From NCBI RefSeq assembly GCF_000800455.1, contig NZ_CP007456.1, forward strand, positions 2,046,001 to 2,110,000: DNA of 64,000 bases. The letters run 5' to 3'. The notes beneath the pieces were generated by a model. The model saw nothing but the letters and a program-made list of their open reading frames with translations. It was not told the DNA's origin and did no database searches. Positions 1 through 64,000 of the stretch are shown here, piece by piece; position 1 is the stretch's first letter; the number at the start of each line of letters is the position of its first letter. The translations under genes and the position numbers were made by a program. The DNA is from Bifidobacterium catenulatum PV20-2. GTDB lineage: Bacteria > Actinomycetota > Actinomycetes > Actinomycetales > Bifidobacteriaceae.

Positions 1-31
1 ACGCCAACCGCAAATCACAAATCACAATGCA

Positions 32-65
32 AAAGACCCGTCATGCGATCACACGACGGGTCTTT
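32..65 (-). terminator. Hairpin terminator after the FAD oxidoreductase gene
   Basis: An 11-bp perfect inverted repeat (AAAGACCCGTC at 32-42, GACGGGTCTTT at 55-65) lies 35 bases beyond the stop of the minus-strand gene ending at 100. The following U-run on the minus strand is short, so termination strength is uncertain, and the symmetric stem could serve both strands. Confidence 0.7.
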
Positions 66-99
66 GCCAGCAACAACAGCATGTAGGACTTACTGAAAC

Positions 100-1689
100 T
101 TACTTTTCCTCGTGGTAGCTCTTGTCGGTATTGACGGACCACACGTTCTTCTTGGACGTCTTGCCATTCTTGATATTGCCGACGGCCTCGATGGCGGTTG
201 CCATGGAATGATCCATGTTGTTGTAGCGGTGCTGGCCGTTACGGCCGACACAGTACAGATTACCGAAGGAATCAAGGTATTCCACGAGCTCAGACATGCG
301 GTCGTACGTGTCGAAGTAGGCCGGATACGCCTTCTTCACGCGCTCACGATGGGAATCGATCACGTCCTGCGGGCCGTTGATGATCTGCATGCGGGTGAGC
401 TCCTGGATGGCGAACTTCTTCGCCTCCTCGTCAGACATGTTCCAGAAGGAATCACCCTCCTCGCAGAAGTATTCAAGGCCGATCCACACGGTGTTGTCAA
501 CATCCTTAACCAGATACGGGCTCCAGTTGTTGAAGATCTGCAGGCGGCCGACCTTATAGCCCGGATCCTGCACATAAATCCAGCAATCAGGCACGATCGG
601 CGGATTGCCAAGGGTGGGAATGTCGGTGGTGTTCGGCAAGCGCAGATGATTGACGAGCAGACCGACGGTCACGAAATCACGGTACGGCAGGCCGTTAGCG
701 ATTTCGGTCATATCCTTCGGCGCGGGCTTGCTGGAAGCATCCACGGCGTTGATGAGATCCTTGACCGGCATGGAAGAAATGAAGTCGTCCGCAGCCATTT
801 CGGTACGATTGCCTTCGGAATCCTCATACACCACGGAAGCGATCTTGCCGTCAGCCTGGCGAATCTCCACCACATTGGCATCGGTAATGACTTTCACGCC
901 CGCGGCCTCGCAGTTGGCCTCCACGGTTTCCCACAGCTGGCCCGGACCATACTTCGGATACCAGAATTCCTCAATCAGCGAGGTTTCAACCTCAGCATTG
1001 CTGCGCTTCTTCGGCAAGAGCTTCTGGAACGCGTTCTTCAGCACGCCCATAATGCTCAGGCCCTTGACGCGCTGCGCACCCCAATCGGCGGAAATCTGGG
1101 ACGGATGGCGACCCCACAGCTTCTCGGTATACCCCTCGAAGAACATGGAATACAGCTTGCGGCCGAAACGATTGATGTAGAAGTTCTCCAGATTGTCTTC
1201 CGGCAGCTTGTGCACCATGGACTTCAGATAGCTGAAACCGGCAACCAACGTAAGCTTCGGACCCATGGCCTTCAACGTGTTGGCACTCAGGGAAATCGGG
1301 TAGTCAAAGAAGTGGCGGTTCCAGTAAATACGAGACACGCGATGACGCTTGAGCATCACCTTGTCTTCGACTTCCGGATCCGGTCCGCCCGGTTCCATAT
1401 CGTGCTCACGACCGAGCTTCTTGTCATCATAGCTTGGCGCGCCCTGCAGCGGCAGGACCCCCTTCCACCAATCCATGATGCGTTCGTCCTTCGAGAAGAA
1501 ACGATGGCCACCAATATCCATACGGTTGCCATCATGCTTGACGGTGCGGGAGATGCCGCCGAATTCGCGGGTCGCTTCCAACACGGTCACGTCGTAGTTC
1601 TCGGAGCCACCGTCCTTGACGAGCTCCCAAGCGGCGGTCAGGCCTGCAGGGCCACCGCCGATAATCACCACGGATTGCTTTTGCGTCAC
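100..1689 (-). CDS. FAD-dependent amine-oxidase/UDP-galactopyranose-mutase-like oxidoreductase
   Basis: A 529-residue cytosolic flavoprotein. The N-terminus has the dinucleotide-binding fingerprint VVIIGGGPAGLTAAWEL (about residues 7-23), followed about 20 residues later by an acidic residue closing the beta-alpha-beta unit (VTVLEA) and then GGISRT, as in amine oxidase, protoporphyrinogen oxidase and UDP-galactopyranose-mutase-like proteins. A C-terminal FAD contact segment (LYCVGRNGQHRYNNMDHSM) is present. The substrate is not evident. The protein is longer than Glf (about 390 residues) and differs from the true Glf encoded at 44730-45908, so a role in surface sugar metabolism is only an analogy. 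The gene is monocistronic, with a terminator behind it and an AAGGAGA ribosome-binding site before its ATG. Confidence 0.8.
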   Translation of the reverse strand: MTQKQSVVIIGGGPAGLTAAWELVKDGGSENYDVTVLEATREFGGISRTVKHDGNRMDIGGHRFFSKDERIMDWWKGVLPLQGAPSYDDKKLGREHDMEPGGPDPEVEDKVMLKRHRVSRIYWNRHFFDYPISLSANTLKAMGPKLTLVAGFSYLKSMVHKLPEDNLENFYINRFGRKLYSMFFEGYTEKLWGRHPSQISADWGAQRVKGLSIMGVLKNAFQKLLPKKRSNAEVETSLIEEFWYPKYGPGQLWETVEANCEAAGVKVITDANVVEIRQADGKIASVVYEDSEGNRTEMAADDFISSMPVKDLINAVDASSKPAPKDMTEIANGLPYRDFVTVGLLVNHLRLPNTTDIPTLGNPPIVPDCWIYVQDPGYKVGRLQIFNNWSPYLVKDVDNTVWIGLEYFCEEGDSFWNMSDEEAKKFAIQELTRMQIINGPQDVIDSHRERVKKAYPAYFDTYDRMSELVEYLDSFGNLYCVGRNGQHRYNNMDHSMATAIEAVGNIKNGKTSKKNVWSVNTDKSYHEEK

Positions 1690-1877
1690 TTTGAGGTCTC
1701 CTTATGAAAACAAAAATCCCTGATAGTCTACCCGAGGGTAGGGAAACGAACATCGCAACTTGTGCGAATGCTTACAAAATCAAGCCAAGTCAGGCAATGC
1801 CAAGCCGAGCTGTCTAAAACAAGCAAGGCAATATCAGGCCAAGCAAAGCGATGCGCGACCACGCACGACCATATCGA

Positions 1878-2189
1878 CTATATGGAATCAGGAATGTCGA
1901 TATCGGTTTTCTGCACTTCCTCGACATTGACGTCCTTGAAAGTGACGATACGCACATTCTTGACGAAACGGCTGGAACGATAGACATCCCACACCCACGC
2001 GTCGGTCAAACGCACGTCGAAATACACGTCCTGACCGGCGGAACGCACGTTGAAATCGACTTTATTTGCCAGATAAAAACGACGCTCCGTCTCAACAACG
2101 TAAGTAAATAATTTAATAACGTCGCGATATTCCTTATACAAAGCCAGTTCTGCGTCGGTTTCGTAATTATCGAGATCCTCGGCGCTCAT
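1878..2189 (-). CDS. DUF2469 family protein
   Basis: About 103 residues. It matches the conserved actinobacterial DUF2469 family: the blocks MSAEDLDNYETDAELALY, YVVETERRFYLANKVD, DAWVWDVYR and FVKNVRIVTFKDVNVEE are all present. No biochemical function is established; in many actinobacteria the gene sits near rnhB. The ATG at 2189 is chosen because it overlaps the upstream stop as TGATG and has GGAAGG seven bases before it. A GTG three bases upstream is also possible. Translational coupling to the upstream acetyltransferase is likely. Confidence 0.85.
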   Translation of the reverse strand: MSAEDLDNYETDAELALYKEYRDVIKLFTYVVETERRFYLANKVDFNVRSAGQDVYFDVRLTDAWVWDVYRSSRFVKNVRIVTFKDVNVEEVQKTDIDIPDSI

Positions 2190-3304
2190 CACTTACCTTC
2201 CACATCACGCTTGCGACCACGACCGAGCGTACGCCACCAAGCTTCCTTCGACGTCTTGCGCTCGCCAGCCGTATACGGCCAGCTGTTTTGATCATCGGCA
2301 TCACCATTAACGGGCTTGCGATCATCACGCTCGCTTTGCCGTGCAGCATTCACGCCTTCGGCGTTCTTCCGCTTCTGCTGAGGTGCGTTCGATTCGCCTG
2401 CCGCACCGAAAGCTGTTTCCTGCGCGGATTCCGTGATGGTTGCGGACTTGGCTTCGTCTCCATGCGCGCTTTCCACATCATGCTTCACGTCCTTCTTGCT
2501 ATTCAAACGAATGGCGATCGAATGCTCACGTGCGCTCAAAGCCTCCTTGACGCCCGGATTGTCTTCGATCACGTGCATGCCGAACGCGTCAAGCGATCGG
2601 ATCGGATCAAACTCGTCAACCAGCGTATCCATAACGATCAAATCCTGGTAACGGTTCTGCGAGGCGTTCCACAGGGCGTCGCGGGAGCGGCCGGAAGGCA
2701 CGAATCCCAACGACTGGTACACGGACACGGAACGCGTATTCTGTTCGGGCACGGCGACCCAAATGCGATGCATGCCAAGGCCTGACGGCTCCGGCGCAAG
2801 ACCGTACGCCATCACGCGCGGCATGATGTCTCGCGAATAGCCACGGCCCCGGTAATCCTTGCCAAGCACCACCTGAATGCGGGCGGAACGGGCCCAACCG
2901 TCAACATCGATCAGGAAAATCATGCCGATCACATTGTCGGAATTCGCGGCATCAATCTCACCATCGCCATCATGATCGGCTTCAGTGACGATGGACCATG
3001 CGATCGTGCGACGTGATTCCGGGTCCCCCACACCGGATTCGGATGGAGCCTCGCCTTGGGACCATGCCACGGAACGACGCACCCACGCACGCACCGCGCC
3101 ACGCTCGGCAACCCGGTCCTTACCGGTGATTCCGGAAGCGCCGACGTACGCCTCGATGGCGTCCATGCGGTCGAGATCCTCGATCACGGCCGGGCGCAGA
3201 TGCACCATCTCGCCCTTGATAGGCGGCACAACGATACGATCCGGCAATTCACGCGACTGCTGATTCGACTGCTCCTGTGTTGCAGCCTCAAGATTCTCTG
3301 GCAT
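2189..3304 (-). CDS. GNAT-family N-acetyltransferase with disordered C-terminal tail
   Basis: About 371 residues. Residues about 35-240 form a GNAT fold of the RimJ/RimL type: the acetyl-CoA loop is seen as VVLGKDYRGRGYSRDIMPRVMAYG, followed by NTRSVSVYQSLGFVPSGRSRDALW. The last about 110 residues are charged and low in complexity (many Lys, Asp, Glu, Ala), probably disordered. The acceptor substrate is unknown. The ATG at 3304 (MPENLEAATQ) follows AGGGGACAGGA; earlier in-frame starts lack a site and give an unusual Cys/Arg-rich leader. It forms an overlapping pair with the DUF2469 gene. Confidence 0.75.
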   Translation of the reverse strand: MPENLEAATQEQSNQQSRELPDRIVVPPIKGEMVHLRPAVIEDLDRMDAIEAYVGASGITGKDRVAERGAVRAWVRRSVAWSQGEAPSESGVGDPESRRTIAWSIVTEADHDGDGEIDAANSDNVIGMIFLIDVDGWARSARIQVVLGKDYRGRGYSRDIMPRVMAYGLAPEPSGLGMHRIWVAVPEQNTRSVSVYQSLGFVPSGRSRDALWNASQNRYQDLIVMDTLVDEFDPIRSLDAFGMHVIEDNPGVKEALSAREHSIAIRLNSKKDVKHDVESAHGDEAKSATITESAQETAFGAAGESNAPQQKRKNAEGVNAARQSERDDRKPVNGDADDQNSWPYTAGERKTSKEAWWRTLGRGRKRDVEGK

Positions 3305-3513
3305 TTTCCTGTCCCCTACATCATTGCAGGCACGACCGTCGCCGCACCTATACCGAGGGTATTGTACCCGACTGTATGTCAGCTGTGAATTGGCGCGGCG
3401 GCAATCGTTGTACATCTTCCTCTATCAGCATAACTTGGTATTGGAAGACACGTTGGTAATCATAAGAAAAACAACTGGCGATTACGCTCTCCCTTTCTTT
3501 CGGAAAGATAAGG

Positions 3514-3548
3514 AAACGCACGTCCCAAGTTTTTTGGAACGTGCGTTT
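3514..3548 (-). terminator. Hairpin downstream of gatB
   Basis: Inverted repeat AAACGCACGT / ACGTGCGTTT around an AT-rich loop, 39 bases past the gatB stop. It is the only strong stem in the 170 bases between gatB and the acetyltransferase start, so it probably ends the gatCAB transcript. Confidence 0.6.
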
Positions 3549-3586
3549 TCGTGCGATTCAGCAATCGCAAGTAAACGTTGCAAACG

Positions 3587-5083
3587 TCACTTAATCTTGC
3601 TCATCACGATCTTGGTAACGGCCTTCGCGTCAGCCTGACCGCGAGTAGCGCGCATGACGGCACCAATGATGGCACCCATCGGCTTCATGTTGCCGCTCTT
3701 GAGCTTTTCAACGATGTCAGGATTGGCTGCGAGCGCCTCATCCACGGCCTTTTCGAGAGCGCCGTCATCAGACACGACCTGGAAGCCATGCTTCTTGACG
3801 ACCTCATCCGGAGTACCCTCGCCGGCGAGCACACCTGCGACGGTCTGCTTGGCCAGCTTGTCGTTGAGCTTGCCGTCGGCGATCAACTTCTCGACTTCAG
3901 CCACATCGGCCGGAGTGATCGGCAGCTCTTCGAGGCTCACACCCTTGTTGTTGGCTTCACGGCTCAGCTCGCCCAGCCACCACTTCTTGGCACCGGCTGC
4001 GGTGGCACCGGCCTTGACGGTTTCCTCAAGCAGATCCAGAGCGTCGGCGTTGAGCACGTCGCGCATCTCCAGATCGTTAAAGCCCCACTCGCCCTTCAGG
4101 CGGTTGCGGCGCTCACGCGGCATTTCCGGCATCTGGGCCTTCATCTCTTCGATGTGCTCCTTGGTGATGTGCAGCATCACCAAATCCGGATCCGGGAAGT
4201 AGCGGTAGTCGTCGGCGTCGGACTTCACGCGGCCGCCGGCGGTGGTCTGAGAAGCCTCATCCCAGTGACGGGTCTCCTGCAGAATCTCGCCGCCTTCGGA
4301 AAGGATGGCGGCCTGACGGCGGATCTCATACTGGATGGTCTTCTCGATACCGCGGAACGAGTTCACGTTCTTGGTTTCGGAACGGGTGCCGAACGGGTCG
4401 GACGGGCTGTTGCGCAGCGACACGTTCACGTCGGCACGCATGTTGCCCTGTTCCATACGAGCATGGGAGATGTTCAACGCACGCACGATGTCGCGGATGG
4501 CGCGCATATAGGCGCCTGCGATTTCGGGGGCACGGTCTCCGGCGCCTTCGATCGGCTTGGTCACGATTTCGATCAGCGGCACGCCTGCACGGTTGTAATC
4601 AACCAAGGAGTGATCGGCGCCTTCGATACGGCCGTCAGCACCACCGACGTGGGTGTTCTTGCCGGCGTCGTCTTCGATGTGGGCGCGTTCGATCGGCACG
4701 CGGAACACGGTGCCGTCCTCAAGTTCCACATCAAGATAGCCGTTGCCATTGGTCGGCTTGTCGTACTGCGAGATCTGGTAATCGCGCGGCATATCCGGGT
4801 AGAAGTAGTTCTTACGTGCGAACTGGCTCCATTCGGCGATTTCGCAATGCAGGGCCAGACCCAGCTTGATCGCGTAATCGACGGCGGTCTTGTTGACTAC
4901 CGGCAGAGAGCCCGGCAAACCAAGGCTCACCGGGGTGAGCTGGCTGTTCGGATCGCCGCCGAACGAGACTTCGGCCGGGCAGAACAGCTTCGTGGTGGTG
5001 CTCAGCTCAACATGGGTTTCCAGACCGATGACCGGGTCGAATTTCTTGACGGCATCGGCGTACTTCATCAACTTTTCAGCCAT
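3587..5083 (-). CDS. gatB: Asp-tRNA(Asn)/Glu-tRNA(Gln) amidotransferase subunit B
   Basis: 498 residues, full length for GatB. This subunit kinases and binds the mischarged tRNA so that ammonia from GatA can convert Glu-tRNA(Gln) or Asp-tRNA(Asn) to the amide form. Diagnostic blocks are [21 protein letters not shown] near the N-terminus, the [15 protein letters not shown] segment, and [10 protein letters not shown]. The C-terminal tRNA-binding YqeY-like tail ends with the usual [13 protein letters not shown]. The ATG at 5083 follows CGGAGGAAAG. It is the last gene of gatC-gatA-gatB, 25 bases after gatA. Confidence 0.97.
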
Positions 5084-5108
5084 TTTGTTTTCTTTCCTCC
5101 GATGCTTC

Positions 5109-6638
5109 TTACTTGTTCAAGCCGTCGAGCCACGGGGTTTTCAGGGACTGCCAGATCGGACCGTTCCAGTCTTCCTCGAGAGCTGCTTCAAGAGCTGCGG
5201 CAGGCTTGTACATGGCCTCGTCGCGCTGCTGCGGAGCGAGGAACTGGAAGCCGACCGGCAAACCGTCGTCGCTCAGACCAGCAGGAATGCTCATGGCCGG
5301 AACGCCGGCAAGGTTGGCCGGAATGGTGGTGATATCGATGGCATACATAGCCATCGGATCTTCAGTCTTCTCACCGAACTTGAATGCGGTGACCGGGCTG
5401 GTCGGGCCAACAAGCACGTCGACCTTGTCGAAGGCCTTCTTGAAGTCATCGATGATCAGGGTGCGCACCTTCTGCGCGGAACCGTACCATGCATCGTAAT
5501 AACCGGCGGACAGGGCGTACGTACCGAGGATGATACGACGCTTGACCTCGTCGCCGAAGCCGGCTTCACGAGTGTAGGCCATCATGTTGGCGGCGGTCTG
5601 AGGAACACCCGCCGGCGGCATGACGCGCAGACCGTAACGCATGCCATCGTAACGGGCCAGGTTGGAGCTGACCTCGGACGGCATGATGATGTAGTACGCA
5701 CCGAGGGAGTACGGCAGGTGAGGCAGAGACACCTCGGTGATCTCAGCACCCATTTCCTCGAGCTTCTTGACGCCTTCGTTGAAACGTGCCATAACGCCCG
5801 GCTGGAAACCTTCGCCACCGAGCTCCTTGATCAGACCGACCTTGAGGCCCTTCAGATCACGCTTCATGCCTTCGCGGGCGGCCGCCACCATCGGGCGCGG
5901 GCCTTCCGGAATGGACGTGGAATCACGCTTGTCGTGGCCGCCGATCACTTCCTGGAGCAGGGCCGCGTCGAGCACGGTGCGGGAGCACGGGCCGATCTGG
6001 TCGAGCGAGGAAGCCATGGCGATCGCACCGAAACGGGAGACGCCACCATAGGTCGGCTTGACGCCGACGGTACCGGTCAGCGAGCCCGGCTGGCGGATGG
6101 AACCGCCGGTATCCGTGCCCAGAGCGAGCGGAGCTTCGAATGCGGCCACGGCAGCTGCGGAGCCACCACCGGAACCGCCCGGAACGCGCTCGGTATCCCA
6201 CGGATTGTGGGTGGTTTGGTAGGCGGAGTGCTCGGTGGAGGAGCCCTGCGCGAACTCATCGAGGTTGGTCTTGCCCAGCAGCGGCATGCCCGCTGCCTTG
6301 AGCTTCTCAATGACGGTGGCATCGTACGGGGGCACCCAGCCTTCGAGGATCTTGGAGGCCGCGGTGGTTTCGATGCCCTTGGTGACGATCATGTCTTTGA
6401 TGGCGATCGGCACACCGGCGAGTTCCGGCAGTGCGGCCTTTTCCTCATCGGACTTGGCGTCGAAGGCATCGGCCTGTTCGAGGGCCTGTTCGCCGGACAC
6501 CTTCAGGAAGGCCTTGATGCTCGGCTCAGCAGCCTCGATGACTTCGAGGTGCGCTTCGACCAGCTCACGGCTGGAGACTTCCTTGGACTTGATCTTGGCC
6601 GCCATCTCAGCGGCGGAAAGCTTGACGAGTTCGCTCAT
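5109..6638 (-). CDS. gatA: Asp-tRNA(Asn)/Glu-tRNA(Gln) amidotransferase subunit A
   Basis: 509 residues. Amidase-signature glutaminase subunit that releases ammonia from glutamine. The Lys-cisSer-Ser triad regions are visible: [14 protein letters not shown] (Lys), the Gly/Ser loop [15 protein letters not shown], and [14 protein letters not shown] with the nucleophilic serine. The ATG at 6638 ([10 protein letters not shown]) has GGGAGGAGTGAC directly upstream; the earlier ATG is inside gatC. gatC stops one base before, so the two are almost certainly translationally coupled. Confidence 0.97.
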
Positions 6639-6639
6639 G

Positions 6640-6936
6640 TCACTCCTCCCCCAGAATGCGCGGTGCAACGAACATGCCGGCCTCGGAAACCGGGGCTCCC
6701 GCGGTGGCCTCTTCCTGAGTCAGCGGGGTTTCCGGCACATCCGGACGCAGGTAGGCTTCCAGCGGAATCGGGTTCGCGGTTGGTTCCACATCGTCGGTAG
6801 CGACTTCCTGGACCTTGTTGATGGATTCTGCGATGACGTTCAGATCGCCCTGCAGACGGGTGATCTCCTCGTCAGTAAGTGCAATTCGGGCCAAATCGCC
6901 CAGATGCACGATTTCTTCTTTGGTGAAAGTAGGCAT
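6640..6936 (-). CDS. gatC: Asp-tRNA(Asn)/Glu-tRNA(Gln) amidotransferase subunit C
   Basis: 98 residues, normal for GatC, which wraps around GatA and GatB and stabilises the complex. It begins [20 protein letters not shown] and ends with the typical amidotransferase-C block PLRED-like [10 protein letters not shown]...APRILGEE. The ATG at 6936 is chosen from this family start; an upstream in-frame extension is Arg/Trp-rich and unlike GatC. First gene of the gatCAB operon. The 292 bases upstream (6937-7228) show no gene. Confidence 0.93.
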
Positions 6937-7228
6937 GTCCCTAACATTAACGCGTCTGTGTGACGAGCGCCCCGCCCATTTCGCCCATCGCCCCAGCCTC
7001 ATGCTCCAACAGCAACGGCCTCGCCGAAACAGCAGCAACAGCCCAGCCACACCAGCACACCGTCCCACCAAAGTCCCGTCAAAAGCGCATCAGAAGCACA
7101 TCAGGGTCGCACCAAAAGCACTCGCGCAGTCCCAAATCCCCCATCCACTGGAACAATCATCCCGCTAGCAGACCTCTAATCGTCCCGATCCTTCCAGTCA
7201 CTGGAGGATTTGGAACGATAGGAGCCGG

Positions 7229-8179
7229 TCAGGACTGGGGCGCGGCGTGCTGAGCGATCCAGGCATGCATGGAAACCGCAGCGGCAGCTCCGGCGTTAAT
7301 GGAACGCACCGAACCGAATTGGGAAATGTAGACCACGTCATCCGCCAGCTCAAGCGCTTTTTCGGACAGGCCCGGGCCTTCCGCACCAAACAACATAAGG
7401 CATCGCTTTGGGAAGCAATACGTTTCCATCGGCACCGCACCCGGAATGATGTCAAGCGCAATCACCCGCGCAGCCTTCAGCTCGGCAATACGCTGATCAA
7501 TCGCCGCAAGCTGCGTCATATAGGCCAACTTGTTCCCATTTTCAGCGCTAATTGCGGCTGAAACATCCATTGAAATGCCAGATGGAGCACACTCAGCAAC
7601 ACGGCCTTCATTCAGTGAGGCGGCATCGTTCATACCGGCACCGTGCCCACTTTCCGCATTTTCGTGCATATGTAATGCGATTGCGGAGGCTTGCGATTGT
7701 GCCGCCGCAATTTCTCCGGCAATGCGCAGCTTCCAGCACTCGACCAGTTCGGTTATGGAAGGGTGGTTTTCGACATGCTGGTACAGTTCCGTCATCAACG
7801 CGCCCTTGCGATTCCACTTATGAGGACCGACGATATGCACGCGTTTTGCCTGAAATGCGTTGGCAGTGCGCACCATCGATCCGATATTGAAATCGTGCGT
7901 CCAGTTTTCCACGGCAACCTCAAAATCATGGCGCCCATGAGCGTCAAGATCGTCTTTGATAGCCGAAACCGTCCAGTAACGATACCGGTCAAGCACGTTG
8001 CGACGATCACCCTCGTCAAGCAGAGACGAGTCGAACCGACGATCGTAATTCGGCGATTGCGGATCATCCGGACGGGGCTCGCCAAGATGCGCTTCAGCCC
8101 ACGGCCCTACGCCCACTTCACGAAAGACTGGCTCTCCGGATGCTTTCGCTGCAATATCGATGGGATTAGGCTGATGCAC
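7229..8179 (-). CDS. TrmH/SpoU-family RNA 2'-O-methyltransferase
   Basis: About 316 residues. The C-terminal half carries the SPOUT knot motifs: NIGSMVRTANAFQAKRVHIVG (motif 1), IALDIIPGAVPMETYCFPKRCLMLFGAEGPGLS (motif 2) and VVYISQFGSVRSINAGAAAAVSMHAW (motif 3, with the usual hydrophobic-Ser-Ile-Asn core). It should methylate a ribose in tRNA or rRNA with S-adenosylmethionine; the target base is unknown. The middle (about residues 130-210) holds a poorly conserved insertion. I place the start at the GTG at 8179 because GAGGAGAAATCGC lies directly before it; the GTG at 8194 overlaps that ribosome-binding site. Confidence 0.85.
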   Translation of the reverse strand: MHQPNPIDIAAKASGEPVFREVGVGPWAEAHLGEPRPDDPQSPNYDRRFDSSLLDEGDRRNVLDRYRYWTVSAIKDDLDAHGRHDFEVAVENWTHDFNIGSMVRTANAFQAKRVHIVGPHKWNRKGALMTELYQHVENHPSITELVECWKLRIAGEIAAAQSQASAIALHMHENAESGHGAGMNDAASLNEGRVAECAPSGISMDVSAAISAENGNKLAYMTQLAAIDQRIAELKAARVIALDIIPGAVPMETYCFPKRCLMLFGAEGPGLSEKALELADDVVYISQFGSVRSINAGAAAAVSMHAWIAQHAAPQS

Positions 8180-8319
8180 GCGATTTCTCCTCACAACTCA
8201 TTAATCAATCCAACTAGACGCAAAGTCGTGAAACGTTCCGTGAAACACGATATTTAGCGTCATCGAACCACCAATACAACCGAAAAGCTGCGGTACCTCG
8301 ATACTTAGCGTCGCGACAC

Positions 8320-8970
8320 TTAGTGAAGTTCCGATTCCTTGAATACTTCCACAAACGGCAGATCGGATTCGCTTCCGTCAACCGGATTGATGACCTTGAT
8401 AGAAGGCGACGCCATATCGACGCCACCAATCAGCGATGCGACGGCAAGCACTTCGGCGCCCTCGTTTTTCACCACGGAGAAGTCAAGGCTCAGCTCGTTG
8501 CCATTGCGCAACGTAACCAACGAGGACGTCTGCACATACGACTTTTCAGACAGCCAGGAATCCAACAAAACCACGCGCTTGCCCGCAATCGAAGGCCCCT
8601 TTATGGACGGATACACGAAATCCATCACGAAACCGTTAAGGTTCTCCCCACGCGAAGCGGCCGCCTGAATCATGGCGGACACCAGCGGAACCGCGGCCGC
8701 GGTCAACGCACCCACCGCGTCGAAATCGTCTACGGAATAACCGGCCTCTTCCAACGTGTCCAACAGGATATGCCCAACGATCGAAGCGCCACGATGGTCG
8801 AACAGCACGGAGGAAAGCTCCGAGAATGGCTTGTCGGCCATTTCAGCCTGCAACAGCGACTTTAGCTGGTCACGCGGCTCAAGCATGGCGAAATCGATGT
8901 CGCTATGAACGGGAGCATCAGCAGTCGCAGCAACCGACTTGGTCTTACGGAAAGTCTTCTCTTCGGTCAT
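8320..8970 (-). CDS. Degenerate orotate-phosphoribosyltransferase-like protein
   Basis: 216 residues with the overall pattern of a type I phosphoribosyltransferase (PyrE-like): VLFDHRGASIVGHILLDTLEE..., DFDAVGALTAAAVPLVSAMIQAAASRG, then GKRVVLLDSWLSEKSYVQTSSLVTLRNG. In active enzymes the last block is the PRPP loop with two consecutive acidic residues and a TTG/TGG. Here it reads LLDSWLSEKS, so the key acidic pair and the Gly-rich loop are lost. Catalysis by the standard route looks unlikely; a binding or regulatory role is possible. It lies between rmuC and the RNA methylase on the same strand. No close family name is certain. Confidence 0.55.
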   Translation of the reverse strand: MTEEKTFRKTKSVAATADAPVHSDIDFAMLEPRDQLKSLLQAEMADKPFSELSSVLFDHRGASIVGHILLDTLEEAGYSVDDFDAVGALTAAAVPLVSAMIQAAASRGENLNGFVMDFVYPSIKGPSIAGKRVVLLDSWLSEKSYVQTSSLVTLRNGNELSLDFSVVKNEGAEVLAVASLIGGVDMASPSIKVINPVDGSESDLPFVEVFKESELH

Positions 8971-9033
8971 GCTCCTAGCCTATCCTTTCGGCTCGTCAAA
9001 CCTTATCTCATACCGACACGTATCAGGCAAAGA

Positions 9034-10368
9034 TTACTGTGCACTGGTTTCGGGAGCGTTGAGTTCGCGGACATCAGCCTTTTCTGGCGCGATCATGTTC
9101 ACGGGTTCGATGATTCTGCTCTGGTCGACGCGCTGCAGCTTGCGTGCGGTGACCAGCACGCGCGATTCCAGTGACGAGGCGAACGCATTGTAGGCACCGA
9201 CCGTTTTGGTGATGGCGGATCCCAGCTTGGTGGCACGGTCCCCGAGCACGGCGAACCGTTCATACAATTCGCGAGACAGGTCGAACAGCATTTTCGCGTC
9301 ATCGGTCAGGCTTTGCTGCTGCCATGCGTACGCCACGGACTTCAGCACCGCCCATAAGGTAATCGGCGAAGTCAAGGCAACCTTGCGCGCAAACGCGTCG
9401 TCCATCAGCGTCGGATCGGTTTCCAAAGCCGCCTGCAGCAAGGATTCGTTGGGAATGAAGGCGATCACGAAGTCCGGCGCGTCGTCGAACGCATTCCAAT
9501 AGGCCTTGTCGCCCAAAGTTTTCACATGCTCACGCACCGCCTTGGCATGCGCATGCAGCAATTCCGACTTTCGTGCCAACTCCTCAGGCGTGGCGGTATC
9601 GGGAATTTCACACGCTTTCTGATAGTCGGCATATGGGGCCTTCGCATCGATCGGAATGGTTTTGCCGCCCGGCATGTGGATGATCATATCCGGACGCTGC
9701 GTGCGGCCATCCGCATCGGTGACGACCACCTGCGTATCGAAATCCACATGCTCCAGCAGCCCGGCGGATTCCACGATATTCCTCAACTGCGCCTCACCCC
9801 ACGCGCCGCGCACCTTGTTGTTACGCAATGCGGACGACAGGGCGTTGGTCTCGCGGTCAAGACGGGCCTGCTGCTCGCCAAGGCCCTTGAGCCGCTCGCC
9901 AAGCGCACCCATTTCCCGCTTGCGACCCTCTTCGATTTGCGAAACCTTCTGCTGCAGGGCATCAAGGTTCTTCTGCACGGGCGCGAGCGCGGACAATACC
10001 TTGCTCTGCTCCTGCAGCTTTCGTTCGTTTTCGGCCTGCTTGCGTTCCGCTTCGGCCGCGGCACGCTCACGTTCACGCTCCACACGTTCCTGTTCGGCCC
10101 GCTGGGCCTGCGCGAGCTGCGATTTGAGATAGGTCAACTGTTGGGCTAACCCTTCCGCCTGCGTGCGGTATTGGGTCACCGATGTGGACAATTCGCTGAT
10201 TTCCTGCCGATCAGCTTCAATCTGCGCTTTCGCCTCGTTAAGATCAGCGGTTTTCGCATCACGGGCCATTTCCTGCCCTTTGGAACGGCCCGCAAAAAAG
10301 CCGGCCGCGGCTCCAAGCGCGGCCACAACCACCAGAAGAATCACCACAAACACAGGATTGTCGAACAT
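9034..10368 (-). CDS. rmuC: DNA recombination protein RmuC
   Basis: About 444 residues. An N-terminal transmembrane helix (FVVILLVVVAALGAAAGFFAG) is followed by a long coiled coil rich in Glu, Arg, Gln and Ala (about residues 25-160) and then the RmuC core: RGAWGEAQLRNIVESAGLLEHVDFD, PDMIIHMPGGKTIPIDAKAPYADYQ and FVIAFIPNESLLQAALETDP. The core has the restriction-endonuclease-like nuclease fold thought to limit inversions at short inverted repeats. The start MFDNPVF is preferred because it places the membrane helix at the N-terminus; no strong ribosome-binding site is visible for any start. Confidence 0.9.
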   Translation of the reverse strand: MFDNPVFVVILLVVVAALGAAAGFFAGRSKGQEMARDAKTADLNEAKAQIEADRQEISELSTSVTQYRTQAEGLAQQLTYLKSQLAQAQRAEQERVERERERAAAEAERKQAENERKLQEQSKVLSALAPVQKNLDALQQKVSQIEEGRKREMGALGERLKGLGEQQARLDRETNALSSALRNNKVRGAWGEAQLRNIVESAGLLEHVDFDTQVVVTDADGRTQRPDMIIHMPGGKTIPIDAKAPYADYQKACEIPDTATPEELARKSELLHAHAKAVREHVKTLGDKAYWNAFDDAPDFVIAFIPNESLLQAALETDPTLMDDAFARKVALTSPITLWAVLKSVAYAWQQQSLTDDAKMLFDLSRELYERFAVLGDRATKLGSAITKTVGAYNAFASSLESRVLVTARKLQRVDQSRIIEPVNMIAPEKADVRELNAPETSAQ

Positions 10369-10540
10369 ATGTTCTATGTAACAGCATGCCCAAGACATCA
10401 TGGAAGATCAAAGTTCGCAAGACATCCGCGTCCAGCTGCATTATGCTTGGAGCCGAAAGCATGCTCACGAACATGCGGCAACGCGAGCACGCTGAATATT
10501 CGAGAGGCACTCAAGAGGCAATCCGGGGGTTCGGAAACAC

Positions 10541-11416
10541 ATGGGATTCGATTTGTTTATGACGGTGGCGGTGATTGTTGCGGCGGCCGTGGCCACTTGG
10601 GCCATCCTCAGGCTATTCCTAAGCGAAAACGATGACATAGCCCCCTCCCACCAACGCATCCCCGATGAAAAGCCCGCCAAGAATCACACCGAAAATCACA
10701 CTGAAAATCCAGACGAGGCAGCCGGCGCAACACACCGAAGCGACATCGCCAAGCGTCTCGCCATCGCAACCATACTGACCATTCCCACATTCACCGTAAC
10801 CATGCTGACATTCGGCGGCATCACACTTCCCCACTGGCTGGCCAATCCATGGCTGCACGCCATCATCGCCACGCCGGTCATGTTCTATTGCGCCGCGCCG
10901 ATGCACAATCGTGGCACCGCCGCCCTGAAAAACCGCATGCCCAACGCGGATTCGCTGCTATCGCTCGCCATGACCGTCGTGTACGTCTACAGCCTGCTGG
11001 CGTGCGTGGTGTCATGGATTTTCCCCGCAGGGTCACGCAATCAATATTTCGCTTTCGCAAGCATGGTCGTCGTGCTGTCGCTTGCGATTTCGCTGATCGA
11101 GCAACGTCCCATGACAAAGAAAGCATCGGAAGGCGATATTCCGACCGCACAATCGCAAGAAATACAATCGCAAGAAACACAAGAAACACAGCAAAGCATG
11201 GATACGCTTATCCAGGCCAGCATCACATATGAGATTCGCACGCGGGTAACGCAGATTACCGCAACCGTGACGATGATCATCGCGGTATGGACGTTCGCTT
11301 TGTGGCTGATTTTCGGACTTCAGCCGAAGCTTGCGATTGCCGTGTTGATCGGCGCGACGGCTTTGACGGTCGCAGGCTTGGTTTTGCAGGCATATGACCG
11401 CCAACCGTCACGGTAA
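10541..11416 (+). CDS. Membrane protein resembling the transmembrane part of a P1B-type ATPase
   Basis: 291 residues with about six or seven hydrophobic segments and no soluble catalytic domain. The stretch ATPVMFYCAAPMHNRGTAAL, then NADSLLSLAMTVVYVYSLLACV, resembles the second and third helices of copper-type P1B ATPases (pattern PV.F..G...RGA...L....NMD.L..L.....Y.YS). YFAFASMVVVLSLA matches the fourth helix. After a hydrophilic Gln/Thr/Glu-rich linker (about 185-215) come two more helices. No DKTGT, no TGES and no CPC are present. It is divergent to rmuC and convergent to clpB. It may be a decayed ATPase or a protein that has kept only the membrane unit. The homology is my inference from pattern. 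Confidence 0.55.
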   Translation: MGFDLFMTVAVIVAAAVATWAILRLFLSENDDIAPSHQRIPDEKPAKNHTENHTENPDEAAGATHRSDIAKRLAIATILTIPTFTVTMLTFGGITLPHWLANPWLHAIIATPVMFYCAAPMHNRGTAALKNRMPNADSLLSLAMTVVYVYSLLACVVSWIFPAGSRNQYFAFASMVVVLSLAISLIEQRPMTKKASEGDIPTAQSQEIQSQETQETQQSMDTLIQASITYEIRTRVTQITATVTMIIAVWTFALWLIFGLQPKLAIAVLIGATALTVAGLVLQAYDRQPSR

Positions 11417-11457
11417 AACGGTTTTCGCAAAAAAAATCGCGCAATCGCACGAAAAAT

Positions 11458-11486
11458 GGGCGGACCCGCATGTGCGCAGTCCGCCC
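11458..11486 (-). terminator. Terminator of clpB
   Basis: Stem GGGCGGAC (11458-11465) with GTCCGCCC (11479-11486). On the minus strand the stem is followed by ATTTTTCG, so it terminates clpB transcription, 84 bases past its stop. It lies between the two convergent genes. Confidence 0.75.
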
Positions 11487-11569
11487 ACCGTCAACGGTTA
11501 GACCGTTTTCGCGACTCGGCCAATCAACAGTCAGTCAGGCCAAACCGATCAGCCGCATGACTCCGACCG

Positions 11570-14275
11570 TCACTTAGCTTCTGCCGAAAAATCGTCGTCG
11601 ATCTGCCCCGGCGCCCACGAGGAAAGCTCCAAATGGTCGCCGCCGGTCTGGTCCACAAGCACGGTGTCGCCGTCGTGCACTTCGCCAGCCAGCAGCATGC
11701 GCGCCAATTGGTCGCCGACTTCGGTTTGCACCAAACGACGCAGCGGGCGAGCGCCATACGCCGGATCGTAACCGGTGTTGGCGAGCCAATCGCGCGCCGA
11801 ATCGGTAACATCCAGCTTGATGCGGCGATCCGCCAAGCGGGCCGAAACCTGCGCCACCTGAATGTCCACAATGCCGCCGAGCTCTTCGCGCGTAAGCGGG
11901 TGGAACATGACCAGTTCATCCAAGCGGTTGATGAATTCCGGCTTGAACTGCATGTGCACGGCGTCCATCACGGCCTTCTTCTTGGCTTCGCCATCCAGTT
12001 CGGTGTTCACCAGGAACTGCGAGCCAAGGTTGGAGGTCATGATCAGAATCGTGTTCTTGAAGTCCACGGTTCGACCCTGCCCGTCGGTCAAGCGGCCGTC
12101 GTCGAGCACCTGCAACAGCACGTCGAATACTTCAGGATTGGCCTTTTCAACCTCATCGAACAGCACCACCGAATATGGGCGGCGACGCACGGCCTCAGTC
12201 AGCTGGCCACCCTCCTCATAGCCGATGTAGCCCGGCGCAGCACCGATCAGACGAGACACGGAGGCCTTCTCCATGTACTCGCTCATGTCAATGCGCACCA
12301 TGGCTTTTTCATCGTCGAACAGAAAGTCGGCGAGCGCCTTGGCTAGCTCCGTCTTACCCACGCCGGTCGGTCCAAGGAACAGGAATGATCCTGTCGGGCG
12401 GTTCGGGTCGGAAATGCCCGCGCGCGAGCGGCGTACCGCATCAGAAACAGCTTGAATAGCTTCTTTCTGGCCGATCACGCGCTTGCCGAGATAGTCTTCC
12501 ATGGTCAGCAGCTTCTCGTTTTCGCCTTGCATGAGGCGGCCGACGGGAATGCCCGTCCAGTCGGACACGATTTCGGCCACGGAATCGGCGTCGACGCGGT
12601 CCGGCACCATCGGAATGTCATCCGCCGCGCCGCCGTCGCCAGCCACGCCGGCCGCACCATTCTTGGACACCGCCTCGTTTTGTTCGGCTTGTGCGATCTC
12701 CTTCTGAATGGCCGGAATTTCGCCATAGTTGATGGCGGAGGATTTCGCCAGATCACCTTCGCGCTCGTACCGTTCGGCTTGGGTGCGCAGTTCGTCGAGC
12801 TTCTTGCGTAGGTCGCCGATGCGGTTGTGTCCGTTCTTTTCGGCGTCCCAGCGTGCTTTCAGACCGTTGAGTTTTTCGCTTTTGTCTGCGATTTCCTTAT
12901 TGAGGTCGTCGAGACGTTCCTTGGCGCTTTCGTCAAGCTCGGTTTCGGCTTTGCTTGCGGCGGCACCGTCTTTCGGATTGCCAAGCAGGTATGATTTCTC
13001 CATTTTGAGTCGGTCGACCTGGCGTTGCAGTTCGTCGATTTCCTCAGGCGAGGAGTCGAGTTCCATGCGCAGGTGCGATGCGGCCTCGTCCACCAAATCG
13101 ATGGCCTTGTCTGGCAGCTGACGGCCGGAAATATACCGGTTCGACAGCGTTGCCGCGGCCACGAGCGCGTCATCGCCGATGGTCACCTTGTGGTGGGCTT
13201 CGTATTTCGGCGCGATGCCGCGCAGAATGGCGATAGTGTCTTCAACACTCGGCTCTCCTACGAACACTTGCTGGAAACGACGTTCCAACGCCGGGTCCTT
13301 TTCGATGTTCTCACGGTATTCATCGAGCGTGGTGGCACCGATCAGGCGCAGTTCGCCGCGCGCAAGCATGGGCTTGAGCATATTGCCCGCATCCATGGAT
13401 CCTTCGGCCGCGCCCGCGCCGACGATGGTATGAATCTCATCGATGAAGGTGATGATCTGCCCGTCGGCGTTCTTGATTTCCTGCAGCACGCTCTTCAGGC
13501 GTTCCTCGAATTCGCCACGGTATTTCGAACCGGCCACCATGGAGCCCAAATCAAGCGAAATGAGCTTCTTGTTTTGCAAGGTCGTCGGCACGTCGCCGGC
13601 GACGATGCGCTGTGCGAGGCCTTCCACCACGGCGGTTTTGCCCACGCCCGGCTCGCCGATCAGCACTGGGTTGTTTTTGGTGCGGCGGCTCAGAATCTGG
13701 ATCACGCGGCGGATTTCCTGATCGCGGCCGATCACCGGATCGAGTTCGCCTTCTTTCGCGGCCGCGGTCAGATCGGTCGAGTACTTTTCGAGGGCTTTGT
13801 ACGAGCCTTCAGCGTCGGGGCTGGTCACTTTCGCGCCTCCTCGAATCGATGGCACGGCTTTGCGTAACGCTTCGGCGGTCACGCCGTACCGTTCCATGAT
13901 TTGCGCGCTTTGGTTTGGTTTTGCCGCCGCGATGGCGATGAGCAGATGTTCGGTGGAGACGTATTCGTCGCCCATCTGCTGCATTTCCTTGCCCGCTTGC
14001 GCAAGCACGGCGGACAGTTGCCTGCTGACCTGCGGCTGCGCGGTGGTCGATCCGCTGGCGCTCGGCAGCGCGTCTTGTGCTTGGTGCACGGCTGCGCTGA
14101 TGTTCTGCGCGTTGCCACCCGCGGCTTCGATCAGTCCGCGAATCACGCCGTTTTCCTGACGCAGCAGCGCGTCGAGCAGGTGCAGGGTTTCGACTTGCGC
14201 GTTGCCTGCGGCCGACGCGTTCTGCACGGCGTCGGAAATGGCTTCCTGCGCCATTGTGGTGAACTTCTGTTCCAT
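11570..14275 (-). CDS. clpB: ATP-dependent disaggregase ClpB
   Basis: About 901 residues, somewhat longer than the usual 860-870. The N-terminal Clp-N repeats start [19 protein letters not shown]-1 has Walker [19 protein letters not shown] and Walker B ISLDLG...IITFIDEIH. The coiled-coil M-domain (about residues 405-540) contains [23 protein letters not shown]-2 has [14 protein letters not shown] and [30 protein letters not shown]. It works with DnaK to extract proteins from aggregates. The ATG at 14275 is preceded by GGAGG; an ATG 12 bases upstream overlaps that site. A HAIR operator lies upstream, consistent with HspR control. Confidence 0.97.
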
Positions 14276-14368
14276 ATCATCCTCCATGGTTCGCGTCGAA
14301 CGTCCGTTTTCGCACGGTTGCGTCGGCGCATATGTCGTTGTCTGATATGCTCAACCAACTTCACCACC

Positions 14369-14408
14369 ATTCTATTCCCAAAAGTTGAGTCCGCAACACT
14401 CAACTTTT
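14369..14408 (-). promoter_or_regulatory. HAIR operator (HspR site) and promoter of clpB
   Basis: A perfect 11-bp inverted repeat, AAAAGTTGAGT (14380-14390) and ACTCAACTTTT (14398-14408), is separated by seven bases. This is the HspR-associated inverted repeat architecture (CTTGAGT-N7-ACTCAAG type) that represses actinobacterial dnaK and clpB. On the minus strand it overlaps a promoter with -35 TTGCGG (14391-14396) and -10 TAGAAT (14369-14374), spacer 16. hspR itself is not in this window. Confidence 0.85.
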
Positions 14409-14440
14409 GTTCACCGAATGAAAAGTCGTGAAAACACGAA

Positions 14441-14471
14441 AAGGCCGCCACCCACGAAAGGTGACGGCCTT
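14441..14471 (-). terminator. Terminator of the FAH-family gene
   Basis: Stem AAGGCCGCCACC (14441-14452) with GGTGACGGCCTT (14460-14471), 26 bases beyond the stop of the fumarylacetoacetase-family gene, with a T-rich run on the minus strand. Confidence 0.75.
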
Positions 14472-14497
14472 CATATCCGCAATATGTCAATCGACAA

Positions 14498-15319
14498 TCA
14501 ACCGCGCACTACCACATTGCGCAGGCTGCCAATGCCTTCGACGTGCACGATCGCCTCGTCGCCCGGATCAAGATGGCCGGAAGCGTTCGGAGTGCCCGTT
14601 AGAATCACATCGCCCGGCAGCAGCGTCGTAAAGCTGGAAATCGCGGCGATCTGCTCGGGAATGCCGTGAATCAGGTTCGCCGTGGTGCCGGAAGCCAGCT
14701 CAACGTCCTCGCCATTCAACGTGAAGGAGATCTTCGCATCCTTCCAATCCAAGTCGTCACGGGTCACGATCCACGGGCCAAGCGGGCAGGACGTGTCGAA
14801 GCCCTTCGCGCGCGTCCACATCGGGTCAAGCCCCTGCAAATCACGCAATGTCACGTCATTCACGCAGGTGAAGCCCAACACATAGTCCATGGCCTGTTCG
14901 ACCGGCACGTTCTTGGCGATGCGGCCCATCACCACGGCCACTTCCGGCTCGAAATTCATGTCGTTCGAATATGACGGAATCACGATCGGATCATCCGGAC
15001 CAATCACCGACGTGCTCGGTTTGGAGAAGATCACCATGTCTTCCGGAGCATGCTTGATGTCGGAATGGCCGGCTTCATGCATGAACTGCGCGTGCGCCTC
15101 ATAATTCTTGGCCAGGCCATACACCTTCGACGGAATCACCGGAGAGAGCAGACGGATGCCATCGCCGTCCACCGGAAAACGCTCGCCAGTCGGCTTCACG
15201 CCGGCCCCGGCCAGAGGATGCCCCTCAAGCGCTACGAGATAGTCCTTGCCGTCGCTTTCGTCGGTCTGCACGAAAGCGTATTGCGGTACATCATTATGCG
15301 AAAAACGTGCGATTCTCAT
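14498..15319 (-). CDS. Fumarylacetoacetate hydrolase family protein
   Basis: About 273 residues. It belongs to the FAH/HpaG superfamily of metal-dependent C-C hydrolases and decarboxylases: SKVYGLAKNYEAHAQFM, IFSKPSTSVIGPDDPIVIP, the metal-binding FEPEVAVVMGRIAKNV, GFTCVNDVTLRDLQ, the AKGFDTSCPLGPW substrate loop, and LLPGDVILTGTPNASGHLDPGDE. Such proteins can be acylpyruvases or oxaloacetate decarboxylases; the substrate cannot be read off. The ATG at 15319 (MRIARFS) is the family-typical start, although its ribosome-binding site is weak; an 18-residue extension is possible. Confidence 0.85.
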   Translation of the reverse strand: MRIARFSHNDVPQYAFVQTDESDGKDYLVALEGHPLAGAGVKPTGERFPVDGDGIRLLSPVIPSKVYGLAKNYEAHAQFMHEAGHSDIKHAPEDMVIFSKPSTSVIGPDDPIVIPSYSNDMNFEPEVAVVMGRIAKNVPVEQAMDYVLGFTCVNDVTLRDLQGLDPMWTRAKGFDTSCPLGPWIVTRDDLDWKDAKISFTLNGEDVELASGTTANLIHGIPEQIAAISSFTTLLPGDVILTGTPNASGHLDPGDEAIVHVEGIGSLRNVVVRG

Positions 15320-15402
15320 GCTTGCCAGTCTACCCGCAACAATCGTCGAATCGTTCATATCATCGACATGCAACGCCCGACAATCAAAAACATCAAAAAA
15401 AA

Positions 15403-15431
15403 ACGGGCCATCACATCATGCGACAGCCCGT
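15403..15431 (-). terminator. Rho-independent terminator of the YggS gene
   Basis: Stem ACGGGC (15403-15408) with GCCCGT (15426-15431), followed on the minus strand by nine consecutive T residues: a classical terminator 16 bases past the YggS stop. Confidence 0.85.
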
Positions 15432-15446
15432 CACAGGAAGAAAACG

Positions 15447-16289
15447 TCAGATAAAAGCACGCTCGCCGAAAATCGCGGTGCCAACGCGCACGATAGTGGA
15501 TCCTTCCGCAATCGCGAGTTCCATGTCGCCGGTCATACCCATCGACAGTTCACGGCAGGACTGCGTGCCAGGCTCCCCCGATTCGAGAATATGATCGCGG
15601 GTTCTACGCAGATGTTCGAATCCCCGGCGAATGGCGGTTTCGTCGCTCACATGCGCGCCGATAGTCATCAGCCCTTGCAATTCAAGCCCGTCCAATGTGC
15701 CGATTTTCTGCGCGACGCGAATGGCATACGCCGGATTGCAACCGGATTTCGACGCCTCGCCCGATTCGTTGACTTCCAGCAGCACGCCCACGGTGACGCC
15801 GCGCGCCACCGCCCTACGTGAGATTTTTTCCGCCAAATCAAGGGAATCAACCGATTCGATGGCGTTGACGACCGGCAGCACCTTGCCGATCTTATTGCTT
15901 TGCAACTGGCCGATCAAATGGAACGGAATGCGCTCGCAAGCGACTTCGGAATCGTCTGAAGCGGACGCGATGCCGGAATCGCCGGCAACACCCAACGCAA
16001 ACCCGCGTTCCGCGCAACGCGCCATCAATCCTTCGGCCTTCGCCGTCACTTCCTGCGGACGATTCTCGCCGATCATGCGCACGCCCGCGTCGATCGCCGC
16101 CATGATCTCGCCCACATCGCGCGTCTTCGTAGCAGCAAGCAGGCGCACGGAACCCGCGTCACGACCGGCATGCTGCTCGGCCGACGCGATACGATCCAAC
16201 ACGCGATGAACGCCATCGGCGATCTGCACGGCGCGCACGTCGTCGATCACCTCATTGGCAAGATTCTTATGATCCATGTATGCGGTCAT
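15447..16289 (-). CDS. YggS-family pyridoxal-phosphate homeostasis protein
   Basis: 280 residues, longer than the usual 230-240 because of an insertion around residues 90-115 (GLMARCAERGFALGVAGDSG...). The PLP lysine lies in VRLLAATKTRDVGEIMAA, followed by GVRMIGENRPQE, PFHLIGQLQSNK, VLLEVNESGEASKSGC, LQGLMTIGAH and LSMGMTGDMELAIAEGSTIVRVGTAIFGER, all signature blocks of YggS/PROSC. It is a non-catalytic, alanine-racemase-fold carrier that buffers intracellular PLP. ATG at 16289 with AGAGG nine bases upstream. In many actinobacteria it lies next to cell-division genes; here it does not. Confidence 0.93.
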   Translation of the reverse strand: MTAYMDHKNLANEVIDDVRAVQIADGVHRVLDRIASAEQHAGRDAGSVRLLAATKTRDVGEIMAAIDAGVRMIGENRPQEVTAKAEGLMARCAERGFALGVAGDSGIASASDDSEVACERIPFHLIGQLQSNKIGKVLPVVNAIESVDSLDLAEKISRRAVARGVTVGVLLEVNESGEASKSGCNPAYAIRVAQKIGTLDGLELQGLMTIGAHVSDETAIRRGFEHLRRTRDHILESGEPGTQSCRELSMGMTGDMELAIAEGSTIVRVGTAIFGERAFI

Positions 16290-16338
16290 ATTCAGCCTCT
16301 TATATTCAATCCCAACTACCTCTACCAGAGTAAGAAGA

Positions 16339-16393
16339 AGCCCGTACGACGGTCTGAAGTGAAGTGATAAAGCGACCGATATCCGTACGGGCT
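16339..16393. terminator. Inverted repeat between the YggS gene and the HTH gene
   Basis: Arms AGCCCGTACG (16339-16348) and CGTACGGGCT (16384-16393) around a 35-base loop. On the minus strand the stem is followed by TCTTCTTAC, so it could end the HTH transcript; the long loop makes this uncertain. Confidence 0.4.
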
Positions 16394-16514
16394 AATAAAA
16401 CGGACGGCAGTAGAAGGGGGACTTCAAAGACTCCGTCCGACAACCACTATATGCAAGTTTTACTAAACACGCGCCGAAAAAACATCTTTTCTTTATTTTT
16501 TCGGATATCGCACT

Positions 16515-16922
16515 TCATCCCTGTATTTCTTTCAATTGCTGTTCCAAAGTGTCAATGCGATCCTTCAGCTCAAGCACCTGACACGTCAACGATCGAATCT
16601 GCCCCAACTGCACAGACACCAGTCGTTCGCGCGTCTCGGAAGACAACGGCCCCGACGAGCCTCCGCTTTTCGCAGCGGCCATGATATCCGGATCCGCCTT
16701 CCAGCGCGCGATATTACGCTCCACACGCTTGCGACCGACAATCGCAGGGCTCAATCCAGCCGACGTGAAAATCGAACTCGGTCTCTCGCCATCCAAATAT
16801 CTGCGCATGCAGCTGATTTGAAAATCACGCGAATACGTGATCCTGTTCTGCGTAACCGACTCAACCGCCGGCAACGCACGAAGATACTCGACCTCCGTAT
16901 TGCTAAACTGCCTTTTCGTCAT
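16515..16922 (-). CDS. Stand-alone helix-turn-helix protein (IS3 OrfA-like)
   Basis: About 135 residues. It has the two-part layout of the HTH-domain family related to IS3-type Orf[33 protein letters not shown] followed by [15 protein letters not shown] (DNA-binding part, about residues 30-85), then a C-terminal leucine-zipper-like coil ([26 protein letters not shown]). No transposase OrfB accompanies it and no terminal repeats are seen, so it is more likely a domesticated regulator than an active insertion sequence. The ATG at 16922 (MTKRQFS) is chosen from the family pattern. Confidence 0.7.
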
Positions 16923-17131
16923 ATCGACCCCATTCACTCGACAAAACGGAATACCTTTTTTCGCGCTCGCAGATTACCTTCGCAAACGAAAGTATCCGAA
17001 CGGCATATACTATCACCTCACACGCGATGGTATGGGGGCTTGCGCCACCCGAATCGCTCTACGCTAAACCTGAACGAGCCCCAGCATGTACAGTTGCATA
17101 CTGTCACCATCGATGCACCAAAGGAGCCACC

Positions 17132-18235
17132 ATGACCGGCCGATTCGCACCCACCCCATCAGGCCGCATGCACATCGGCAACGTCTACGCCATGCTTGGA
17201 GCGTGGCTTTCCGCCCGCAAAACAGGCGATTTCATACGATTGCGCATTGAAGACATCGATGAGCCGAGGGTCGTTCCCGGCGCCGCCGAAACCATGATGC
17301 ACGACCTCGACTGGCTCGGTCTCGACTGGGATGGCGAACCAGTGTTTCAATCGGCGCGACACACCCTATATCGGGAAGCGCTCAATCTTCTCAGCAACCT
17401 CAACATTGACGAAATCAACGATACTATCAGCACTATCGGCATCGGTCCCAACGATTCCGACCCCTATGGCACTACCGCAAGCAACACCATAAAAGCCCCC
17501 GGCACAACGCCGCTCATCTACCCCTGCTTCTGCTCGCGAGCCGACATCCGCGCCGCGTCGGCACCGCAGGAAGGCGACCGTTTCACCGTATATCCGGGAA
17601 CATGCCACCGACTCATCACCAACGATCCGCAGCGCGTGAAGCAACGCCTCGCCAACGGCGACCGCCATTCGCTGCGCATCGCCACCACCGACACCACCAT
17701 CGTCTTTCATGACGAAGTGTTCGGCAACCAGCATTACAACATCGCCCAAGACATCGGCGACACCATCGTCCGCCGATCGGACGGCATCTACTCCTATCAG
17801 CTGGCCGTCACCGTGGACGATCTTGACATGGGTATCACCGATATTGTGCGCGGCCGCGACCTGCTTCGTTCCAACGCTTTGCAGATCTATATCCGCAAAG
17901 CCCTTATCTCCGCGGGATTTCAGCCTTCTGAACCCACCGAAGCAACCATCTCATACGCGCATCTGCCCCTTATCGACAACGCGGCCGGACAACGCCTCGC
18001 CAAACGCGAACGCTCGCTCGATCTCGGTATTCTCACGGCGCACGGCGTCACCGCGCAACAGATCATCGGCTATTGCGCATGGCTGCTCGGATTGCAAGGC
18101 GATCCGGAACATACCAAACCGCAGCCCATGAACGCCGCCGAAGCGCTTGGCGAATTCAGTTGGAGCGCCGTTCGCGCCAACACTTCGGATCGCGTGCTCG
18201 ATCAAAACGAGTTCAACGCGTATTTCGACCTGTAG
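17132..18235 (+). CDS. gluQ: Glutamyl-Q tRNA(Asp) synthetase
   Basis: 367 residues. A truncated glutamyl-tRNA-synthetase paralogue that attaches glutamate to the queuosine base of tRNA(Asp). It starts [22 protein letters not shown] (HIGH-like motif HIGN), then [13 protein letters not shown] Cys-x-Cys...Tyr...Cys zinc site is seen in [13 protein letters not shown]...YPGTCHRL. The KMSKS equivalent is [12 protein letters not shown]. The anticodon-binding domain is missing, as in all GluQ-RS. ATG at 17132 follows AAGGAGCCACC. It is longer than the typical 290-310 because of an insertion around residues 85-125. Confidence 0.9.
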
Positions 18236-18346
18236 CCACGTTCCGCGGTCTTATTTCCGCTTATTCCGCAGTCTTATCCTGCTGTCATATAGGCGGCAGG
18301 ATATCTCGTCCACGGCAACACTGCCAGCCGATAGTAGGCATGCAAA

Positions 18347-18393
18347 AAGCCCGCTTTCCTCGAACCAGAAAAATTCCGAGGAAAACAGGCTTT
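18347..18393. terminator. Bidirectional terminator between GluQ-RS and glpF
   Basis: Long imperfect stem: AAGCCCGCTTTCCTCG on the left and CCGAGGAAAACAGGCTTT on the right, between two convergent genes. No other function is apparent in the 230-base gap. Confidence 0.65.
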
Positions 18394-18467
18394 GCATGTC
18401 AGTTCTTATACGTCAAGCGCAACTTATGTGACGGTCAGACAAACAAATCACGGACGACCGCAGGCGA

Positions 18468-19196
18468 TCAGACAAACAACTTAAACATGGCCACACCGAT
18501 GATGGCGCCCAGAATCGGGGCGACGACCGGAATCCAAGCCTCGTCCCAGCGGGAGGAGCCCTTGGATGGAATCGGCAGGATGGCGTGCAGCAGTCGCGGC
18601 ATGAGATCGCGGGCCGGGTTCAGGCCAGGACCGGTCGGACCACCCATGGAGGTCACGAGACCCCACACAATGAAACCAACCGCGATGGATGCGGCAGCAT
18701 GGTCTTCCTCACCCCACGGCAGGGACAGGCAGCACAGTGCGCCGACCACGAGCACGAGGGTGCCGAAGAACTCGTTGACGAAGTAGTTCACACGATCGTT
18801 GTGAGCGTCGGTGGTGCAGAAAGTGCCGAGGATGGCGTCGGCGTCTTCGGTGTCCTTATAGTGCGGATAGTAGGTGATGTATACCACGAGCTGACCGACT
18901 GCGGCGCCGAGCAGCTGAGCGATGATGTACGGCAGCACCAGATTCCAGTCGAACAGGCCGTTCACCGCCTGGGCGATGGTCATGGCCGGGTTGATGTGCG
19001 CGCCGGAAACGCCACCGAACATGAGCACCGGGAACATCACGCCGAAGCCATAGCCCATGGCGATGTTCAGCCAGCCTGCATGGTGGCCCTTGGTGTTCTT
19101 CAGTTCAACGTTCGCGACAGCGCCGTTGCCGAAGATCATCAGAATGGCGGTACCGAAGAATTCGGCCGCAAGTTTGACAAAAGTCGAGTATTCCAC
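18468..19196 (-). CDS. glpF: Glycerol facilitator / aquaglyceroporin (MIP family)
   Basis: About 242 residues with six predicted membrane helices and two half-helix NPA boxes: GAHINPAMTIAQAV and GLNPARDLMPRLL. The Asp after the second NPAR is typical of glycerol-conducting members. It should pass glycerol and small polyols across the membrane. The start is placed at the GTG at 19196 because AGAGGAAACAGCA precedes it and it puts EYSTFVKLAAEFFGT, the normal family start, at the N-terminus; the longer open frame upstream runs into the duplicated terminator. It lies just outside the left edge of the tRNA-Lys island. Confidence 0.9.
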   Translation of the reverse strand: MEYSTFVKLAAEFFGTAILMIFGNGAVANVELKNTKGHHAGWLNIAMGYGFGVMFPVLMFGGVSGAHINPAMTIAQAVNGLFDWNLVLPYIIAQLLGAAVGQLVVYITYYPHYKDTEDADAILGTFCTTDAHNDRVNYFVNEFFGTLVLVVGALCCLSLPWGEEDHAAASIAVGFIVWGLVTSMGGPTGPGLNPARDLMPRLLHAILPIPSKGSSRWDEAWIPVVAPILGAIIGVAMFKLFV

Positions 19197-19362
19197 TGCT
19201 GTTTCCTCTATTGCTTCTTCTCTGTAAGAATCAGATTGATGTCGATTCCGCTCTCGGCGGACAACAGCGTCCAACACTACTCCCCACACTGGAAGTCGAG
19301 CACAAAAAGGCTTGACAGGCCGTCGGCTTGCCGGACAGTCATACGGAAATCGGAAAACAAAA

Positions 19363-19414
19363 AAGCCTTGGAACCGGAGTTCCAAGGCTTTAACTGTGCC
19401 CCCTCAGGGATTCG
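19363..19414. repeat. Left attachment-site repeat: duplicated terminator plus tRNA-Lys 3' end
   Basis: The hairpin with 12-base arms at 19363-19374 and 19379-19390, followed by a copy of the last 18 bases of tRNA-Lys (19397-19414), duplicates the terminator and 3' end of the intact tRNA-Lys at 28452-28503. Identity stops after ATTCG, where the tRNA sequence is lost. Outside the repeat the flank leads to glpF. This is the expected scar when an element integrates into a tRNA 3' end. Confidence 0.85.
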
Positions 19415-20608
19415 GACATATCAAGTTGCAGGCAACAGACACCGCCAATCCCCATACTTGCGGCCAAGCAGATGTACTCACACTGGCCAACGGCATCCTG
19501 TCATTCGGGTTCCTGACCATCGTTATTCGTAAACCTAGTCGCCAGTAAGGTAGCCACCCTTTTCCTATGATGCTGGCGGGGAATTCCTCGCCTTTTCTTT
19601 TCTCTGAATCATTCCTGGTCCTGCAGAGACGTATGTGAAGTAGCGCAACGCGGGAACACCGAAAGAGCTTGTAATGGAAAAGCATGTAGGTGCATTTTTA
19701 GGTGCGAAAGCCGACACGGGCAGAAGTACTTCCGAGGTGAGCAATAGGTCTAGGTCCAATCGGTCAGTCAGAACTACAAGGAGGAGGAACTCCACCCACG
19801 CGGGACGAGCCCCGGAACAAGTGGGAATCGGTCATAGCAGGATTGGATTCCGCCGAGCAACTGTATGCGTGACAGTTCCGATATAAGAACCCGATCGATC
19901 CCAGTAAGAAAGTACAACGTCAGTTCAAACCGGAATTCAAAGCGGAGACATGCCGGCGGCTCGCTGAGGGGCATAAGCTCGTCATCATGCATGAAAAGGG
20001 TATCAAACAATGGATTCACGACCGAACGGGCTAAGGCCAAAGCTACGTTTCAGATTACATTTGGCGATTTTATGCAGAACGAATTCATCCCCGGATACCG
20101 TAAATCCGATGGCACCCCTTGGCCGGGTCATCGAAACGGAACCTGAGAGCGGATTGCTCTCATTTTCTTCCCTCATTGGAACATCCGAAAGTCGCCGACA
20201 TCACGCCCAGATACGCGATTCCGCTGGACAGCGAATCATAGCCAAGCAGTTCCTTCGACGAACATGACACACGCCGGTCCCCGACCGCCTATTCCCGGCC
20301 GTCCTCCCGTGCCGCTTGTCCCCAGAGACCTTACCGATTTTGACGCCAGACATGGCGGCACGCTCCTTCCCCTGACCCGACTACCGGCCTTCTCCCTCAA
20401 CGAGGGTATGCCCCAAACACACCAGCCACAGGCCACCATCAATCGTGGCGAACCTGACAAATAACTGAAGCACCTGATTCAACAAATCCACGACGGCCTC
20501 CATTGACACCCATCGTCAGGGAAAACCAGCAGGATAGCGACGGGCAGAAGAGCTTCGTTGCCCGCTGCACAAAAGCAAGGCCGTTTCCGGATTCGGTAAT
20601 AGAAAAAA
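19415..20608. other. Left arm of the island: decayed DNA without an intact gene
   Basis: About 1.2 kb in which I find no convincing full gene. It holds an IS3 OrfA-like fragment (separate entry). At 20031-20140 a stretch encoding ITFGDFMQNEFIPGYR resembles the N-terminal arm-binding part of a tyrosine recombinase; this would be the missing integrase but the similarity is weak. A 66-codon Pro-rich frame at 20264-20464 lacks a ribosome-binding site. Frames are interrupted, as expected for decay. Confidence 0.5.
19902..20034 (+). pseudogene. Fragment of an IS3-type transposase OrfA
   Basis: Reading from about 19907, the frame gives KKVQRQFKPEFKAET, then CRRLAEGHK, a good match to the start of IS3-family OrfA proteins (RKRRxFSPEFKAEAVRLxxEG). 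The frame ends at a stop after about 42 codons and no OrfB follows. It is a relic of an insertion sequence in the island's left arm. Confidence 0.5.
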
Positions 20609-20632
20609 GGAGACGAGCAAAAGCTCGCCTCC
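20609..20632 (-). terminator. Terminator of the bacteriocin-like gene
   Basis: Stem GGAGACGAGC (20609-20618) and GCTCGCCTCC (20623-20632) with an AAAA loop. On the minus strand the stem is followed by TTTTTT. It sits 20 bases past the stop of the secreted peptide gene, giving that gene a private transcript. Confidence 0.85.
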
Positions 20633-20651
20633 TCAATGCATGTTTCCGAGC

Positions 20652-20951
20652 TTAGCGGAACCAGACCTGAGCGTGGTGGCTGGTCGAGTAGCCGTCATCG
20701 GCGTAGGCGCGACTGGATTGGAGTGTCCATCCGGTACTCGCTACGCGCTTGCCATGCTGCGCGTAGGATCGGCCTTGAGTTCCGCCGTTGGTCCAGGTCT
20801 GGGCCAGGGCGTAGTCGGTGCCGGCGTGGAGGACATAGGTTCCGGCTGCGTTGGCCGCAGGGACGGTGAAGGCCATCATGGCCGCTGCCGCCGCGACGAT
20901 TGTTCCGGTTTTGCCCAGCAGACCGATCCTGCTCTTGGTCATAGTGTTCAT
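20652..20951 (-). CDS. Secreted bacteriocin-like peptide (lactococcin 972-like)
   Basis: 99 residues. A Sec signal peptide is clear: basic start MNTMTKSRIGLLGK, hydrophobic core TIVAAAAAMMAFTV, cleavage at AANA before AGTYVL. The mature part is about 64 residues, cysteine-free, rich in Gly, Ser, Thr, Tyr, His and Trp, with GRSYAQHGKRVASTGW and HHAQVWFR at the end. Length, lack of cysteines and the S-Y-x-H-G...S core recall lactococcin 972-type bacteriocins; this is pattern recognition, not a proven match. The ATG at 20951 follows GGAAGGGAACTCC. It has its own strong promoter and terminator and lies beside a TetR regulator and an ABC exporter cluster. Confidence 0.6.
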   Translation of the reverse strand: MNTMTKSRIGLLGKTGTIVAAAAAMMAFTVPAANAAGTYVLHAGTDYALAQTWTNGGTQGRSYAQHGKRVASTGWTLQSSRAYADDGYSTSHHAQVWFR

Positions 20952-21001
20952 AGGAGTTCCCTTCCACTTGGTTTTCGACAACCTTTCTGGTTGACACTCC
21001 C

Positions 21002-21033
21002 ATAATAGATATTGACTGAACAGTCAGTCAATA
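21002..21033 (-). promoter_or_regulatory. Promoter with TetR-type palindromic operator before the bacteriocin-like gene
   Basis: On the minus strand a -35 TTGACT (21026-21031) and a -10 TATTAT (21002-21007) are 18 bases apart, the most consensus-like promoter I noticed here. The -35 and spacer are covered by a perfect palindrome with 10-bp arms TATTGACTGA and TCAGTCAATA around ACAG (21010-21033). A repressor bound there would block RNA polymerase; the adjacent TetR gene is the obvious candidate. Confidence 0.75.
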
Positions 21034-21062
21034 TTTTTGATGATTCTGGCCATATGCGTTTC

Positions 21063-21632
21063 TTATGAGGCGCTATCAGACCGTTTCTCCGCATCCTTCA
21101 GACCGGTCAATGAGAACAGGAAACCAAGGGCCTGGTGAAGCTGCCGCTCGTCCTTCCACCGATTAGAACGCATAATGGCGACGTACATGTCGGCCACGGC
21201 TCCGACCTGGATCCCCGGCATCTCGCTCGGGTCGTTTCCGAGAGTGGCCTTCAAGCAGACTTCGAGAGACTCCTCCCATTCCATGCGGCTTTTAACTCCC
21301 CGTCGTGCCTCTTCATCGTACAGCAGCAGTCCGGCACGTATTCTCGCGTCCTCATGGTGCAGGTCGGCGACTTTCGTGAGCATGTGTATGCACCCGCCCC
21401 GGCCGTCGCTGCCCGCCATGGTCGCGCACAGGCGCTCATCACACCATGCAACGAGGGTATCGCGCAAGGCTTCCTTCGTATGGAAATGGAACAGCACCGT
21501 GCCTCGCGTCAGTCCGAGACGGTCTGCGACGCCCTGCAGGGTGGTTTTCTCGTATCCGTACGCTTCGAATTCCTGAGCGGCCGCCTCCAGCAGGGCCTCA
21601 CGAGTCCTGCGCCTTCGTTCCGCGTTGTCCAT
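21063..21632 (-). CDS. TetR-family transcriptional regulator
   Basis: 189 residues. The N-terminal HTH is typical: RTREALLEAAAQEFEAYGYEKTTLQGVADRLGLTRGTVLFHFHTKEALRDTL (about residues 9-60). The ligand domain has DARIRAGLLLYDEE and ends in FLFSLTGLKDAEK. The HTH and the ARIRAGLLL block faintly resemble gamma-butyrolactone receptors of the ScbR/ArpA type, but I cannot assign a ligand. It lies upstream of the bacteriocin-like gene on the same strand, and the operator in the gap between them fits direct repression. A related half-site pair precedes its own start, suggesting autoregulation. Confidence 0.85.
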   Translation of the reverse strand: MDNAERRRRTREALLEAAAQEFEAYGYEKTTLQGVADRLGLTRGTVLFHFHTKEALRDTLVAWCDERLCATMAGSDGRGGCIHMLTKVADLHHEDARIRAGLLLYDEEARRGVKSRMEWEESLEVCLKATLGNDPSEMPGIQVGAVADMYVAIMRSNRWKDERQLHQALGFLFSLTGLKDAEKRSDSAS

Positions 21633-21650
21633 GAGAACCCTCGCATTCTG

Positions 21651-21666
21651 TTGACCATCAAGTCAA
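21651..21666. promoter_or_regulatory. Second putative TetR operator, before the tetR-like gene
   Basis: TTGAC and GTCAA separated by six bases, 18 bases upstream of the regulator's ATG. The operator at the peptide gene contains the same TTGAC-N6-GTCA arrangement. The match is short, so this is a candidate only. Confidence 0.45.
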
Positions 21667-21706
21667 AACGTTTCTCAGGATATCCATTGCCGTGGATTCG
21701 TTCAAC

Positions 21707-22999
21707 TCATCCGGCGGAGTACTCCCCGAACGTGATTGCCGCATGGAATATGTCCGGTGTGGGCCGGCCGATGGTGAGTGTGGCTCCGATGATGTCGGTA
21801 CATGCCTTGGCGATGGACAGGCCGAGACCATGGCCGGGCTGGTCGGCCATACGGGTGGCGTCGCCGCGGTGGAACGGCTGGAGGAGATCCGTCGCGTCCG
21901 TGGGGTCCATAAATGGTTTCGTGGTGTTGTCGATGGTGATGGCGGTCTGCCCGTGGCCGGTGTGGATGGCGCAGGTGATGGTGCCGTGGTCAGTGTTGTG
22001 GACGATAGCGTTGCGGATGAGGTTGTCAACGGCGAGGGCGAGGTAGCGGGGATCCGTGTCGATGGTAGTGCCGTCGTGGCTGTCGAGTCCCCGGGCGTCG
22101 ATGATCAGGTGGCGCAGGCGGGCTTGTCCAGCGTGGTTGCGGAGCGCGGCGCGTATGGCACCGGCCGGGCTGGTGGGTTCGTGTCGCGTGTCGGGGGCAG
22201 TCTGGATACGGGAGAGTTCGAGCAGGCTGGTGATGAGCTCGCCGCTTCTGCGGTTCGCTGCGATGGCGTGGTGGATAGCAGGTTTGACGTCGTCGGGGAA
22301 ACGATCCTGGGCCATGAGCGCTTCGAGGCTAGTGCCGATGACGGTGATCGGGGTCCTTAGCTCGTGACCGGCGTTGCGGATGAACGAACGTTGCAGGTCG
22401 TTGGTCTGCTCGATGCGCTCCAGCATGGCGTTGAGCGAGGCGGCGAGGCTTGCGGTCTCGGCGTCCGGATTGTCGAGGTGGATGCGCGTGGAGGGGTGTT
22501 CGGGGTCGAGGCTGGCGGCTTGGCAGCTGATGGAGTCGAGCCGCGCGGTGAGCCGTCCCGACAGCCTCCACACGAGGAGCATGGTCAGGAGCGCGGCCAT
22601 GGCGAACACAGCTAGTGACCCGTAGCGCATCCATTGCACGACGTTGTCCCTGACGGTGAGCACCACGCCCTCAGTCCCGGATCGTGTGCCGTCAGTGGGT
22701 ATGGTGCCGGTCGCAGTGCAGGGGTCCGCGTCGCAGGATTCGGCGGTGCCCGACACCCCGTCAGATTCGGTTGGTGTCGTCGTGGGGGCGGCCGTCCCGC
22801 CGCCGGTGGAAATGGTATCGACCTGGTGCTGAAACGCCCAGTCGAGCGAGATGTTCTGGATGAGAATCACGGCCAGAAGCATGCCGAGCAGGAGCAGGCC
22901 CACACCGACGGCGAGGCGGGTGCGAAAGCTGGCGGGCTTGCATGCATGTCGCCTTGCGGGGCGCTCCGCCCGTCCGGCGGAGGATGGTGCGGCAGTCAT
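21707..22999 (-). CDS. Membrane sensor histidine kinase
   Basis: 430 residues. TM1 is at about 28-50 (LAVGVGLLLLGMLLAVILIQ), then an extracytoplasmic sensor loop of about 90 residues, TM2 at about 137-158, and a HAMP linker. The H-box is FIRNAGHELRTPITVIGTS with the phosphoacceptor His, the N-box is DNLIRNAIVHN, and the G2 box is GHGLGLSIAKA. The D/F boxes are weak (ITIDNTTKPFM), which is unusual but not disabling. Its start overlaps the response-regulator stop by four bases (ATGA), so the two are co-translated. High G+C codon use matches the rest of the cargo. The signal may be the peptide or cell-wall stress. Confidence 0.9.
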   Translation of the reverse strand: MTAAPSSAGRAERPARRHACKPASFRTRLAVGVGLLLLGMLLAVILIQNISLDWAFQHQVDTISTGGGTAAPTTTPTESDGVSGTAESCDADPCTATGTIPTDGTRSGTEGVVLTVRDNVVQWMRYGSLAVFAMAALLTMLLVWRLSGRLTARLDSISCQAASLDPEHPSTRIHLDNPDAETASLAASLNAMLERIEQTNDLQRSFIRNAGHELRTPITVIGTSLEALMAQDRFPDDVKPAIHHAIAANRRSGELITSLLELSRIQTAPDTRHEPTSPAGAIRAALRNHAGQARLRHLIIDARGLDSHDGTTIDTDPRYLALAVDNLIRNAIVHNTDHGTITCAIHTGHGQTAITIDNTTKPFMDPTDATDLLQPFHRGDATRMADQPGHGLGLSIAKACTDIIGATLTIGRPTPDIFHAAITFGEYSAG

Positions 23000-23658
23000 G
23001 GTATGCGGTATCCCTTCCCGCGTGAGGACGCGATGAGCGTGGAGTCGGGCAGTTTGCGACGCAGCGAGTGCACGGCGGTCTTGACGAGGTCTGGCTGGCC
23101 GTGCGATTCGGCCGGCCAGAGCGATTCGAGCAGGACGGTGGTGGCGGTCCAGCCGCCGTCGGCACGCAACAGCTCCTCCAGGAGCGCGTATTCGCGGGGC
23201 GCGAGGTCGAGGGGTTGTCCGTCGGCGTAGGCGAGCCGTCTGACGGTATCCACGCTCAGGCGACCCCGAGAGAGTATGGTGGGCGCGTCGTCCGCCCCGC
23301 CGCGGCGCAGGAGCGCGCGGATGCGGGCGAGGAGCTCGGGGTAGGCGAACGGCTTGGCCAGATAGTCGTCGGCCCCCAGGTCGAGTCCCCGCACGCGGTC
23401 CTCGACGCTTCCAGCGGCGGTGAGCATGAGCGTGCGCACGGGGATGCGCAGCCGGTCGACAGTGCGCATGACCTCGTCGCCGGAGAGCACAGGCAGGTCG
23501 CGGTCGAGGAGCATCACGTCGTACGTTCCCTGCGAGAGGCGGTCCAACGCCTCGATGCCGGTCGCGGCCAGGTCAGTCGCGTACCCCTCGTGTCTGAGAC
23601 AGTCATCGAGCACGGCCGACAGGTCGGCGTCGTCCTCAATGATCAAGATCCTCGCCAT
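22996..23658 (-). CDS. OmpR/PhoB-family response regulator
   Basis: 220 residues. The receiver has ILIIEDDADL, the phosphoacceptor Asp in VMLLDRDLPVLSGDE, the Thr of LMLTAAG and the Lys of LGADDYLAKPF. The winged helix has APREYALLEELLRADGGWTATTVLLESLWP and VKTAVHSLRRKLPDSTLIASSRGKGYRIP. The ATG at 23658 is chosen because the receiver starts immediately (MARILIIEDD) and GGAGG precedes it; the upstream in-frame extension is not receiver-like. It is divergent from the lipoprotein-ABC operon, whose promoter region carries an inverted repeat that could be its binding site. Confidence 0.92.
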   Translation of the reverse strand: MARILIIEDDADLSAVLDDCLRHEGYATDLAATGIEALDRLSQGTYDVMLLDRDLPVLSGDEVMRTVDRLRIPVRTLMLTAAGSVEDRVRGLDLGADDYLAKPFAYPELLARIRALLRRGGADDAPTILSRGRLSVDTVRRLAYADGQPLDLAPREYALLEELLRADGGWTATTVLLESLWPAESHGQPDLVKTAVHSLRRKLPDSTLIASSRGKGYRIP

Positions 23659-23726
23659 ATTCTCGTCGCCTCCGATTCCCCGCACGCCCTCCATGCAATC
23701 GTATCCGTTCCCCCATTGTGCTCGAC

Positions 23727-23762
23727 GTGGGTGTGCGTTAGGTGAGCGCGACACGCACCCAC
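23727..23762. promoter_or_regulatory. Inverted repeat in the divergent regulator/lipoprotein promoter region
   Basis: GTGGGTG (23727-23733) and CACCCAC (23756-23762) lie in the 198 bases between the response regulator and the first lipoprotein gene, within a run of related GTGTGCG/CGCAC motifs. The position suits a response-regulator site, but the G+C-rich context could give such repeats by chance. Confidence 0.35.
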
Positions 23763-23856
23763 CGCACACGGTGCGCCGGCTGTAATGGGCATCGTCCGGC
23801 AACCGCCGAGCCAAGCATCGTCTCGACAACCACGAACCCGTGCAGAGGAGGAACAC

Positions 23857-24258
23857 ATGCGAACCACATCCGTTCTCAGACTGGCGGCGGCCGCGGCGCT
23901 AGCCGCCATGACGCTCGTACCGCTGTCGGCATGCGGCCAACAGCCGTCACACTCATCCGGCGCTTCGTCCGCGTCAGCGTCGCGGGAGGCGGTTCCGAAG
24001 ACCGACAGCCAGAGCGACGATGCGCTGCAGGACGCGAGCCCGGCCTCGAAACAGGCCGCCGAAGCGTACCGCGACTGCCTTGCATCCGCAGGCATGCCCG
24101 CGCAGATCATGGACGGCGACTGGGTCGCGCTCCAGTGGACGGGCGACGACTCGGGATCGGCATCATCGGGATCCGAGGACGGAGAGCGGGACAAGGCCAT
24201 CAGGGAATGCCAAGCCAAGGTGCCAGACTACCACGATCCAGACTTCAACACCAGATGA
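23857..24258 (+). CDS. Small lipoprotein
   Basis: 133 residues. The signal peptide ends in a lipobox: MTLVPLSACGQQ, cysteine at residue 26. A Ser/Ala-rich spacer is followed by a short conserved domain with two cysteines (YRDCLASAGMPAQI...RECQAKVPDYHDPDF) that could form a disulfide. The function is unknown. The ATG at 23857 follows GAGGAGGAACAC. It is the first gene of the rightward cargo operon; its stop overlaps an ATG in frame with the next lipoprotein. Confidence 0.85.
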   Translation: MRTTSVLRLAAAAALAAMTLVPLSACGQQPSHSSGASSASASREAVPKTDSQSDDALQDASPASKQAAEAYRDCLASAGMPAQIMDGDWVALQWTGDDSGSASSGSEDGERDKAIRECQAKVPDYHDPDFNTR

Positions 24259-24293
24259 ACAGACCAGCATCAGCCGATGGAAGGAAGACCATC

Positions 24294-24983
24294 ATGACCA
24301 TCACACCATCATCATCGACCGCACGCCCCACGGCATTGCGCAGGGCGGCCGTATTGCTGTCCTGCATGGGACTGCTCGCCTCGCTAACGGCCTGCTCCAC
24401 TCCCTGGGGCGGGACCGATGTCGGTGATACACAGGCGTCGGGGGCGAGGATCGCTCCGAGCATGGACGCACTGTTCGACCAGTACCTCGCCAAGGACACA
24501 CTCAGCCAGTTCGAACGCGATGTGCTCCAACGGGCCAAGAAGACCGGCAGGATCAGCGCCGAGGACTACGAGACCGCGCACGACAAGCAGGCCGCGTGCA
24601 TGGCCGAGAACGGCTGGCGGGAACAGACCCGCAAACTGTCCAACGGGCTCTACCAGACCACCGGAGTGACGCCGGTACCATCGACCGATGCTGAGGTGAA
24701 CAAGTACATGGAGACGTCCAACACCTGCTCCGAAGGCGTCAGCAAGGTCATCGAATCCATCTACCAGCTCCAGCAGGGCAACCCCGGGCTCTTAGCCGAC
24801 CCGTACGAGACCGCCGTGGAATGCCTGAAGAAAGGCAACCTCGTTGACAAGGCCTACACCGGACGCAAACTCGAAAACGCGCTAAGTAAGGACGGCACGT
24901 CCAAGGGGCTAACCTTCGATGCCTCGTCGGACGCGGCCCAGTCTTGCTTCGCCGGGGCCGGCCTCGCCGTCAACATCGGCTGA
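24294..24983 (+). CDS. Lipoprotein of the ABC cargo operon
   Basis: 229 residues. Signal peptide with lipobox GLLASLTACSTP. The mature domain is helical with paired cysteines (KQAACMAENGW, SNTCSEGV, AVECLKKGN, AQSCFAGAG), a spacing related to the preceding lipoprotein (C...GW/GM...C), so the two may be diverged relatives. The ATG at 24294 has GGAAGGAAG before it; an alternative ATG at 24255 overlaps the upstream stop as ATGA and would add 13 residues. Function unknown; surface placement beside an ABC system suggests binding or immunity. Confidence 0.8.
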   Translation: MTITPSSSTARPTALRRAAVLLSCMGLLASLTACSTPWGGTDVGDTQASGARIAPSMDALFDQYLAKDTLSQFERDVLQRAKKTGRISAEDYETAHDKQAACMAENGWREQTRKLSNGLYQTTGVTPVPSTDAEVNKYMETSNTCSEGVSKVIESIYQLQQGNPGLLADPYETAVECLKKGNLVDKAYTGRKLENALSKDGTSKGLTFDASSDAAQSCFAGAGLAVNIG

Positions 24984-25018
24984 TAAACCCCCGGACCCCG
25001 ACGAAAGGAACCGACCCG

Positions 25019-26086
25019 ATGAAGACAAGAATCCTGACCCCACTGATACTGACCGGACTGGGCATGCTGTCCGCGGGCGTGCTCGCCACCGCGTTGATCA
25101 TTCCCACGCCTACGCCCGACGGGCTGGCCTCGCCCACGAGCCCCGACACCGTCACAGCCAGCCGACAGCAGTTCGCCGACGAACGCACCGTCGAAGCCTC
25201 GTTCGAGACCATCGCCGAACAGCCAATCACCTCACGCGCGGCCGGCACCGTCAGTGAGACCCTATGCACGCCCGGGCAGACGTTCGAATCCGGCACACGC
25301 CTGCTGTCCGTGGACGGCAGGCCCATCATCGCCCTGCACACCGACACGCCCCTCTACCGCGAGATCGGTACCGGCGACAGCGGGCCCGACGTGCTCGCCC
25401 TGCAACAGGAACTCGCCCGCCTCGGCTACAACGCCGAAGGCAACGGCACCTACGGGTGGCGCACCGCGGACGGCGTCAGACAACTATTCTCCCGGGCTGG
25501 CAAAACCAATCCCGACGGCAGAATCGGGCCCGCCGACGTGGCGTGGCTGCCCCAGACGTCCGCCACGCCCACCCAATGCACAGCCGGCCTGAACATGAGC
25601 CTGGCGGATGGTGCCGAGATCATGAAGACCGGCGGCCAGCTGATCGCCGTCACCTTCCCCACACCCGCGAACCTGAGCGAAGGCAAACGCACGTTCACGC
25701 TCTTCGGCGTCAAGACCAGCCTCGACGCCGACGGCATCGGTAAGACCGGCGGCAGGATCAGCGACCAGAAATTCCTCGACCAGATCCAGGCCAGCGACGG
25801 CTACAAAACCACCCTCGCCGACCAAGGCGGCAAGAAACCCACCGCCACACTCGCGCTCGAGCAGCCCATCGACACGACCAAGGTCCCGCCCTCTGCCATC
25901 ACCGGCCAGAACGGCACCCACGCCTGCGTCTCGTCAGACGGCAAACAGGCCATCCCCGTCACCGTTATCGGCTCCGCGCTCGGAGCCACCCTCGTCCAAC
26001 CCGAACAAGCCGACGCCTCCATCGACAAAGTCGTGCTCGGCCACAAACTCGACAAAGTCCAATGCCCCACCGAAACACAACACTGA
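25019..26086 (+). CDS. Exported adaptor with a peptidoglycan-binding domain (MacA-like)
   Basis: 355 residues. An N-terminal membrane anchor (LILTGLGMLSAGVLATALII) is followed by a lipoyl/barrel-like part (ITSRAAGTVSETLCTPGQTFESGTRLLSVDGRPIIAL). A peptidoglycan_binding_1 domain is inserted at about residues 120-170: GDSGPDVLALQQELARLGY, then GWRTADGVRQLF. The C-terminal part returns to beta-rich adaptor sequence ending in VVLGHKLDKVQC. This layout is common in actinobacterial MacA-like proteins paired with MacB-type transporters. It probably couples the ABC transporter to the wall. ATG at 25019, GAAAGGAACC upstream. Confidence 0.8.
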   Translation: MKTRILTPLILTGLGMLSAGVLATALIIPTPTPDGLASPTSPDTVTASRQQFADERTVEASFETIAEQPITSRAAGTVSETLCTPGQTFESGTRLLSVDGRPIIALHTDTPLYREIGTGDSGPDVLALQQELARLGYNAEGNGTYGWRTADGVRQLFSRAGKTNPDGRIGPADVAWLPQTSATPTQCTAGLNMSLADGAEIMKTGGQLIAVTFPTPANLSEGKRTFTLFGVKTSLDADGIGKTGGRISDQKFLDQIQASDGYKTTLADQGGKKPTATLALEQPIDTTKVPPSAITGQNGTHACVSSDGKQAIPVTVIGSALGATLVQPEQADASIDKVVLGHKLDKVQCPTETQH

Positions 26087-26102
26087 CACAAGGAGGACGA
26101 GC

Positions 26103-26834
26103 GTGAAAACCAGCATCACACCCCTGGAGATGGTCGCCAATCCCGCACCCACGCGACCACAAACCCCCGCCATGCAGCCTCAAGATGGCGGGCCCCCGTC
26201 GGTCACTGGCAGGCACGTGGGCCACCGGTTCGCAGATGACCCCTGGCTGTTCCGCGACCTCGACTTCACCCTTACCACCGGCGAGGCCGTCGGCCTGTGC
26301 GGGCCATCCGGCTCCGGAAAATCCACCCTCCTGTCCGTCATCGCCGGATTCGAGACACCTACGGAAGGCACCATCCGCCGCAGCAGGATCAACCGCGTGC
26401 GCTGGGTGTTCCAGAACCCCCACGGCATGCCGCGACGTACCGCCATTGACCACGTCGTCCAACCCCTGCTCGGCCAAGGCATCAGCCGCACACATGCCGA
26501 AGACGAGGCCATCGCTATCATGAGCACGTTCCACCTGACCAAAGTCGCCGCACGCGAGTTCCGCGAACTGTCCGGAGGCGAGGCCCAGCGCCTCATGCTC
26601 GCACGCGCCATCGCCAGCAGACCCGACCTGCTCCTCGTGGATGAACCCACCGCCCAACTCGACCAACGCACCGCCAACGACATCGACGCCACCCTCACCG
26701 GACTCGCCCAAGGCGACGCGATCGTCGTCATTGCCACCCACGACCCCAACACCCGGGCCGCCTGCACCCGCGTCATCGACCTCGCATGGCACAACCCGAA
26801 CCCCACCCCTGACACCAAGGACGACACACGATGA
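26103..26834 (+). CDS. ABC transporter ATP-binding protein (MacB/LolD type)
   Basis: 243 residues. Walker A GLCGPSGSGKSTLLSVIAGFE, Q-loop RWVFQNPHG, signature FRELSGGEAQRLMLARAIAS, Walker B LLLVDEPTAQLD, and H-loop VIATHDPNTR. Start is a GTG at 26103 directly after GGAGGACGAGC. It overlaps the permease by four bases (ATGA). Its family is used for extruding peptides and for bacteriocin export or immunity. Confidence 0.93.
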   Translation: MKTSITPLEMVANPAPTRPQTPAMQPQDGGPPSVTGRHVGHRFADDPWLFRDLDFTLTTGEAVGLCGPSGSGKSTLLSVIAGFETPTEGTIRRSRINRVRWVFQNPHGMPRRTAIDHVVQPLLGQGISRTHAEDEAIAIMSTFHLTKVAAREFRELSGGEAQRLMLARAIASRPDLLLVDEPTAQLDQRTANDIDATLTGLAQGDAIVVIATHDPNTRAACTRVIDLAWHNPNPTPDTKDDTR

Positions 26835-27940
26835 AACCGACCGCCATCCTGTCCGAAGCATGGCGCAACATCGCCACCGGCACCACCCGCGCCCTCACCT
26901 GCGCCACCATACTCACCCTCATCGCCGCCGGCACCGCCATATTCGACCTGACCGGTATCCTCGCCCTGCAACACGAATCACGCCAATGGGCCACCAGCGC
27001 CGCCGCCATCCACATCATCTCCGGCAACAAACAGATCGACCCCATCACCTGCGCCGACCTCACCCAAGCCACTGGTACCACCCGCGATCACACCCGCACA
27101 ACCCCCATCCAAGCGGCAGGCGCACTCAAAAGCAGCGGGGAAATCACCCTGACCGCCATGCCATCCGCGCCCTTGGACGCATGGCAGGCCACACCGGGAC
27201 TCGCGAACGTGCTCGGCATCGGCGCGACACAGCAGACCCGACCCGGCGTATGGATCTCCAGTCAACTCGCCGCCACCCTCCACGCGCGCGAGGGAGACGA
27301 CCTGCCCACCACCCAAGGCATCATGCACATCAGCGCGGTCTTCCCCTGGGCCGACGACAGCCGCGACCAACGACCCTCCTACGCGATCATCACCCCCACC
27401 CCCATCGACACAGGCCAGCAATGGGACGAATGCTGGGCCACCATCGACCCCGCCAACCCTGACGCCGAGGACCTGCTCAACACCGCCGCCATACCCGGAA
27501 CCGCGCCCGCCACCCAGACCAAACAAGCCAACACCTTGCTCGGTACCAACCCCGACCTCGACAACCGCTACCGGCAGCGAACCACCCGCATCATGCTCGC
27601 CATCACCCCCATCGCCGCGTTCGTCATCGCCTTGACGGCCACACGCGCACGACGCATCGAAATAGCCGACAGCCTGCACATGGGACTGCCACGCCAAGGC
27701 ATCCTCGCTACCGGCATACTCGAAACACTCGCATGGACCCTGCCCGCCATCCTCGCCGCCACCGCCACCGTCTACACCACGGCTCGATGGACAAGCGGGC
27801 ACGCCAACGCCCTGACCCTGACCGCCATACAACTACCCGCACTCACCGCAGCCCTCATCACCGCCCAGATCGGCACCATCACCGCCATCACTGTCATACA
27901 CGACAACCAGCTCTTCGCCTTCTTCAAAAACAGGCAATGA
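26831..27940 (+). CDS. ABC transporter permease (FtsX/MacB-like)
   Basis: 369 residues in the MacB topology: one N-terminal helix (ALTCATILTLIAAGTAIFDLTGIL), a large external domain of about 220 residues, and three C-terminal helices (IMLAITPIAAFVIALTATRA, GILETLAWTLPAILAATATVYT, LPALTAALITAQIGTITAITVI). The cytosolic link IEIADSLHMGLPRQGIL is the usual FtsX-type coupling loop. Such transporters do not pump through a channel but drive exported adaptors, here the peptidoglycan-binding partner. Last gene of the cargo operon. Confidence 0.88.
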   Translation: MKPTAILSEAWRNIATGTTRALTCATILTLIAAGTAIFDLTGILALQHESRQWATSAAAIHIISGNKQIDPITCADLTQATGTTRDHTRTTPIQAAGALKSSGEITLTAMPSAPLDAWQATPGLANVLGIGATQQTRPGVWISSQLAATLHAREGDDLPTTQGIMHISAVFPWADDSRDQRPSYAIITPTPIDTGQQWDECWATIDPANPDAEDLLNTAAIPGTAPATQTKQANTLLGTNPDLDNRYRQRTTRIMLAITPIAAFVIALTATRARRIEIADSLHMGLPRQGILATGILETLAWTLPAILAATATVYTTARWTSGHANALTLTAIQLPALTAALITAQIGTITAITVIHDNQLFAFFKNRQ

Positions 27941-28072
27941 GCCCTGAAGGAACACCGGGTTCCCATGCAACTCCCAGCCAACACCCACATCATGCCGAGA
28001 CTCGCGTTGTTCTATGGAACCACGGCCGCAGGGCCGGATAACTGAACCCTTCTTCTCTCTTCTCTCTTAAGA

Positions 28073-28094
28073 CCGGCCGCACAGCCGGGCTTTT
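28073..28094 (+). terminator. Possible terminator of the cargo operon
   Basis: Short stem CCGGC / GCCGG with a six-base loop followed by GCTTTT, 133 bases past the permease stop. The stem is short, so confidence is limited. Confidence 0.4.
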
Positions 28095-28117
28095 CCTCTG
28101 CCCGCCCGGGCCGCGGC

Positions 28118-28384
28118 GATGACGGCATCCACCTGCACCGCGACGCAGTCATGCTCATCGCAGTCTCCGGCGGCCACGTGGTCGGATGGCACGTGGCGAG
28201 GAGCGAGACAGGCACGGCCTGGTCGTCGCTGTTGTCCAGGATCGCGCCGCCGCTGGCGGCGGTGTGCGACGGCGGGGACGGCGGGGACGGCGCACTCAAG
28301 GCGCTGCGCGAGATCTGGCCGTCCACCCGGGTGCAGCACTGCCTGCTCCACCGTCCCTCCGAATACCACGGCATCCCCGACTAA
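28118..28384 (+). pseudogene. Fragment of an IS1249-like (mutator type) transposase
   Basis: The frame DDGIHLHRDAVMLIAVS, then GGHVVGWHVARSETGTAWSSLL, IAPPLAAVCDGG, ALKALREIWPSTRVQHCLLH matches the catalytic start of IS1249/IS256-type transposases (VDGxxL...A.SxxHVxxWxLARSE...WPxTRVQRCLFH). Only about 88 codons remain; the N-terminus and everything after the CLLH helix are missing. It lies inside the right edge of the island. Confidence 0.6.
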
Positions 28385-28451
28385 GCCACGGACAGACACA
28401 CATTTTGGCCTATAACCCGCCGGACGGCCATGCAGAAATCGAAAAAACAAA

Positions 28452-28503
28452 AAACCTTGGAACCGGAGTTCCAAGGTTTCATCTGTGCCCCCTCAGGGAT
28501 TCG
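28452..28503. repeat. Right attachment-site repeat (terminator and tRNA 3' end)
   Basis: Hairpin arms at 28452-28463 and 28468-28479 around CGGA are the natural terminator of the tRNA-Lys gene; together with 28486-28503 (tRNA 3' end) they repeat the left site at 19363-19414. The two copies differ at a few bases, so the insertion is not recent. Confidence 0.85.
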
Positions 28504-28559
28504 AACCCTGGACACGCTGATTAAGAGTCAGCTGCTCTAACCAACTGAGCTAAAGGGGC
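28486..28559 (-). tRNA. tRNA-Lys (anticodon CUU)
   Basis: 74 bases on the minus strand. Acceptor stem GCCCCTT with AGGGGGC, D-arm GCTC...GAGC, anticodon stem GCTGA/TCAGC with loop CTCTTAA (anticodon CTT, reads AAG), and T-arm CAGGG-TTCGAAT-CCCTG. CCA is not encoded. It remains intact because the island copy regenerated its 3' end. Confidence 0.95.
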
Positions 28560-28800
28560 GTTGGTCTTGCGAGGTTTTGTTCTCGCTGAGCACGAGAAGT
28601 AAATATACTCAGAATCGAGAAGAATGCAACTCTCGGCGTGTCGCGATTATAAAACCGCTATTTTCCAACGATTTCAGCATATTACGGAAGTCACAGAAAA
28701 ACGTGATCCAACCATCGTATTTCCCACTCGACCATCGCGGGCAAGGCTGGAAATTACAATTTCTTCACAATTTTCCTAAGCCCGGCAGCATTGCCGATCC
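28560..28800. other. Upstream region of tRNA-Lys, no gene recognised
   Basis: AT-rich stretch to the right of the tRNA. It should hold the tRNA promoter on the minus strand. I see no conserved protein in it. Confidence 0.4.
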
Positions 28801-28960
28801 TCAAGTGAACAAAAATCAGCGCAAACTGCTTTCCAACAGCGTCGTCAAACCCGATAAAGCGATCATTGCGAACGCGCATGTCAATGGTGTGAAGTCGTTG
28901 ACGACCAGCAAGGATGGCAAGGTCGCAGTCACGCTTGATGACAATGGCTATCAAATATGA
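28801..28960 (+). pseudogene. 3' remnant of an unidentified gene
   Basis: The frame ends with KAIIANAHVNGVKSLTTSKDGKVAVTLDDNGYQI directly before a strong hairpin at 28961. The tail looks like a real, soluble protein end with normal codon use, but no start or ribosome-binding site supports it upstream. I read it as the surviving 3' end of a deleted gene; the family is not recognised. Confidence 0.3.
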
Positions 28961-29004
28961 AAATCCCCCTGCACAACTGTTTTCAGCTGGTGCAGAGGGA
29001 TTTT
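28961..29004. terminator. Terminator downstream of rplI
   Basis: Stem AAATCCCCCTGCAC (28961-28974) with GTGCAGAGGGATTTT (28990-29004); T-run on both strands. It ends the rpsF-ssb-rpsR-rplI transcript and could also serve the remnant to its left. Confidence 0.75.
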
Positions 29005-29087
29005 CCATGCTTAAGCTCAGACGTATCTCAGTCTGAAGTCATTCATCATGGCTGCAACGAATGCAGTCTCGATGAATGGGGCCGAAA

Positions 29088-29534
29088 TCACTCAGCGACA
29101 ACCTTCACGGTGAAGGAAGCGGTGATTTCCGGGTGCAGAGCGACGGTCGCAGCGAACTCGCCGGTGGTCTTGATCGGATCCACGGTGATGTTCTTCGGGT
29201 TGACGGCAGCCTTGGAAGACAGAGCGATGGCGATCTTGTCGGCGGAAATGCCACCGAACAGCTTGCCGGACTCGGAGACCTTGGCAGCGATTTCAACGAC
29301 GGAGCCCTCGATCAGACCCTTGGCGGCAACAGCCTCTTCGCGGGTGGCGACGGCCTTGGCCAGACGAGCGCGCTTCATGGACTCAATCTGAGCAGCAGCG
29401 TTCTTGGACCAAGCAAAGGCGAGGCCTTGCGGAATCAGGTAGTTACGAGCGTAACCGGCCTTGACGGTCACGACGTCGCCCGGGTGACCCAGATGATTGA
29501 CGGACTTGGTAAGAATAACCTTAGCTTCAGCCAT
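29088..29534 (-). CDS. rplI: 50S ribosomal protein L9
   Basis: 148 residues. [42 protein letters not shown] is the L9 N-terminal domain; a long helix links to the C-terminal domain [14 protein letters not shown]. Binds 23S rRNA domain V. ATG at 29534 behind AGAGAGG. Last gene of the cluster; 19 bases after rpsR. Confidence 0.97.
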
Positions 29535-29553
29535 TGTTCAAACCTCTCTCAGA

Positions 29554-29802
29554 TCAGCGACCGGAAGTGGCGTACGGCAGCAGAGCCATCTCGCGGGCGT
29601 TCTTGATAGCCTTGGCGAGCTCGCGCTGTTCCTGCACGGAAACACCGGTGATACGACGGGAACGAATCTTGCCGCGATCGGAGATGAACTTGCGCAGCAG
29701 GGCAACGTCCTTGTAATCGATCTCGGTGACCTTAGCGGCCTTCAGTGGATTCGGCTTCTTCTTAAACGGCTTGACCGGCGGCTGCGGCCTCTTGCGTGAC
29801 AT
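29554..29802 (-). CDS. rpsR: 30S ribosomal protein S18
   Basis: 82 residues. [50 protein letters not shown] is diagnostic for S18, which pairs with S6 on the 30S platform. ATG at 29802 after TTAAGGAGAACATCAAG. No CXXC zinc pair, i.e. the zinc-independent form. Confidence 0.97.
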
Positions 29803-29862
29803 CTTGATGTTCTCCTTAAAATCTGGAAATTGCTTTTCTTTTAAGCTGCGATCCGGGTCGGA

Positions 29863-30522
29863 TCAGAATTCCGGTTCGTCGCTGCTTCCACCAAATTCGG
29901 AGGAGCCAAAGGAACCGAACGATGAGGAACCGGAATTATCCGAATTGCCCCACGGATCCGATGCCGGAGCAGGCTGCACGGCGGGCGCGGCATTGGCTGG
30001 AGCGGCAGCCCCACCCTGATAGCCAGCGCCACCGGAATACCCGGCACCGCCCTGATATCCACCGGCATTGCCGGCGAAGCCACCGTTGTTGAACCCGCCG
30101 TTGCCACCAGCGAAAGCATTGCCGCCACGATTGCCGGCAAAATTACCACCGTTGGCACTGGAGGTTCGTGTGACCTGGGCGGTCGCATAGCGCAGGGACG
30201 GGCCAATCTCATCGACCTGAAGCTCGACAACCGTGCGCTGGGAACCATCGTTCGCCTGATAGGAACGCTGCTGCAAACGACCCTGCGCGATCACACGCAT
30301 GCCCTTGCTCAGGCTCTGCGCGCAATGTTCGGCCATGTCGCGCCACGCGGAGCAGCGCATGAACAAAGCCTGACCATCTTCAAACTGGCCCGTATTACGG
30401 TTCCAGGTGCGCGGAGTGGAGGCAATCGTGAAGCTGGCCACGGACGAGCCGTTGCCAACCGTACGGATTTCGGGATCAGCCGTGAGGTTACCCACCACAG
30501 TGATAATCGTTTCGCCTGCCAT
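29863..30522 (-). CDS. ssb: Single-stranded DNA-binding protein
   Basis: 219 residues. The OB-fold occupies the first about 110 (TIITVVGNLTADPEIRTVGNGSSVASFTIASTPR, then MRCSAWRDMAEHCAQSLSKGMRVIAQGRLQQRSYQ). A long Gly/Asn/Ala-rich linker (GGNFAGNRGGNAFAGG and similar repeats) follows, and the acidic tip GGSSDEPEF recruits partner proteins, although it ends in EF rather than the usual DIPF. It sits between the two ribosomal-protein genes as usual. ATG at 30522 with AGGTAACG. Confidence 0.95.
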   Translation of the reverse strand: MAGETIITVVGNLTADPEIRTVGNGSSVASFTIASTPRTWNRNTGQFEDGQALFMRCSAWRDMAEHCAQSLSKGMRVIAQGRLQQRSYQANDGSQRTVVELQVDEIGPSLRYATAQVTRTSSANGGNFAGNRGGNAFAGGNGGFNNGGFAGNAGGYQGGAGYSGGAGYQGGAAAPANAAPAVQPAPASDPWGNSDNSGSSSFGSFGSSEFGGSSDEPEF

Positions 30523-30578
30523 CGTTACCTACTTACTTTGCAGCTTATTGTTTTGCAGCTTGAAAAGCTTAGAATTAC

Positions 30579-30866
30579 TTACTTGCGAAGAATCTTCGTG
30601 CGGATGACGGATTCGTTCAGGTTCAGCAGACGATCGAGTTCGTCGCTGGTGGCCGGCTCAGCGGAGTAGTTGACCACAACGTAGTTACCTTCGGTCTTGC
30701 CAGCGATCTCGTAGGCAAGCTTGCGACGGCCCCAGATGTCGATGTTCTCGACAGCACCGCCTTCCTTGGTGACAGTTTCCAGATACTGCTCGGTCAGCTT
30801 CTTCAGACCGCGCTCATCCAGCTCAGGATCGGCAATGAACATCAGTTCGTACTTATGCGCAGACAT
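30579..30866 (-). CDS. rpsF: 30S ribosomal protein S6
   Basis: 95 residues: KYELMFIADPELDERGLKKL, DIWGRRKLAYEIAGKTEGNYVVVNYSAEP and LLNLNESVIRTKILRK are standard S6 blocks. Start at 30866 (MSAHKYELMF) with a perfect AAGGAGGTG; the longer open frame upstream runs through the promoter. First gene of rpsF-ssb-rpsR-rplI. Confidence 0.97.
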   Translation of the reverse strand: MSAHKYELMFIADPELDERGLKKLTEQYLETVTKEGGAVENIDIWGRRKLAYEIAGKTEGNYVVVNYSAEPATSDELDRLLNLNESVIRTKILRK

Positions 30867-30944
30867 CACCCACCTCCTTCGGACTATCGGCCATGGACCT
30901 TCCATGGCAGGAGTGTGTATGCGTACTGCCTTCGCGCATCCATA

Positions 30945-30974
30945 TATAAAGGTATAAAGATACGGTTCAGACAA
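30945..30974 (-). promoter_or_regulatory. Putative promoter of the rpsF operon
   Basis: On the minus strand TTGTCT (30969-30974) and TTTATA (30945-30950) are 18 bases apart, about 80 bases upstream of the rpsF start. Other AT-rich hexamers overlap, so the exact -10 is uncertain. Confidence 0.4.
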
Positions 30975-31080
30975 CCCGCTCAGCATAGCCCTTCTGCTGG
31001 ACGAGCGGCAATTGCGCACGTTCCGCAAAACAGGCGCGTCATGGGCACCCGCATTGTTATATTGAATACGGCTATTTTTG

Positions 31081-31096
31081 TACGGTTGGTACCGTA
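31081..31096. promoter_or_regulatory. Inverted repeat before prs
   Basis: TACGGT and ACCGTA flank TGGT, 34 bases upstream of the prs ATG, in the gap between the divergent rpsF and prs genes. It may be an operator or a 5'-UTR hairpin; nothing else supports either reading. Confidence 0.35.
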
Positions 31097-31129
31097 TTTA
31101 CGCGACTCTAGATTTGTGGAAGGCGAAGC

Positions 31130-32143
31130 ATGTCGGCGATTCTCGAAGGCACTCCGGATAAGAAATTGGCTTTGGTGACGGGTCGTGCATACCCTGAGCA
31201 GGCCCATGAAACCGCGAAATACCTGGGAATCGACGTGCTTGAGACCACGGCTTACGATTTCGCCAACGGCGAGATGTATGTGCGTTACACCGAGCCGGTG
31301 CGTGGTGCCGACGCATTCGTGATGCAGGCGCATACCGAGCCGATCAACAAGTGGATCATGGAGCAGCTCATCATGGTTGACGCCATGAAGCGCGCTTCCG
31401 CCCGTTCCATCACCGTGGTCGCGCCATTCCTCGGCTATTCCCGTCAGGATAAGAAGCATCAGGGCCGCGAGCCCATCACCGCCCGCCTGATTTTCGACCT
31501 GTTCCGCGCAGCCGGTGCCGACCGTATTATGACGGTTGACCTGCATGCCGCTCAGGAGCAGGGCTTCTTCGATGGTCCAGTCGATCATCTCACCGCTACT
31601 CCGGTGCTGCTTGACTATGTGCGCAACAACATGCCGCTTGAGAACACCACCATCGTGTCTCCGGATGCCGGCCGTATCAAGGTTTCCGAGCAGTGGGCCG
31701 CGAAGCTGGGCAATCTGCCGCTCGCCTTCATTCACAAGACTCGTGACACCACTCGCCCGAACCATGCCGAGGCACATGGCATTATCGGCGAGGTCGAAGG
31801 CCGCGACTGCGTGGTGGTTGACGACATGATCGACACCGCAGGCACCATCTGCGAGGCTGTGCGCACACTGAACAACTCCGGCGCGAAGTCCGTGACGCTG
31901 GTTGCCACGCATGGTCTGCTGTCCGGCCCCGCCGTGGAACGCCTGAGGAATTGCGGTGCCAAAGAAATCGTACTTACCGACACCGTGCCGGTTCCGGAAG
32001 AGAAGCGCCTTCCGAATATGACCGTGCTGTCTGTGGCCCCATTGCTGGCCGCCGGCATTCGCTCCGTGTTCGAATCCGGTTCCGTTTCCACGCTGCTCAA
32101 CGGCTTGCCCGAAGACATGCGTCCGCGCAACATCTACGCCTGA
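31130..32143 (+). CDS. prs: Ribose-phosphate pyrophosphokinase
   Basis: 337 residues. Makes PRPP from ribose-5-phosphate and ATP for nucleotide, His and Trp synthesis. KLALVTGRAYPEQAHETAKYLGIDV, DAFVMQAHTEPINKWIMEQLIMVDAMKRASARSITVVAPFLGYSRQDKKHQGREPITARLIFDLF, and the PRPP loop DCVVVDDMIDTAGTICEA are all present. ATG at 31130 after GGAAGGCGAAGC. Confidence 0.97.
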   Translation: MSAILEGTPDKKLALVTGRAYPEQAHETAKYLGIDVLETTAYDFANGEMYVRYTEPVRGADAFVMQAHTEPINKWIMEQLIMVDAMKRASARSITVVAPFLGYSRQDKKHQGREPITARLIFDLFRAAGADRIMTVDLHAAQEQGFFDGPVDHLTATPVLLDYVRNNMPLENTTIVSPDAGRIKVSEQWAAKLGNLPLAFIHKTRDTTRPNHAEAHGIIGEVEGRDCVVVDDMIDTAGTICEAVRTLNNSGAKSVTLVATHGLLSGPAVERLRNCGAKEIVLTDTVPVPEEKRLPNMTVLSVAPLLAAGIRSVFESGSVSTLLNGLPEDMRPRNIYA

Positions 32144-32166
32144 TTCGTAATCTTTTCAAAATAAAA

Positions 32167-32196
32167 ACTCGCCACCACTCGGTCGGCGAGTTTTTT
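32167..32196 (+). terminator. Terminator of prs
   Basis: ACTCGCC (32167-32173) pairs with GGCGAGT (32185-32191), followed by six T residues. Classical rho-independent terminator 24 bases past the prs stop. Confidence 0.9.
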
Positions 32197-32260
32197 GTAC
32201 ATGCTTTACTCATTATTTGACGGCAAATATCATCTAAGTTTTATCTACCGCAACTACCGT

Positions 32261-33607
32261 TCAATGTGTCTCCTCTTTAGCCCAAGAATCATCAAACATT
32301 AATTGAGAAACCATGTATATAGGAAGATAATCAATGTTTTCCATGCATTCAACATTGGACTCCGCAAAAACAATTCCTCGTTCCATACCATAATTAGGTG
32401 TGGCAAGTGCCTTGTCGATGGCACGATGGCGTCTATAGCCCTTACCAGATTTTACTTCGACAGGAACCACCCTGCCGGCTGCACTTTCAACAACGAAATC
32501 AAGCTCACCAATCGTATTATTTTTGAAATAGTACAGCGGGAATCCATGAGCACGAAGTTCCTGAGCCACCACATTTTCGTACAATGCACCGAAATTAATG
32601 TCAGTACGATCGTTCAATAAATCGCGCACAACGTTCATGCCACACATGCACGTCAATAGTCCAACATCATTCATGAACAGCTTGAACAATCTAGATTGCA
32701 TCGACAACATCAACGGATACCGCGGCTCCTCAACGTTGTATGAGGGCAATGCGACGCCCGCATCAGCCAGCCATAGGAAGTTGTTTTCATTACGTTCCAT
32801 TCTGGCATGCTTATCAAGGCTGGTCACACGGAATCGTTTGTTCTGCTGATTTAATTCGCTGGGAATCAAATCGAAAATACGGCGGATATTCCGCGCTTGC
32901 GTGAGACTCTCTGCATACTGCGAAATATCCTCACGATACCGATTGACGATTGCCTGCTGACGCGCACGCAATGATTGAATATTGTGCTGCTCCAAAAAAA
33001 CGGAAACCGCATCCGGCATACCTCCCACCAAAAGATAGTCGTGGAAAAGATCCGTCATTCTTCGATGGACCGCCTCATTGACAGACCTTTTCTCCTTGTG
33101 GGCCAGACGAACTTCATTCCACACATTTCCCGGAACTTTATTCGCCCAACAATATTCCTCGAAATCCATGGGATACATGGTGATCGAATCCAAAAATCCC
33201 ACCGGAACTGATTCCACAGATTTTGCTTCAACGCCAAGCAGCGAGCCTGATAGCACAAAATCGTAATCGCCATACCGGGAAACAAGAAATTTAATCATGG
33301 TGACCACGTCACGGCATGTCTGAATTTCATCTAAAAAAATAAGGGTTTTCCCGGGAATTATTTCATCTTGCGCATATGCGGAAATGGCAAGAAACAGATC
33401 GTCTGCGTTCTGTGCATTGTCCGCCGCTCTCCTCGCATCAGGCATGTCGATGAAGTTGATTTCCACCATATGCTCGTAGTTGGTTCTACCAAATTCTTCA
33501 ACAAGACTGGTCTTTCCCACTTGGCGAGCACCATCGACCAACATGGCCTGCTTGTTTTTATGTTCCTTCCAAAACACCAGTTTTTCCATGGCTTTTCGCT
33601 TGAACAC
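32261..33607 (-). CDS. AAA family ATPase with C-terminal DUF4143
   Basis: 448 residues. Walker A is MLVDGARQVGKTSLVEEF (about 20-37) and Walker B TLIFLDEIQTC. The sensor region DYDFVLSGSLLGV and the YPMDFEEYCWA block follow. The C-terminal DUF4143 part has a nuclease-like fold core: NVVAQELRAHGFPLYYFKNNTIGELDFVVESAAGRVVPVEVKSGKGYR (the E...D...EVKxG pattern). Its biological role is not established. I start it at the GTG at 33607 because AAGGAGGTTTT is directly upstream. A 33-bp periodic repeat covers its 5' region. AT-rich relative to neighbours; probably acquired. Confidence 0.88.
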   Translation of the reverse strand: MFKRKAMEKLVFWKEHKNKQAMLVDGARQVGKTSLVEEFGRTNYEHMVEINFIDMPDARRAADNAQNADDLFLAISAYAQDEIIPGKTLIFLDEIQTCRDVVTMIKFLVSRYGDYDFVLSGSLLGVEAKSVESVPVGFLDSITMYPMDFEEYCWANKVPGNVWNEVRLAHKEKRSVNEAVHRRMTDLFHDYLLVGGMPDAVSVFLEQHNIQSLRARQQAIVNRYREDISQYAESLTQARNIRRIFDLIPSELNQQNKRFRVTSLDKHARMERNENNFLWLADAGVALPSYNVEEPRYPLMLSMQSRLFKLFMNDVGLLTCMCGMNVVRDLLNDRTDINFGALYENVVAQELRAHGFPLYYFKNNTIGELDFVVESAAGRVVPVEVKSGKGYRRHRAIDKALATPNYGMERGIVFAESNVECMENIDYLPIYMVSQLMFDDSWAKEETH

Positions 33608-33613
33608 AAAACC

Positions 33614-33745
33614 TCCTTGTAACGCAATAAGACGGTTTTTAATCTCGTTTTGTAACATTATAGAACGGTTTTAATGGGTGATCAGTAACGAAATAGAACC
33701 CTCTACAATGATGATCTGTAACGAAATGAGATTTCGGTGGCAATA
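33614..33745. repeat. 33-bp periodic direct repeat at the 5' end of the AAA/DUF4143 gene
   Basis: Four units of exactly 33 bases start at 33614, 33647, 33680 and 33713. Each has GTAAC at its sixth base (33619, 33652, 33685, 33718), then an AT-rich ATAGAA-like block; the first two also share ACGGTTTT. On the coding strand the second unit gives TATAAT, a likely -10. The array starts seven bases upstream of the start codon, so it overlaps the ribosome-binding site and promoter. Likely an operator array. Confidence 0.7.
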
Positions 33746-33773
33746 CGATTATCAAAGGCAATACAAGACAAAA

Positions 33774-33814
33774 ACGGGTGCCGCGTCCTTTGTTTTGTGG
33801 GATGCGGCACCCGT
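33774..33814 (-). terminator. Terminator of ribokinase gene
   Basis: ACGGGTGCCGCGTCC (33774-33788) pairs with GGATGCGGCACCCGT (33800-33814). On the minus strand it is followed by TTTTTGTC, 30 bases past the stop. Confidence 0.9.
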
Positions 33815-33843
33815 GTATCAAGAGAGAAAAGAGAGAAATCTAG

Positions 33844-34824
33844 CTATCGTCCGATATACGCCTCGCGGATTTGCGCGGCATTGCCGTAGGAGGCCTGCGC
33901 ACCGTAACCGGTGGCGGCATATGCGGACACGTACGAGGCGAGTTCGGCAGCTTCGGAAAGTGCCATACCTGAGGCAAGACCGGCAAGCACAGTGCCCATG
34001 AACGAGTCGCCGCAACCGGTGGTATCCACCGCATTGACCCGCACGGGGGCTATCCGCTGAATCGGCGTTGCCGAAGTGGAATCCAATACCACCGAACCAT
34101 CGCCACCGAGCGTCACAATCGCCTGTTCGAAACCGAATCCGCGCATCACTTCCAGCGCATGACCCCAGTCGAAACCGTCCCAATCATCGTTTTCCGGCTC
34201 GTCAATGCCAAGCAACTGCACCATTTCGTGCTCGTTGACCAACAGAACGTCGGATGCTTCAACCAGTTCTGCCGGCAGCGACGGAGTGAACGGCGAATCG
34301 TTGAGTAGCACCTTCACGCCCGCTTCGTGGCACATGCGTGCGGTGGCCGTCACCGTTTCGATCGGGCTTTCCAAGCACAGGCCAAGTACGGAAGACCGCA
34401 CCAGCGCCTCACGCACGGATTCCACATAATCCACGGTGACCTGCGCGTTCGATCCCGGAGAGTAGACGATGGTGTTTTCGCCGGTTGCATCCACGGTGAT
34501 CACGGTTGTGCCGGATGGCCCAAGCACGCGGCGAACATGCGTGGTATTCACACCAGCTTCACCTAGGGCGCCCAGCAGGAAGTCGGCGTTGGAATCGGAG
34601 CCTACCGCGCCGAACATTTGCACGGTTGCGCCGATGCGCGCTGCGGCGGCCGCCTGGTTGCCGGATTTGCCGCCTGGCAGCAGCTGCAGCGGACCGCCGG
34701 TGATGGTCTCCCCCGGCCCTGGCAGACGCTGTGCGGTGACGGTGTAATCCGCATTCATCGAGCCGATTACGGACACCGTGCCGTGGATGCGGTCCAATGC
34801 AGAGAGAACTTCAGTCGCGCTCAT
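33844..34824 (-). CDS. rbsK: Ribokinase-family sugar kinase
   Basis: 326 residues, PfkB fold. VSVIGSMNADYTVTAQRLPGPGETI is the ribokinase N-terminal substrate block, LPGGKSGNQAAAAARIGATV the GGKGxNQA motif, and VNAVDTTGCGDSFMGTVLAGL the catalytic DTxGxGD with the base Asp. It should phosphorylate ribose released by the nucleoside hydrolase encoded 119 bases upstream, feeding prs. A long N-terminal extension of about 16 residues before the fold is slightly unusual. Confidence 0.9.
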   Translation of the reverse strand: MSATEVLSALDRIHGTVSVIGSMNADYTVTAQRLPGPGETITGGPLQLLPGGKSGNQAAAAARIGATVQMFGAVGSDSNADFLLGALGEAGVNTTHVRRVLGPSGTTVITVDATGENTIVYSPGSNAQVTVDYVESVREALVRSSVLGLCLESPIETVTATARMCHEAGVKVLLNDSPFTPSLPAELVEASDVLLVNEHEMVQLLGIDEPENDDWDGFDWGHALEVMRGFGFEQAIVTLGGDGSVVLDSTSATPIQRIAPVRVNAVDTTGCGDSFMGTVLAGLASGMALSEAAELASYVSAYAATGYGAQASYGNAAQIREAYIGR

Positions 34825-34943
34825 CTTTGTCTTCCTTAAATGAAAAGGAGATTTGTGAAATATTGTTTTTCAGTAATCGCAATTTTACGAATCTCCATTG
34901 TTTATATTGAGGATATTATGTGCGATTGTTTGGCCGGTTACGC

Positions 34944-35900
34944 TTATTCGGCTTCGGCTGCGAGGCCGGAGATGCGGGTCATGAATTCGTTCAGGAAGCG
35001 CGGCACGTCAACGCCGACGGCCACCTTCATGGTCTTGACCGGATCGTTCAGGCGGGTTTCGTCGCCGATGGTACGTCCGCGGGTCGGGCCTTCCACGTCG
35101 ACCTTCATATTGATGTCGAGGGTGGTGACGAGGGTCGGGTCCACTGCCACGCCGACGGCGAGCGGATCATGCAGTCCGCAGCCACCCAAGTGCGGGGACG
35201 TGGTTTCGTAGGCCTTGATGTAGAAGTCGGTCATGTCGGCCAGGAACCTGCCGGCCTTGGTGCCGAGGTCACGCCACTGCTGGGTTTCCTTGTAGGTGAG
35301 CAGGGTCTGCAGGGTTACGTCGAGGCCGATCATGGTGGTCGGTGCGCCGGAACGGAACAGGTAGTCGGCGGCTTCCGGATCCTGCGAAATGTTGGCTTCC
35401 ATGCAGGCGTTGCAGTTGCCGGGTACGGTCAGCGCGCCGCCCATGAGCACAATCTGGCCGATTTCGTCTTTGATTTCCGGTGCTTTCTTCAGTGCGGCTT
35501 CAATGTTGGTCATCGGACCGGTCGGCACGTAGACGAGATCCTTGCCGTAGGTCTTCACTGCGTCGATGATGAAGTCGACCGCGGATTCGGTTTCGACGGA
35601 GCGGTTGGAATCGGGGATGTCCACGTCGCCGATTCCGTTGTCGCCGTGGATGAATGCGGAGATCGGCAGCACTTCGAAGTGGTTGGTGGTGCTGGAGTGC
35701 GGCAGGCCTTGATACACCTTGACTTCCGGATGGCCGAGCAGGTCGGTCACAGCCAGCGCGTTGCGCACACCTTGCTCGACAAGCACGTTGCCATAGGTAC
35801 CGGTGATGCCGATCAGCTTGACTTCCGGGCTTCCCAGGGCATACGAAATGGCAAGTGCGTCATCAACGCCGGTATCAAGATCGAGAATCATCTTTTTCAT
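34944..35900 (-). CDS. Inosine-uridine preferring nucleoside hydrolase
   Basis: 318 residues. The calcium-binding fingerprint KMILDLDTGVDDALAISYAL opens the protein, followed by LIGITGTYGNV. The catalytic C-terminal His region is GGCGLHDPLAVGVAVDP. It cleaves ribonucleosides to base and ribose. It is followed by ribokinase on the same strand and preceded by a LacI-type palindrome, so the pair is a nucleoside-ribose salvage operon. Confidence 0.92.
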   Translation of the reverse strand: MKKMILDLDTGVDDALAISYALGSPEVKLIGITGTYGNVLVEQGVRNALAVTDLLGHPEVKVYQGLPHSSTTNHFEVLPISAFIHGDNGIGDVDIPDSNRSVETESAVDFIIDAVKTYGKDLVYVPTGPMTNIEAALKKAPEIKDEIGQIVLMGGALTVPGNCNACMEANISQDPEAADYLFRSGAPTTMIGLDVTLQTLLTYKETQQWRDLGTKAGRFLADMTDFYIKAYETTSPHLGGCGLHDPLAVGVAVDPTLVTTLDINMKVDVEGPTRGRTIGDETRLNDPVKTMKVAVGVDVPRFLNEFMTRISGLAAEAE

Positions 35901-36012
35901 GTGTGTGCCTTTCCTCTTTGACGAGCCTGACGACGGTCCGCCACCATACGGGTGCGCCGTCAGTTATACATCGAACACATTCTTCGGTTGTGTTGTGCGT
36001 TGACAAGATTTA

Positions 36013-36030
36013 TGATAAAGCGTTTTATCA
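36013..36030. promoter_or_regulatory. LacI-type operator before the nucleoside hydrolase gene
   Basis: Near-perfect 18-base palindrome with central CG (TGATAAAGC and GTTTTATCA, one mismatch), 113 bases upstream of the hydrolase ATG. It resembles the weaker palindrome before the lacI-type gene at 37245. Confidence 0.65.
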
Positions 36031-36175
36031 ATAACGCAAATTCAATACCCCACGCACGGCGTGTTGCTTTTATTTCCAACATTTACAGAATATTGGAAAT
36101 ACTGATGTCACTGCATATCGAGATTGATCTACGCCACCCGTTTTTCACCGGTCTGCAGCACCTAAAAATGGCGGT

Positions 36176-37234
36176 TTACGAGCAGGCCGCCTGCACCAAT
36201 TTCGGCGTAAGCACCTCAACCTGCGGATCGGAAAGCCACGGACGAGCAGCCACCGAATCCATACCGGACTTAGTATGAACCGAAACATCAATCCGCCCAC
36301 GCAACATATCCCAACAGGCGGCGGCCAGATCAGTCACACTCTGTTCAACGGTGGTCATACGCCAACCAAGCCCGAATCGCTTGAGAATATTGTCGTAACC
36401 GATCACCTGCATATCCTCAGTAACGCGTAACCCGCGCTCCGCCATACGCTGACGAAAACCAAGCGCCATCACATCATTGCAGCAGAACACGGCAGTCGCA
36501 CCGCCATCAATAATCTGATCAGCAGCCCGATAGCCACTACCGAAACGGTAATCCCCCTCAACACACAGCGCAGGATCAAAATGCTTTCCCGACCGCTCGA
36601 TAGCATCCACAAAACCACGACGACGCTCCGCGGCACTCGACTCCGCAATGTCGCCGGCGACAATGCCAATACGAGTATGACCACCCTCCAACAGATACTG
36701 GGCAGCCAAATGGCCGCCAAGATAATTATCAAAACCAACCGCATCACACCAACCGCACTGCGCCAAACGGTCGATCAACACCACCGGGCACGACACAAGC
36801 GCCACATCCTCACGCAACCGCCCAGCAGCATCGCCAACGCAGGACTCACGCGCCGGAATCAGCATCACACCATCCACCCCACGGGCCGGAAGACGCTGCA
36901 ACAACTCATGCTCAGTAACACGCGAATCATCGGAATTGGCCACAATCAGCGAATACCCCTGCGCGGCGCATTCATCCTCCACACACTTGGCAAGTGCCGC
37001 AAAAAACAAGTTCTCAATATCAGGCACAATGAGCGCCACCAACTGGGATTGCTTGGTCACCAAGCTTCTCGCGCTCTGATTCGGCACATAATTCAGTTTC
37101 TTCGCCGCATCGGCAATGACCTTGCGCTTCCCCTCAGACACGCGAGCAGGACGATTATTCAACACCAGCGAAACCGTCGTCACAGACACCCCCGCGGCAG
37201 CAGCCACATCCTTCAGCGTCGCACGATACGCCAT
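36176..37234 (-). CDS. LacI-family transcriptional regulator
   Basis: 352 residues. The HTH is TLKDVAAAAGVSVTTVSLVLNNRPARVSEGKRKVIADAAKKLNYVPNQSARSL (about 5-58) and the periplasmic-binding-protein-like domain has LVALIVPDIENLFFAALAKCVE, RLPARGVDGVMLIPA, GIVAGDIAESSAAERRRGFVDAI and ATAVFCCNDVMALGFRQRM. It probably senses ribose or a nucleoside and controls the adjacent hydrolase-ribokinase genes; the ligand is inferred from context. Confidence 0.92.
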   Translation of the reverse strand: MAYRATLKDVAAAAGVSVTTVSLVLNNRPARVSEGKRKVIADAAKKLNYVPNQSARSLVTKQSQLVALIVPDIENLFFAALAKCVEDECAAQGYSLIVANSDDSRVTEHELLQRLPARGVDGVMLIPARESCVGDAAGRLREDVALVSCPVVLIDRLAQCGWCDAVGFDNYLGGHLAAQYLLEGGHTRIGIVAGDIAESSAAERRRGFVDAIERSGKHFDPALCVEGDYRFGSGYRAADQIIDGGATAVFCCNDVMALGFRQRMAERGLRVTEDMQVIGYDNILKRFGLGWRMTTVEQSVTDLAAACWDMLRGRIDVSVHTKSGMDSVAARPWLSDPQVEVLTPKLVQAACS

Positions 37235-37244
37235 CCAAACCCCC

Positions 37245-37258
37245 TTAAAACGTTTATC
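37245..37258. promoter_or_regulatory. Imperfect LacI-type operator before the lacI-type gene
   Basis: TTAAAACGTTTATC, centred on CG and 11 bases from the ATG; five of seven positions are symmetric. It suggests negative autoregulation. Confidence 0.45.
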
Positions 37259-37437
37259 CCTCCAGCATAAATGCCACGCAAACCTGACGCGCCCAGCATC
37301 GCAATCACAAACAAATTCCTTTCACAGCAAAATAATCCGCACTATTTCCACCGGTAAATCGTTTTTCGGAAGTGTTTTTTGTATACTCGCAACGTTTTGT
37401 CCGAAATAAGAACCGCACAAGAAGAAAGGAACCAGCA

Positions 37438-37911
37438 ATGCAGCCAACCACGCAGAAAAACAATGCGAGACAGCACAAAACCATCGCCATCGTCGCAGTG
37501 ATCGCAGTGGTCACCATCGCGCTCGCAGCCATCGCCATCATCGCAGTCGCCAACAAGCGCGAAATGACACAAGCCGCCAGCGACACCTGCACCTTGAATG
37601 CAAAGGCACTCTCCACGCATCAGCAGAGCTTCAAGGAGGCACAGAAAGAAGCCAAAGAGGCGGCGAAACTCACCGTGGATGACGTGGCCGACGGCACCAC
37701 CCTCGAAACCCTGAAGGATGCGATCGCGCTGGCCGAATCCGTAGAAAACGCGCCGACATGCCCCACAAGCGGCAATGCCAGCGACTTCACCAAGGCGACG
37801 GACGATATTCGCAAATACGCCGACAACCTGCGCAACATCACCAACGAACTTGACGCGGCCGCCAAGTCGGTGATCGCCAGCCAAGAACTCAAACTCGAGT
37901 CCGCCAAGTAA
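37438..37911 (+). CDS. Membrane-anchored extracytoplasmic protein, unknown function
   Basis: 157 residues. A short basic cytosolic start (MQPTTQKNNARQHK) is followed by one helix (TIAIVAVIAVVTIALAAIAIIAVA) and an external, helical, charged domain with two cysteines (DTCTLNAK and APTCPTSG) and coiled-coil-like AKEAAKLT and NITNELDAAAKSV stretches. No known family is recognised. The ATG at 37438 follows AGAAAGGAACCAG; a -10-like TATACT lies at 37382-37387. Confidence 0.8.
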   Translation: MQPTTQKNNARQHKTIAIVAVIAVVTIALAAIAIIAVANKREMTQAASDTCTLNAKALSTHQQSFKEAQKEAKEAAKLTVDDVADGTTLETLKDAIALAESVENAPTCPTSGNASDFTKATDDIRKYADNLRNITNELDAAAKSVIASQELKLESAK

Positions 37912-38069
37912 GTCAAGTAAACCGCCCCGACGGTTAGCGCCGCCGTCAGCGCCAAACCCTACGTTTAACGGGGTCAAAGTCATGTTTTCAAACAACTTTG
38001 CCCCCGGTCCACCCCTTCCCGGCAAGATCAGTCAGCCGTAGTGTTCATGCCCGACAGCGAATGTCCACT

Positions 38070-38639
38070 TCATGCACGCAACCCGTAGCAATCCCGCAGC
38101 CGTTCGGAAAACTCGCATAACCGCAAACTCCTCAGATGCGCGATCTCCTCAGCCATCGTGCGAGGTGGATTATCTTTGCTCTCTACAACCTCATTCATGA
38201 CACGAAGCATTGAGTTCCGATTCACATCAAACATCTCACAAAGGAAAACATCAGGGTGCACAGCTGCGATTGAATACTTCTGGAGTTCCGCCTGTGGAAA
38301 ATCTTTCAGATTATACGTAACGATATAGTCCGCATCCGCAACCAGCGCAGCCGCAAGCACATGCCGATCATCCGCATCAGGCAGTTTCAACATCATTTCA
38401 CTTGACTCCCACCCATATACGCAATGCGTTGGATTCATTGAGATGAAACAGTCCATGAAATTCTCGATTTCTTTTTGATTGCGCCGTAACCGATCGATCA
38501 TCGCACGGCGGACTTCTTCCAAAATCCGTTGCGACCATACCGCATCAAAAACCTGATGCTCGTCCATGGTCAGCAGAACATCAAGCAACCACACGGGCGG
38601 GAATACGTTGGCATCCAAAAGAGCGACTGGTTTAGTCAT
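38070..38639 (-). CDS. PIN-domain toxin
   Basis: 189 residues. The PIN core is visible: VALLDANVFPPVWLLDVLL (first Asp), ILEEVRRAM (Glu), LPDADDRHVLAAALVADADYIVTYNLKDFP (the acidic D.DDRH centre and the T-N-x-K-D-F end). This is the VapC-like metal-dependent RNase fold. A C-terminal extension of about 60 residues goes beyond the usual 130. It is 16 bases downstream of a gene for an HTH antitoxin, so the two form a type II toxin-antitoxin module. Confidence 0.85.
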   Translation of the reverse strand: MTKPVALLDANVFPPVWLLDVLLTMDEHQVFDAVWSQRILEEVRRAMIDRLRRNQKEIENFMDCFISMNPTHCVYGWESSEMMLKLPDADDRHVLAAALVADADYIVTYNLKDFPQAELQKYSIAAVHPDVFLCEMFDVNRNSMLRVMNEVVESKDNPPRTMAEEIAHLRSLRLCEFSERLRDCYGLRA

Positions 38640-38655
38640 GTTGCCCCACTAAGGC

Positions 38656-39072
38656 TTAGGCATCGAACTGCGACACGTAGTCAGTCATTTCGTCGTCGTT
38701 CAGATTGAAGTCTCGCGCTGCACGACGCATTGACGCGAGGGACTCACGCATCCGTTCCATCTCCTCACTGCGGTAATCCATCACGTCAACAACGTCGACC
38801 ATGCGACGCCCTGCGGCGCCATTACGCACGAATGGCAGACGCCCCGAATCCAAAATGCGCGCAACCGTGCGAGCCGAGCAATCCAACAGTCGGGCAGCAT
38901 CCCCCGTGGTGATCATCCGATGCTCGCCCATCACCCCCATTGCCGCATTAAGCGCAGCCTCATAAGACTCAGGCGTCAATTCCACAACCGCGCCATCCGC
39001 ACCAACCAGCACACGGCTCCCCGCCGCGATCACGGTTTTCTTGGAGCCAGGCCGATCCAATACAGCACTCAT
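38656..39072 (-). CDS. Antitoxin with excisionase-type HTH
   Basis: 138 residues. The MerR/excisionase-like helix-turn-helix is MITTGDAARLLDCSARTVARILDSGRLPFVRNGAAGRRMVDVVDV (about 55-100) and the C-terminal part EEMERMRESLASMRRAARDFNLNDDEM is likely the toxin-binding tail. The ATG at 39072 follows GGGAGGAATC; an upstream start gives a spurious leader. The repeated GACAA/TTGTC motifs before it probably form its operator. Confidence 0.82.
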   Translation of the reverse strand: MSAVLDRPGSKKTVIAAGSRVLVGADGAVVELTPESYEAALNAAMGVMGEHRMITTGDAARLLDCSARTVARILDSGRLPFVRNGAAGRRMVDVVDVMDYRSEEMERMRESLASMRRAARDFNLNDDEMTDYVSQFDA

Positions 39073-39119
39073 GATTCCTCCCACACAAATTTTCACTTCA
39101 TTTCAGCATACAAGTTTCT

Positions 39120-39149
39120 GACAAAACTGACAAGTTGCCATTTTGTCAA
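39120..39149. promoter_or_regulatory. Repeated GACAA/TTGTC sites before the PIN antitoxin
   Basis: GACAA at 39120 and 39129 on the plus strand and TTGTC at about 39143, within 80 bases upstream of the antitoxin start. Such clustered short repeats are typical of autoregulated antitoxin promoters. Confidence 0.45.
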
Positions 39150-39237
39150 GAAATAGCCCTTACCATTTGCTGTAATATATGTGCATTAGGCGTATAATAC
39201 ACATTAATTGCACGTCAAGTTAAGGAGGACGATTCAG

Positions 39238-39527
39238 ATGGGCAACATCACCATTCGCATGAACGACGACCTGAAAGCCCGCGTCAACCAGACGCTGGAC
39301 GCCATGGGCATGAATTTCAACACTTACGTAACCATGGCCAGCATCCAGCTTGTGAACCAGCAGCGACTTCCTTTTGACACTTCGGTACGCACTGCGGAGC
39401 CGAACGAGCAGACCAAGTGCGCCATGCTCGAAACCGAAGCCAAGGAACGCGGCATCCCCCAGGCGACGCGGCCACTTTCAGCAACGCGCAAGACGCCATC
39501 GCTTGGCTGCACAACAATCACGGCTAA
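39238..39527 (+). pseudogene. RelB/DinJ-family antitoxin with a frameshift
   Basis: The frame starts well (AAGGAGGACGATTCAG, then MGNITIRMNDDLKARVNQTLDAMGMNFNTYVTMASIQLVNQQRLPFD), which is the RelB/DinJ ribbon-helix-helix start. At a run of five C (39456-39460) the frame is lost. Adding one base restores the expected end, reading GDAATFSNAQDAIAWLHNNHG to a TAA at 39525. As it stands the product continues out of frame to about 39543. Either a real inactivating slip in a homopolymer or a sequencing error. Confidence 0.75.
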
Positions 39528-39549
39528 ACGGCCGAACGGATAAAGCGCC

Positions 39550-39618
39550 ATGGTTATCATCAAATTCGATCAGCAATTTCAGGCCGACTTCAAGCGAACT
39601 ACGCGGAGAACAACTTGA
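39550..39618 (+). pseudogene. Truncated RelE/YafQ-like toxin
   Basis: Directly after the antitoxin an ATG opens MVIIKFDQQFQADFKRTTRR and stops after 22 codons. The start fits a RelE/YafQ-type toxin (xKxFxxDxKR), which normally has about 90 residues. The catalytic C-terminal half is gone, replaced by the repeat-bearing DNA at 39668 onward. Confidence 0.5.
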
Positions 39619-39667
39619 GGCACACCACCCTAAATACACCTGTCAGCATTAATTCTTACACTCTAAA

Positions 39668-39750
39668 CCTTGATTTGGTGTATGAATGGCACTTCAGTTA
39701 CCCTTGATTTGGTGTATAAAGGTGCCTTTCGTAACCATTGATTTGGTGTA
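39668..39750. repeat. Orphan array of three CTTGATTTGGTGTA repeats, 33-34 bp spacing
   Basis: Copies start at 39668, 39702 and 39735 (the last with CCATTGATTTGGTGTA). The spacer ends are also similar (GGCACTT / GTGCCTTT, then GTTAC / GTAAC). A fourth copy lies at 41965, just before the broken AAA/DUF4143 gene. No gene follows the array directly. Spacing equals that of the different 33-bp array before the intact AAA/DUF4143 gene. Confidence 0.75.
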
Positions 39751-39879
39751 AAGCCCGCATAATCATTGGCTTTTCAAGCAGAATACCTATTGCAAATCAA
39801 ACAAACACCCTAAAATTTGGTACAACAGAAGAAGATTTCGCCCACACACCAAGTCACGCCATGCAAGCCAAACCCCCAC

Positions 39880-40973
<1,094 letters not shown>

Positions 40974-41061
40974 GCGGCTATTTTCATCCCCCACCGCTGA
41001 ACCTAGACTCACGACTAGGGTCATAAGGCCCAAGTCCGTCCGGCTCTCATAGTCATTTCTT

Positions 41062-41096
41062 GACGCTTACCAACCTTGGGTACCGTGGCGGGTTTC
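41062..41096 (-). pseudogene. Duplicated 3' tail of an rmlB-like gene
   Basis: On the minus strand ACCGAAACCCGCCACGGTAC... ends in TAA and repeats, with changes, the last about 33 bases of rmlB (ACCGAAGCCCGCTACCGTGC... TAA at 39880). It would read TETRHGTQGW against [10 protein letters not shown]. It is too short to be anything but a scar of duplication or recombination. Confidence 0.5.
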
Positions 41097-41135
41097 GGTG
41101 CCCCAAACGGAGCCACACCACAAACTCACTCACAC

Positions 41136-41507
41136 CTACACAAGGTTTTCAATGCGCATGGTGGGCTGCATAAGACAAACAAGGACCAAGTCCGTGATTT
41201 TATCCAGAGTCTCTCCATCCAGTTCTCCAACGACGCTGCCGTATCGCGCCTCGAGGTCAAGCGATTTAAGCTGTTCGATTTCCGCCCACCCATGAATTTC
41301 CGAACCATCTTCAGTCGGAATCACACCAACATTGACATGCAAAGGATATTCCCTACTGCTGGTTATCGGCACGACCATGGTGAGATTATTGAAACGGTTG
41401 TAAGCATCGTTACTAACAACCACCACAGGCCGGCGTTTCCCCTGTTCATGGCCAGCCGACGGATCCAAATTCACCCACACCACGTCACCATAGCGATAGT
41501 CCTTCAT
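41136..41507 (-). CDS. MazF/PemK-family endoribonuclease toxin
   Basis: 123 residues. YRYGDVVWVNLDPSAGHEQGKRRPVVVVSNDAYNRF is the MazF start with the catalytic Arg and the G.E..K.RPV block, VVPITSS the catalytic Thr/Ser strand, and ARYGSVVGELDGETLDKI the dimer helix. It should cleave mRNA at short sequences. Its start overlaps the antitoxin stop by four bases. Confidence 0.92.
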   Translation of the reverse strand: MKDYRYGDVVWVNLDPSAGHEQGKRRPVVVVSNDAYNRFNNLTMVVPITSSREYPLHVNVGVIPTEDGSEIHGWAEIEQLKSLDLEARYGSVVGELDGETLDKITDLVLVCLMQPTMRIENLV

Positions 41508-41755
41508 AGAAGTTCCTTTCCGACTTGGCCAGCAAATCCGTCCTCCTGCGTCCGAGGCCCCTCGTAGCCCGCAAACATCGCCTCAAAATCCGGAACCGAA
41601 ATGACCCTCACACGCTTAGGGGTTAGAACAATACGCCCCTCCCGTACCTGCACGTCAAGCTGGTCGCCCACTTTGATTCCGGCATCCTCCACAACGTCGC
41701 GATTCAGCCGAACGCCTTGGCCGTTTCCCCATCTCACCAGTGTCGCAGCGCTCAT
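41504..41755 (-). CDS. MazE/AbrB-family antitoxin
   Basis: 83 residues. The swapped-hairpin AbrB domain is clear: LVRWGNGQGVRLNRDVVEDAGIKVGDQLDVQVREGRIVLTPKR. The C-terminal EAMFAGYEGPRTQEDGF is the toxin-blocking tail. ATG at 41755, AGGAGGCATCGAA before it. A GTATAC palindrome lies upstream. Confidence 0.9.
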   Translation of the reverse strand: MSAATLVRWGNGQGVRLNRDVVEDAGIKVGDQLDVQVREGRIVLTPKRVRVISVPDFEAMFAGYEGPRTQEDGFAGQVGKELL

Positions 41756-41783
41756 TTCGATGCCTCCTTAACGCAAAATAAGT

Positions 41784-41802
41784 TTGTATACATTGTATAC
41801 AC
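41784..41802. promoter_or_regulatory. Operator-like GTATAC repeat before mazE-type gene
   Basis: Two GTATAC hexamers (41786-41791 and 41795-41800) three bases apart form both a palindrome and a tandem repeat of TTGTATACA, about 30 bases before the antitoxin start. Likely autoregulatory site and promoter overlap. Confidence 0.55.
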
Positions 41803-41883
41803 AAAGTCCGTTGTAGACAAACCATAGAGCAAGACCACATACGCGCGCAAGTGAGATAATCGAACGCCTCCGTGCAAACCCCA

Positions 41884-41902
41884 AAATCTGCCATACATAA
41901 GC
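41884..41902. repeat. Right copy of the 19-bp inverted repeat flanking the MazEF-type pair
   Basis: AAATCTGCCATACATAAGC, the reverse complement of 40955-40973 with one mismatch. No direct target repeat is obvious beside either copy. Confidence 0.6.
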
Positions 41903-41964
41903 GAGATAGCGACCATCTGTCAGAAATCTAATTCAAGCCGATCAGCAAACCACCATTCCACTAC

Positions 41965-41980
41965 CCTTGATTTGGTGTAT
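41965..41980. repeat. Fourth CCTTGATTTGGTGTAT repeat, before the broken ATPase
   Basis: An exact copy of the repeat at 39668-39683 and 39702-39717, ending 15 bases before the ATG of the broken AAA/DUF4143 gene. It links the orphan array to this gene type. Confidence 0.7.
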
Positions 41981-41995
41981 TTACGGCGGTGAGAC

Positions 41996-42175
41996 ATGGA
42001 GGCTTTCGAACGAAAAGCGTACGAAAACTGGCTTCCTGGAAGGATTCTTCCCAAGGAAGCACAGCCCTGCTCATCGAGGGCGCACGACGTGTCGGGAAAA
42101 GCACCATCGCGGAGGAATTCGGACGACGGAACTATGCGTCGTATATGCTCGTCGACTTCTCGAAAGCCGTTGCAA
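41996..42175 (+). pseudogene. 5' fragment of an AAA/DUF4143 ATPase gene
   Basis: Starts MEAFERKAYENWL, then a frameshift near 42025; the next frame reads WKDSSQGSTALLIEGARRVGKSTIAEEFGRRNYASYMLVDFSKAV, i.e. Walker A and the following strand, closely parallel to the intact paralogue at 32261-33607. The IS607-type element begins right after. The 3' fragment of a related gene lies on the far side of the element. Confidence 0.8.
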
Positions 42176-42330
42176 ATGATTTTGTTTTAGCTTGTCGCTA
42201 AAGCGAAGTCATCTGCATGGCCTCGTTGCCAAGGCCAGCTCCAAGACTCACGCGACTCTCGCCGCCGCTTGGTTCGCGCTTCGCCGGATGCCGCATTGTC
42301 CCGCCTTTTGGGTGGGCCTGTCTTACGCTT
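42176..42330 (-). ncRNA. Putative TnpB right-end guide RNA (omega/reRNA) region
   Basis: TnpB proteins use an RNA from the element's 3' end whose last bases run into the flank and act as guide. A hairpin TTTAGC/GCTAAA (42186-42191, 42197-42202) covers the tnpB stop codon close to the element end. By analogy the guide would be read from the flank below 42176. Its 5' boundary is unknown; positions are approximate. Confidence 0.4.
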
Positions 42331-43502
42331 CCTCCACGCGCGTTTAACGTCTCCGGGGCACTCCCGGCGACTTGGATGTTGATGGCCGCGTTCAGGTCGC
42401 GGTCCATGTCAAGCCCGCACTTGCCGCAATGGTAGACGCGCTCGGACAGGGGCAGCTTGGCTTTCACCGTCCCGCAGTTCGAGCAGGTCTTCGAGCTTGG
42501 ATACCAGCGGTCGATGACGTGGAGCCTCGCGCCGGTGCGTGCGGTCTTGTAGGTCAGTAGGCGTCGGAACTCCGCGAACGCGGCGTCCTGAATCGATCGG
42601 GCGAGCCCGTGGTTTCCCACCATGCCCGCCACGTTCAAGTCCTCGATGCTGATGTCCGCGTAGGTATGGGCGAGCATGGTGGTGGTCTTGTTGAGCGCGT
42701 CCGAACGCAGGTTCGCCACCCGTGCGTATAGTCGGGCGACCTGCGCTCTCGCCTTGCGGCGGCGGTTGGAGCCTTTCCGTTTGCGGCTCAGATTCCGTTG
42801 GGCTTTCTTCAACCGTCTGAGGTTCGATTTGAGTGCGTGCGGGTTGTGTATCACGGTGCCGTCCGACAATGCGGCGAGCTCCTTCACGCCCAAGTCGATG
42901 CCGACGCTCCCGCCTTTCGGCGGCGATGGAATCGGCAGGTCGGCGCGTTCGACGGTCAGGCTGGCCTGCCAGCGTCCACCACGCTTGGATACGCTCATGC
43001 GCAGCACCTTCGCGCCGTCCACTCGCCTGGACACGTTCTCCATGCAGTGCACGCGGCCTATCCTCGGGAGCCGCAGCGCATGAGGGTCACGGTCAATGAG
43101 ACCAAACGAGCCCGTCGTGTACGCGAATCCGGGAACCGCCTTGTCCTTGGATTTGAAGCGTGGGAAGCCCATCCTGCGGCCTTTCCGCCGCCCCTTGCGG
43201 GACTTGGAGAAGTTCTTCAGGGCGTCGGCCAATGATTCGAGGCCGCTGTTGTATGCCTCCTTGCTGTTCTCCGGCCACCATGTTTCTCCCGTGGTCTCGT
43301 CCACGGCGAGTGTGTTCTTGGCTTGGTTCCACCACCTGCGCAGCCCGTAGTACGACCATTCGGGTTTATCGCCGCGTTCGAGCATGTCCTTGACATGAGC
43401 GAGTCCCGCGTTGTAGGCGAACCGCGCCGCACCAGCATGGGACTCCAAGAGTCGTTCCTGCCGTGGCGTCGGGTCAAGCGCCACCCTGACTGCCTCAAGC
43501 AT
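42198..43502 (-). CDS. tnpB: TnpB-family RNA-guided nuclease
   Basis: 434 residues. The RuvC residues appear intact: D203 in VGIDLGVKEL, E287 in ISIEDLNVAG, and the final Asp in DMDRDLNAAINI (about 365-376). The zinc ribbon is CSNCG...CGKCG (about 340-363). The N-terminal part has the usual FAYNAGL and KAVPGFAY-type segments. It overlaps the upstream recombinase gene. All catalytic features suggest an active nuclease. Codons are G+C-rich relative to the flanking pseudogene. Confidence 0.92.
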   Translation of the reverse strand: MLEAVRVALDPTPRQERLLESHAGAARFAYNAGLAHVKDMLERGDKPEWSYYGLRRWWNQAKNTLAVDETTGETWWPENSKEAYNSGLESLADALKNFSKSRKGRRKGRRMGFPRFKSKDKAVPGFAYTTGSFGLIDRDPHALRLPRIGRVHCMENVSRRVDGAKVLRMSVSKRGGRWQASLTVERADLPIPSPPKGGSVGIDLGVKELAALSDGTVIHNPHALKSNLRRLKKAQRNLSRKRKGSNRRRKARAQVARLYARVANLRSDALNKTTTMLAHTYADISIEDLNVAGMVGNHGLARSIQDAAFAEFRRLLTYKTARTGARLHVIDRWYPSSKTCSNCGTVKAKLPLSERVYHCGKCGLDMDRDLNAAINIQVAGSAPETLNARGGSVRQAHPKGGTMRHPAKREPSGGESRVSLGAGLGNEAMQMTSL

Positions 43503-44082
43503 CGCGCGCCGCCTTCAACGCCGCGTCCGTCTTGCGCTTGGCCGCGCAACGCCCGTACAGCCGGGCGCAGAACGAGGTCAGCACCTCGGTCATGTCGCGC
43601 ACCAGATCGTCGTCCAGCTCCGTGTCGTCCACCACGATGATTCGGCGTCCCTGCGCCTTCAACGCGCTCTCCACCAGCCCCGCGTTCATGCGGGCGAGCC
43701 TGTCCCTGTGCTCCACGATCAGCGTGCCCACGGTCGGGTCGGACAATAGCCGGTTGAGCTTGCGCCGCCTGTCGTCCATGCCGGAACCCGTCTCCGTGAC
43801 CACCTCGGGCTTCTCGACGCCCATGCTAAGAGCGAACGCCTTCAACCGGTCGGCCTGACGTTGCAAATCGTCCTTTTGGTCAGACGAACTGACACGCGCG
43901 TAACACACCGTCCTGCCGTTCGCTGTGGGGGTGGCGAACTGGTTCTCGTATTTCGGGTCGTGGATGATTATCGTGCCCGTGCTCATGCGCTCAAATGGGA
44001 CGGGCATGCGGTTCTCTCGGCACCACTGCCATACCGTCTGCTCGTTGAAGCCCTCTCGTTTCGCCCATTCCCTGACACGCAT
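43495..44082 (-). CDS. tnpA: IS607-type serine recombinase (TnpA)
   Basis: 195 residues. An N-terminal MerR-like HTH (VREWAKREGFNEQTVWQWCRENRMPVP) precedes the resolvase domain: VCYARVSSSDQKDDLQRQADRLKAFA carries the nucleophilic Ser, followed by GSGMDDRRRKLNRLL and LIVEHRDRLAR. The C-terminal helix LTSFCARLYGRCAAKRKTDAAL fits IS607. Domain order (HTH first) is the reverse of Tn3 resolvases and diagnostic for IS607. It appears full length. Confidence 0.92.
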   Translation of the reverse strand: MRVREWAKREGFNEQTVWQWCRENRMPVPFERMSTGTIIIHDPKYENQFATPTANGRTVCYARVSSSDQKDDLQRQADRLKAFALSMGVEKPEVVTETGSGMDDRRRKLNRLLSDPTVGTLIVEHRDRLARMNAGLVESALKAQGRRIIVVDDTELDDDLVRDMTEVLTSFCARLYGRCAAKRKTDAALKAARDA

Positions 44083-44141
44083 GACTCAAGTATATCATAC
44101 GAAAACAATCGAAAGCAAGCAATTAAGTTAACTGGTTGCAA

Positions 44142-44434
44142 CCCCCGATGACGTGCTGGGCTGCTTCGTCGACCTGCGCAATGATCGCGACGACCCGTCG
44201 AACCGCATAGAGATCGACTTCCTCATCGTCGAACCGTACGAGAACGCGGCAATGAAGTACAGGATCAGCCCCATCGAAGTCAAGTCATCGAAACGCTACC
44301 GTACGGGCTCGTTAGACAAATTCAAGGCAAAATTCGATAAGAAGGTCGGCACCAGATACGTGCTGCATCCAAAACCGCTGGTCGTGGAAAATGACGTGGT
44401 CAAGCTGCCGATATACATGGCGGGATTGCTGTAG
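44142..44434 (+). pseudogene. 3' fragment of an AAA/DUF4143 ATPase gene
   Basis: The frame gives VDLRNDRDDPSNRIEIDFLIVEPYENAAMKYRISPIEVKSSKRYRTGSLDKFKAKFDKKVGTRYVLHPKPL and ends KLPIYMAGLL: the C-terminal nuclease-like end of DUF4143 (E.DF...IEVKSS). With the 60-codon 5' fragment only about one third of a normal 450-residue protein remains, so the middle was deleted, not just split. Confidence 0.8.
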
Positions 44435-44669
44435 AAGGCTTCATTCCATTGAGAGGCAAGTAGTCAACCTGCGTTACACTGTCATAGCTGCCTGTTATAA
44501 ACGTCCCCTTCCGACACGCTTCGCAAATTTGTCTTCCCGGTGAACGGCTACAACCGCGAGGGTGCCAAGTATGCTCCCGCGAGCGGCACCTACGTGCAGA
44601 CCTGCGACGGCAACGGCAACCATCTGGCAGGACTCGCCCCCATCAATCAGCACGCCGGCGTGAAAAGAA
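44435..44669. other. Gene-free stretch with a short protein-like remnant
   Basis: At 44540-44670 the plus-strand frame MNGYNREGAKYAPASGTYVQTCDGNGNHLAGLAPINQHAGV looks like a piece of a secreted protein, but it lacks a ribosome-binding site and its end runs into the glf terminator. I treat it as a relic. Confidence 0.3.
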
Positions 44670-44702
44670 ATCCCCGTGACGCGGGGTGGCATCGCGGGGA
44701 TC
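44670..44702 (-). terminator. Terminator of glf
   Basis: ATCCCCGTGA (44670-44679) pairs with TCGCGGGGAT (44692-44701, one mismatch). On the minus strand TTCTTTTC follows, 28 bases past the glf stop. Confidence 0.75.
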
Positions 44703-44729
44703 CTTCACATGCGAGAGGCGGGGTATGGC

Positions 44730-45908
44730 TTACTTCTTGAGGAGTGGTTCGACCTGTTCCTCGTACGCGGTCAGCGCGGTGTCGATCACATTGTGCATGT
44801 CGTAGTACTTGTACGTGCCCAGACGGCCGCCGAACACCGTGAGCGGCTCGGCCTTCGCGAGCTCCTCGTACCTCGCGTACAGCGCCCTGTCGGCCTCCGT
44901 GTTGATCGGATAGTACGGTTCGTCGCCACGCTCCGCGAAACGGCTGTACTCCTCCCACACCACCGTTTTGTCCGGGTTCTGCGAGTCCCTGCGTTCCGGG
45001 TTGAAGTTCTTGAACTCGATCGCGCGCGTGTACGGCACGTCCGCGTCGGAGAAGTTCATCACCGGGCATCCGAAATGGTCGCCCTCGTCGTAGCGCACCT
45101 CCCTGAAGTCGACCGTGCGCCACTTGAGCTCGCCCAGCGAATAGCCGAAGTAGCGGTCCACCGGACCCGTGTACACCACCGGCACGCCCGCCGCGGCCAA
45201 AGCCGCCTTGTTGAACGGCTGCGACCCGTCGAAGAAGTCGGCCTCCAGGGTCACGTGGATGCGCGGATCGTCGATCATGCGCTCCATCCACGCGGTGTAG
45301 CCGTCGGTCGGCAGGCCCTCCCACGTGTCCCTGAAGTAGCGGTTGTCGTAGTTGAAGCGCACCGGCAGGCGGTTGATGATGCCCGCGGGCAGGTCCTTCG
45401 GATCGGTCTGCCACTGCTTGCCCGTGTAGTTCTTGATGAACGCCTCGTACAGGGGACGCCCGATCAGCGAGATGCCCTTGTCGTTGAGGTTCTGCGGGTC
45501 CTTGCCGGCCAGCTCGCCGGCCTGCTCGGCCACGAGCGCCCTGGCCTCGGCGGGCGTGTAGTGGGCGTGGAAGAACTGGTTGATGGTGCCCAGGTTGATC
45601 GGCAGGGGGTAGACCTCGCCGTCGTGCGTGGCGTACACGCGGTGCACGTAGTTCGTGAACGAGGTGAACCTGTTCACGTAGTCCCACACGCGCCTGTTGG
45701 ACGTGTGGAACAGGTGGGCGCCGTACTTGTGGATCTCCGCGCCGGTCTCCTCGTCCATGTAGCTGTACGCGTTGCCGCCGATGTGGTCGCGCACGTCGAT
45801 GATCTCCACCCTGACGCCCAAACGCTCGACGGCCTGCTGGGCCACGGTCAGGCCGAACAGGCCCGCGCCCACGACCACCAGATCGGGATATTCCACCGCT
45901 TCAGTCAT
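44730..45908 (-). CDS. glf: UDP-galactopyranose mutase
   Basis: 392 residues, full length. DLVVVGAGLFGLTVAQQAVERLGVRVEIIDVRDHIGGNAYSYMDEETGAEIHKYGAHLFHT is the canonical Glf N-terminus with FAD motif and the YGAH loop. NYTGKQWQTDP, LPVRFNYDNRYFRDTWEGLPTDGYT and GGRLGTYKYYDMHNVI complete the family, including the mobile-loop Trp/Arg region. It makes UDP-galactofuranose, the donor for the GlfT-like enzymes encoded at 48.9-55.1 kb. ATG at 45908 after GGAAGGAATGAGCC. Confidence 0.96.
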   Translation of the reverse strand: MTEAVEYPDLVVVGAGLFGLTVAQQAVERLGVRVEIIDVRDHIGGNAYSYMDEETGAEIHKYGAHLFHTSNRRVWDYVNRFTSFTNYVHRVYATHDGEVYPLPINLGTINQFFHAHYTPAEARALVAEQAGELAGKDPQNLNDKGISLIGRPLYEAFIKNYTGKQWQTDPKDLPAGIINRLPVRFNYDNRYFRDTWEGLPTDGYTAWMERMIDDPRIHVTLEADFFDGSQPFNKAALAAAGVPVVYTGPVDRYFGYSLGELKWRTVDFREVRYDEGDHFGCPVMNFSDADVPYTRAIEFKNFNPERRDSQNPDKTVVWEEYSRFAERGDEPYYPINTEADRALYARYEELAKAEPLTVFGGRLGTYKYYDMHNVIDTALTAYEEQVEPLLKK

Positions 45909-46228
45909 AATGGCTCATTCCTTCCATCAGTTGAAATTACTTACAAAATGCAGCTTCATCTATGGTACCCACAAACATGACTCATTACGACGTCATCATT
46001 TTATTGGTAAGAGGATAAGATTCCGTAAGCAACCCGTTTTGAATACGCATACGCAGATAAGAATCAACTCAGTAGATTGCCTTCATTTCGACACAGCGCT
46101 GTTCACCCTTCAGCTACTTTCCAGTCACTTACAAGACACTCGTTCGTCCACAGCTAAACACTAGAATGTGTTCGGTTTAATTGTATAGGGTCTCCAATTT
46201 ATACGGGGTTATCATCTTGAAGGATGCG
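45909..46228. promoter_or_regulatory. Divergent intergenic region between glf and the LTA-synthase-like gene
   Basis: 320 bases without a gene. It must hold both divergent promoters. I see no convincing -35/-10 pair, palindrome or riboswitch. Base composition changes here from G+C-rich (glf) to A+T-rich (right side). Confidence 0.4.
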
Positions 46229-48835
46229 ATGATGCTTTTTTCCCAGCTTAACAGCCATGATTGTGTCCCTTCATACGTAAAACATGCTAAACAGCCGTTT
46301 GCAGGAGGAACGTATCGTCCTCTCTCAAACAATGAGGGAACCCACGCCCCAGTCCCGTCTAATTTCAAAGCGCATCATAGTTCAACGCTTTATACGCAAA
46401 AGTCGACGATTCACACCGACTCCAATAGCACAAGCATCTTTATCCCCAACGTCAGCGCATTACTCCGACCAGCAGAAACAGCAACAGCCGCAATCGTCAA
46501 CAAAGTTGCGAACAATAGCGATCAAATTGTCCCCTTTCCTGAAACTCAGCTAGATCATTCCACAGACCGTATCCCAAACCAAGCCGTTAAAGCCTGCGAA
46601 AAGGCCGCACAAACCGCAGCAAAAACACTTTCCGCAGCGGGCCATACAATCGCAGGCACAGTCCAAAACGCCAGACGTACCGTTCACTCTGCCACCGGAA
46701 CAATAAAAAGGGCTTGGTACACTTTTGTTAATTCCAAAGCCATCCAGCTCATCATCAAATTCTTCTCAAAGACGCATGTCCTATGGAAGAAGCGTATGAA
46801 GTTCTCCTATGCGTTCTACACCGTTGTGTTTGCACTGCTGACTTCAGCTGAAGTCATTTTCTTACAATGGGGGGTTTACAGTGAGCCGGAATACGCCGAA
46901 GATACCGAAATCGATCAAACAACAAGAATTTTACAAAGTGTCGCGGGACAAGTCACCAAATTCGTCAGTCAGATGTGGCTTGAACAAAAATATCAGTTTC
47001 TGCTCAATTTCATTGGCATAGGTCTCATTTACCTTGTTCTAATTCTCGTATTAAACCGTTTCTGGATAGCAACGGTCATTTTCGGTGTCGCTATGACCGC
47101 TTATGGCGTGGCGAACAGCATAAAAATGAGGCTGCGGAATGAGCCTATTCTTCCATCAGACCTTAGTTTTATATTAAATGGCAACAGTGGGAGTCTTCTT
47201 TCTTTTATCCCGAAAGATCAACAAACTCTTGTTAGCGGAACAATCACCGTATTGGCTTGGTTCTCTTGCATCTGTGTCCTTTTCTTTATTCTCGACGGTA
47301 GACGTCGTTTCATTCACTGCTCTTGGAAACAACCTTTTTCTAGTGCGAAGAACGTAGCCGGAACTCTTACCCGCATAATCGCAGCGGTGCTCAGTATCGC
47401 CCTTTTAGCCTCTTACACATGTAATCTCAATATTCCAGGAGCTTGGTCCTATGTACTTGCAACCAATTTAGGATACAAGCCCGTTCCTTGGAATACCTAC
47501 GAGGACGCGACAAGCAACGGCCCTGCCACGACTTTTGAAAGCCTTGTACGAATCAAAGCTATGGAGAAGCCTGAAGGTTATAGTCAAAAAAACATGGAAT
47601 CCATAGCCCGACGCTATGCAAAAGAGGCGGACAACATCAACTCCTCTCGTACAAACAACCTTACCGACAGCACCGTCATTATGATTCTCTCCGAGTCATT
47701 CTCCGACCCTACGCGCGTGCCCGGAGTTTCTTTCAGCATTGACCCTATGCCGAACATTCGCAGCATAAAAGACTCCACCACCTCGGGATTGATGCTGTCA
47801 CCAGGTTATGGAGGTGGAACCGCCAATATCGAGTATCAGTCATTGACCGGTATGAGTTTGGCTTCTTTCAATGACCAGCTCATTTCTCCTTACCAGCAGC
47901 TAGTCCCTAATATGAAAAGTGCATACTCTTTCAATCAAATCTGGAATGAGGCATGCCATTCAACATGTTCAGTCGCTTATCACCCTTACTACAAAAGCTT
48001 TTATCTCAGGGACTCTAATTATAAGAAATTTGGGTTCAAATTCTTCCGAACGCTAGATAGTAGTCCCATGATCAGTCATCAGGATCACATTGATAATTCT
48101 ATATACGTCAGCGATGCGGCATCATATCAGAACGTACTGGACTATCTTCAACAATCAACAGATCAGTCACAGTTTATACAGCTAGTAACAATGCAAAACC
48201 ATCTACCTTACAGTGACTGGTATGTAGACAATGAGTTTAAAGATGCTGACATTTCTTCCGATATTAATGATGTAGAAAGGCAACAAATTGATACTTATGC
48301 AAAAGGCGTAAGCCACACTGATTCCGCCACAATCAACTTCCTCAACCAGCTAAACGAATTACAAAAGCCTACTACTGTTATTTTCTACGGAGACCACCTT
48401 CCTGGAATCTATCAAACTGCAGCAATGGAAAAGCGAAACCAACTGGCCCTTCATGAAAGTGACTACTTCATATGGTCGAACGCCGCATCTTCAAGCTCTG
48501 AGACGAAGCTATCTCCTGAAGAAAGCAACTATTCATCATCCAACTATTTCATAGCTTCCGCAGCAGAGCATATGAACGCTAAGGTGTCTCCTTTCTTAGC
48601 GTTGCTTACCGAGCTCCACGAAGAAGTACCTTCTATGGGACGTTTTGGCTCGACAAATGATAGTTGGGGCAGCGGATCCGCAACGTATCTTAACAGCGAT
48701 GGTTCCATTGTGAAGAAAAAAAATCTATCCCAAAAAGCTCGTCAGTTGCTGAAAGATTATAGCCTAGTCCAATATGACATGACTTCAGGGAAAAACTATC
48801 TTCAAAATCTGAATTTCACTCAGATTTCCGAATAA
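46229..48835 (+). CDS. LTA-synthase-like phosphoglycerol transferase (sulfatase fold)
   Basis: About 868 residues. An unusual cytosolic N-terminal part of about 170 residues (Ala/Thr-rich, KACEKAAQTAAKTLSAAG) precedes five membrane helices (about 195-390). The extracellular sulfatase-type domain has VIMILSESFSDP (metal Glu), GLMLSPGYGGGTANIEYQSLTG with the catalytic Thr near residue 530, FIQLVTMQNHLPYSDW and TTVIFYGDHLPG (metal Asp/His). This is the LTA synthase/OpgB pattern, transferring glycerol phosphate from phosphatidylglycerol. Next to galactofuranose genes it may decorate the galactan. The ATG at 46229 follows GAAGGATGCG; an in-frame TTG lies at 46181. A+T-rich. Confidence 0.85.
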   Translation: MMLFSQLNSHDCVPSYVKHAKQPFAGGTYRPLSNNEGTHAPVPSNFKAHHSSTLYTQKSTIHTDSNSTSIFIPNVSALLRPAETATAAIVNKVANNSDQIVPFPETQLDHSTDRIPNQAVKACEKAAQTAAKTLSAAGHTIAGTVQNARRTVHSATGTIKRAWYTFVNSKAIQLIIKFFSKTHVLWKKRMKFSYAFYTVVFALLTSAEVIFLQWGVYSEPEYAEDTEIDQTTRILQSVAGQVTKFVSQMWLEQKYQFLLNFIGIGLIYLVLILVLNRFWIATVIFGVAMTAYGVANSIKMRLRNEPILPSDLSFILNGNSGSLLSFIPKDQQTLVSGTITVLAWFSCICVLFFILDGRRRFIHCSWKQPFSSAKNVAGTLTRIIAAVLSIALLASYTCNLNIPGAWSYVLATNLGYKPVPWNTYEDATSNGPATTFESLVRIKAMEKPEGYSQKNMESIARRYAKEADNINSSRTNNLTDSTVIMILSESFSDPTRVPGVSFSIDPMPNIRSIKDSTTSGLMLSPGYGGGTANIEYQSLTGMSLASFNDQLISPYQQLVPNMKSAYSFNQIWNEACHSTCSVAYHPYYKSFYLRDSNYKKFGFKFFRTLDSSPMISHQDHIDNSIYVSDAASYQNVLDYLQQSTDQSQFIQLVTMQNHLPYSDWYVDNEFKDADISSDINDVERQQIDTYAKGVSHTDSATINFLNQLNELQKPTTVIFYGDHLPGIYQTAAMEKRNQLALHESDYFIWSNAASSSSETKLSPEESNYSSSNYFIASAAEHMNAKVSPFLALLTELHEEVPSMGRFGSTNDSWGSGSATYLNSDGSIVKKKNLSQKARQLLKDYSLVQYDMTSGKNYLQNLNFTQISE

Positions 48836-48837
48836 CG

Positions 48838-48866
48838 AAAGGGTCAGGGAAAAATCTCTGGCCCTT
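48838..48866. terminator. Terminator between convergent LTA-synthase-like and GlfT-like genes
   Basis: Imperfect stem AAGGGTCAGGGA / TCTGGCCCTT, three bases past the plus-strand stop; both genes end toward it. Confidence 0.5.
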
Positions 48867-48913
48867 GACTGATCTCTGTTTAACGCCAACCACTGACGCT
48901 AAACAGTATTGTT

Positions 48914-50932
48914 CTACTTACCTTCAAAAATATGCCGCCATGTTTCCACTGAAGAAATGTTATACGCTCGGTACTGAGCAGACAGTCGCTTCCAGTTTCG
49001 CATGATCTTACGGGTTAGTCGATATCCCTCAATCATGTTCCGGCGGAAAAGGCGATTATCCCTCTTCAGCCAAGCTACCCCATTACCATCAGGCGTGGTG
49101 ACCAACGCTGAATTAACACGATCAAATGCGAGCCATGTCCAAGCAGCGTCCTGCGCTGGAATCGCAGCATCTGGATTCTTAGCTTTACTGGGATCAACAT
49201 TCTTAATAAAGCTTTTTGCAATTAGCCCGACAGCAGCCTTATAGCGGCTCTTCATCGTAGACGGATGATTACGCGGGGAATCGGTCTCGCCTGACGGTTC
49301 CGGATAATCCTCGAAACTGTCCTTAGCCTGAGCATCCGGATACTTAGCACGTAGCTCTCTGACTTCACCCAATTTAGTAGGCAGACAGTCCACAATGTAT
49401 TGTGGACCTCTCAGAATGTCTCTTAATGCCATGTGATGCAGTGCCATAGCAGAATACACAAAACGTAAGCCTAAGCTCGCGTCACCGTAGAGGGCTTCCA
49501 CGAGCATATTAGGCTTGGCTTCCGGATATGTGACTAGCGCGGCAAGCCAACGGTTGCGCTCAGTGAAATATTCTTCCCAAGAACGTGCAGGATCCTTATC
49601 ATGCCATGCTTGATGCCACACAGCCACACCCGGCAGACAAACCGTTGGAAAACCGGCTTTTTTCGCACGCAATCCGTATTCGATGTCATCAAACTTAATA
49701 AATACCGGCAGAGAAAGTCCTATCTTCTCCAAAACTACTGTTGGAATCAGGCACATCCACCAGCCATTGAAATCTTCATCAATACGTTGGTGACGTTCTG
49801 GAGAATCACGAAGAGGTTCTACCGAAAAATCATGGTTGTACCCCAGACCCTTCGAGGGATGCATCCACATTCGCCGCGCATTGATTCGTTCACCTTGTGT
49901 GTACAGCATGGTTCGATTGTCTAGGTGGAACATTCCACCACCCACGAGCAGAGGTCTGACAGTATAATCGGAAAATTGAATGGAACGTAGAATCGACTCA
50001 GGCTCACTTATAGCATCATCATCAAGCAGAAGAACGAAGCCGCTCTTCTTTGCTTTAAGCGTCTCATACATGCCACGAGAGAATCCACCAGATCCCCCAA
50101 GATTTGCCTGCTGAATATAGGTCAGTTGAGCCCCTAAATCTTCGGCGATTTGAGTATATCCCTGCTGATTCTTGACTAAATCGTTTCCTTGGTCGGTGCA
50201 ATACACCGTGTCCAGACGCTTCCTCAGTTCTTTAGCCCCAGCTATTGCTCGTAACTGATTCATGCAATAGGAAGCACGGTTGAACGTAGTAATGGCAATA
50301 GACATGGTAGTCGGCTTGGACGCAGTACGAGCATTTTGTGGGACAGACCATGCAGCCTCGCTAATAATTACTTCTCCGTCCAGAGATTCGGCATCAAACC
50401 AGAAATAACCGCCATCCATTAGACCCGTCATAGGAATATCCACAGTGACACGTTCAGCTGTCTGCGGTGAATGTACAACCTTCTCGGCAACCGGATACAT
50501 CAATCCTCGTCCGGTGGAACGGAACACATTAATCTTCGCATTTCCTTGGATATCTGCGGCAAAACGCACCATCTTCACAGAAGTCCAGCGACGCCAATAA
50601 GAGGCTGGAAATGCATTGAAAAAAGTACAGCCAGACATGTGCCCATGTTTCTTCAACGCTATTGTGTTCCGATTTAACACAGTGAATGAATCACAACTCA
50701 CTCCCGCAGAAGAACCAGCATGTCGCATGATGCGTTGCAATGTCGACTGGTTCATTGATCCGAACTCGAGACGTCGCATATCAATGCGAGAGTCCAATGT
50801 GGTCTCGGCAACGTGAGGCCTCGTCCAATCAATCGCATACAGAGGAAGCGTCTGCTCGGTATCCTTGATCGGATAGACAACCCGCATCACGGTTTCCCAT
50901 GTATCAGCATCTTTCAAAGCCATCCTAATCAC
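48914..50932 (-). CDS. GlfT2-like galactofuranosyltransferase (GT2)
   Basis: 672 residues. An N-terminal beta-rich domain (about 1-200, GYFWFDAESLDGEVIISEAAW) precedes the GT-A domain: SIAITTFNRASYCMNQL, NLGGSGGFSRGMYETL, the metal-binding GFVLLLDDDAISEPESI (near residue 300), HQRIDEDFNGWWMCLIP, the FDDIEYGLRAKKAG acidic acceptor motif (near 415) and the GVAVWHQAW His. This order is that of mycobacterial GlfT2/GlfT1, which build alternating beta-1,5/1,6 galactofuran. The C-terminal helical part binds the membrane. Start GTG at 50932 with AGAGGG; ATG nine bases later possible. Confidence 0.88.
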   Translation of the reverse strand: MIRMALKDADTWETVMRVVYPIKDTEQTLPLYAIDWTRPHVAETTLDSRIDMRRLEFGSMNQSTLQRIMRHAGSSAGVSCDSFTVLNRNTIALKKHGHMSGCTFFNAFPASYWRRWTSVKMVRFAADIQGNAKINVFRSTGRGLMYPVAEKVVHSPQTAERVTVDIPMTGLMDGGYFWFDAESLDGEVIISEAAWSVPQNARTASKPTTMSIAITTFNRASYCMNQLRAIAGAKELRKRLDTVYCTDQGNDLVKNQQGYTQIAEDLGAQLTYIQQANLGGSGGFSRGMYETLKAKKSGFVLLLDDDAISEPESILRSIQFSDYTVRPLLVGGGMFHLDNRTMLYTQGERINARRMWMHPSKGLGYNHDFSVEPLRDSPERHQRIDEDFNGWWMCLIPTVVLEKIGLSLPVFIKFDDIEYGLRAKKAGFPTVCLPGVAVWHQAWHDKDPARSWEEYFTERNRWLAALVTYPEAKPNMLVEALYGDASLGLRFVYSAMALHHMALRDILRGPQYIVDCLPTKLGEVRELRAKYPDAQAKDSFEDYPEPSGETDSPRNHPSTMKSRYKAAVGLIAKSFIKNVDPSKAKNPDAAIPAQDAAWTWLAFDRVNSALVTTPDGNGVAWLKRDNRLFRRNMIEGYRLTRKIMRNWKRLSAQYRAYNISSVETWRHIFEGK

Positions 50933-50962
50933 CGAACCCTCTCAACTTTATTTGCCGGCATC

Positions 50963-52240
50963 CTACTCAATTTCAACCTGAGTACTGTCTGTCGGCTCGA
51001 TAGTCAGTGCTCGATCGCTCAGTAAAGCGTATTCTCCGTTCCGATCATCCCGAATGACGAAGCTACATGCATTGTCATCTAGCGCGACACCAACGGCATC
51101 CGTTGTTTCCGGATTTGTCTGACTTGGAATCCTCAATGAAGTAATCAGCCTAAACTCGCCATTATTGAACAATTCAAGAGGCATTTCGAAATGAATGACT
51201 TGGTGCCCGTGTTTCTTCATCTTCAGCACCTTTGCACCAGTATCATAGGTAATTCCACCGCGACGGATATCATGTAGCGCTATTGCAAGATAGAAATCTC
51301 CAGGTTCATCATATTGATATTCCACATCGAACTTAAAGACATCTCTACCTGTGCAAAGCTTCGGCGACACAGCTATCGTCTTTAATAGAGGACAACGCTC
51401 ATTAAGTCCATTTGGATAGCCGCCACGCTCTTCCTGACGCCTGCGTTCCGCTTCTTCCTCAGCTTCAAGATTAGCTAAAGTGTATTGCTGGGAAACAGTT
51501 TCAGGATCGCCCAGGGCCTCCACTTCACCATTTGCGATCATCATGGCACGAGAACAGTATTTCTTCACCGAATTCATATCATGCGTAACGAGAATAACGG
51601 TCTTAGTAGGATCCTTCCGAATCTCAGTGAAGAAATCATCACACTTACGCTGAAACGCCTCGTCACCAACCGCAAGGACCTCATCTAGCACCAAAATATC
51701 GCCCTGCGCCTTAATCGCCACAGAAAAAGCCAAGCGAACCTGCATACCTGAAGAATAGTTCTTCAGCTTTTGGTCCATAAACTCTTCAAGCTCGGCAAAT
51801 TTGACGATATCGTCGTACATACCGTCAATCTCTTCATGAGTAAAGCCAAGCAACGAACCATTGAGATATACGTTTTCACGCCCAGTGAGCTCAGGATTGA
51901 AGCCGACTCCCAATTCAATGAATGGCACCAGCTTGCCATTCACACTGATGGATCCAGACTCGGGATAATAAATCTGGGAAATAAGCTTCAGTAACGTCGA
52001 CTTACCGCCGCCATTACGACCTACAATTCCAAAGAATTCTCCCTGATGGACTTCAAAGCTGATGTCCTTGAGTACTTCTTGCTTCCTGTATCCTTTGATT
52101 CCCTTGGTCCAGTTTATAAAAGCCTGCTTGAGTCCTGTAGCCTGCTCCGTAGGAAGTTTAAAGCACTTAGACACGTGGCTAGCAGATAGCACCACAGGCG
52201 TCTTGGAATAATCAATCTTTTCAACTACAGTCTCGGACAT
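50963..52240 (-). CDS. Polysaccharide ABC transporter ATPase (Wzt) with C-terminal substrate domain
   Basis: 425 residues. Walker A IVGRNGGGKSTLLKLISQIY, the Tyr-box region FIELGVGFNPELTGRENVYLNGSLLG, signature KNYSSGMQVRLAFSVA, Walker B ILVLDEVLAVGD, H-loop VILVTHD. After a charged helix (LEAEEEAERRRQEERGG) a beta-sandwich of about 140 residues resembles the Wzt C-terminal domain that reads a terminal group on the finished chain. With Wzm it exports lipid-linked O-antigen-like polymers. It overlaps the Wzm stop by one base (TAATG type). Confidence 0.92.
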   Translation of the reverse strand: MSETVVEKIDYSKTPVVLSASHVSKCFKLPTEQATGLKQAFINWTKGIKGYRKQEVLKDISFEVHQGEFFGIVGRNGGGKSTLLKLISQIYYPESGSISVNGKLVPFIELGVGFNPELTGRENVYLNGSLLGFTHEEIDGMYDDIVKFAELEEFMDQKLKNYSSGMQVRLAFSVAIKAQGDILVLDEVLAVGDEAFQRKCDDFFTEIRKDPTKTVILVTHDMNSVKKYCSRAMMIANGEVEALGDPETVSQQYTLANLEAEEEAERRRQEERGGYPNGLNERCPLLKTIAVSPKLCTGRDVFKFDVEYQYDEPGDFYLAIALHDIRRGGITYDTGAKVLKMKKHGHQVIHFEMPLELFNNGEFRLITSLRIPSQTNPETTDAVGVALDDNACSFVIRDDRNGEYALLSDRALTIEPTDSTQVEIE

Positions 52241-53109
52241 TACATGACCTCCGCGAATTTACGACTATTTCGACGGAACAAATGGATTCCAAGCCACAAC
52301 AATACGGCCGTGAAAACCAATGGGAACAACTTTATTACCCAATTATCGAACTGATTCCAAATAGTCGGCTGTGTCTCAGGCGCTATGAAATTATGTCGAA
52401 TATCTTGAATCACCTGAGCAAACGGATTCAACAACTCAAGACGTGCCAAATCAGCAAGAACACCACCTCGATCCGTTACATACGTAAGGGGGTAAATGAT
52501 AGGCATTCCGTAGAATACCAATTGCTGAAGCACATCCCAAATATGAGCGATATCACGGAAATACACGTACATGGTAGACATGAGTAAGGTCACGGCCAAT
52601 GTGATGACGTAAAGCTCAATGATGTTAAGAGAAAGCAGTACAACTCGCCAGGTGAAATGCACCCGCGCAACCAATGCAAACAAAAAAACCACAACCAAAT
52701 TGATGGCATAACTAATCAACGCACCGACCGTCGCAGAAACAACCACAATATAGTTCGGAAAATGAATCTTACGAAGTAGATCTCCACGGTCCACTACTGA
52801 ACGAAGTCCGACATTCGTCGATTCAGTAACAAACTGCCAAGAGCTGATGCCAAGCAGAAGTACCACCGGATAAGTGGATGTACCGTCAGACATACGCAAA
52901 AACTTGCCAAACACGACATACATCACACAAAACATCATCAACGGTTTCAGCACCGACCAGGCGATTCCCAAAAAGGATCCCTGATATCGGAGCCTGAAAT
53001 CAGTCTTCACCAGACCTTGCAGCACGGTCCATGCATAACCGTACCTGTTTTTCACGTTTTTCACCAACTGTTTCACAAGTTGTATCCTATCAGCGACTAT
53101 TCCAATCAT
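52240..53109 (-). CDS. Polysaccharide ABC transporter permease (Wzm)
   Basis: 289 residues with six membrane helices. LVKTDFRLRYQGSFLGIAWSVLKPLMMFCVMYVVFGKFLRM is the typical N-terminal amphipathic and first helix region of the ABC-2 type Wzm/TagG/RfbD family; FRDIAHIWDVLQQLVFYGMPIIYPLTYV and NPFAQVIQDIRHNFI complete it. Partner of the ATPase encoded directly after. Together the pair resembles the mycobacterial galactan exporter. Confidence 0.92.
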   Translation of the reverse strand: MIGIVADRIQLVKQLVKNVKNRYGYAWTVLQGLVKTDFRLRYQGSFLGIAWSVLKPLMMFCVMYVVFGKFLRMSDGTSTYPVVLLLGISSWQFVTESTNVGLRSVVDRGDLLRKIHFPNYIVVVSATVGALISYAINLVVVFLFALVARVHFTWRVVLLSLNIIELYVITLAVTLLMSTMYVYFRDIAHIWDVLQQLVFYGMPIIYPLTYVTDRGGVLADLARLELLNPFAQVIQDIRHNFIAPETQPTIWNQFDNWVIKLFPLVFTAVLLWLGIHLFRRNSRKFAEVM

Positions 53110-53190
53110 GATATACAGCTAGAAATCGGCACTATCCGGTCACTGGAAATCTAGAGAACTTCATTGAAAAGACAGGCCGCAAAGACTAAG

Positions 53191-53218
53191 GAGGAGCCCC
53201 AATCCGCTGAGGCTCCTC
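53191..53218 (-). terminator. Hairpin between the second GlfT-like gene and wzm
   Basis: GAGGAGCC (53191-53198) pairs with GGCTCCTC (53211-53218) just past the stop at 53236. The T-run on the minus strand is weak, so some read-through into wzm is likely. Confidence 0.5.
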
Positions 53219-53235
53219 GCGTGGCTACCTATAAC

Positions 53236-55098
53236 TCAGTCCATCTTAAGATAATGCTTCCAGTACTTCACTGAGGTCAATTCCTTACGGGCTGCGGCGT
53301 ATTCCTGGCGCAGACGCTTGATATTTGCCTTGTAGTACTTGAGATCTCTTGCGTAACGCTTCTTAATCTCCTGGTAGCGCTTCACATCCTTGGTGCGGAT
53401 GAGGCCTTTGCGGTTGTACCAATCGAGAACAACAAGCTTGTGCTTGCCACGAATCGCGCCGGCCGGATACAGCCATCCCTGCAGTGGAATGACAGCATAG
53501 CCAGTGCCATCCTTCTTGAAATAGCGCTGGTTGTTGTCGGTGATAAGGTCTTCCAGTCGTTCGGGTAGGCTACGGGACTTATCTCCATCAATCAGCTGAC
53601 GATCGATGTCCTTGATACGCAGACCATTCAATTCGGCATCAGCGTCAATCCGAGACTGAAGAGTCGCAAAGTCCACAAGCTGTTCCTTGTTACGGTTCGC
53701 GGCCATAAAGCTCTTCTCCGCCTGACCGGGCTTCTTGATGAATTCAGGACCCTTCAGGAAGTCCTCAAAAGCATCTAGGCACAGCTCTGCGTTGGCGTAA
53801 CCGAACTTCTTCAGCTCAAGACGAATGTTGTTGTGCAACTCATACATGAAGTCGGCCTTCGGGGCCATGCCGCACGTCGCCTGTGCAATCATCGTGTTAC
53901 GGGTGGTCTGGTAGCGTTCCACTGCTGCGTTATAGCGCTCGAAGAACGACATATGCCACACACACAGGCCGTTCATGGTGATAAATCCAGTCTGACAGCG
54001 AATGCCATACTCGGCATCGTCACAACGAACGAACACGGGAAGGGGTAGGCCGTTCTTCTCAATCACGGAAATCGGAATGCAGCAGTACCACCATGCGGCA
54101 TACATGTTGTTCCGCTGCCACTTGGTCGGCGTGTACATCTCGTTGTACACCAGATCCTCGAACAGAGTCAGACGCAATAGCGGCTTGCAACCGGCAAAAG
54201 TGCCCTGCTGAGTCATGTTGCCGATGTCTTCCCACTGGTCCTCGCCGACCTCATAGTTCAGCATCGCACCGCTGATCATGTCATTACGATGCTCAGGCTT
54301 GAGAATGCGCAGCAAATTATAAGTACGCTTGATGCTTTCCGGGGAGACCGCGACATCGTCATCCATCAGCAGAATGTTCGTGGCCTTTGGAATCTGTTCC
54401 ATGGCGGTGATCATGCCACGGGTAAAGCCGCCGGCACCACCAACGTTATCGTTCGGCACGACCTGGACGCGGTTTCCGCTCAGCTTCTCGGCATCGAGAG
54501 TACGGCCATTATCAATCACATACATATGGAAATGATCGGCAATCGAATCACCGGAATTGATGATCTTATCCTTGACCAGGCCGATGTTGCGTTCAATGAA
54601 CGCTTCCTTCTTGAAGGTGGTGGTGGACAGCACCAGCTCAACGTCGTTCAGCTCACCATCGATGCCAAGCTCGTAGTAGCTGTTACGAATGGCGACCGCA
54701 CCCTCCGTCTTGATGAGGAAACCGACAATCACCATGTCATCGGTGATTGTAAGAGGCAGATCGGCAACCTGCCAGTCATCAGAAGCGCTCAGTACCTTCG
54801 AAGCCCCCTCGACAGGCAGCGGATCATGTGCGAAAGCATCACCCATGGTCTGTTGCACCTCACAGGCAGCACCCTTAAGCTCAAGATGCAGCATGAAGCT
54901 TGTTGCACTTGTGTACTTCCGCAGCTTCATTACGGACAAGGAATTGAAATACGTGCTGAAGTCGAAGGTCCCCGCATTAAACATCTTCCACTCGCCAAAT
55001 TGTTCGTCGAAAACAACAGGCTGATCGGAACGGCAGTACAGCGCCGGGTAAGCGACAGAGCGAGGGTTCGTTTCCAGAAGGATATTTGCGAATTTCAT
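53236..55098 (-). CDS. GlfT-like galactofuranosyltransferase (GT2), second copy
   Basis: About 620 residues, the same architecture as the protein at 48914-50932: beta-rich start, then ELVLSTTTFKKEAFIERN, NDNVGGAGGFTRGMITAM, the metal motif NILLMDDDVAVSPESI (near residue 245), YAAWWYCCIP, VRCDDAEYGIRC (near 358) and GLCVWHMSF. In mycobacteria GlfT1 and GlfT2 act in sequence, so two copies beside glf are expected to start and extend the galactan. The start is uncertain: I prefer ATG 55098 (MKFANILLETNP); ATG 55107 and upstream starts lack a better ribosome-binding site. Confidence 0.88.
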   Translation of the reverse strand: MKFANILLETNPRSVAYPALYCRSDQPVVFDEQFGEWKMFNAGTFDFSTYFNSLSVMKLRKYTSATSFMLHLELKGAACEVQQTMGDAFAHDPLPVEGASKVLSASDDWQVADLPLTITDDMVIVGFLIKTEGAVAIRNSYYELGIDGELNDVELVLSTTTFKKEAFIERNIGLVKDKIINSGDSIADHFHMYVIDNGRTLDAEKLSGNRVQVVPNDNVGGAGGFTRGMITAMEQIPKATNILLMDDDVAVSPESIKRTYNLLRILKPEHRNDMISGAMLNYEVGEDQWEDIGNMTQQGTFAGCKPLLRLTLFEDLVYNEMYTPTKWQRNNMYAAWWYCCIPISVIEKNGLPLPVFVRCDDAEYGIRCQTGFITMNGLCVWHMSFFERYNAAVERYQTTRNTMIAQATCGMAPKADFMYELHNNIRLELKKFGYANAELCLDAFEDFLKGPEFIKKPGQAEKSFMAANRNKEQLVDFATLQSRIDADAELNGLRIKDIDRQLIDGDKSRSLPERLEDLITDNNQRYFKKDGTGYAVIPLQGWLYPAGAIRGKHKLVVLDWYNRKGLIRTKDVKRYQEIKKRYARDLKYYKANIKRLRQEYAAARKELTSVKYWKHYLKMD

Positions 55099-55170
55099 CG
55101 AAACCATATTCCATAGACTAGCGTAAACCCTTGAAGAGAAGGCGTACACTTCTCAAACGAGTATTTCAGA

Positions 55171-56241
55171 CTATTCCGTTACACTAACCATATTTGTCTT
55201 ATGCTTCTTCTTCGTCAGCTGAGGATAAAACCATTCATTGATCACCGGAATGTGATACAGCAGCGCGGCACCGATAAGATCTATCGGCAGTCGAACAATG
55301 AAACTCAACATAACCAGAGGAACTTGAGGAAACGCCGTACGCAACACTCCTAGATACATCTGCCAGGGCAATGCGTCATCTTCAATCAAGTGCACGCACA
55401 AAATAGCAAGACTTGCCTGACCGATGCTGCTTAACGCACTTCCCAACACCGAAACCCGATCGATCAACTGTGAGATGCCAACAACACACAGTGTTCCCGC
55501 AATGCTGCCGATTACGGCCAGGACAGGGCGCGAACCATAGTTATTGACGGCCATGCTCATGCCACCGAAAAGCATGATGTCGGCCACCCAAATAACAAAC
55601 GCGATAGCCCATACACAGGGGAACCTCTTCATCATGCCGAGCACATCGTATTTCTTGGCAAGATACCCCAGATAAAGGAACGCGACCGCACACATTCCGG
55701 ATTGAATGCTCCACGGCAGCAGTACATATCGCGAGGAAACATAGCCGACAGCGAAGCACAGCACCACCCAGACAGGGATAATAGGGAGCCTTGCAAGACA
55801 ATGCAGCAGCAGACGAGCCCAAAACAGTGCGAGCAGGAACCAGATCGCGCCGATTCTCAGGTCTACTCGCCAGAGCGTCAGATTCGAGATATCGCCGCTT
55901 CCATATATCGCGGCCATACCCCACTGTCGAAGGGCAATCGCACGGCTTTCATGGTCGAGCGTCGCCATGCAGGTCACGCCGACAAGCACGCACAATGCCG
56001 TCACCGCGTAGGTGAGCAGCAGCTGTTTTGCCTCCTTCATCCAGCGGAATCGTCTTTCCGGATGCATGAAATACCCGGAAAGAATGAAGAAAAGCGGCAT
56101 ATGGAATGAAAAACAGATGGACAGAACAACCTCAGCCGTGCGATGGGGTACAAATAGGTTCGTTTCAATGGCACTGTGTCCCAATATCACAGCCAGAATG
56201 GCTATACCCTTGGCAATATCGAAAAATCTAATACGTTGCAT
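55171..56241 (-). CDS. Acyltransferase family 3 membrane protein
   Basis: 356 residues, about ten membrane helices. RIRFFDIAKGIAILAVILGHSAIETNLFVP holds the conserved Arg and His of the acyltransferase_3 family, and FSFHMPLFFILSGYF the next motif. Such proteins acetylate or succinylate surface sugars from the cytosolic acyl-CoA pool. Its position between the GlfT-like and GT39-like genes suggests a modification of the same polymer. Confidence 0.9.
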   Translation of the reverse strand: MQRIRFFDIAKGIAILAVILGHSAIETNLFVPHRTAEVVLSICFSFHMPLFFILSGYFMHPERRFRWMKEAKQLLLTYAVTALCVLVGVTCMATLDHESRAIALRQWGMAAIYGSGDISNLTLWRVDLRIGAIWFLLALFWARLLLHCLARLPIIPVWVVLCFAVGYVSSRYVLLPWSIQSGMCAVAFLYLGYLAKKYDVLGMMKRFPCVWAIAFVIWVADIMLFGGMSMAVNNYGSRPVLAVIGSIAGTLCVVGISQLIDRVSVLGSALSSIGQASLAILCVHLIEDDALPWQMYLGVLRTAFPQVPLVMLSFIVRLPIDLIGAALLYHIPVINEWFYPQLTKKKHKTNMVSVTE

Positions 56242-56496
56242 ACTCTCTCAAGTCTCTTGTTGGCGCGTTCTCTCTACCGCTTGTCAGACGTTTTATCGGA
56301 CGTTGTAGGCCAAGCAATTGCTGCAATGCACGCCACATCACAACCTGACCCATACGATTTGAACTGCCTCCCATTTTTTGGACAACAGAAGTGGGAGGCA
56401 ATTCAAATCAGTCCACTTCATCCCATCATCTCCCATCAAGTTAGGGGAAATGTGGAACGCTGATAATGGTCAAGCCGGTTCAAAAATCAGTTCATA
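56242..56496. other. Intergenic region with an 18-bp perfect-like hairpin
   Basis: 255 bases between two minus-strand genes. The only structure is the hairpin at 56356-56409 (separate entry). No ORF is supported. Confidence 0.5.
56356..56409. repeat. 18-bp inverted repeat, possible IS end pair or terminator
   Basis: GATTTGAACTGCCTCCCA (56356-56373) pairs with TGGGAGGCAATTCAAATC (56392-56409) with one mismatch; loop 18 bases. The sequence TGAACTGCCTCCCA looks like the end of an IS3-type element, and both ends back to back would be a solo remnant. It could also terminate the GT39-like transcript. Confidence 0.6.
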
Positions 56497-58215
56497 TCAG
56501 TCTATGCCGGTATCGGCAGCGAGTTGTGTTGATATTTGCTCATGCTTACCTGTGATAATGCGAGAGAACTTACCCATGAGGCGTGCAGCTCCGTTCTCAA
56601 TATCGAGAAGCCCTTGTCCAGAATATGTCAGCAGCACCACATAGGCAGGCATAGCATATTGAGCTTTGGCTTCCCACAGCACATAGATGCAGAAAATGCC
56701 AAGACATACGGTGATGGGAAGCAGCTGCTCAATGCGGAAGCGTTTACGCAGTCCTATGAGCACGGTAGCAGCAGCTGCGAGAGTGAGGAACTGGAAAGCG
56801 TCACTGGCGCGTAGGATAATCGTATTGGTTTTGCCATAATACACAGAGTGAACTAAGTGAGTCATAGGACGGTCAGACATGGGAGTAGAGCTATGGTTAC
56901 TTGGTACTGCAGACCAATTACTATTGACCAGTGATTCATAAGTGGGATCAAACCAAATAGTTGCCTGTTTTTGTATAAAGAATCGAATGGCAAATGTTGG
57001 GTTTTGAACAAATCTTGTCAAGGACCGTTTGATAGATTCCTCTGAATCAGCTGCTGCCACTTCAGGATTGTAGTCAGCTGTCCACCCCCAAGGGTAACCA
57101 TTGTACCATCCTGGATTGGCTGATCCTGTAACCCATGAAGGTGCATCGGGTAGACGGTTGCCATACTCATCTCCCTGTAATCCCATGGCAATCCATGTGG
57201 TCTTGCCTAGTCCGTTGTCCGTTACCACATCGTATTTCTTTTCCATCATGGCGAAGAAACCATGGGAACAGGCAGCATACACTACGATCGGCACGATAAT
57301 GCCTGCAATGCCATGCCAATTACGCTTGACCATCGCATGGAGAAGAAAGATAAGGCACATAGCCATAAGCACGACAATCATCGTGGATTTCAGCAGGACA
57401 CTGACGGTGATAGCCATGGACGCAAAGATCAAGTGACGCCAAGTATGCGTTTCCATGAACTTCGCTTGCCAAAGGATTGCCGCAAGGGCGAATGGCAATG
57501 AGGGGACGTTGCCATATGCAAAAGTAGAGTACAGGAACAGCGGCAGAAAGAAGAACGAGAACAGACCGGTCATGACCGCTGCCTTGTCGGAAAAAAGCTG
57601 ACGCGACAGACGCACCAGCAACAATGCCGTGGCCCCAGCGCATATGGCGTTGAGGAACTCCAAAGCAATGTATAGCTGACCATCCCCCACCATTTCCAGT
57701 AGCAGTCGGATGACCATGACGAATGGCATTTGATAAGGGTATCGTTCCATGTACCAGCCGTTCCACATGGGCATATCATCGGTACCGAGTTCTTTGGCGG
57801 CATTGATAAGGTCCAATGAGTCATATGCGGGGAAGGTGTCGCTGGCTATGGCCCATGCGGTGCTCGCAACAATCATATAGCAGCAAACAATCCACGACAG
57901 GACATTGACATTAATTCGTTCCAGAACATTGCATCGGCGTAACAGCGCAACTACCGCAATGGCGGCTATGGATAATACGACAACAGGCCATGCCGCATTG
58001 GTGAGATATTCGGCTTTCTCCGTGTATGACGGATAGAACGTCGTGAACATTAATGCGCCCAGGCCGATGCAGGAAAAGACGATGATTCCCATCCAGAGAA
58101 TGATTCGAGACAGAACGTTGCCTACGACCGGCATGATGTACCGCCGCTGTTGCGATTTGGCCGTGGAGCCGTTCGGCTTGGCCTGTGTTTCTGCCGATGA
58201 AGTAATAGATGACAT
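56497..58215 (-). CDS. Polytopic membrane glycosyltransferase (GT39/GT83-like)
   Basis: 572 residues with about eleven helices. The first external loop contains ASDTFPAYDSLDLINAAKELG and MWNGWYMERYPYQMPF, similar to the acidic catalytic loop of lipid-phosphate-sugar-dependent GT-C enzymes. A large external domain (about 340-470: NGLGKTTWIAMGLQGDEYG) follows. It probably adds a sugar from a polyprenyl-phosphate donor outside the membrane; the GtrB-like enzyme encoded at 59691 could make that donor. ATG at 58215 (MSSITSSAET) after GAGAGAAACGAT; the open frame upstream is not membrane-protein-like. Confidence 0.75.
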   Translation of the reverse strand: MSSITSSAETQAKPNGSTAKSQQRRYIMPVVGNVLSRIILWMGIIVFSCIGLGALMFTTFYPSYTEKAEYLTNAAWPVVVLSIAAIAVVALLRRCNVLERINVNVLSWIVCCYMIVASTAWAIASDTFPAYDSLDLINAAKELGTDDMPMWNGWYMERYPYQMPFVMVIRLLLEMVGDGQLYIALEFLNAICAGATALLLVRLSRQLFSDKAAVMTGLFSFFFLPLFLYSTFAYGNVPSLPFALAAILWQAKFMETHTWRHLIFASMAITVSVLLKSTMIVVLMAMCLIFLLHAMVKRNWHGIAGIIVPIVVYAACSHGFFAMMEKKYDVVTDNGLGKTTWIAMGLQGDEYGNRLPDAPSWVTGSANPGWYNGYPWGWTADYNPEVAAADSEESIKRSLTRFVQNPTFAIRFFIQKQATIWFDPTYESLVNSNWSAVPSNHSSTPMSDRPMTHLVHSVYYGKTNTIILRASDAFQFLTLAAAATVLIGLRKRFRIEQLLPITVCLGIFCIYVLWEAKAQYAMPAYVVLLTYSGQGLLDIENGAARLMGKFSRIITGKHEQISTQLAADTGID

Positions 58216-58916
58216 ATCGTTTCTCTCGTTTGACTGTTCTGATAGTCGATGATAACAAGAATTATGCCATTTAATGGTGGCTGTATCCTGCTTCTTCAGC
58301 AATTCTGGGAAGAAAATATTGTTCCTCGGCACATGGTATGTCCCCTGCAAGCAGACAATCGATGATGGCACGGATGAGAAACCGTGCAATGCCGCTAGCA
58401 TGTCCGACAACGAGACCCGCAGCAGCGACAACATCAGATTCCAAGGCGTGATGTCATCCTTTCAGAATATCGAGAATCGGATACTTGCCAAATCCGCTCA
58501 TCGCCATGCTAAAGCCACTGAATTGACAGATGAATGCCCCAGCCAATCACGAGTACTGCCCAATCCCTGGGTGAGCAATTGATTGCCCAATCACGTTGTG
58601 TTGCCGCACGAGATAGCCTATATAGATGAAGAGCAAAGATGCCATGCCAGATTACAGGCTGGGGGTAGAACACCTTGGCACTAAAATATCCGAGGCCTTT
58701 CGCTGTCCGTCGCGAAGATCCCAACAACCCCAGCACAGCACTTCTCAAAAATTTTAAGAAGTTCCGGCAAGTATGCAGAAGTTAAAGAATGGCCATGTGC
58801 ATTATATAAGGCAACACGGAAGCGATACATCGGGCCCGAGTTCTAAATAGAAGCGCAACACCTGTCTATGGTCGGAAGTGTTCAGATTCATGACCGGAGA
58901 AAGTGTCGCGCTTGGT
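58216..58916. other. Gene-poor stretch with decayed sequence
   Basis: 700 bases. On the minus strand around 58509-58680 a frame encodes KVFYPQPVIWHGIFALHLYRLS, hydrophobic and protein-like, but without a start site; I take it for a fragment of a membrane-protein gene. A hairpin ACTTCT/AGAAGT around 58740-58762 follows. No intact gene is supported. Confidence 0.45.
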
Positions 58917-59511
58917 ATGAAAGCGTATTCCCACCTGTCGGCAGAGGAACGTGTCCGGATCGACGAATTGCGGAACCGGGAGGGGCTTGGCGTGCGCCAA
59001 ACAGTCCTGAGAATCGGCCGTGACAAGTCGACCGTCATTCGCGAGCTGAAACGCGGCCTGTGGTCCGCGTCCAACGAGAACGACCCGTATCGTCCCTGCC
59101 GGTCGAGCTGCTCGAAGACGGACGCGTGGACATCGCGGCCGTTCCATTCGGCCATGGCCGAGCGGAGGAAGGCCGAACAACGGGCCTGCCGGCCACGCAG
59201 GCCCACGCGCATGGCGTACCCGCCGCCGCTCTCCCGGGTCATGGACGCGCTCAGGAGGGGATAGACGCCCAAGAGGATTAAGGGGTGGCTGAAGGTCGAA
59301 TGAGAACCGCAACGGGCGCATCCGCCGTTGCCTACCCAAGAGGACCGGACGACCTGTCGAATGCGGGCCTGCCGGCCATCGTCGACGAGATCAACGACAC
59401 CCCCATGAAGGTCCTGGACCGGGAAACGTCCAACGAGGTTTGGCACCGCGAACTCGGCAAGGCGCCCTCGAAGACCAGCTGCCCAAAGACGAACGTTGCA
59501 CTTATAAATTG
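58917..59511 (+). pseudogene. Decayed IS30-family transposase
   Basis: MKAYSHLSAEERVRIDELRNREGLGVRQTVLRIGRDKSTVIRELKRG is the IS30 N-terminal HTH. The frame then shifts (YRPCR, VELLEDGR), returns (TSRPFHSAMAERRKAEQRACRPRRP, MDALRRG), hits a stop at 59262-59264 and again in KGWLKVE-stop. The catalytic middle is deleted. The C-terminus survives as AIVDEINDTPMKVLDRETSNEVWH (59373-59450). About 600 of 1000-1200 bases remain. Confidence 0.85.
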
Positions 59512-59690
59512 AATTCGGGTATCAAGAAGACAACTTTTTTCAATGTTCTTTTAAAAACTCAATATGCGGTGGGACTTCGTATCTGATTCCGAAAGAATTT
59601 GCCACTATAACACCCATCGCACCTTTACATGTATCATGTACATGTAAAACAAAAGATTGTCCTCATTAAGCGCAAAAGGATACACCCCCA

Positions 59691-60662
59691 ATGCTCGTCA
59701 GTTTCGTCGTTCCATGCTACAACGAAGAAGAGTCTTTGCCTCTTTTCTACGATGAGGCTTGCCGTGTCGCCAACGTTCTGCATCAACAGTCCCATGCTGA
59801 AGCAGAGTTCATCTTCGTTGACGATGGTTCTGGCGATAAAACTCTCGAAAAGCTTCGAGCATTGCATGCAAAAGATGAACGAGTCCATTACATTTCTTTC
59901 TCCCGAAATTTCGGCAAAGAAGCTGGTTTATATGCGGGATTAAAAGCCGCGAAAGGCGACTATGTAGCCACCCTAGACGCCGATCTTCAAGACCCACCAT
60001 CTCTGATACCAAAGATGCTTCAATTCCTTCTTGAGAACAAGGATTATGATTGTGTAGCAACACGCAGGAAAACCCGTAAAGGCGAACCACCAATTCGCAG
60101 TTTTTTCGCAAAGATGTTCTATCGAATCATCAACAAAATGTCTGGAACGGAAATCGTAGACGGAGCACGCGATTTTCGCTTCATGACAAGAAAGTTTGTT
60201 GACGCGGTCTTATCATTAAGTGAATATAACCGCTTCTCTAAAGGCATTTTTTCGTGGGTTGGATTTAAAACCCATTGGATTTCATATGAAAATATTGAAC
60301 GCGCAGCCGGAAAAACAAAGTGGAATTTCTGGTCATTGTTTAAATATTCTATTGAAGGAATCGCCGGATTCTCTACAGTACCGCTTGCACTGTCTTCTTT
60401 CCTAGGTGTCTTCTGCTGTCTCGTCGCATTCATAGGCATCATCGTTGTTGTAGTCCGTGCTTTGCTTTTTGGTGACCCAGTTGCAGGATGGCCAAGCATG
60501 ATTAGCGTTATGCTACTCATCGGCGGCCTTCAGCTATTTTGCATAGGCATCGTAGGGGAATACCTATCCAAGACCTATACCGAGGTCAAGCATCGTCCAC
60601 TCTATCTCACTAAAGAAACGGACGGGGAAGATCGTCGATTCACACCGTCCGCAAACGCATAA
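59691..60662 (+). CDS. GtrB-like family 2 glycosyltransferase
   Basis: 323 residues. GT-A start LVSFVVPCYNEEESLPLFYDEA, VDDGSGDKTLEKLRAL, RNFGKEAGLYAGLKAAKGDYVATLDADLQDPPSLIP with the metal DAD, GARDFRFMTRKFVDAVL, and two C-terminal helices (VPLALSSFLGVFCCLVAFIGIIVVVVRALLF, ISVMLLIGGLQLFCIGIVGEYL) are typical of the bactoprenol-phosphate glucosyltransferase/dolichol-phosphate-mannose-synthase-like GtrB family. It makes a lipid-phosphate sugar donor, plausibly for the GT39-like enzyme. A+T-rich like the LTA-synthase-like gene. Confidence 0.92.
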   Translation: MLVSFVVPCYNEEESLPLFYDEACRVANVLHQQSHAEAEFIFVDDGSGDKTLEKLRALHAKDERVHYISFSRNFGKEAGLYAGLKAAKGDYVATLDADLQDPPSLIPKMLQFLLENKDYDCVATRRKTRKGEPPIRSFFAKMFYRIINKMSGTEIVDGARDFRFMTRKFVDAVLSLSEYNRFSKGIFSWVGFKTHWISYENIERAAGKTKWNFWSLFKYSIEGIAGFSTVPLALSSFLGVFCCLVAFIGIIVVVVRALLFGDPVAGWPSMISVMLLIGGLQLFCIGIVGEYLSKTYTEVKHRPLYLTKETDGEDRRFTPSANA

Positions 60663-60666
60663 CGCG

Positions 60667-60705
60667 TATCGCGCAGTTTGATCGTCTGGATCAAACTGCG
60701 CGATA
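60667..60705. terminator. Bidirectional terminator between GtrB-like and lysozyme genes
   Basis: Perfect 17-bp stem (60667-60683 with 60689-60705), five-base loop, between two convergent genes and 4 and 10 bases from their stops. Confidence 0.85.
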
Positions 60706-60715
60706 TAGACACAAA

Positions 60716-63418
60716 CTACTTCACCCATTTTTGGGCATTTGTTCCGTTGGAAGTATACAACTGCACGTTAGTGCCGTTTGCGCTGGAACCACCATTCACA
60801 TCCAGCACCACGTTTTCCGCGAGCGCCGACCGGAACGTATACGAGCCATCGGAGTTTTTGACAGCTATCCACTTTTGAGCGTATGTTCCATTGGAATCGT
60901 ACTGTTGCACGTTGGTTCCGTTGGCAGATACACCGCCGTTCACGTCCAAAACTTTGCCGGAGTTCACACTGGTCAGGGTCACATACCCGTTGGAATCATG
61001 CGTTACTTTCCACTTCTGCGCATTGGTTCCATTACCGGCCCAAATCTGCACGTTTCCATAATTTGAACACGAAGCGCCGCTTACATCCATCTTCATAGAC
61101 GTATTAAGCTTCGATCCAAAAGTGTAGGTTCCATCCGACAGATCTTGCCTATGCTTGGCTGCAGTCTCGTTCAAACGTTCGCGCAACGTCAACGGCGCCT
61201 TTGCGACCAACCATTGCTGAGCAACAGTGCCATTCGGCGAATAAAGCTGCAGCTGAGCCTGCTGCACGGCATTGCCACCTGGAATATCGACAGCTTTGTT
61301 GGCGTTCACCGACACCAACGCAATCTTGCCGCTGCCGTAATTCCGCACCGTCCACTGCTGAGCAACAGTATTATTACTCGTATATTGCTGCAATGCCGCT
61401 CCATTAGCAGTGGATCCGCTAGATACATCCAGCACCTTGCCCGAATTAACATTGACGATCTTGTAAGTTCCGTTGCCAATTGATTCAAATCGATATTTCT
61501 GGGCGTTCGTATCATTGCTTGAATAAAGCTGAACTCGTGCCCCGTTCGCCGTCGATGCACTCGTCACATCCGTGACAAGTTTTTTATTCGCAACCGAAGT
61601 GATAATCATCGACACTCCAGCAGTTATGTTGACATCGCTCGATGAAACAACGAATAACTGTGAAGCAGTGCCATTCGGCGTATACAGCCGAATCGCAGCA
61701 CCATCCGCAGTATTTCCGCCACTCAAATCAAGAACCCAATTACCGATAGCGGACTGCAAATAATATCCCGCTCCAGAGTCACGAATAAACCATCGCTGAG
61801 CTTGAGAATTATTTCGAGAATACTGTTGCACTATAGCGTTATTCTCAGCAACACCATTACGCACGTCCAAAGCCTTACCGGAATTCACATTGACGATCTC
61901 GTAGCTTCCATCAGACTGCCTAGTAAAAGTGAACTGCTGAGCCTTGGAACCGTTACCGGAATACAACTGAATGGCGGTGGAATCTGCAGCACTTCCACTA
62001 GGAATATCAACACTGGACGCGACTTTGGAACGAACATTAATGTAGTAATTGCCATTCGGAATGGTAACTGCAGTCATTTTGCGTACATCAATGGCCGCTT
62101 GTAAATCATTGCTGCTCCCGCCATTCACATACTCCTTATTCCCAAACGCATTCATGTCCACATTGCCGCTGATGCCGTCCACTTTGCCGGAGCTGGTGTA
62201 CTGCCATCCGCGACTATTGGTCGGGAACGAGTCGAATCCCATGCGAGCGCCGTACTGCGCCACCCACGCGGTTTTGGCGTAAATGTCGGCATGTTTCAGC
62301 GGGCCTTGCAGGTAGCTGGTGTACGAGTAGACGCCCAGGTTCTTGTATCCGGCAGACTGCAGTGCGCTGTACCAATTGTTGACGATATTGTTGTACACGT
62401 TCGGGTCGGTGGGCGGCTGATGCCCCTCCCAGGTCCACTTTTCCAGGTCGTAGTACACGGGGTACGCCAAGTCGCTCGGATTCACACCGAATTGCTTGAG
62501 TTTGGCGACCACGTCGGTACCTTCTTCTTTGGCAATCGACGGAGTGTCCGCGTAGGAATACCAGTAGATGCCGAATGGGATGCCGAGTCGCTTGCATTCG
62601 GAAATGTTACGTTGCGCTTTCTTGTCAGCATTGTTGCCCCAACCGTAGCCGAGGCGGATGACCACGCCTTCCACGCCGTCGGCTTTCGCTTTGGCCCAGT
62701 CGATGTCGCCTTGCCATCCGGAAACGTCGATCACGCCTTTGGCTTGCTGTACGAACAGGTTGTTCTGGTAGTCAAAGAAAGCTTTCGTATTGTTGTAGGT
62801 GCCCCAGTGCGCGCCGTATTCATTGCTTTCGAATTTGGTTGTTTGCACTTTCGCGTTGGATTGCGTGGATTGCGCACTCGATTTCATCGACGATTGTTCC
62901 ACGATTACGCTGGATTGCGCGGATTGCACTTCTGCACTATTGGCATCATTCGCGTCGGCTACAGCATTTTTTACATCTTCCGCACTTACCGGAATGAAGG
63001 ATTCGCCATTAGTTTTGGCGAGCGGATCCGGCTGCTGATCCTGCGTACCGACCAGTGTCGGATCGGCTACAATTTCGCCGGTTTCGATGTTCTTGACCTC
63101 ACCTTCGGAGGTGACGGCCAGGTCTTCCGAAACCACGGTGGCATCGTCGGAAATCTCGTCACTGATGGTGTCTGGAAGTTTCGCATTCGGATTGTCAGGC
63201 ATGCCGTCTTGCGATTGCTGGTCGCCCGTCTGATCATCCGACTGATCGTCAGACTGCACAACAACGCCATTATCTGCAGTAACGGGACCGCTCTGTGCAA
63301 CAGCATCCTCAATCGCAATATCCTGCAATGCGTAAGCCGGCGTAACCGCAACGGAAGCCGTCAACGCAACCGCAGACAGCGCAGTCGCAATCTTCAAAAC
63401 ATGATGTGGCGAAACCAT
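60716..63418 (-). CDS. Secreted GH25 lysozyme with ricin-type lectin repeats
   Basis: 900 residues. Signal peptide about 1-30 (TALSAVALTASVAVTPAYA). A Gln/Asp/Ser-rich linker (30-225) precedes the GH25 domain: GVIDVSGWQGDIDW (catalytic Asp231), GVVIRLGYGWG, GIPFGIYWYSY, YPVYYDLEKW (Asp324, Glu326), WVAQYG and GNVDMNAFG. From about 450 to the end run about three ricin-B-like lectin domains, each with repeated Q-x-W/F strands (SKAQQFTFTRQ, AQRWFIRD, AQQWTVRN, AQKWKVTH, AQKWVK) and GKALDV/GKVLDV motifs. It should cut peptidoglycan while binding wall sugars. ATG at 63418 after AGAGGCTGACGA. Confidence 0.92.
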   Translation of the reverse strand: MVSPHHVLKIATALSAVALTASVAVTPAYALQDIAIEDAVAQSGPVTADNGVVVQSDDQSDDQTGDQQSQDGMPDNPNAKLPDTISDEISDDATVVSEDLAVTSEGEVKNIETGEIVADPTLVGTQDQQPDPLAKTNGESFIPVSAEDVKNAVADANDANSAEVQSAQSSVIVEQSSMKSSAQSTQSNAKVQTTKFESNEYGAHWGTYNNTKAFFDYQNNLFVQQAKGVIDVSGWQGDIDWAKAKADGVEGVVIRLGYGWGNNADKKAQRNISECKRLGIPFGIYWYSYADTPSIAKEEGTDVVAKLKQFGVNPSDLAYPVYYDLEKWTWEGHQPPTDPNVYNNIVNNWYSALQSAGYKNLGVYSYTSYLQGPLKHADIYAKTAWVAQYGARMGFDSFPTNSRGWQYTSSGKVDGISGNVDMNAFGNKEYVNGGSSNDLQAAIDVRKMTAVTIPNGNYYINVRSKVASSVDIPSGSAADSTAIQLYSGNGSKAQQFTFTRQSDGSYEIVNVNSGKALDVRNGVAENNAIVQQYSRNNSQAQRWFIRDSGAGYYLQSAIGNWVLDLSGGNTADGAAIRLYTPNGTASQLFVVSSSDVNITAGVSMIITSVANKKLVTDVTSASTANGARVQLYSSNDTNAQKYRFESIGNGTYKIVNVNSGKVLDVSSGSTANGAALQQYTSNNTVAQQWTVRNYGSGKIALVSVNANKAVDIPGGNAVQQAQLQLYSPNGTVAQQWLVAKAPLTLRERLNETAAKHRQDLSDGTYTFGSKLNTSMKMDVSGASCSNYGNVQIWAGNGTNAQKWKVTHDSNGYVTLTSVNSGKVLDVNGGVSANGTNVQQYDSNGTYAQKWIAVKNSDGSYTFRSALAENVVLDVNGGSSANGTNVQLYTSNGTNAQKWVK

Positions 63419-63619
63419 TCGTCAGCCTCTCTTGAATAAATTCATCAACCTCAAATATTCGGCGCAAACGCCCTAATCGCCAACTCTAACCGCACCCCGC
63501 AACCCTGCATATCCCCAATCCCCAAAATCATCCCGATCCCCACATCTCATTCCGCCGACAGCATGTGCACTTTTCGACAAGATGATGTTTAATGGAATAA
63601 CCACGTGGAAGGAGGAAAG

Positions 63620-63832
63620 ATGACCGCAGCACTGGCTTCTCTCCAAGCAAGAAGGATTGGCAAGCCGATCATGCTCACCCTTGAAGATATTCGGGAACAG
63701 CGTGACACTATAGAACGTACGTTTGGCACACGTGAATCACTTGAGGACAAGCGCGACATCATCGGCCTCACACTCGATGAACGCATCGCTCTGCGTAACC
63801 TCGAAGATCTCGACTACCTCGAAGGTTGCTGA
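63620..63832 (+). CDS. Small protein of unknown function (possibly antitoxin-like)
   Basis: 70 residues, strong GGAAGGAGGAAAG before the ATG at 63620. It reads MTAALASLQARRIGKPIMLT, then EDIREQRDTIERTFGTRESLEDKRDIIGLTLDERIALRNLEDLDYLEGC: a short basic start and a charged helical rest, like many antitoxins, but no family is recognised. Another open frame overlaps its 3' end and continues past the window. Confidence 0.7.
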   Translation: MTAALASLQARRIGKPIMLTLEDIREQRDTIERTFGTRESLEDKRDIIGLTLDERIALRNLEDLDYLEGC

Positions 63833-64000
63833 TTCTTTGGAAAATCTCGCCACACAGATCGACGACTTCGCACAGCGAATCGAGGACATGCTCACCGCAG
63901 TACTTGGTCCCGCAGAAGAACAATACACGTCCACACCTCGCGGATATCGCAAAAATGGACGAGACAGCTTCGTCATCAATACTCATAATCCGGAGGGGAT
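63777..64000 (+). CDS. Partial ORF running off the window end
   Basis: An open frame from the ATG at 63777 (MNASLCVTSKISTTSKVADS) reads LENLATQIDDFAQRIEDMLTAVLG, then PRGYRKNGRDSFVINTHN to the window edge. It overlaps the preceding small gene by 56 bases in another frame; the true start may be later (TTG near 63837, just after that stop). The amphipathic helix looks like a real protein. Function unknown; partner of the small gene is possible. Confidence 0.45.
   Translation, partial: MNASLCVTSKISTTSKVADSLENLATQIDDFAQRIEDMLTAVLGPAEEQYTSTPRGYRKNGRDSFVINTHNPEG

Follow-up and report, generated by a model that had tools for sequence, protein, structure and literature searches.

The ~9-kb insert next to tRNA-Lys(CTT) in Bifidobacterium catenulatum PV20-2 carries a conserved nine-gene locus that we read, with a probability of roughly 60%, as a Sec-secreted bacteriocin locus with sensor-controlled lipoprotein and wall-anchored ABC immunity, located on a tRNA-Lys-integrated island. 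All positions refer to the window, the whole 64,000-nucleotide stretch of DNA that was analysed. Open reading frames and Pfam matches recovered every cargo gene listed in the original prediction (peptide, TetR, two-component system, two lipoproteins, adaptor and ABC pair). On the minus strand lie the gene for a secreted peptide of 99 aa, an open reading frame belonging to a conserved family (20652..20951), a TetR-family regulator (21063..21632; PF00440), a sensor histidine kinase with two transmembrane segments by hydropathy (21707..22999; PF00512, PF02518) and an OmpR-type response regulator (22996..23658; PF00072, PF00486). Divergent from these, on the plus strand, are lipo1, a lipoprotein frame with lipobox LSAC (23857..24258), lipo2, a proposed immunity lipoprotein recognised by alignment (24294..24983), an adaptor with an N-terminal membrane segment by hydropathy and a peptidoglycan-binding domain (25019..26086; PF01471 over cut-off), an ABC ATPase (26103..26834; PF00005) with LolD/FtsE-group proteins among its PDB matches, and an ABC permease identified by hydropathy and its homologues (26831..27940). 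All nine genes are syntenic in 5 of 13 loci of other genomes (L034-L037 and L041, from five other species). Two paralogous loci are present elsewhere in the PV20-2 genome, a multi-copy nature that the original prediction had missed.

In its working the proposed system would resemble those of lactococcin 972 and LanI/LanFEG. In lantibiotic self-immunity, LanI and LanFEG (NisI/NisFEG) combine a lipoprotein with an ABC pump under a two-component system, as we propose here; the PV20-2 locus differs in having no modification enzymes that we could see, another permease and a wall-bound adaptor. MacAB-type and related pumps consist of an adaptor, an ABC ATPase and a permease. The PV20-2 unit shares the adaptor, an ATPase with LolD-group matches, and a permease whose hydrophobic segments, one N-terminal and three C-terminal, surround a large outside domain, a likeness to MacB in layout only. 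It departs from these pumps in the peptidoglycan-binding domain of its adaptor and in its permease, for which Pfam returned no family at E<=0.1, and thus no MacB/FtsX domain. The adaptor matched the RND/HlyD adaptor model TIGR01730 weakly and below cut-off, and all NCBIfam matches listed for the ATPase were below cut-off. Anti-phage defence models matched only the ATPase in the island, and these were ATPase-bearing models; tblastn with the permease on plasmids and one viral-contig scan found nothing. In the mechanism that we propose, the peptide would be secreted via Sec, lipo1 and lipo2 would shield the cell from outside the membrane, and the peptidoglycan-bound adaptor and MacB-type pump would clear the peptide from the wall. 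The original prediction of an export system probably does not hold: because the peptide bears a Sec-type signal of its own, and the ABC unit is often found where no peptide is recognised, immunity or detoxification is a better fit than export, and the pump is probably not the peptide's exporter.

Support for a peptide-immunity relationship comes from the distribution of lipo2 across the genus. Alignment shows four invariant cysteines in lipo2 besides the lipobox cysteine, and its model is confident and mostly helical; comparison with the PDB (Foldseek, VIA-align 2) gave nothing above background, an absence from which nothing follows. Of 112 genus genomes, 52 carry lipo2, which occurs at 150 sites in all, with 20 tandem arrays and mostly without a recognised peptide. 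When the peptides were searched genome-wide, 21 of 27 sites from three families lay within 3.4 kb of a lipo2 (family A, 7/10; C, 8/11; A', 6/6). The peptide gene precedes lipo2 in both PV20-2 paralogues, and in G013 and G408, the latter a genome from another family, lipo2 is immediately preceded by a family-A peptide, which in G408 has a TetR match adjoining it. Several damaged peptide genes are found beside an intact lipo2 frame: the peptide frame is split in G068 and G027, has a 21-codon in-frame gap in G020 and is reduced to a remnant in L222. For G027 only lipo2 is known to be kept, because the module is cut by the contig end. The reverse of this immunity-kept pattern is seen in G012, where an open peptide frame accompanies remnants of lipo2 and the permease. 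In G005, G042 and G053 the module is kept and peptide and tetR matches are absent, while for the family-C matches in G072 and G046 (the latter near a contig end) lipo2 and permease were not found in the stretches fetched.

These data also bear on an unlikely alternative, that the module is a general resistance unit against antimicrobial peptides or wall antibiotics, similar to BceRS-BceAB, with the small secreted protein in an ancillary role (such as decoy or sensor ligand) and not a weapon. A two-component system adjoining an ABC unit is typical of detoxification modules, and for 74 of the 97 lipo2 genes examined the 400 bp upstream hold no small Sec-like ORF. For the bacteriocin reading this adjacency result is weak: the remaining 23 compare with 32 of 311 control ORFs under the same crude signal filter, and some of them are plainly artefacts. 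A stricter filter, which missed peptides recognised by eye, gave no enrichment of Sec-like ORFs (19 in 209,573 b near lipo2 versus 62 in 633,108 b elsewhere). Against a general resistance unit, several peptide families that diverge from one another occupy this one position, lipo2 is retained beside damaged peptide genes and the peptide is under separate TetR control. It is from family-wide genomics only that we infer the bacteriocin-like character originally predicted.

Returning to the bacteriocin-immunity reading, we tentatively propose, at somewhat below even odds, that the locus represents a polymorphic and so far unrecognised class of small bacteriocins, secreted via Sec, in Bifidobacterium and other Actinomycetales, with three systems in PV20-2. 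The class would be defined by the four-Cys lipoprotein, without PDB match here, and the peptidoglycan-anchored MacB-type ABC pump rather than by the fast-diverging peptide; it would often be under a two-component system, with frequent 'orphan immunity' copies that lack a peptide and with lipoproteins in tandem arrays. If so, a common gut genus would hold many narrow-spectrum weapons not yet catalogued, together with the corresponding immunity genes, providing a testable reason for possible mutual exclusion among Bifidobacterium strains. Conservation would be confined to the lipoprotein and pump while the peptide diverges, so searches based on peptide homology would overlook most such systems, and lipo2 would serve as a handle for finding them.

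The peptide has a Sec-type signal, judged by eye, and a Cys-free mature part of ~63 aa. Searches of Pfam and NCBIfam gave no family over cut-off, and no known bacteriocin family was matched. Its model (pLDDT 60) has five beta strands and no match above background in the PDB by Foldseek and VIA-align 2, again an absence from which nothing follows. In line with the original prediction, none of the titles and abstract openings surveyed describes such a bifidobacterial bacteriocin locus. Membership of the lactococcin 972 family (PF09683/TIGR01653), with the peptide as a highly diverged representative, is improbable. Such membership would suit a Sec-secreted, unmodified small protein with a Cys-free mature part and five predicted beta strands, in a cluster with an ABC ATPase and a wall-related theme, from a genus in which 14 of 112 genomes have family genes over the Pfam cut-off. 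It is contradicted by PF09683, which at E<=1 had no match at the place of the peptide, and by hhalign, which returned a probability of 11% over 6 columns. According to PMC12345188, lactococcin 972 clusters 'often' include a DUF1430 seven-TM immunity protein; none was present among the scanned island proteins, and the ATPase scored 115.7 bits against a cut-off of 254.85 for TIGR03608. The PV20-2 locus also adds the two-component system, TetR, two lipoproteins and peptidoglycan-binding adaptor. We rejected membership on the PF09683/TIGR01653, hhalign, DUF1430 and TIGR03608 results, and fold comparison lent it no support. Profile comparison of five peptide groups and lactococcin 972 (15 pairs, uncorrected P) revealed weak similarities (B-C, 0.0008; C-D, 0.0014; A-A', 0.035; A-lactococcin, 0.94), and because they are weak we do not claim a single peptide superfamily. 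In the PV20-2 exoproteome study (PMC5219805), where ssb carries the tag AH68_09245, Table 1 is confined to proteins that have a homologue in some other species and lists no tag from AH68_09115-AH68_09245, the expected island interval.

A tRNA-targeted origin of the island from foreign DNA is well supported. The insert lies between glpF and tRNA-Lys(CTT) (28485..28559, minus strand, by ARAGORN), the integration target, and is flanked by a direct repeat. The repeat that the original prediction placed at 19363-19414 and 28452-28503 is real and longer than first stated, at 88 nt and 86% identity (19330-19417 versus 28419-28506). About 22 nt are tRNA (T-arm and acceptor stem); the remainder is the terminator hairpin and a ~33-nt tail. 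The right copy is at the intact tRNA. The left one is a displaced, attachment-site-like copy of the tRNA-Lys 3' end and terminator on the glpF side, which departs from the tRNA at 19418 and is collinear up to glpF with the empty sites of two close relatives. These are strains of the kind originally predicted, with glpF joined directly to the tRNA-Lys end across a gap of 85 bp (G038) or 89 bp (G019); overall, glpF is within 250 bp of the tRNA in 20 of 48 same-orientation loci. The predicted G+C-rich composition held for the insert overall (0.631 in 19415-28418 versus 0.539 in the rest of the window) and was foreign in 21663-27950 (0.655), but not in the first 2.2 kb (19415-21662, only 0.558). 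In line with the prediction that the island has no intact integrase, the PF00589 profile for tyrosine-type integrases gave nine matches in the whole genome and none in the island or window. A possible transposase remnant lies inside the right end (28151..28384, plus strand; PF00872, E 0.043, below cut-off). The PV20-2 island resembles tRNA-integrated genomic islands in its 3'-end insertion, flanking repeat and empty sites, and differs in having no recognised integrase.

Other relatives have different inserts at the same tRNA-Lys. One of these, in G005, is AICE-like (actinomycete integrative conjugative element), with Rep and FtsK-like Tra genes, an intact tyrosine integrase adjoining the tRNA and, near glpF, a repeat of only 15 nt; in G015 the repeat is perfect over 34 nt and the integrase is truncated. 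AICEs likewise use tRNA 3' ends, whereas neither an integrase nor Rep or Tra domains were recognised among the scanned PV20-2 island proteins. We suggest that the island arrived by site-specific integration at the tRNA-Lys 3' end and that its integrase was lost afterwards. An origin without any integrative element, in which the repeat would be left over from a duplicated tRNA-Lys or from homologous exchange among relatives, is quite improbable given the integrases and repeats of G005 and G015. It would account for the two tRNA-Lys copies at this place in L092, L099, L102 and L103, for a window with no remaining integrase and for each repeat copy resembling a different relative (by eye, the right tail most resembles the G019 empty site and the left that of G038). 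If the proposed bacteriocin class is real, tRNA-Lys would be an exchange site for such cargo and for a different peptide-antibiotic-like cluster.

Conserved sites in the intergenic regions suggest how the locus may be regulated. A palindrome before the peptide gene, TATTGACTGA-ACAG-TCAGTCAATA (21010..21033), is a probable TetR operator from which TetR would repress the peptide; it is kept with changes in all six aligned peptide-tetR loci, four of them near-identical. A second site before tetR, TTGAC-n6-GTCAA (21651..21666), has a TGACT/GTCAA counterpart in the six aligned loci, and from this motif TetR is predicted to repress its own gene as well. A peptide-pheromone system, with the kinase reading the secreted peptide and the ABC unit and lipoproteins as regulated output, is very improbable. 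In its favour, peptide, tetR, kinase and response regulator adjoin one another on a single strand, both in the window and in five other genomes. Against it, the peptide lies before lipo2, outside the kinase's unit, in both PV20-2 paralogous loci, G013 and G408; tblastn with the window's kinase, which might overlook diverged kinases, gave no match close to the modules of G013 and G408; and for a pheromone the mature peptide would be long. Under the bacteriocin-immunity reading, the kinase and response regulator would sense the peptide, or wall damage caused by it, and switch on the divergent operon. A conserved ~32-nt block in the divergent RR/lipo1 promoter, GGGTGTGCGTTAGGTGAGCGCGACACGCACCC (23729..23760), identified by locus alignment, is the probable response regulator site; it is recognisable in 10 aligned loci and is more altered in L041 and L042.

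The PV20-2 genome is a single contig of 2,370,978 bp, and the tRNA-Lys(CTT) gene lies at 28485-28559 on the minus strand of the window. As anticipated in the original prediction, DNA next to this gene is flanked by a repeat of the tRNA 3' end and terminator. The direct repeat spans 88 nt (19330-19417 and 28419-28506, 86% identity), with about 22 nt from the tRNA 3' end and the remainder from the terminator hairpin and tail. The predicted empty site was also found in relatives, with glpF 85 bp from the tRNA in genome G038 and 89 bp in G019. Among the compared genomes, we take G019 to be B. catenulatum, G020 to be B. kashiwanohense JCM 15439 and G060 to be B. pseudocatenulatum. The left flank of the first repeat copy is collinear with both empty sites into glpF, and divergence from the tRNA sequence starts at 19418, to the right of this copy. 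Visual comparison of the tails places the left copy nearest to G038 and the right copy nearest to G019, as would follow if a related strain had supplied the element together with a tRNA end. We conclude, with a probability of about 0.9, that the DNA between the repeat copies is a genomic island at a tRNA site. A transposon-related helix-turn-helix protein (HTH_Tnp_2) is encoded at 16515-16937, on the glpF side and outside the island.

To place this site among relatives, glpF and rplI were searched in 112 genus genomes (matches in 107 and 109), and the interval was fetched from 60 other genomes, hand-picked for having both genes on one contig about 20 kb or less apart. The tRNA is oriented as in the window in 49 of the 61 loci (window included) and inverted in 12. 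For 48 of the 49 (in L105, glpF lies beyond the fetched stretch), the gap between glpF and the tRNA is at most 250 bp in 20, 251-1000 bp in 13 and more than 1000 bp in 15, seven of which exceed 4000 bp. Within the 15 genomes covered by the integrase search, G005 has an intact integrase adjoining the tRNA, accompanied by genes of helix-turn-helix, FtsK and helicase type, and carries a 15-nt repeat beside glpF; in G015 the integrase is truncated and the repeat is a perfect one of 34 nt. The spread of gaps and these integrases and repeats indicate that tRNA-Lys is an insertion site used repeatedly across relatives. The G005 element (L079 1640-12661) is AICE-like, its FtsK-type gene being of the Tra kind, and also encodes a 1177-aa protein with DUF5648 at its end. 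Related inserts occupy tRNA-Lys in G020 (L055 5783-14675) and G015 (L081 3511-9996), with open frames in common as judged from their first residues. That of G020 contains a ThiF-family enzyme, two ABC units, a LuxR-type regulator and an MFS gene, a set resembling ThiF-type RiPP (microcin-C-like) clusters.

The island carries nine genes, with peptide, tetR, kinase and response regulator in one unit and lipo1, lipo2, a peptidoglycan-binding adaptor, ATPase and permease in a divergent one. The higher G+C and deviant codon use expected of it were both observed. G+C is 0.631 over 19415-28418 versus 0.539 in the rest of the window, unevenly distributed (0.655 over 21663-27950, just 0.558 over 19415-21662). 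Compared with background window ORFs of like length, codon use deviates most strongly in the response regulator (above 15/15), ATPase (17/17) and permease (22/22), followed by the adaptor (24/25) and kinase (22/24), and more weakly in lipo2 (11/15) and tetR (5/9). In three relatives the same module has a G+C of 0.643, 0.643 and 0.627, with flanks of 0.652, 0.644 and 0.616. In all three, the module matches its surroundings in composition, which makes a G+C-richer Bifidobacterium the likely donor.

Among 13 loci fetched from other genomes as the best permease matches, five (L034-L037 and L041) have all nine genes in order at 42-89% identity, the peptide being split in two pieces in L035. Another four, including L038 on a contig that ends just past the kinase, run from kinase to permease and match neither the peptide nor tetR; the remaining four match lipo2, adaptor, ATPase and permease only. 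Their putative species include B. callitrichos, rousetti, reuteri, vespertilionis, tibiigranuli, miconisargentati, leontopitheci, oedipodis and amazonense. No tRNA was found within the five nine-gene stretches (17 kb), so the locus is not bound to tRNA-Lys; L034 is neighbored by lacZ and glucosamine-6-phosphate isomerase. In L036 (the B. reuteri stretch), an ORF of 369 aa that belongs to no Pfam family is found immediately beyond the peptide, at 788-1897; the DNA flanking it is conserved in the window (20204-20412 and 20418-20640), where the ORF itself is absent.

The module had been described as an export system, a reading that is probably wrong. By eye, the peptide bears an N-terminal signal of its own that ends in ANA-AG, and shows no double-glycine leader. 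The lipo2 profile (E <= 1e-10) finds at least 150 sites in at least 52 of the 112 genus genomes, versus 27 sites for the three peptide families searched. Beside intact lipo2 frames the peptide gene is damaged: its frame is split in G068 and G027, about 21 codons are missing in frame in G020, and L222 (G017) retains a remnant; some of the genomes concerned are draft assemblies. Together, the peptide's own signal, the excess of lipo2 and its retention beside damaged peptides argue for immunity rather than export. On sequence grounds we moderately favor a bacteriocin with a sensor-controlled lipoprotein/ABC immunity system. The lipo2 protein has four invariant Cys in addition to the lipobox Cys, and its model is mostly helical and confident (pLDDT 82.7, core >90), with no match above background in the PDB. 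The opposite pattern is seen in G012 (L262 7644-8556), where an open peptide frame lies by lipo2 and permease remnants, a toxin-like gene apparently surviving the loss of its own module.

Linkage of peptide and lipo2 was assessed with three peptide queries (family A, that of the window peptide, and families C and A') against all 112 genomes, measuring to the nearest lipo2 among the matches listed (E <= 1e-10) and merging double rows of a single site in G027 and G020. A lipo2 gene lies within 3.4 kb of 7 of the 10 family A sites (the three misses have E values of 5e-4 to 7e-3), within 160 bp of 8 of the 11 family C sites and within 110 bp of all six family A' sites. The family C misses are G012, with its remnants, and G072 and G046, where the stretches fetched contain no lipo2 or permease remnants beside the peptide. 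Family A members immediately precede lipo2 in G013 and in G408, a genome of another taxonomic family, where a TetR match adjoins the peptide. Against linkage, a density test of Sec-like ORFs around lipo2 gave no enrichment, and a positional test placed such an ORF directly upstream of only 23 of 97 lipo2 genes (32 of 311 controls), leaving 74 of 97 without one.

At E <= 1e-8, lipo2 occurs in at least 27 of 396 order-wide genomes, at least 13 of them outside the genus. Within the genus it forms at least 20 tandem groups of 2-5 genes (spacing <2 kb). Runs of four and five genes (L193 6819-10086; L256 5988-10829) resemble immunity-gene arrays. Permease paralogues share about 26-35% identity across the genus, with two loci in PV20-2 itself that combine peptide, lipo2, adaptor and permease (L047 6267-10035; L048 7763-11050, its ATPase match separate and on the opposite strand). 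In both, a gene for a small protein with a Sec-type signal immediately precedes lipo2; a crude filter marked both proteins as possible lipoproteins, and a homologue of one of the two is without that Cys.

The sequence TTGACTGACTnGTCAGTCAA or a close variant precedes the peptide gene in all six aligned loci (near-identical in four), and a second site, TGACT/GTCAA, precedes tetR in the same six. A block of about 32 nt between the response regulator and lipo1 is kept across 10 aligned loci, the two most distant being more changed. We infer that TetR represses the peptide gene and itself, and that the response regulator controls both divergent units.

Identity of the peptide with lactococcin 972 found no support in any sequence test run, and the DUF1430 protein, often present in lactococcin 972 clusters according to PMC12345188, is absent from the island cluster. 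Modelling of the peptide gave low confidence (pLDDT 60), with five strands within the last 55 residues. The system would work like lactococcin 972 and LanI/LanFEG, yet we assign it to neither. Among the titles and abstract openings listed on bifidobacterial bacteriocins, ABC systems, islands and the mobilome, none describes the locus. PMC9202165, a paper on B. catenulatum genomes, does not use the word bacteriocin in its main text. A gene of the lactococcin 972 family is found elsewhere in PV20-2, outside the window at C1:2028809 (L001 1492-1881), scoring above the Pfam cut-off and 0.9 bits below that of TIGR01653.
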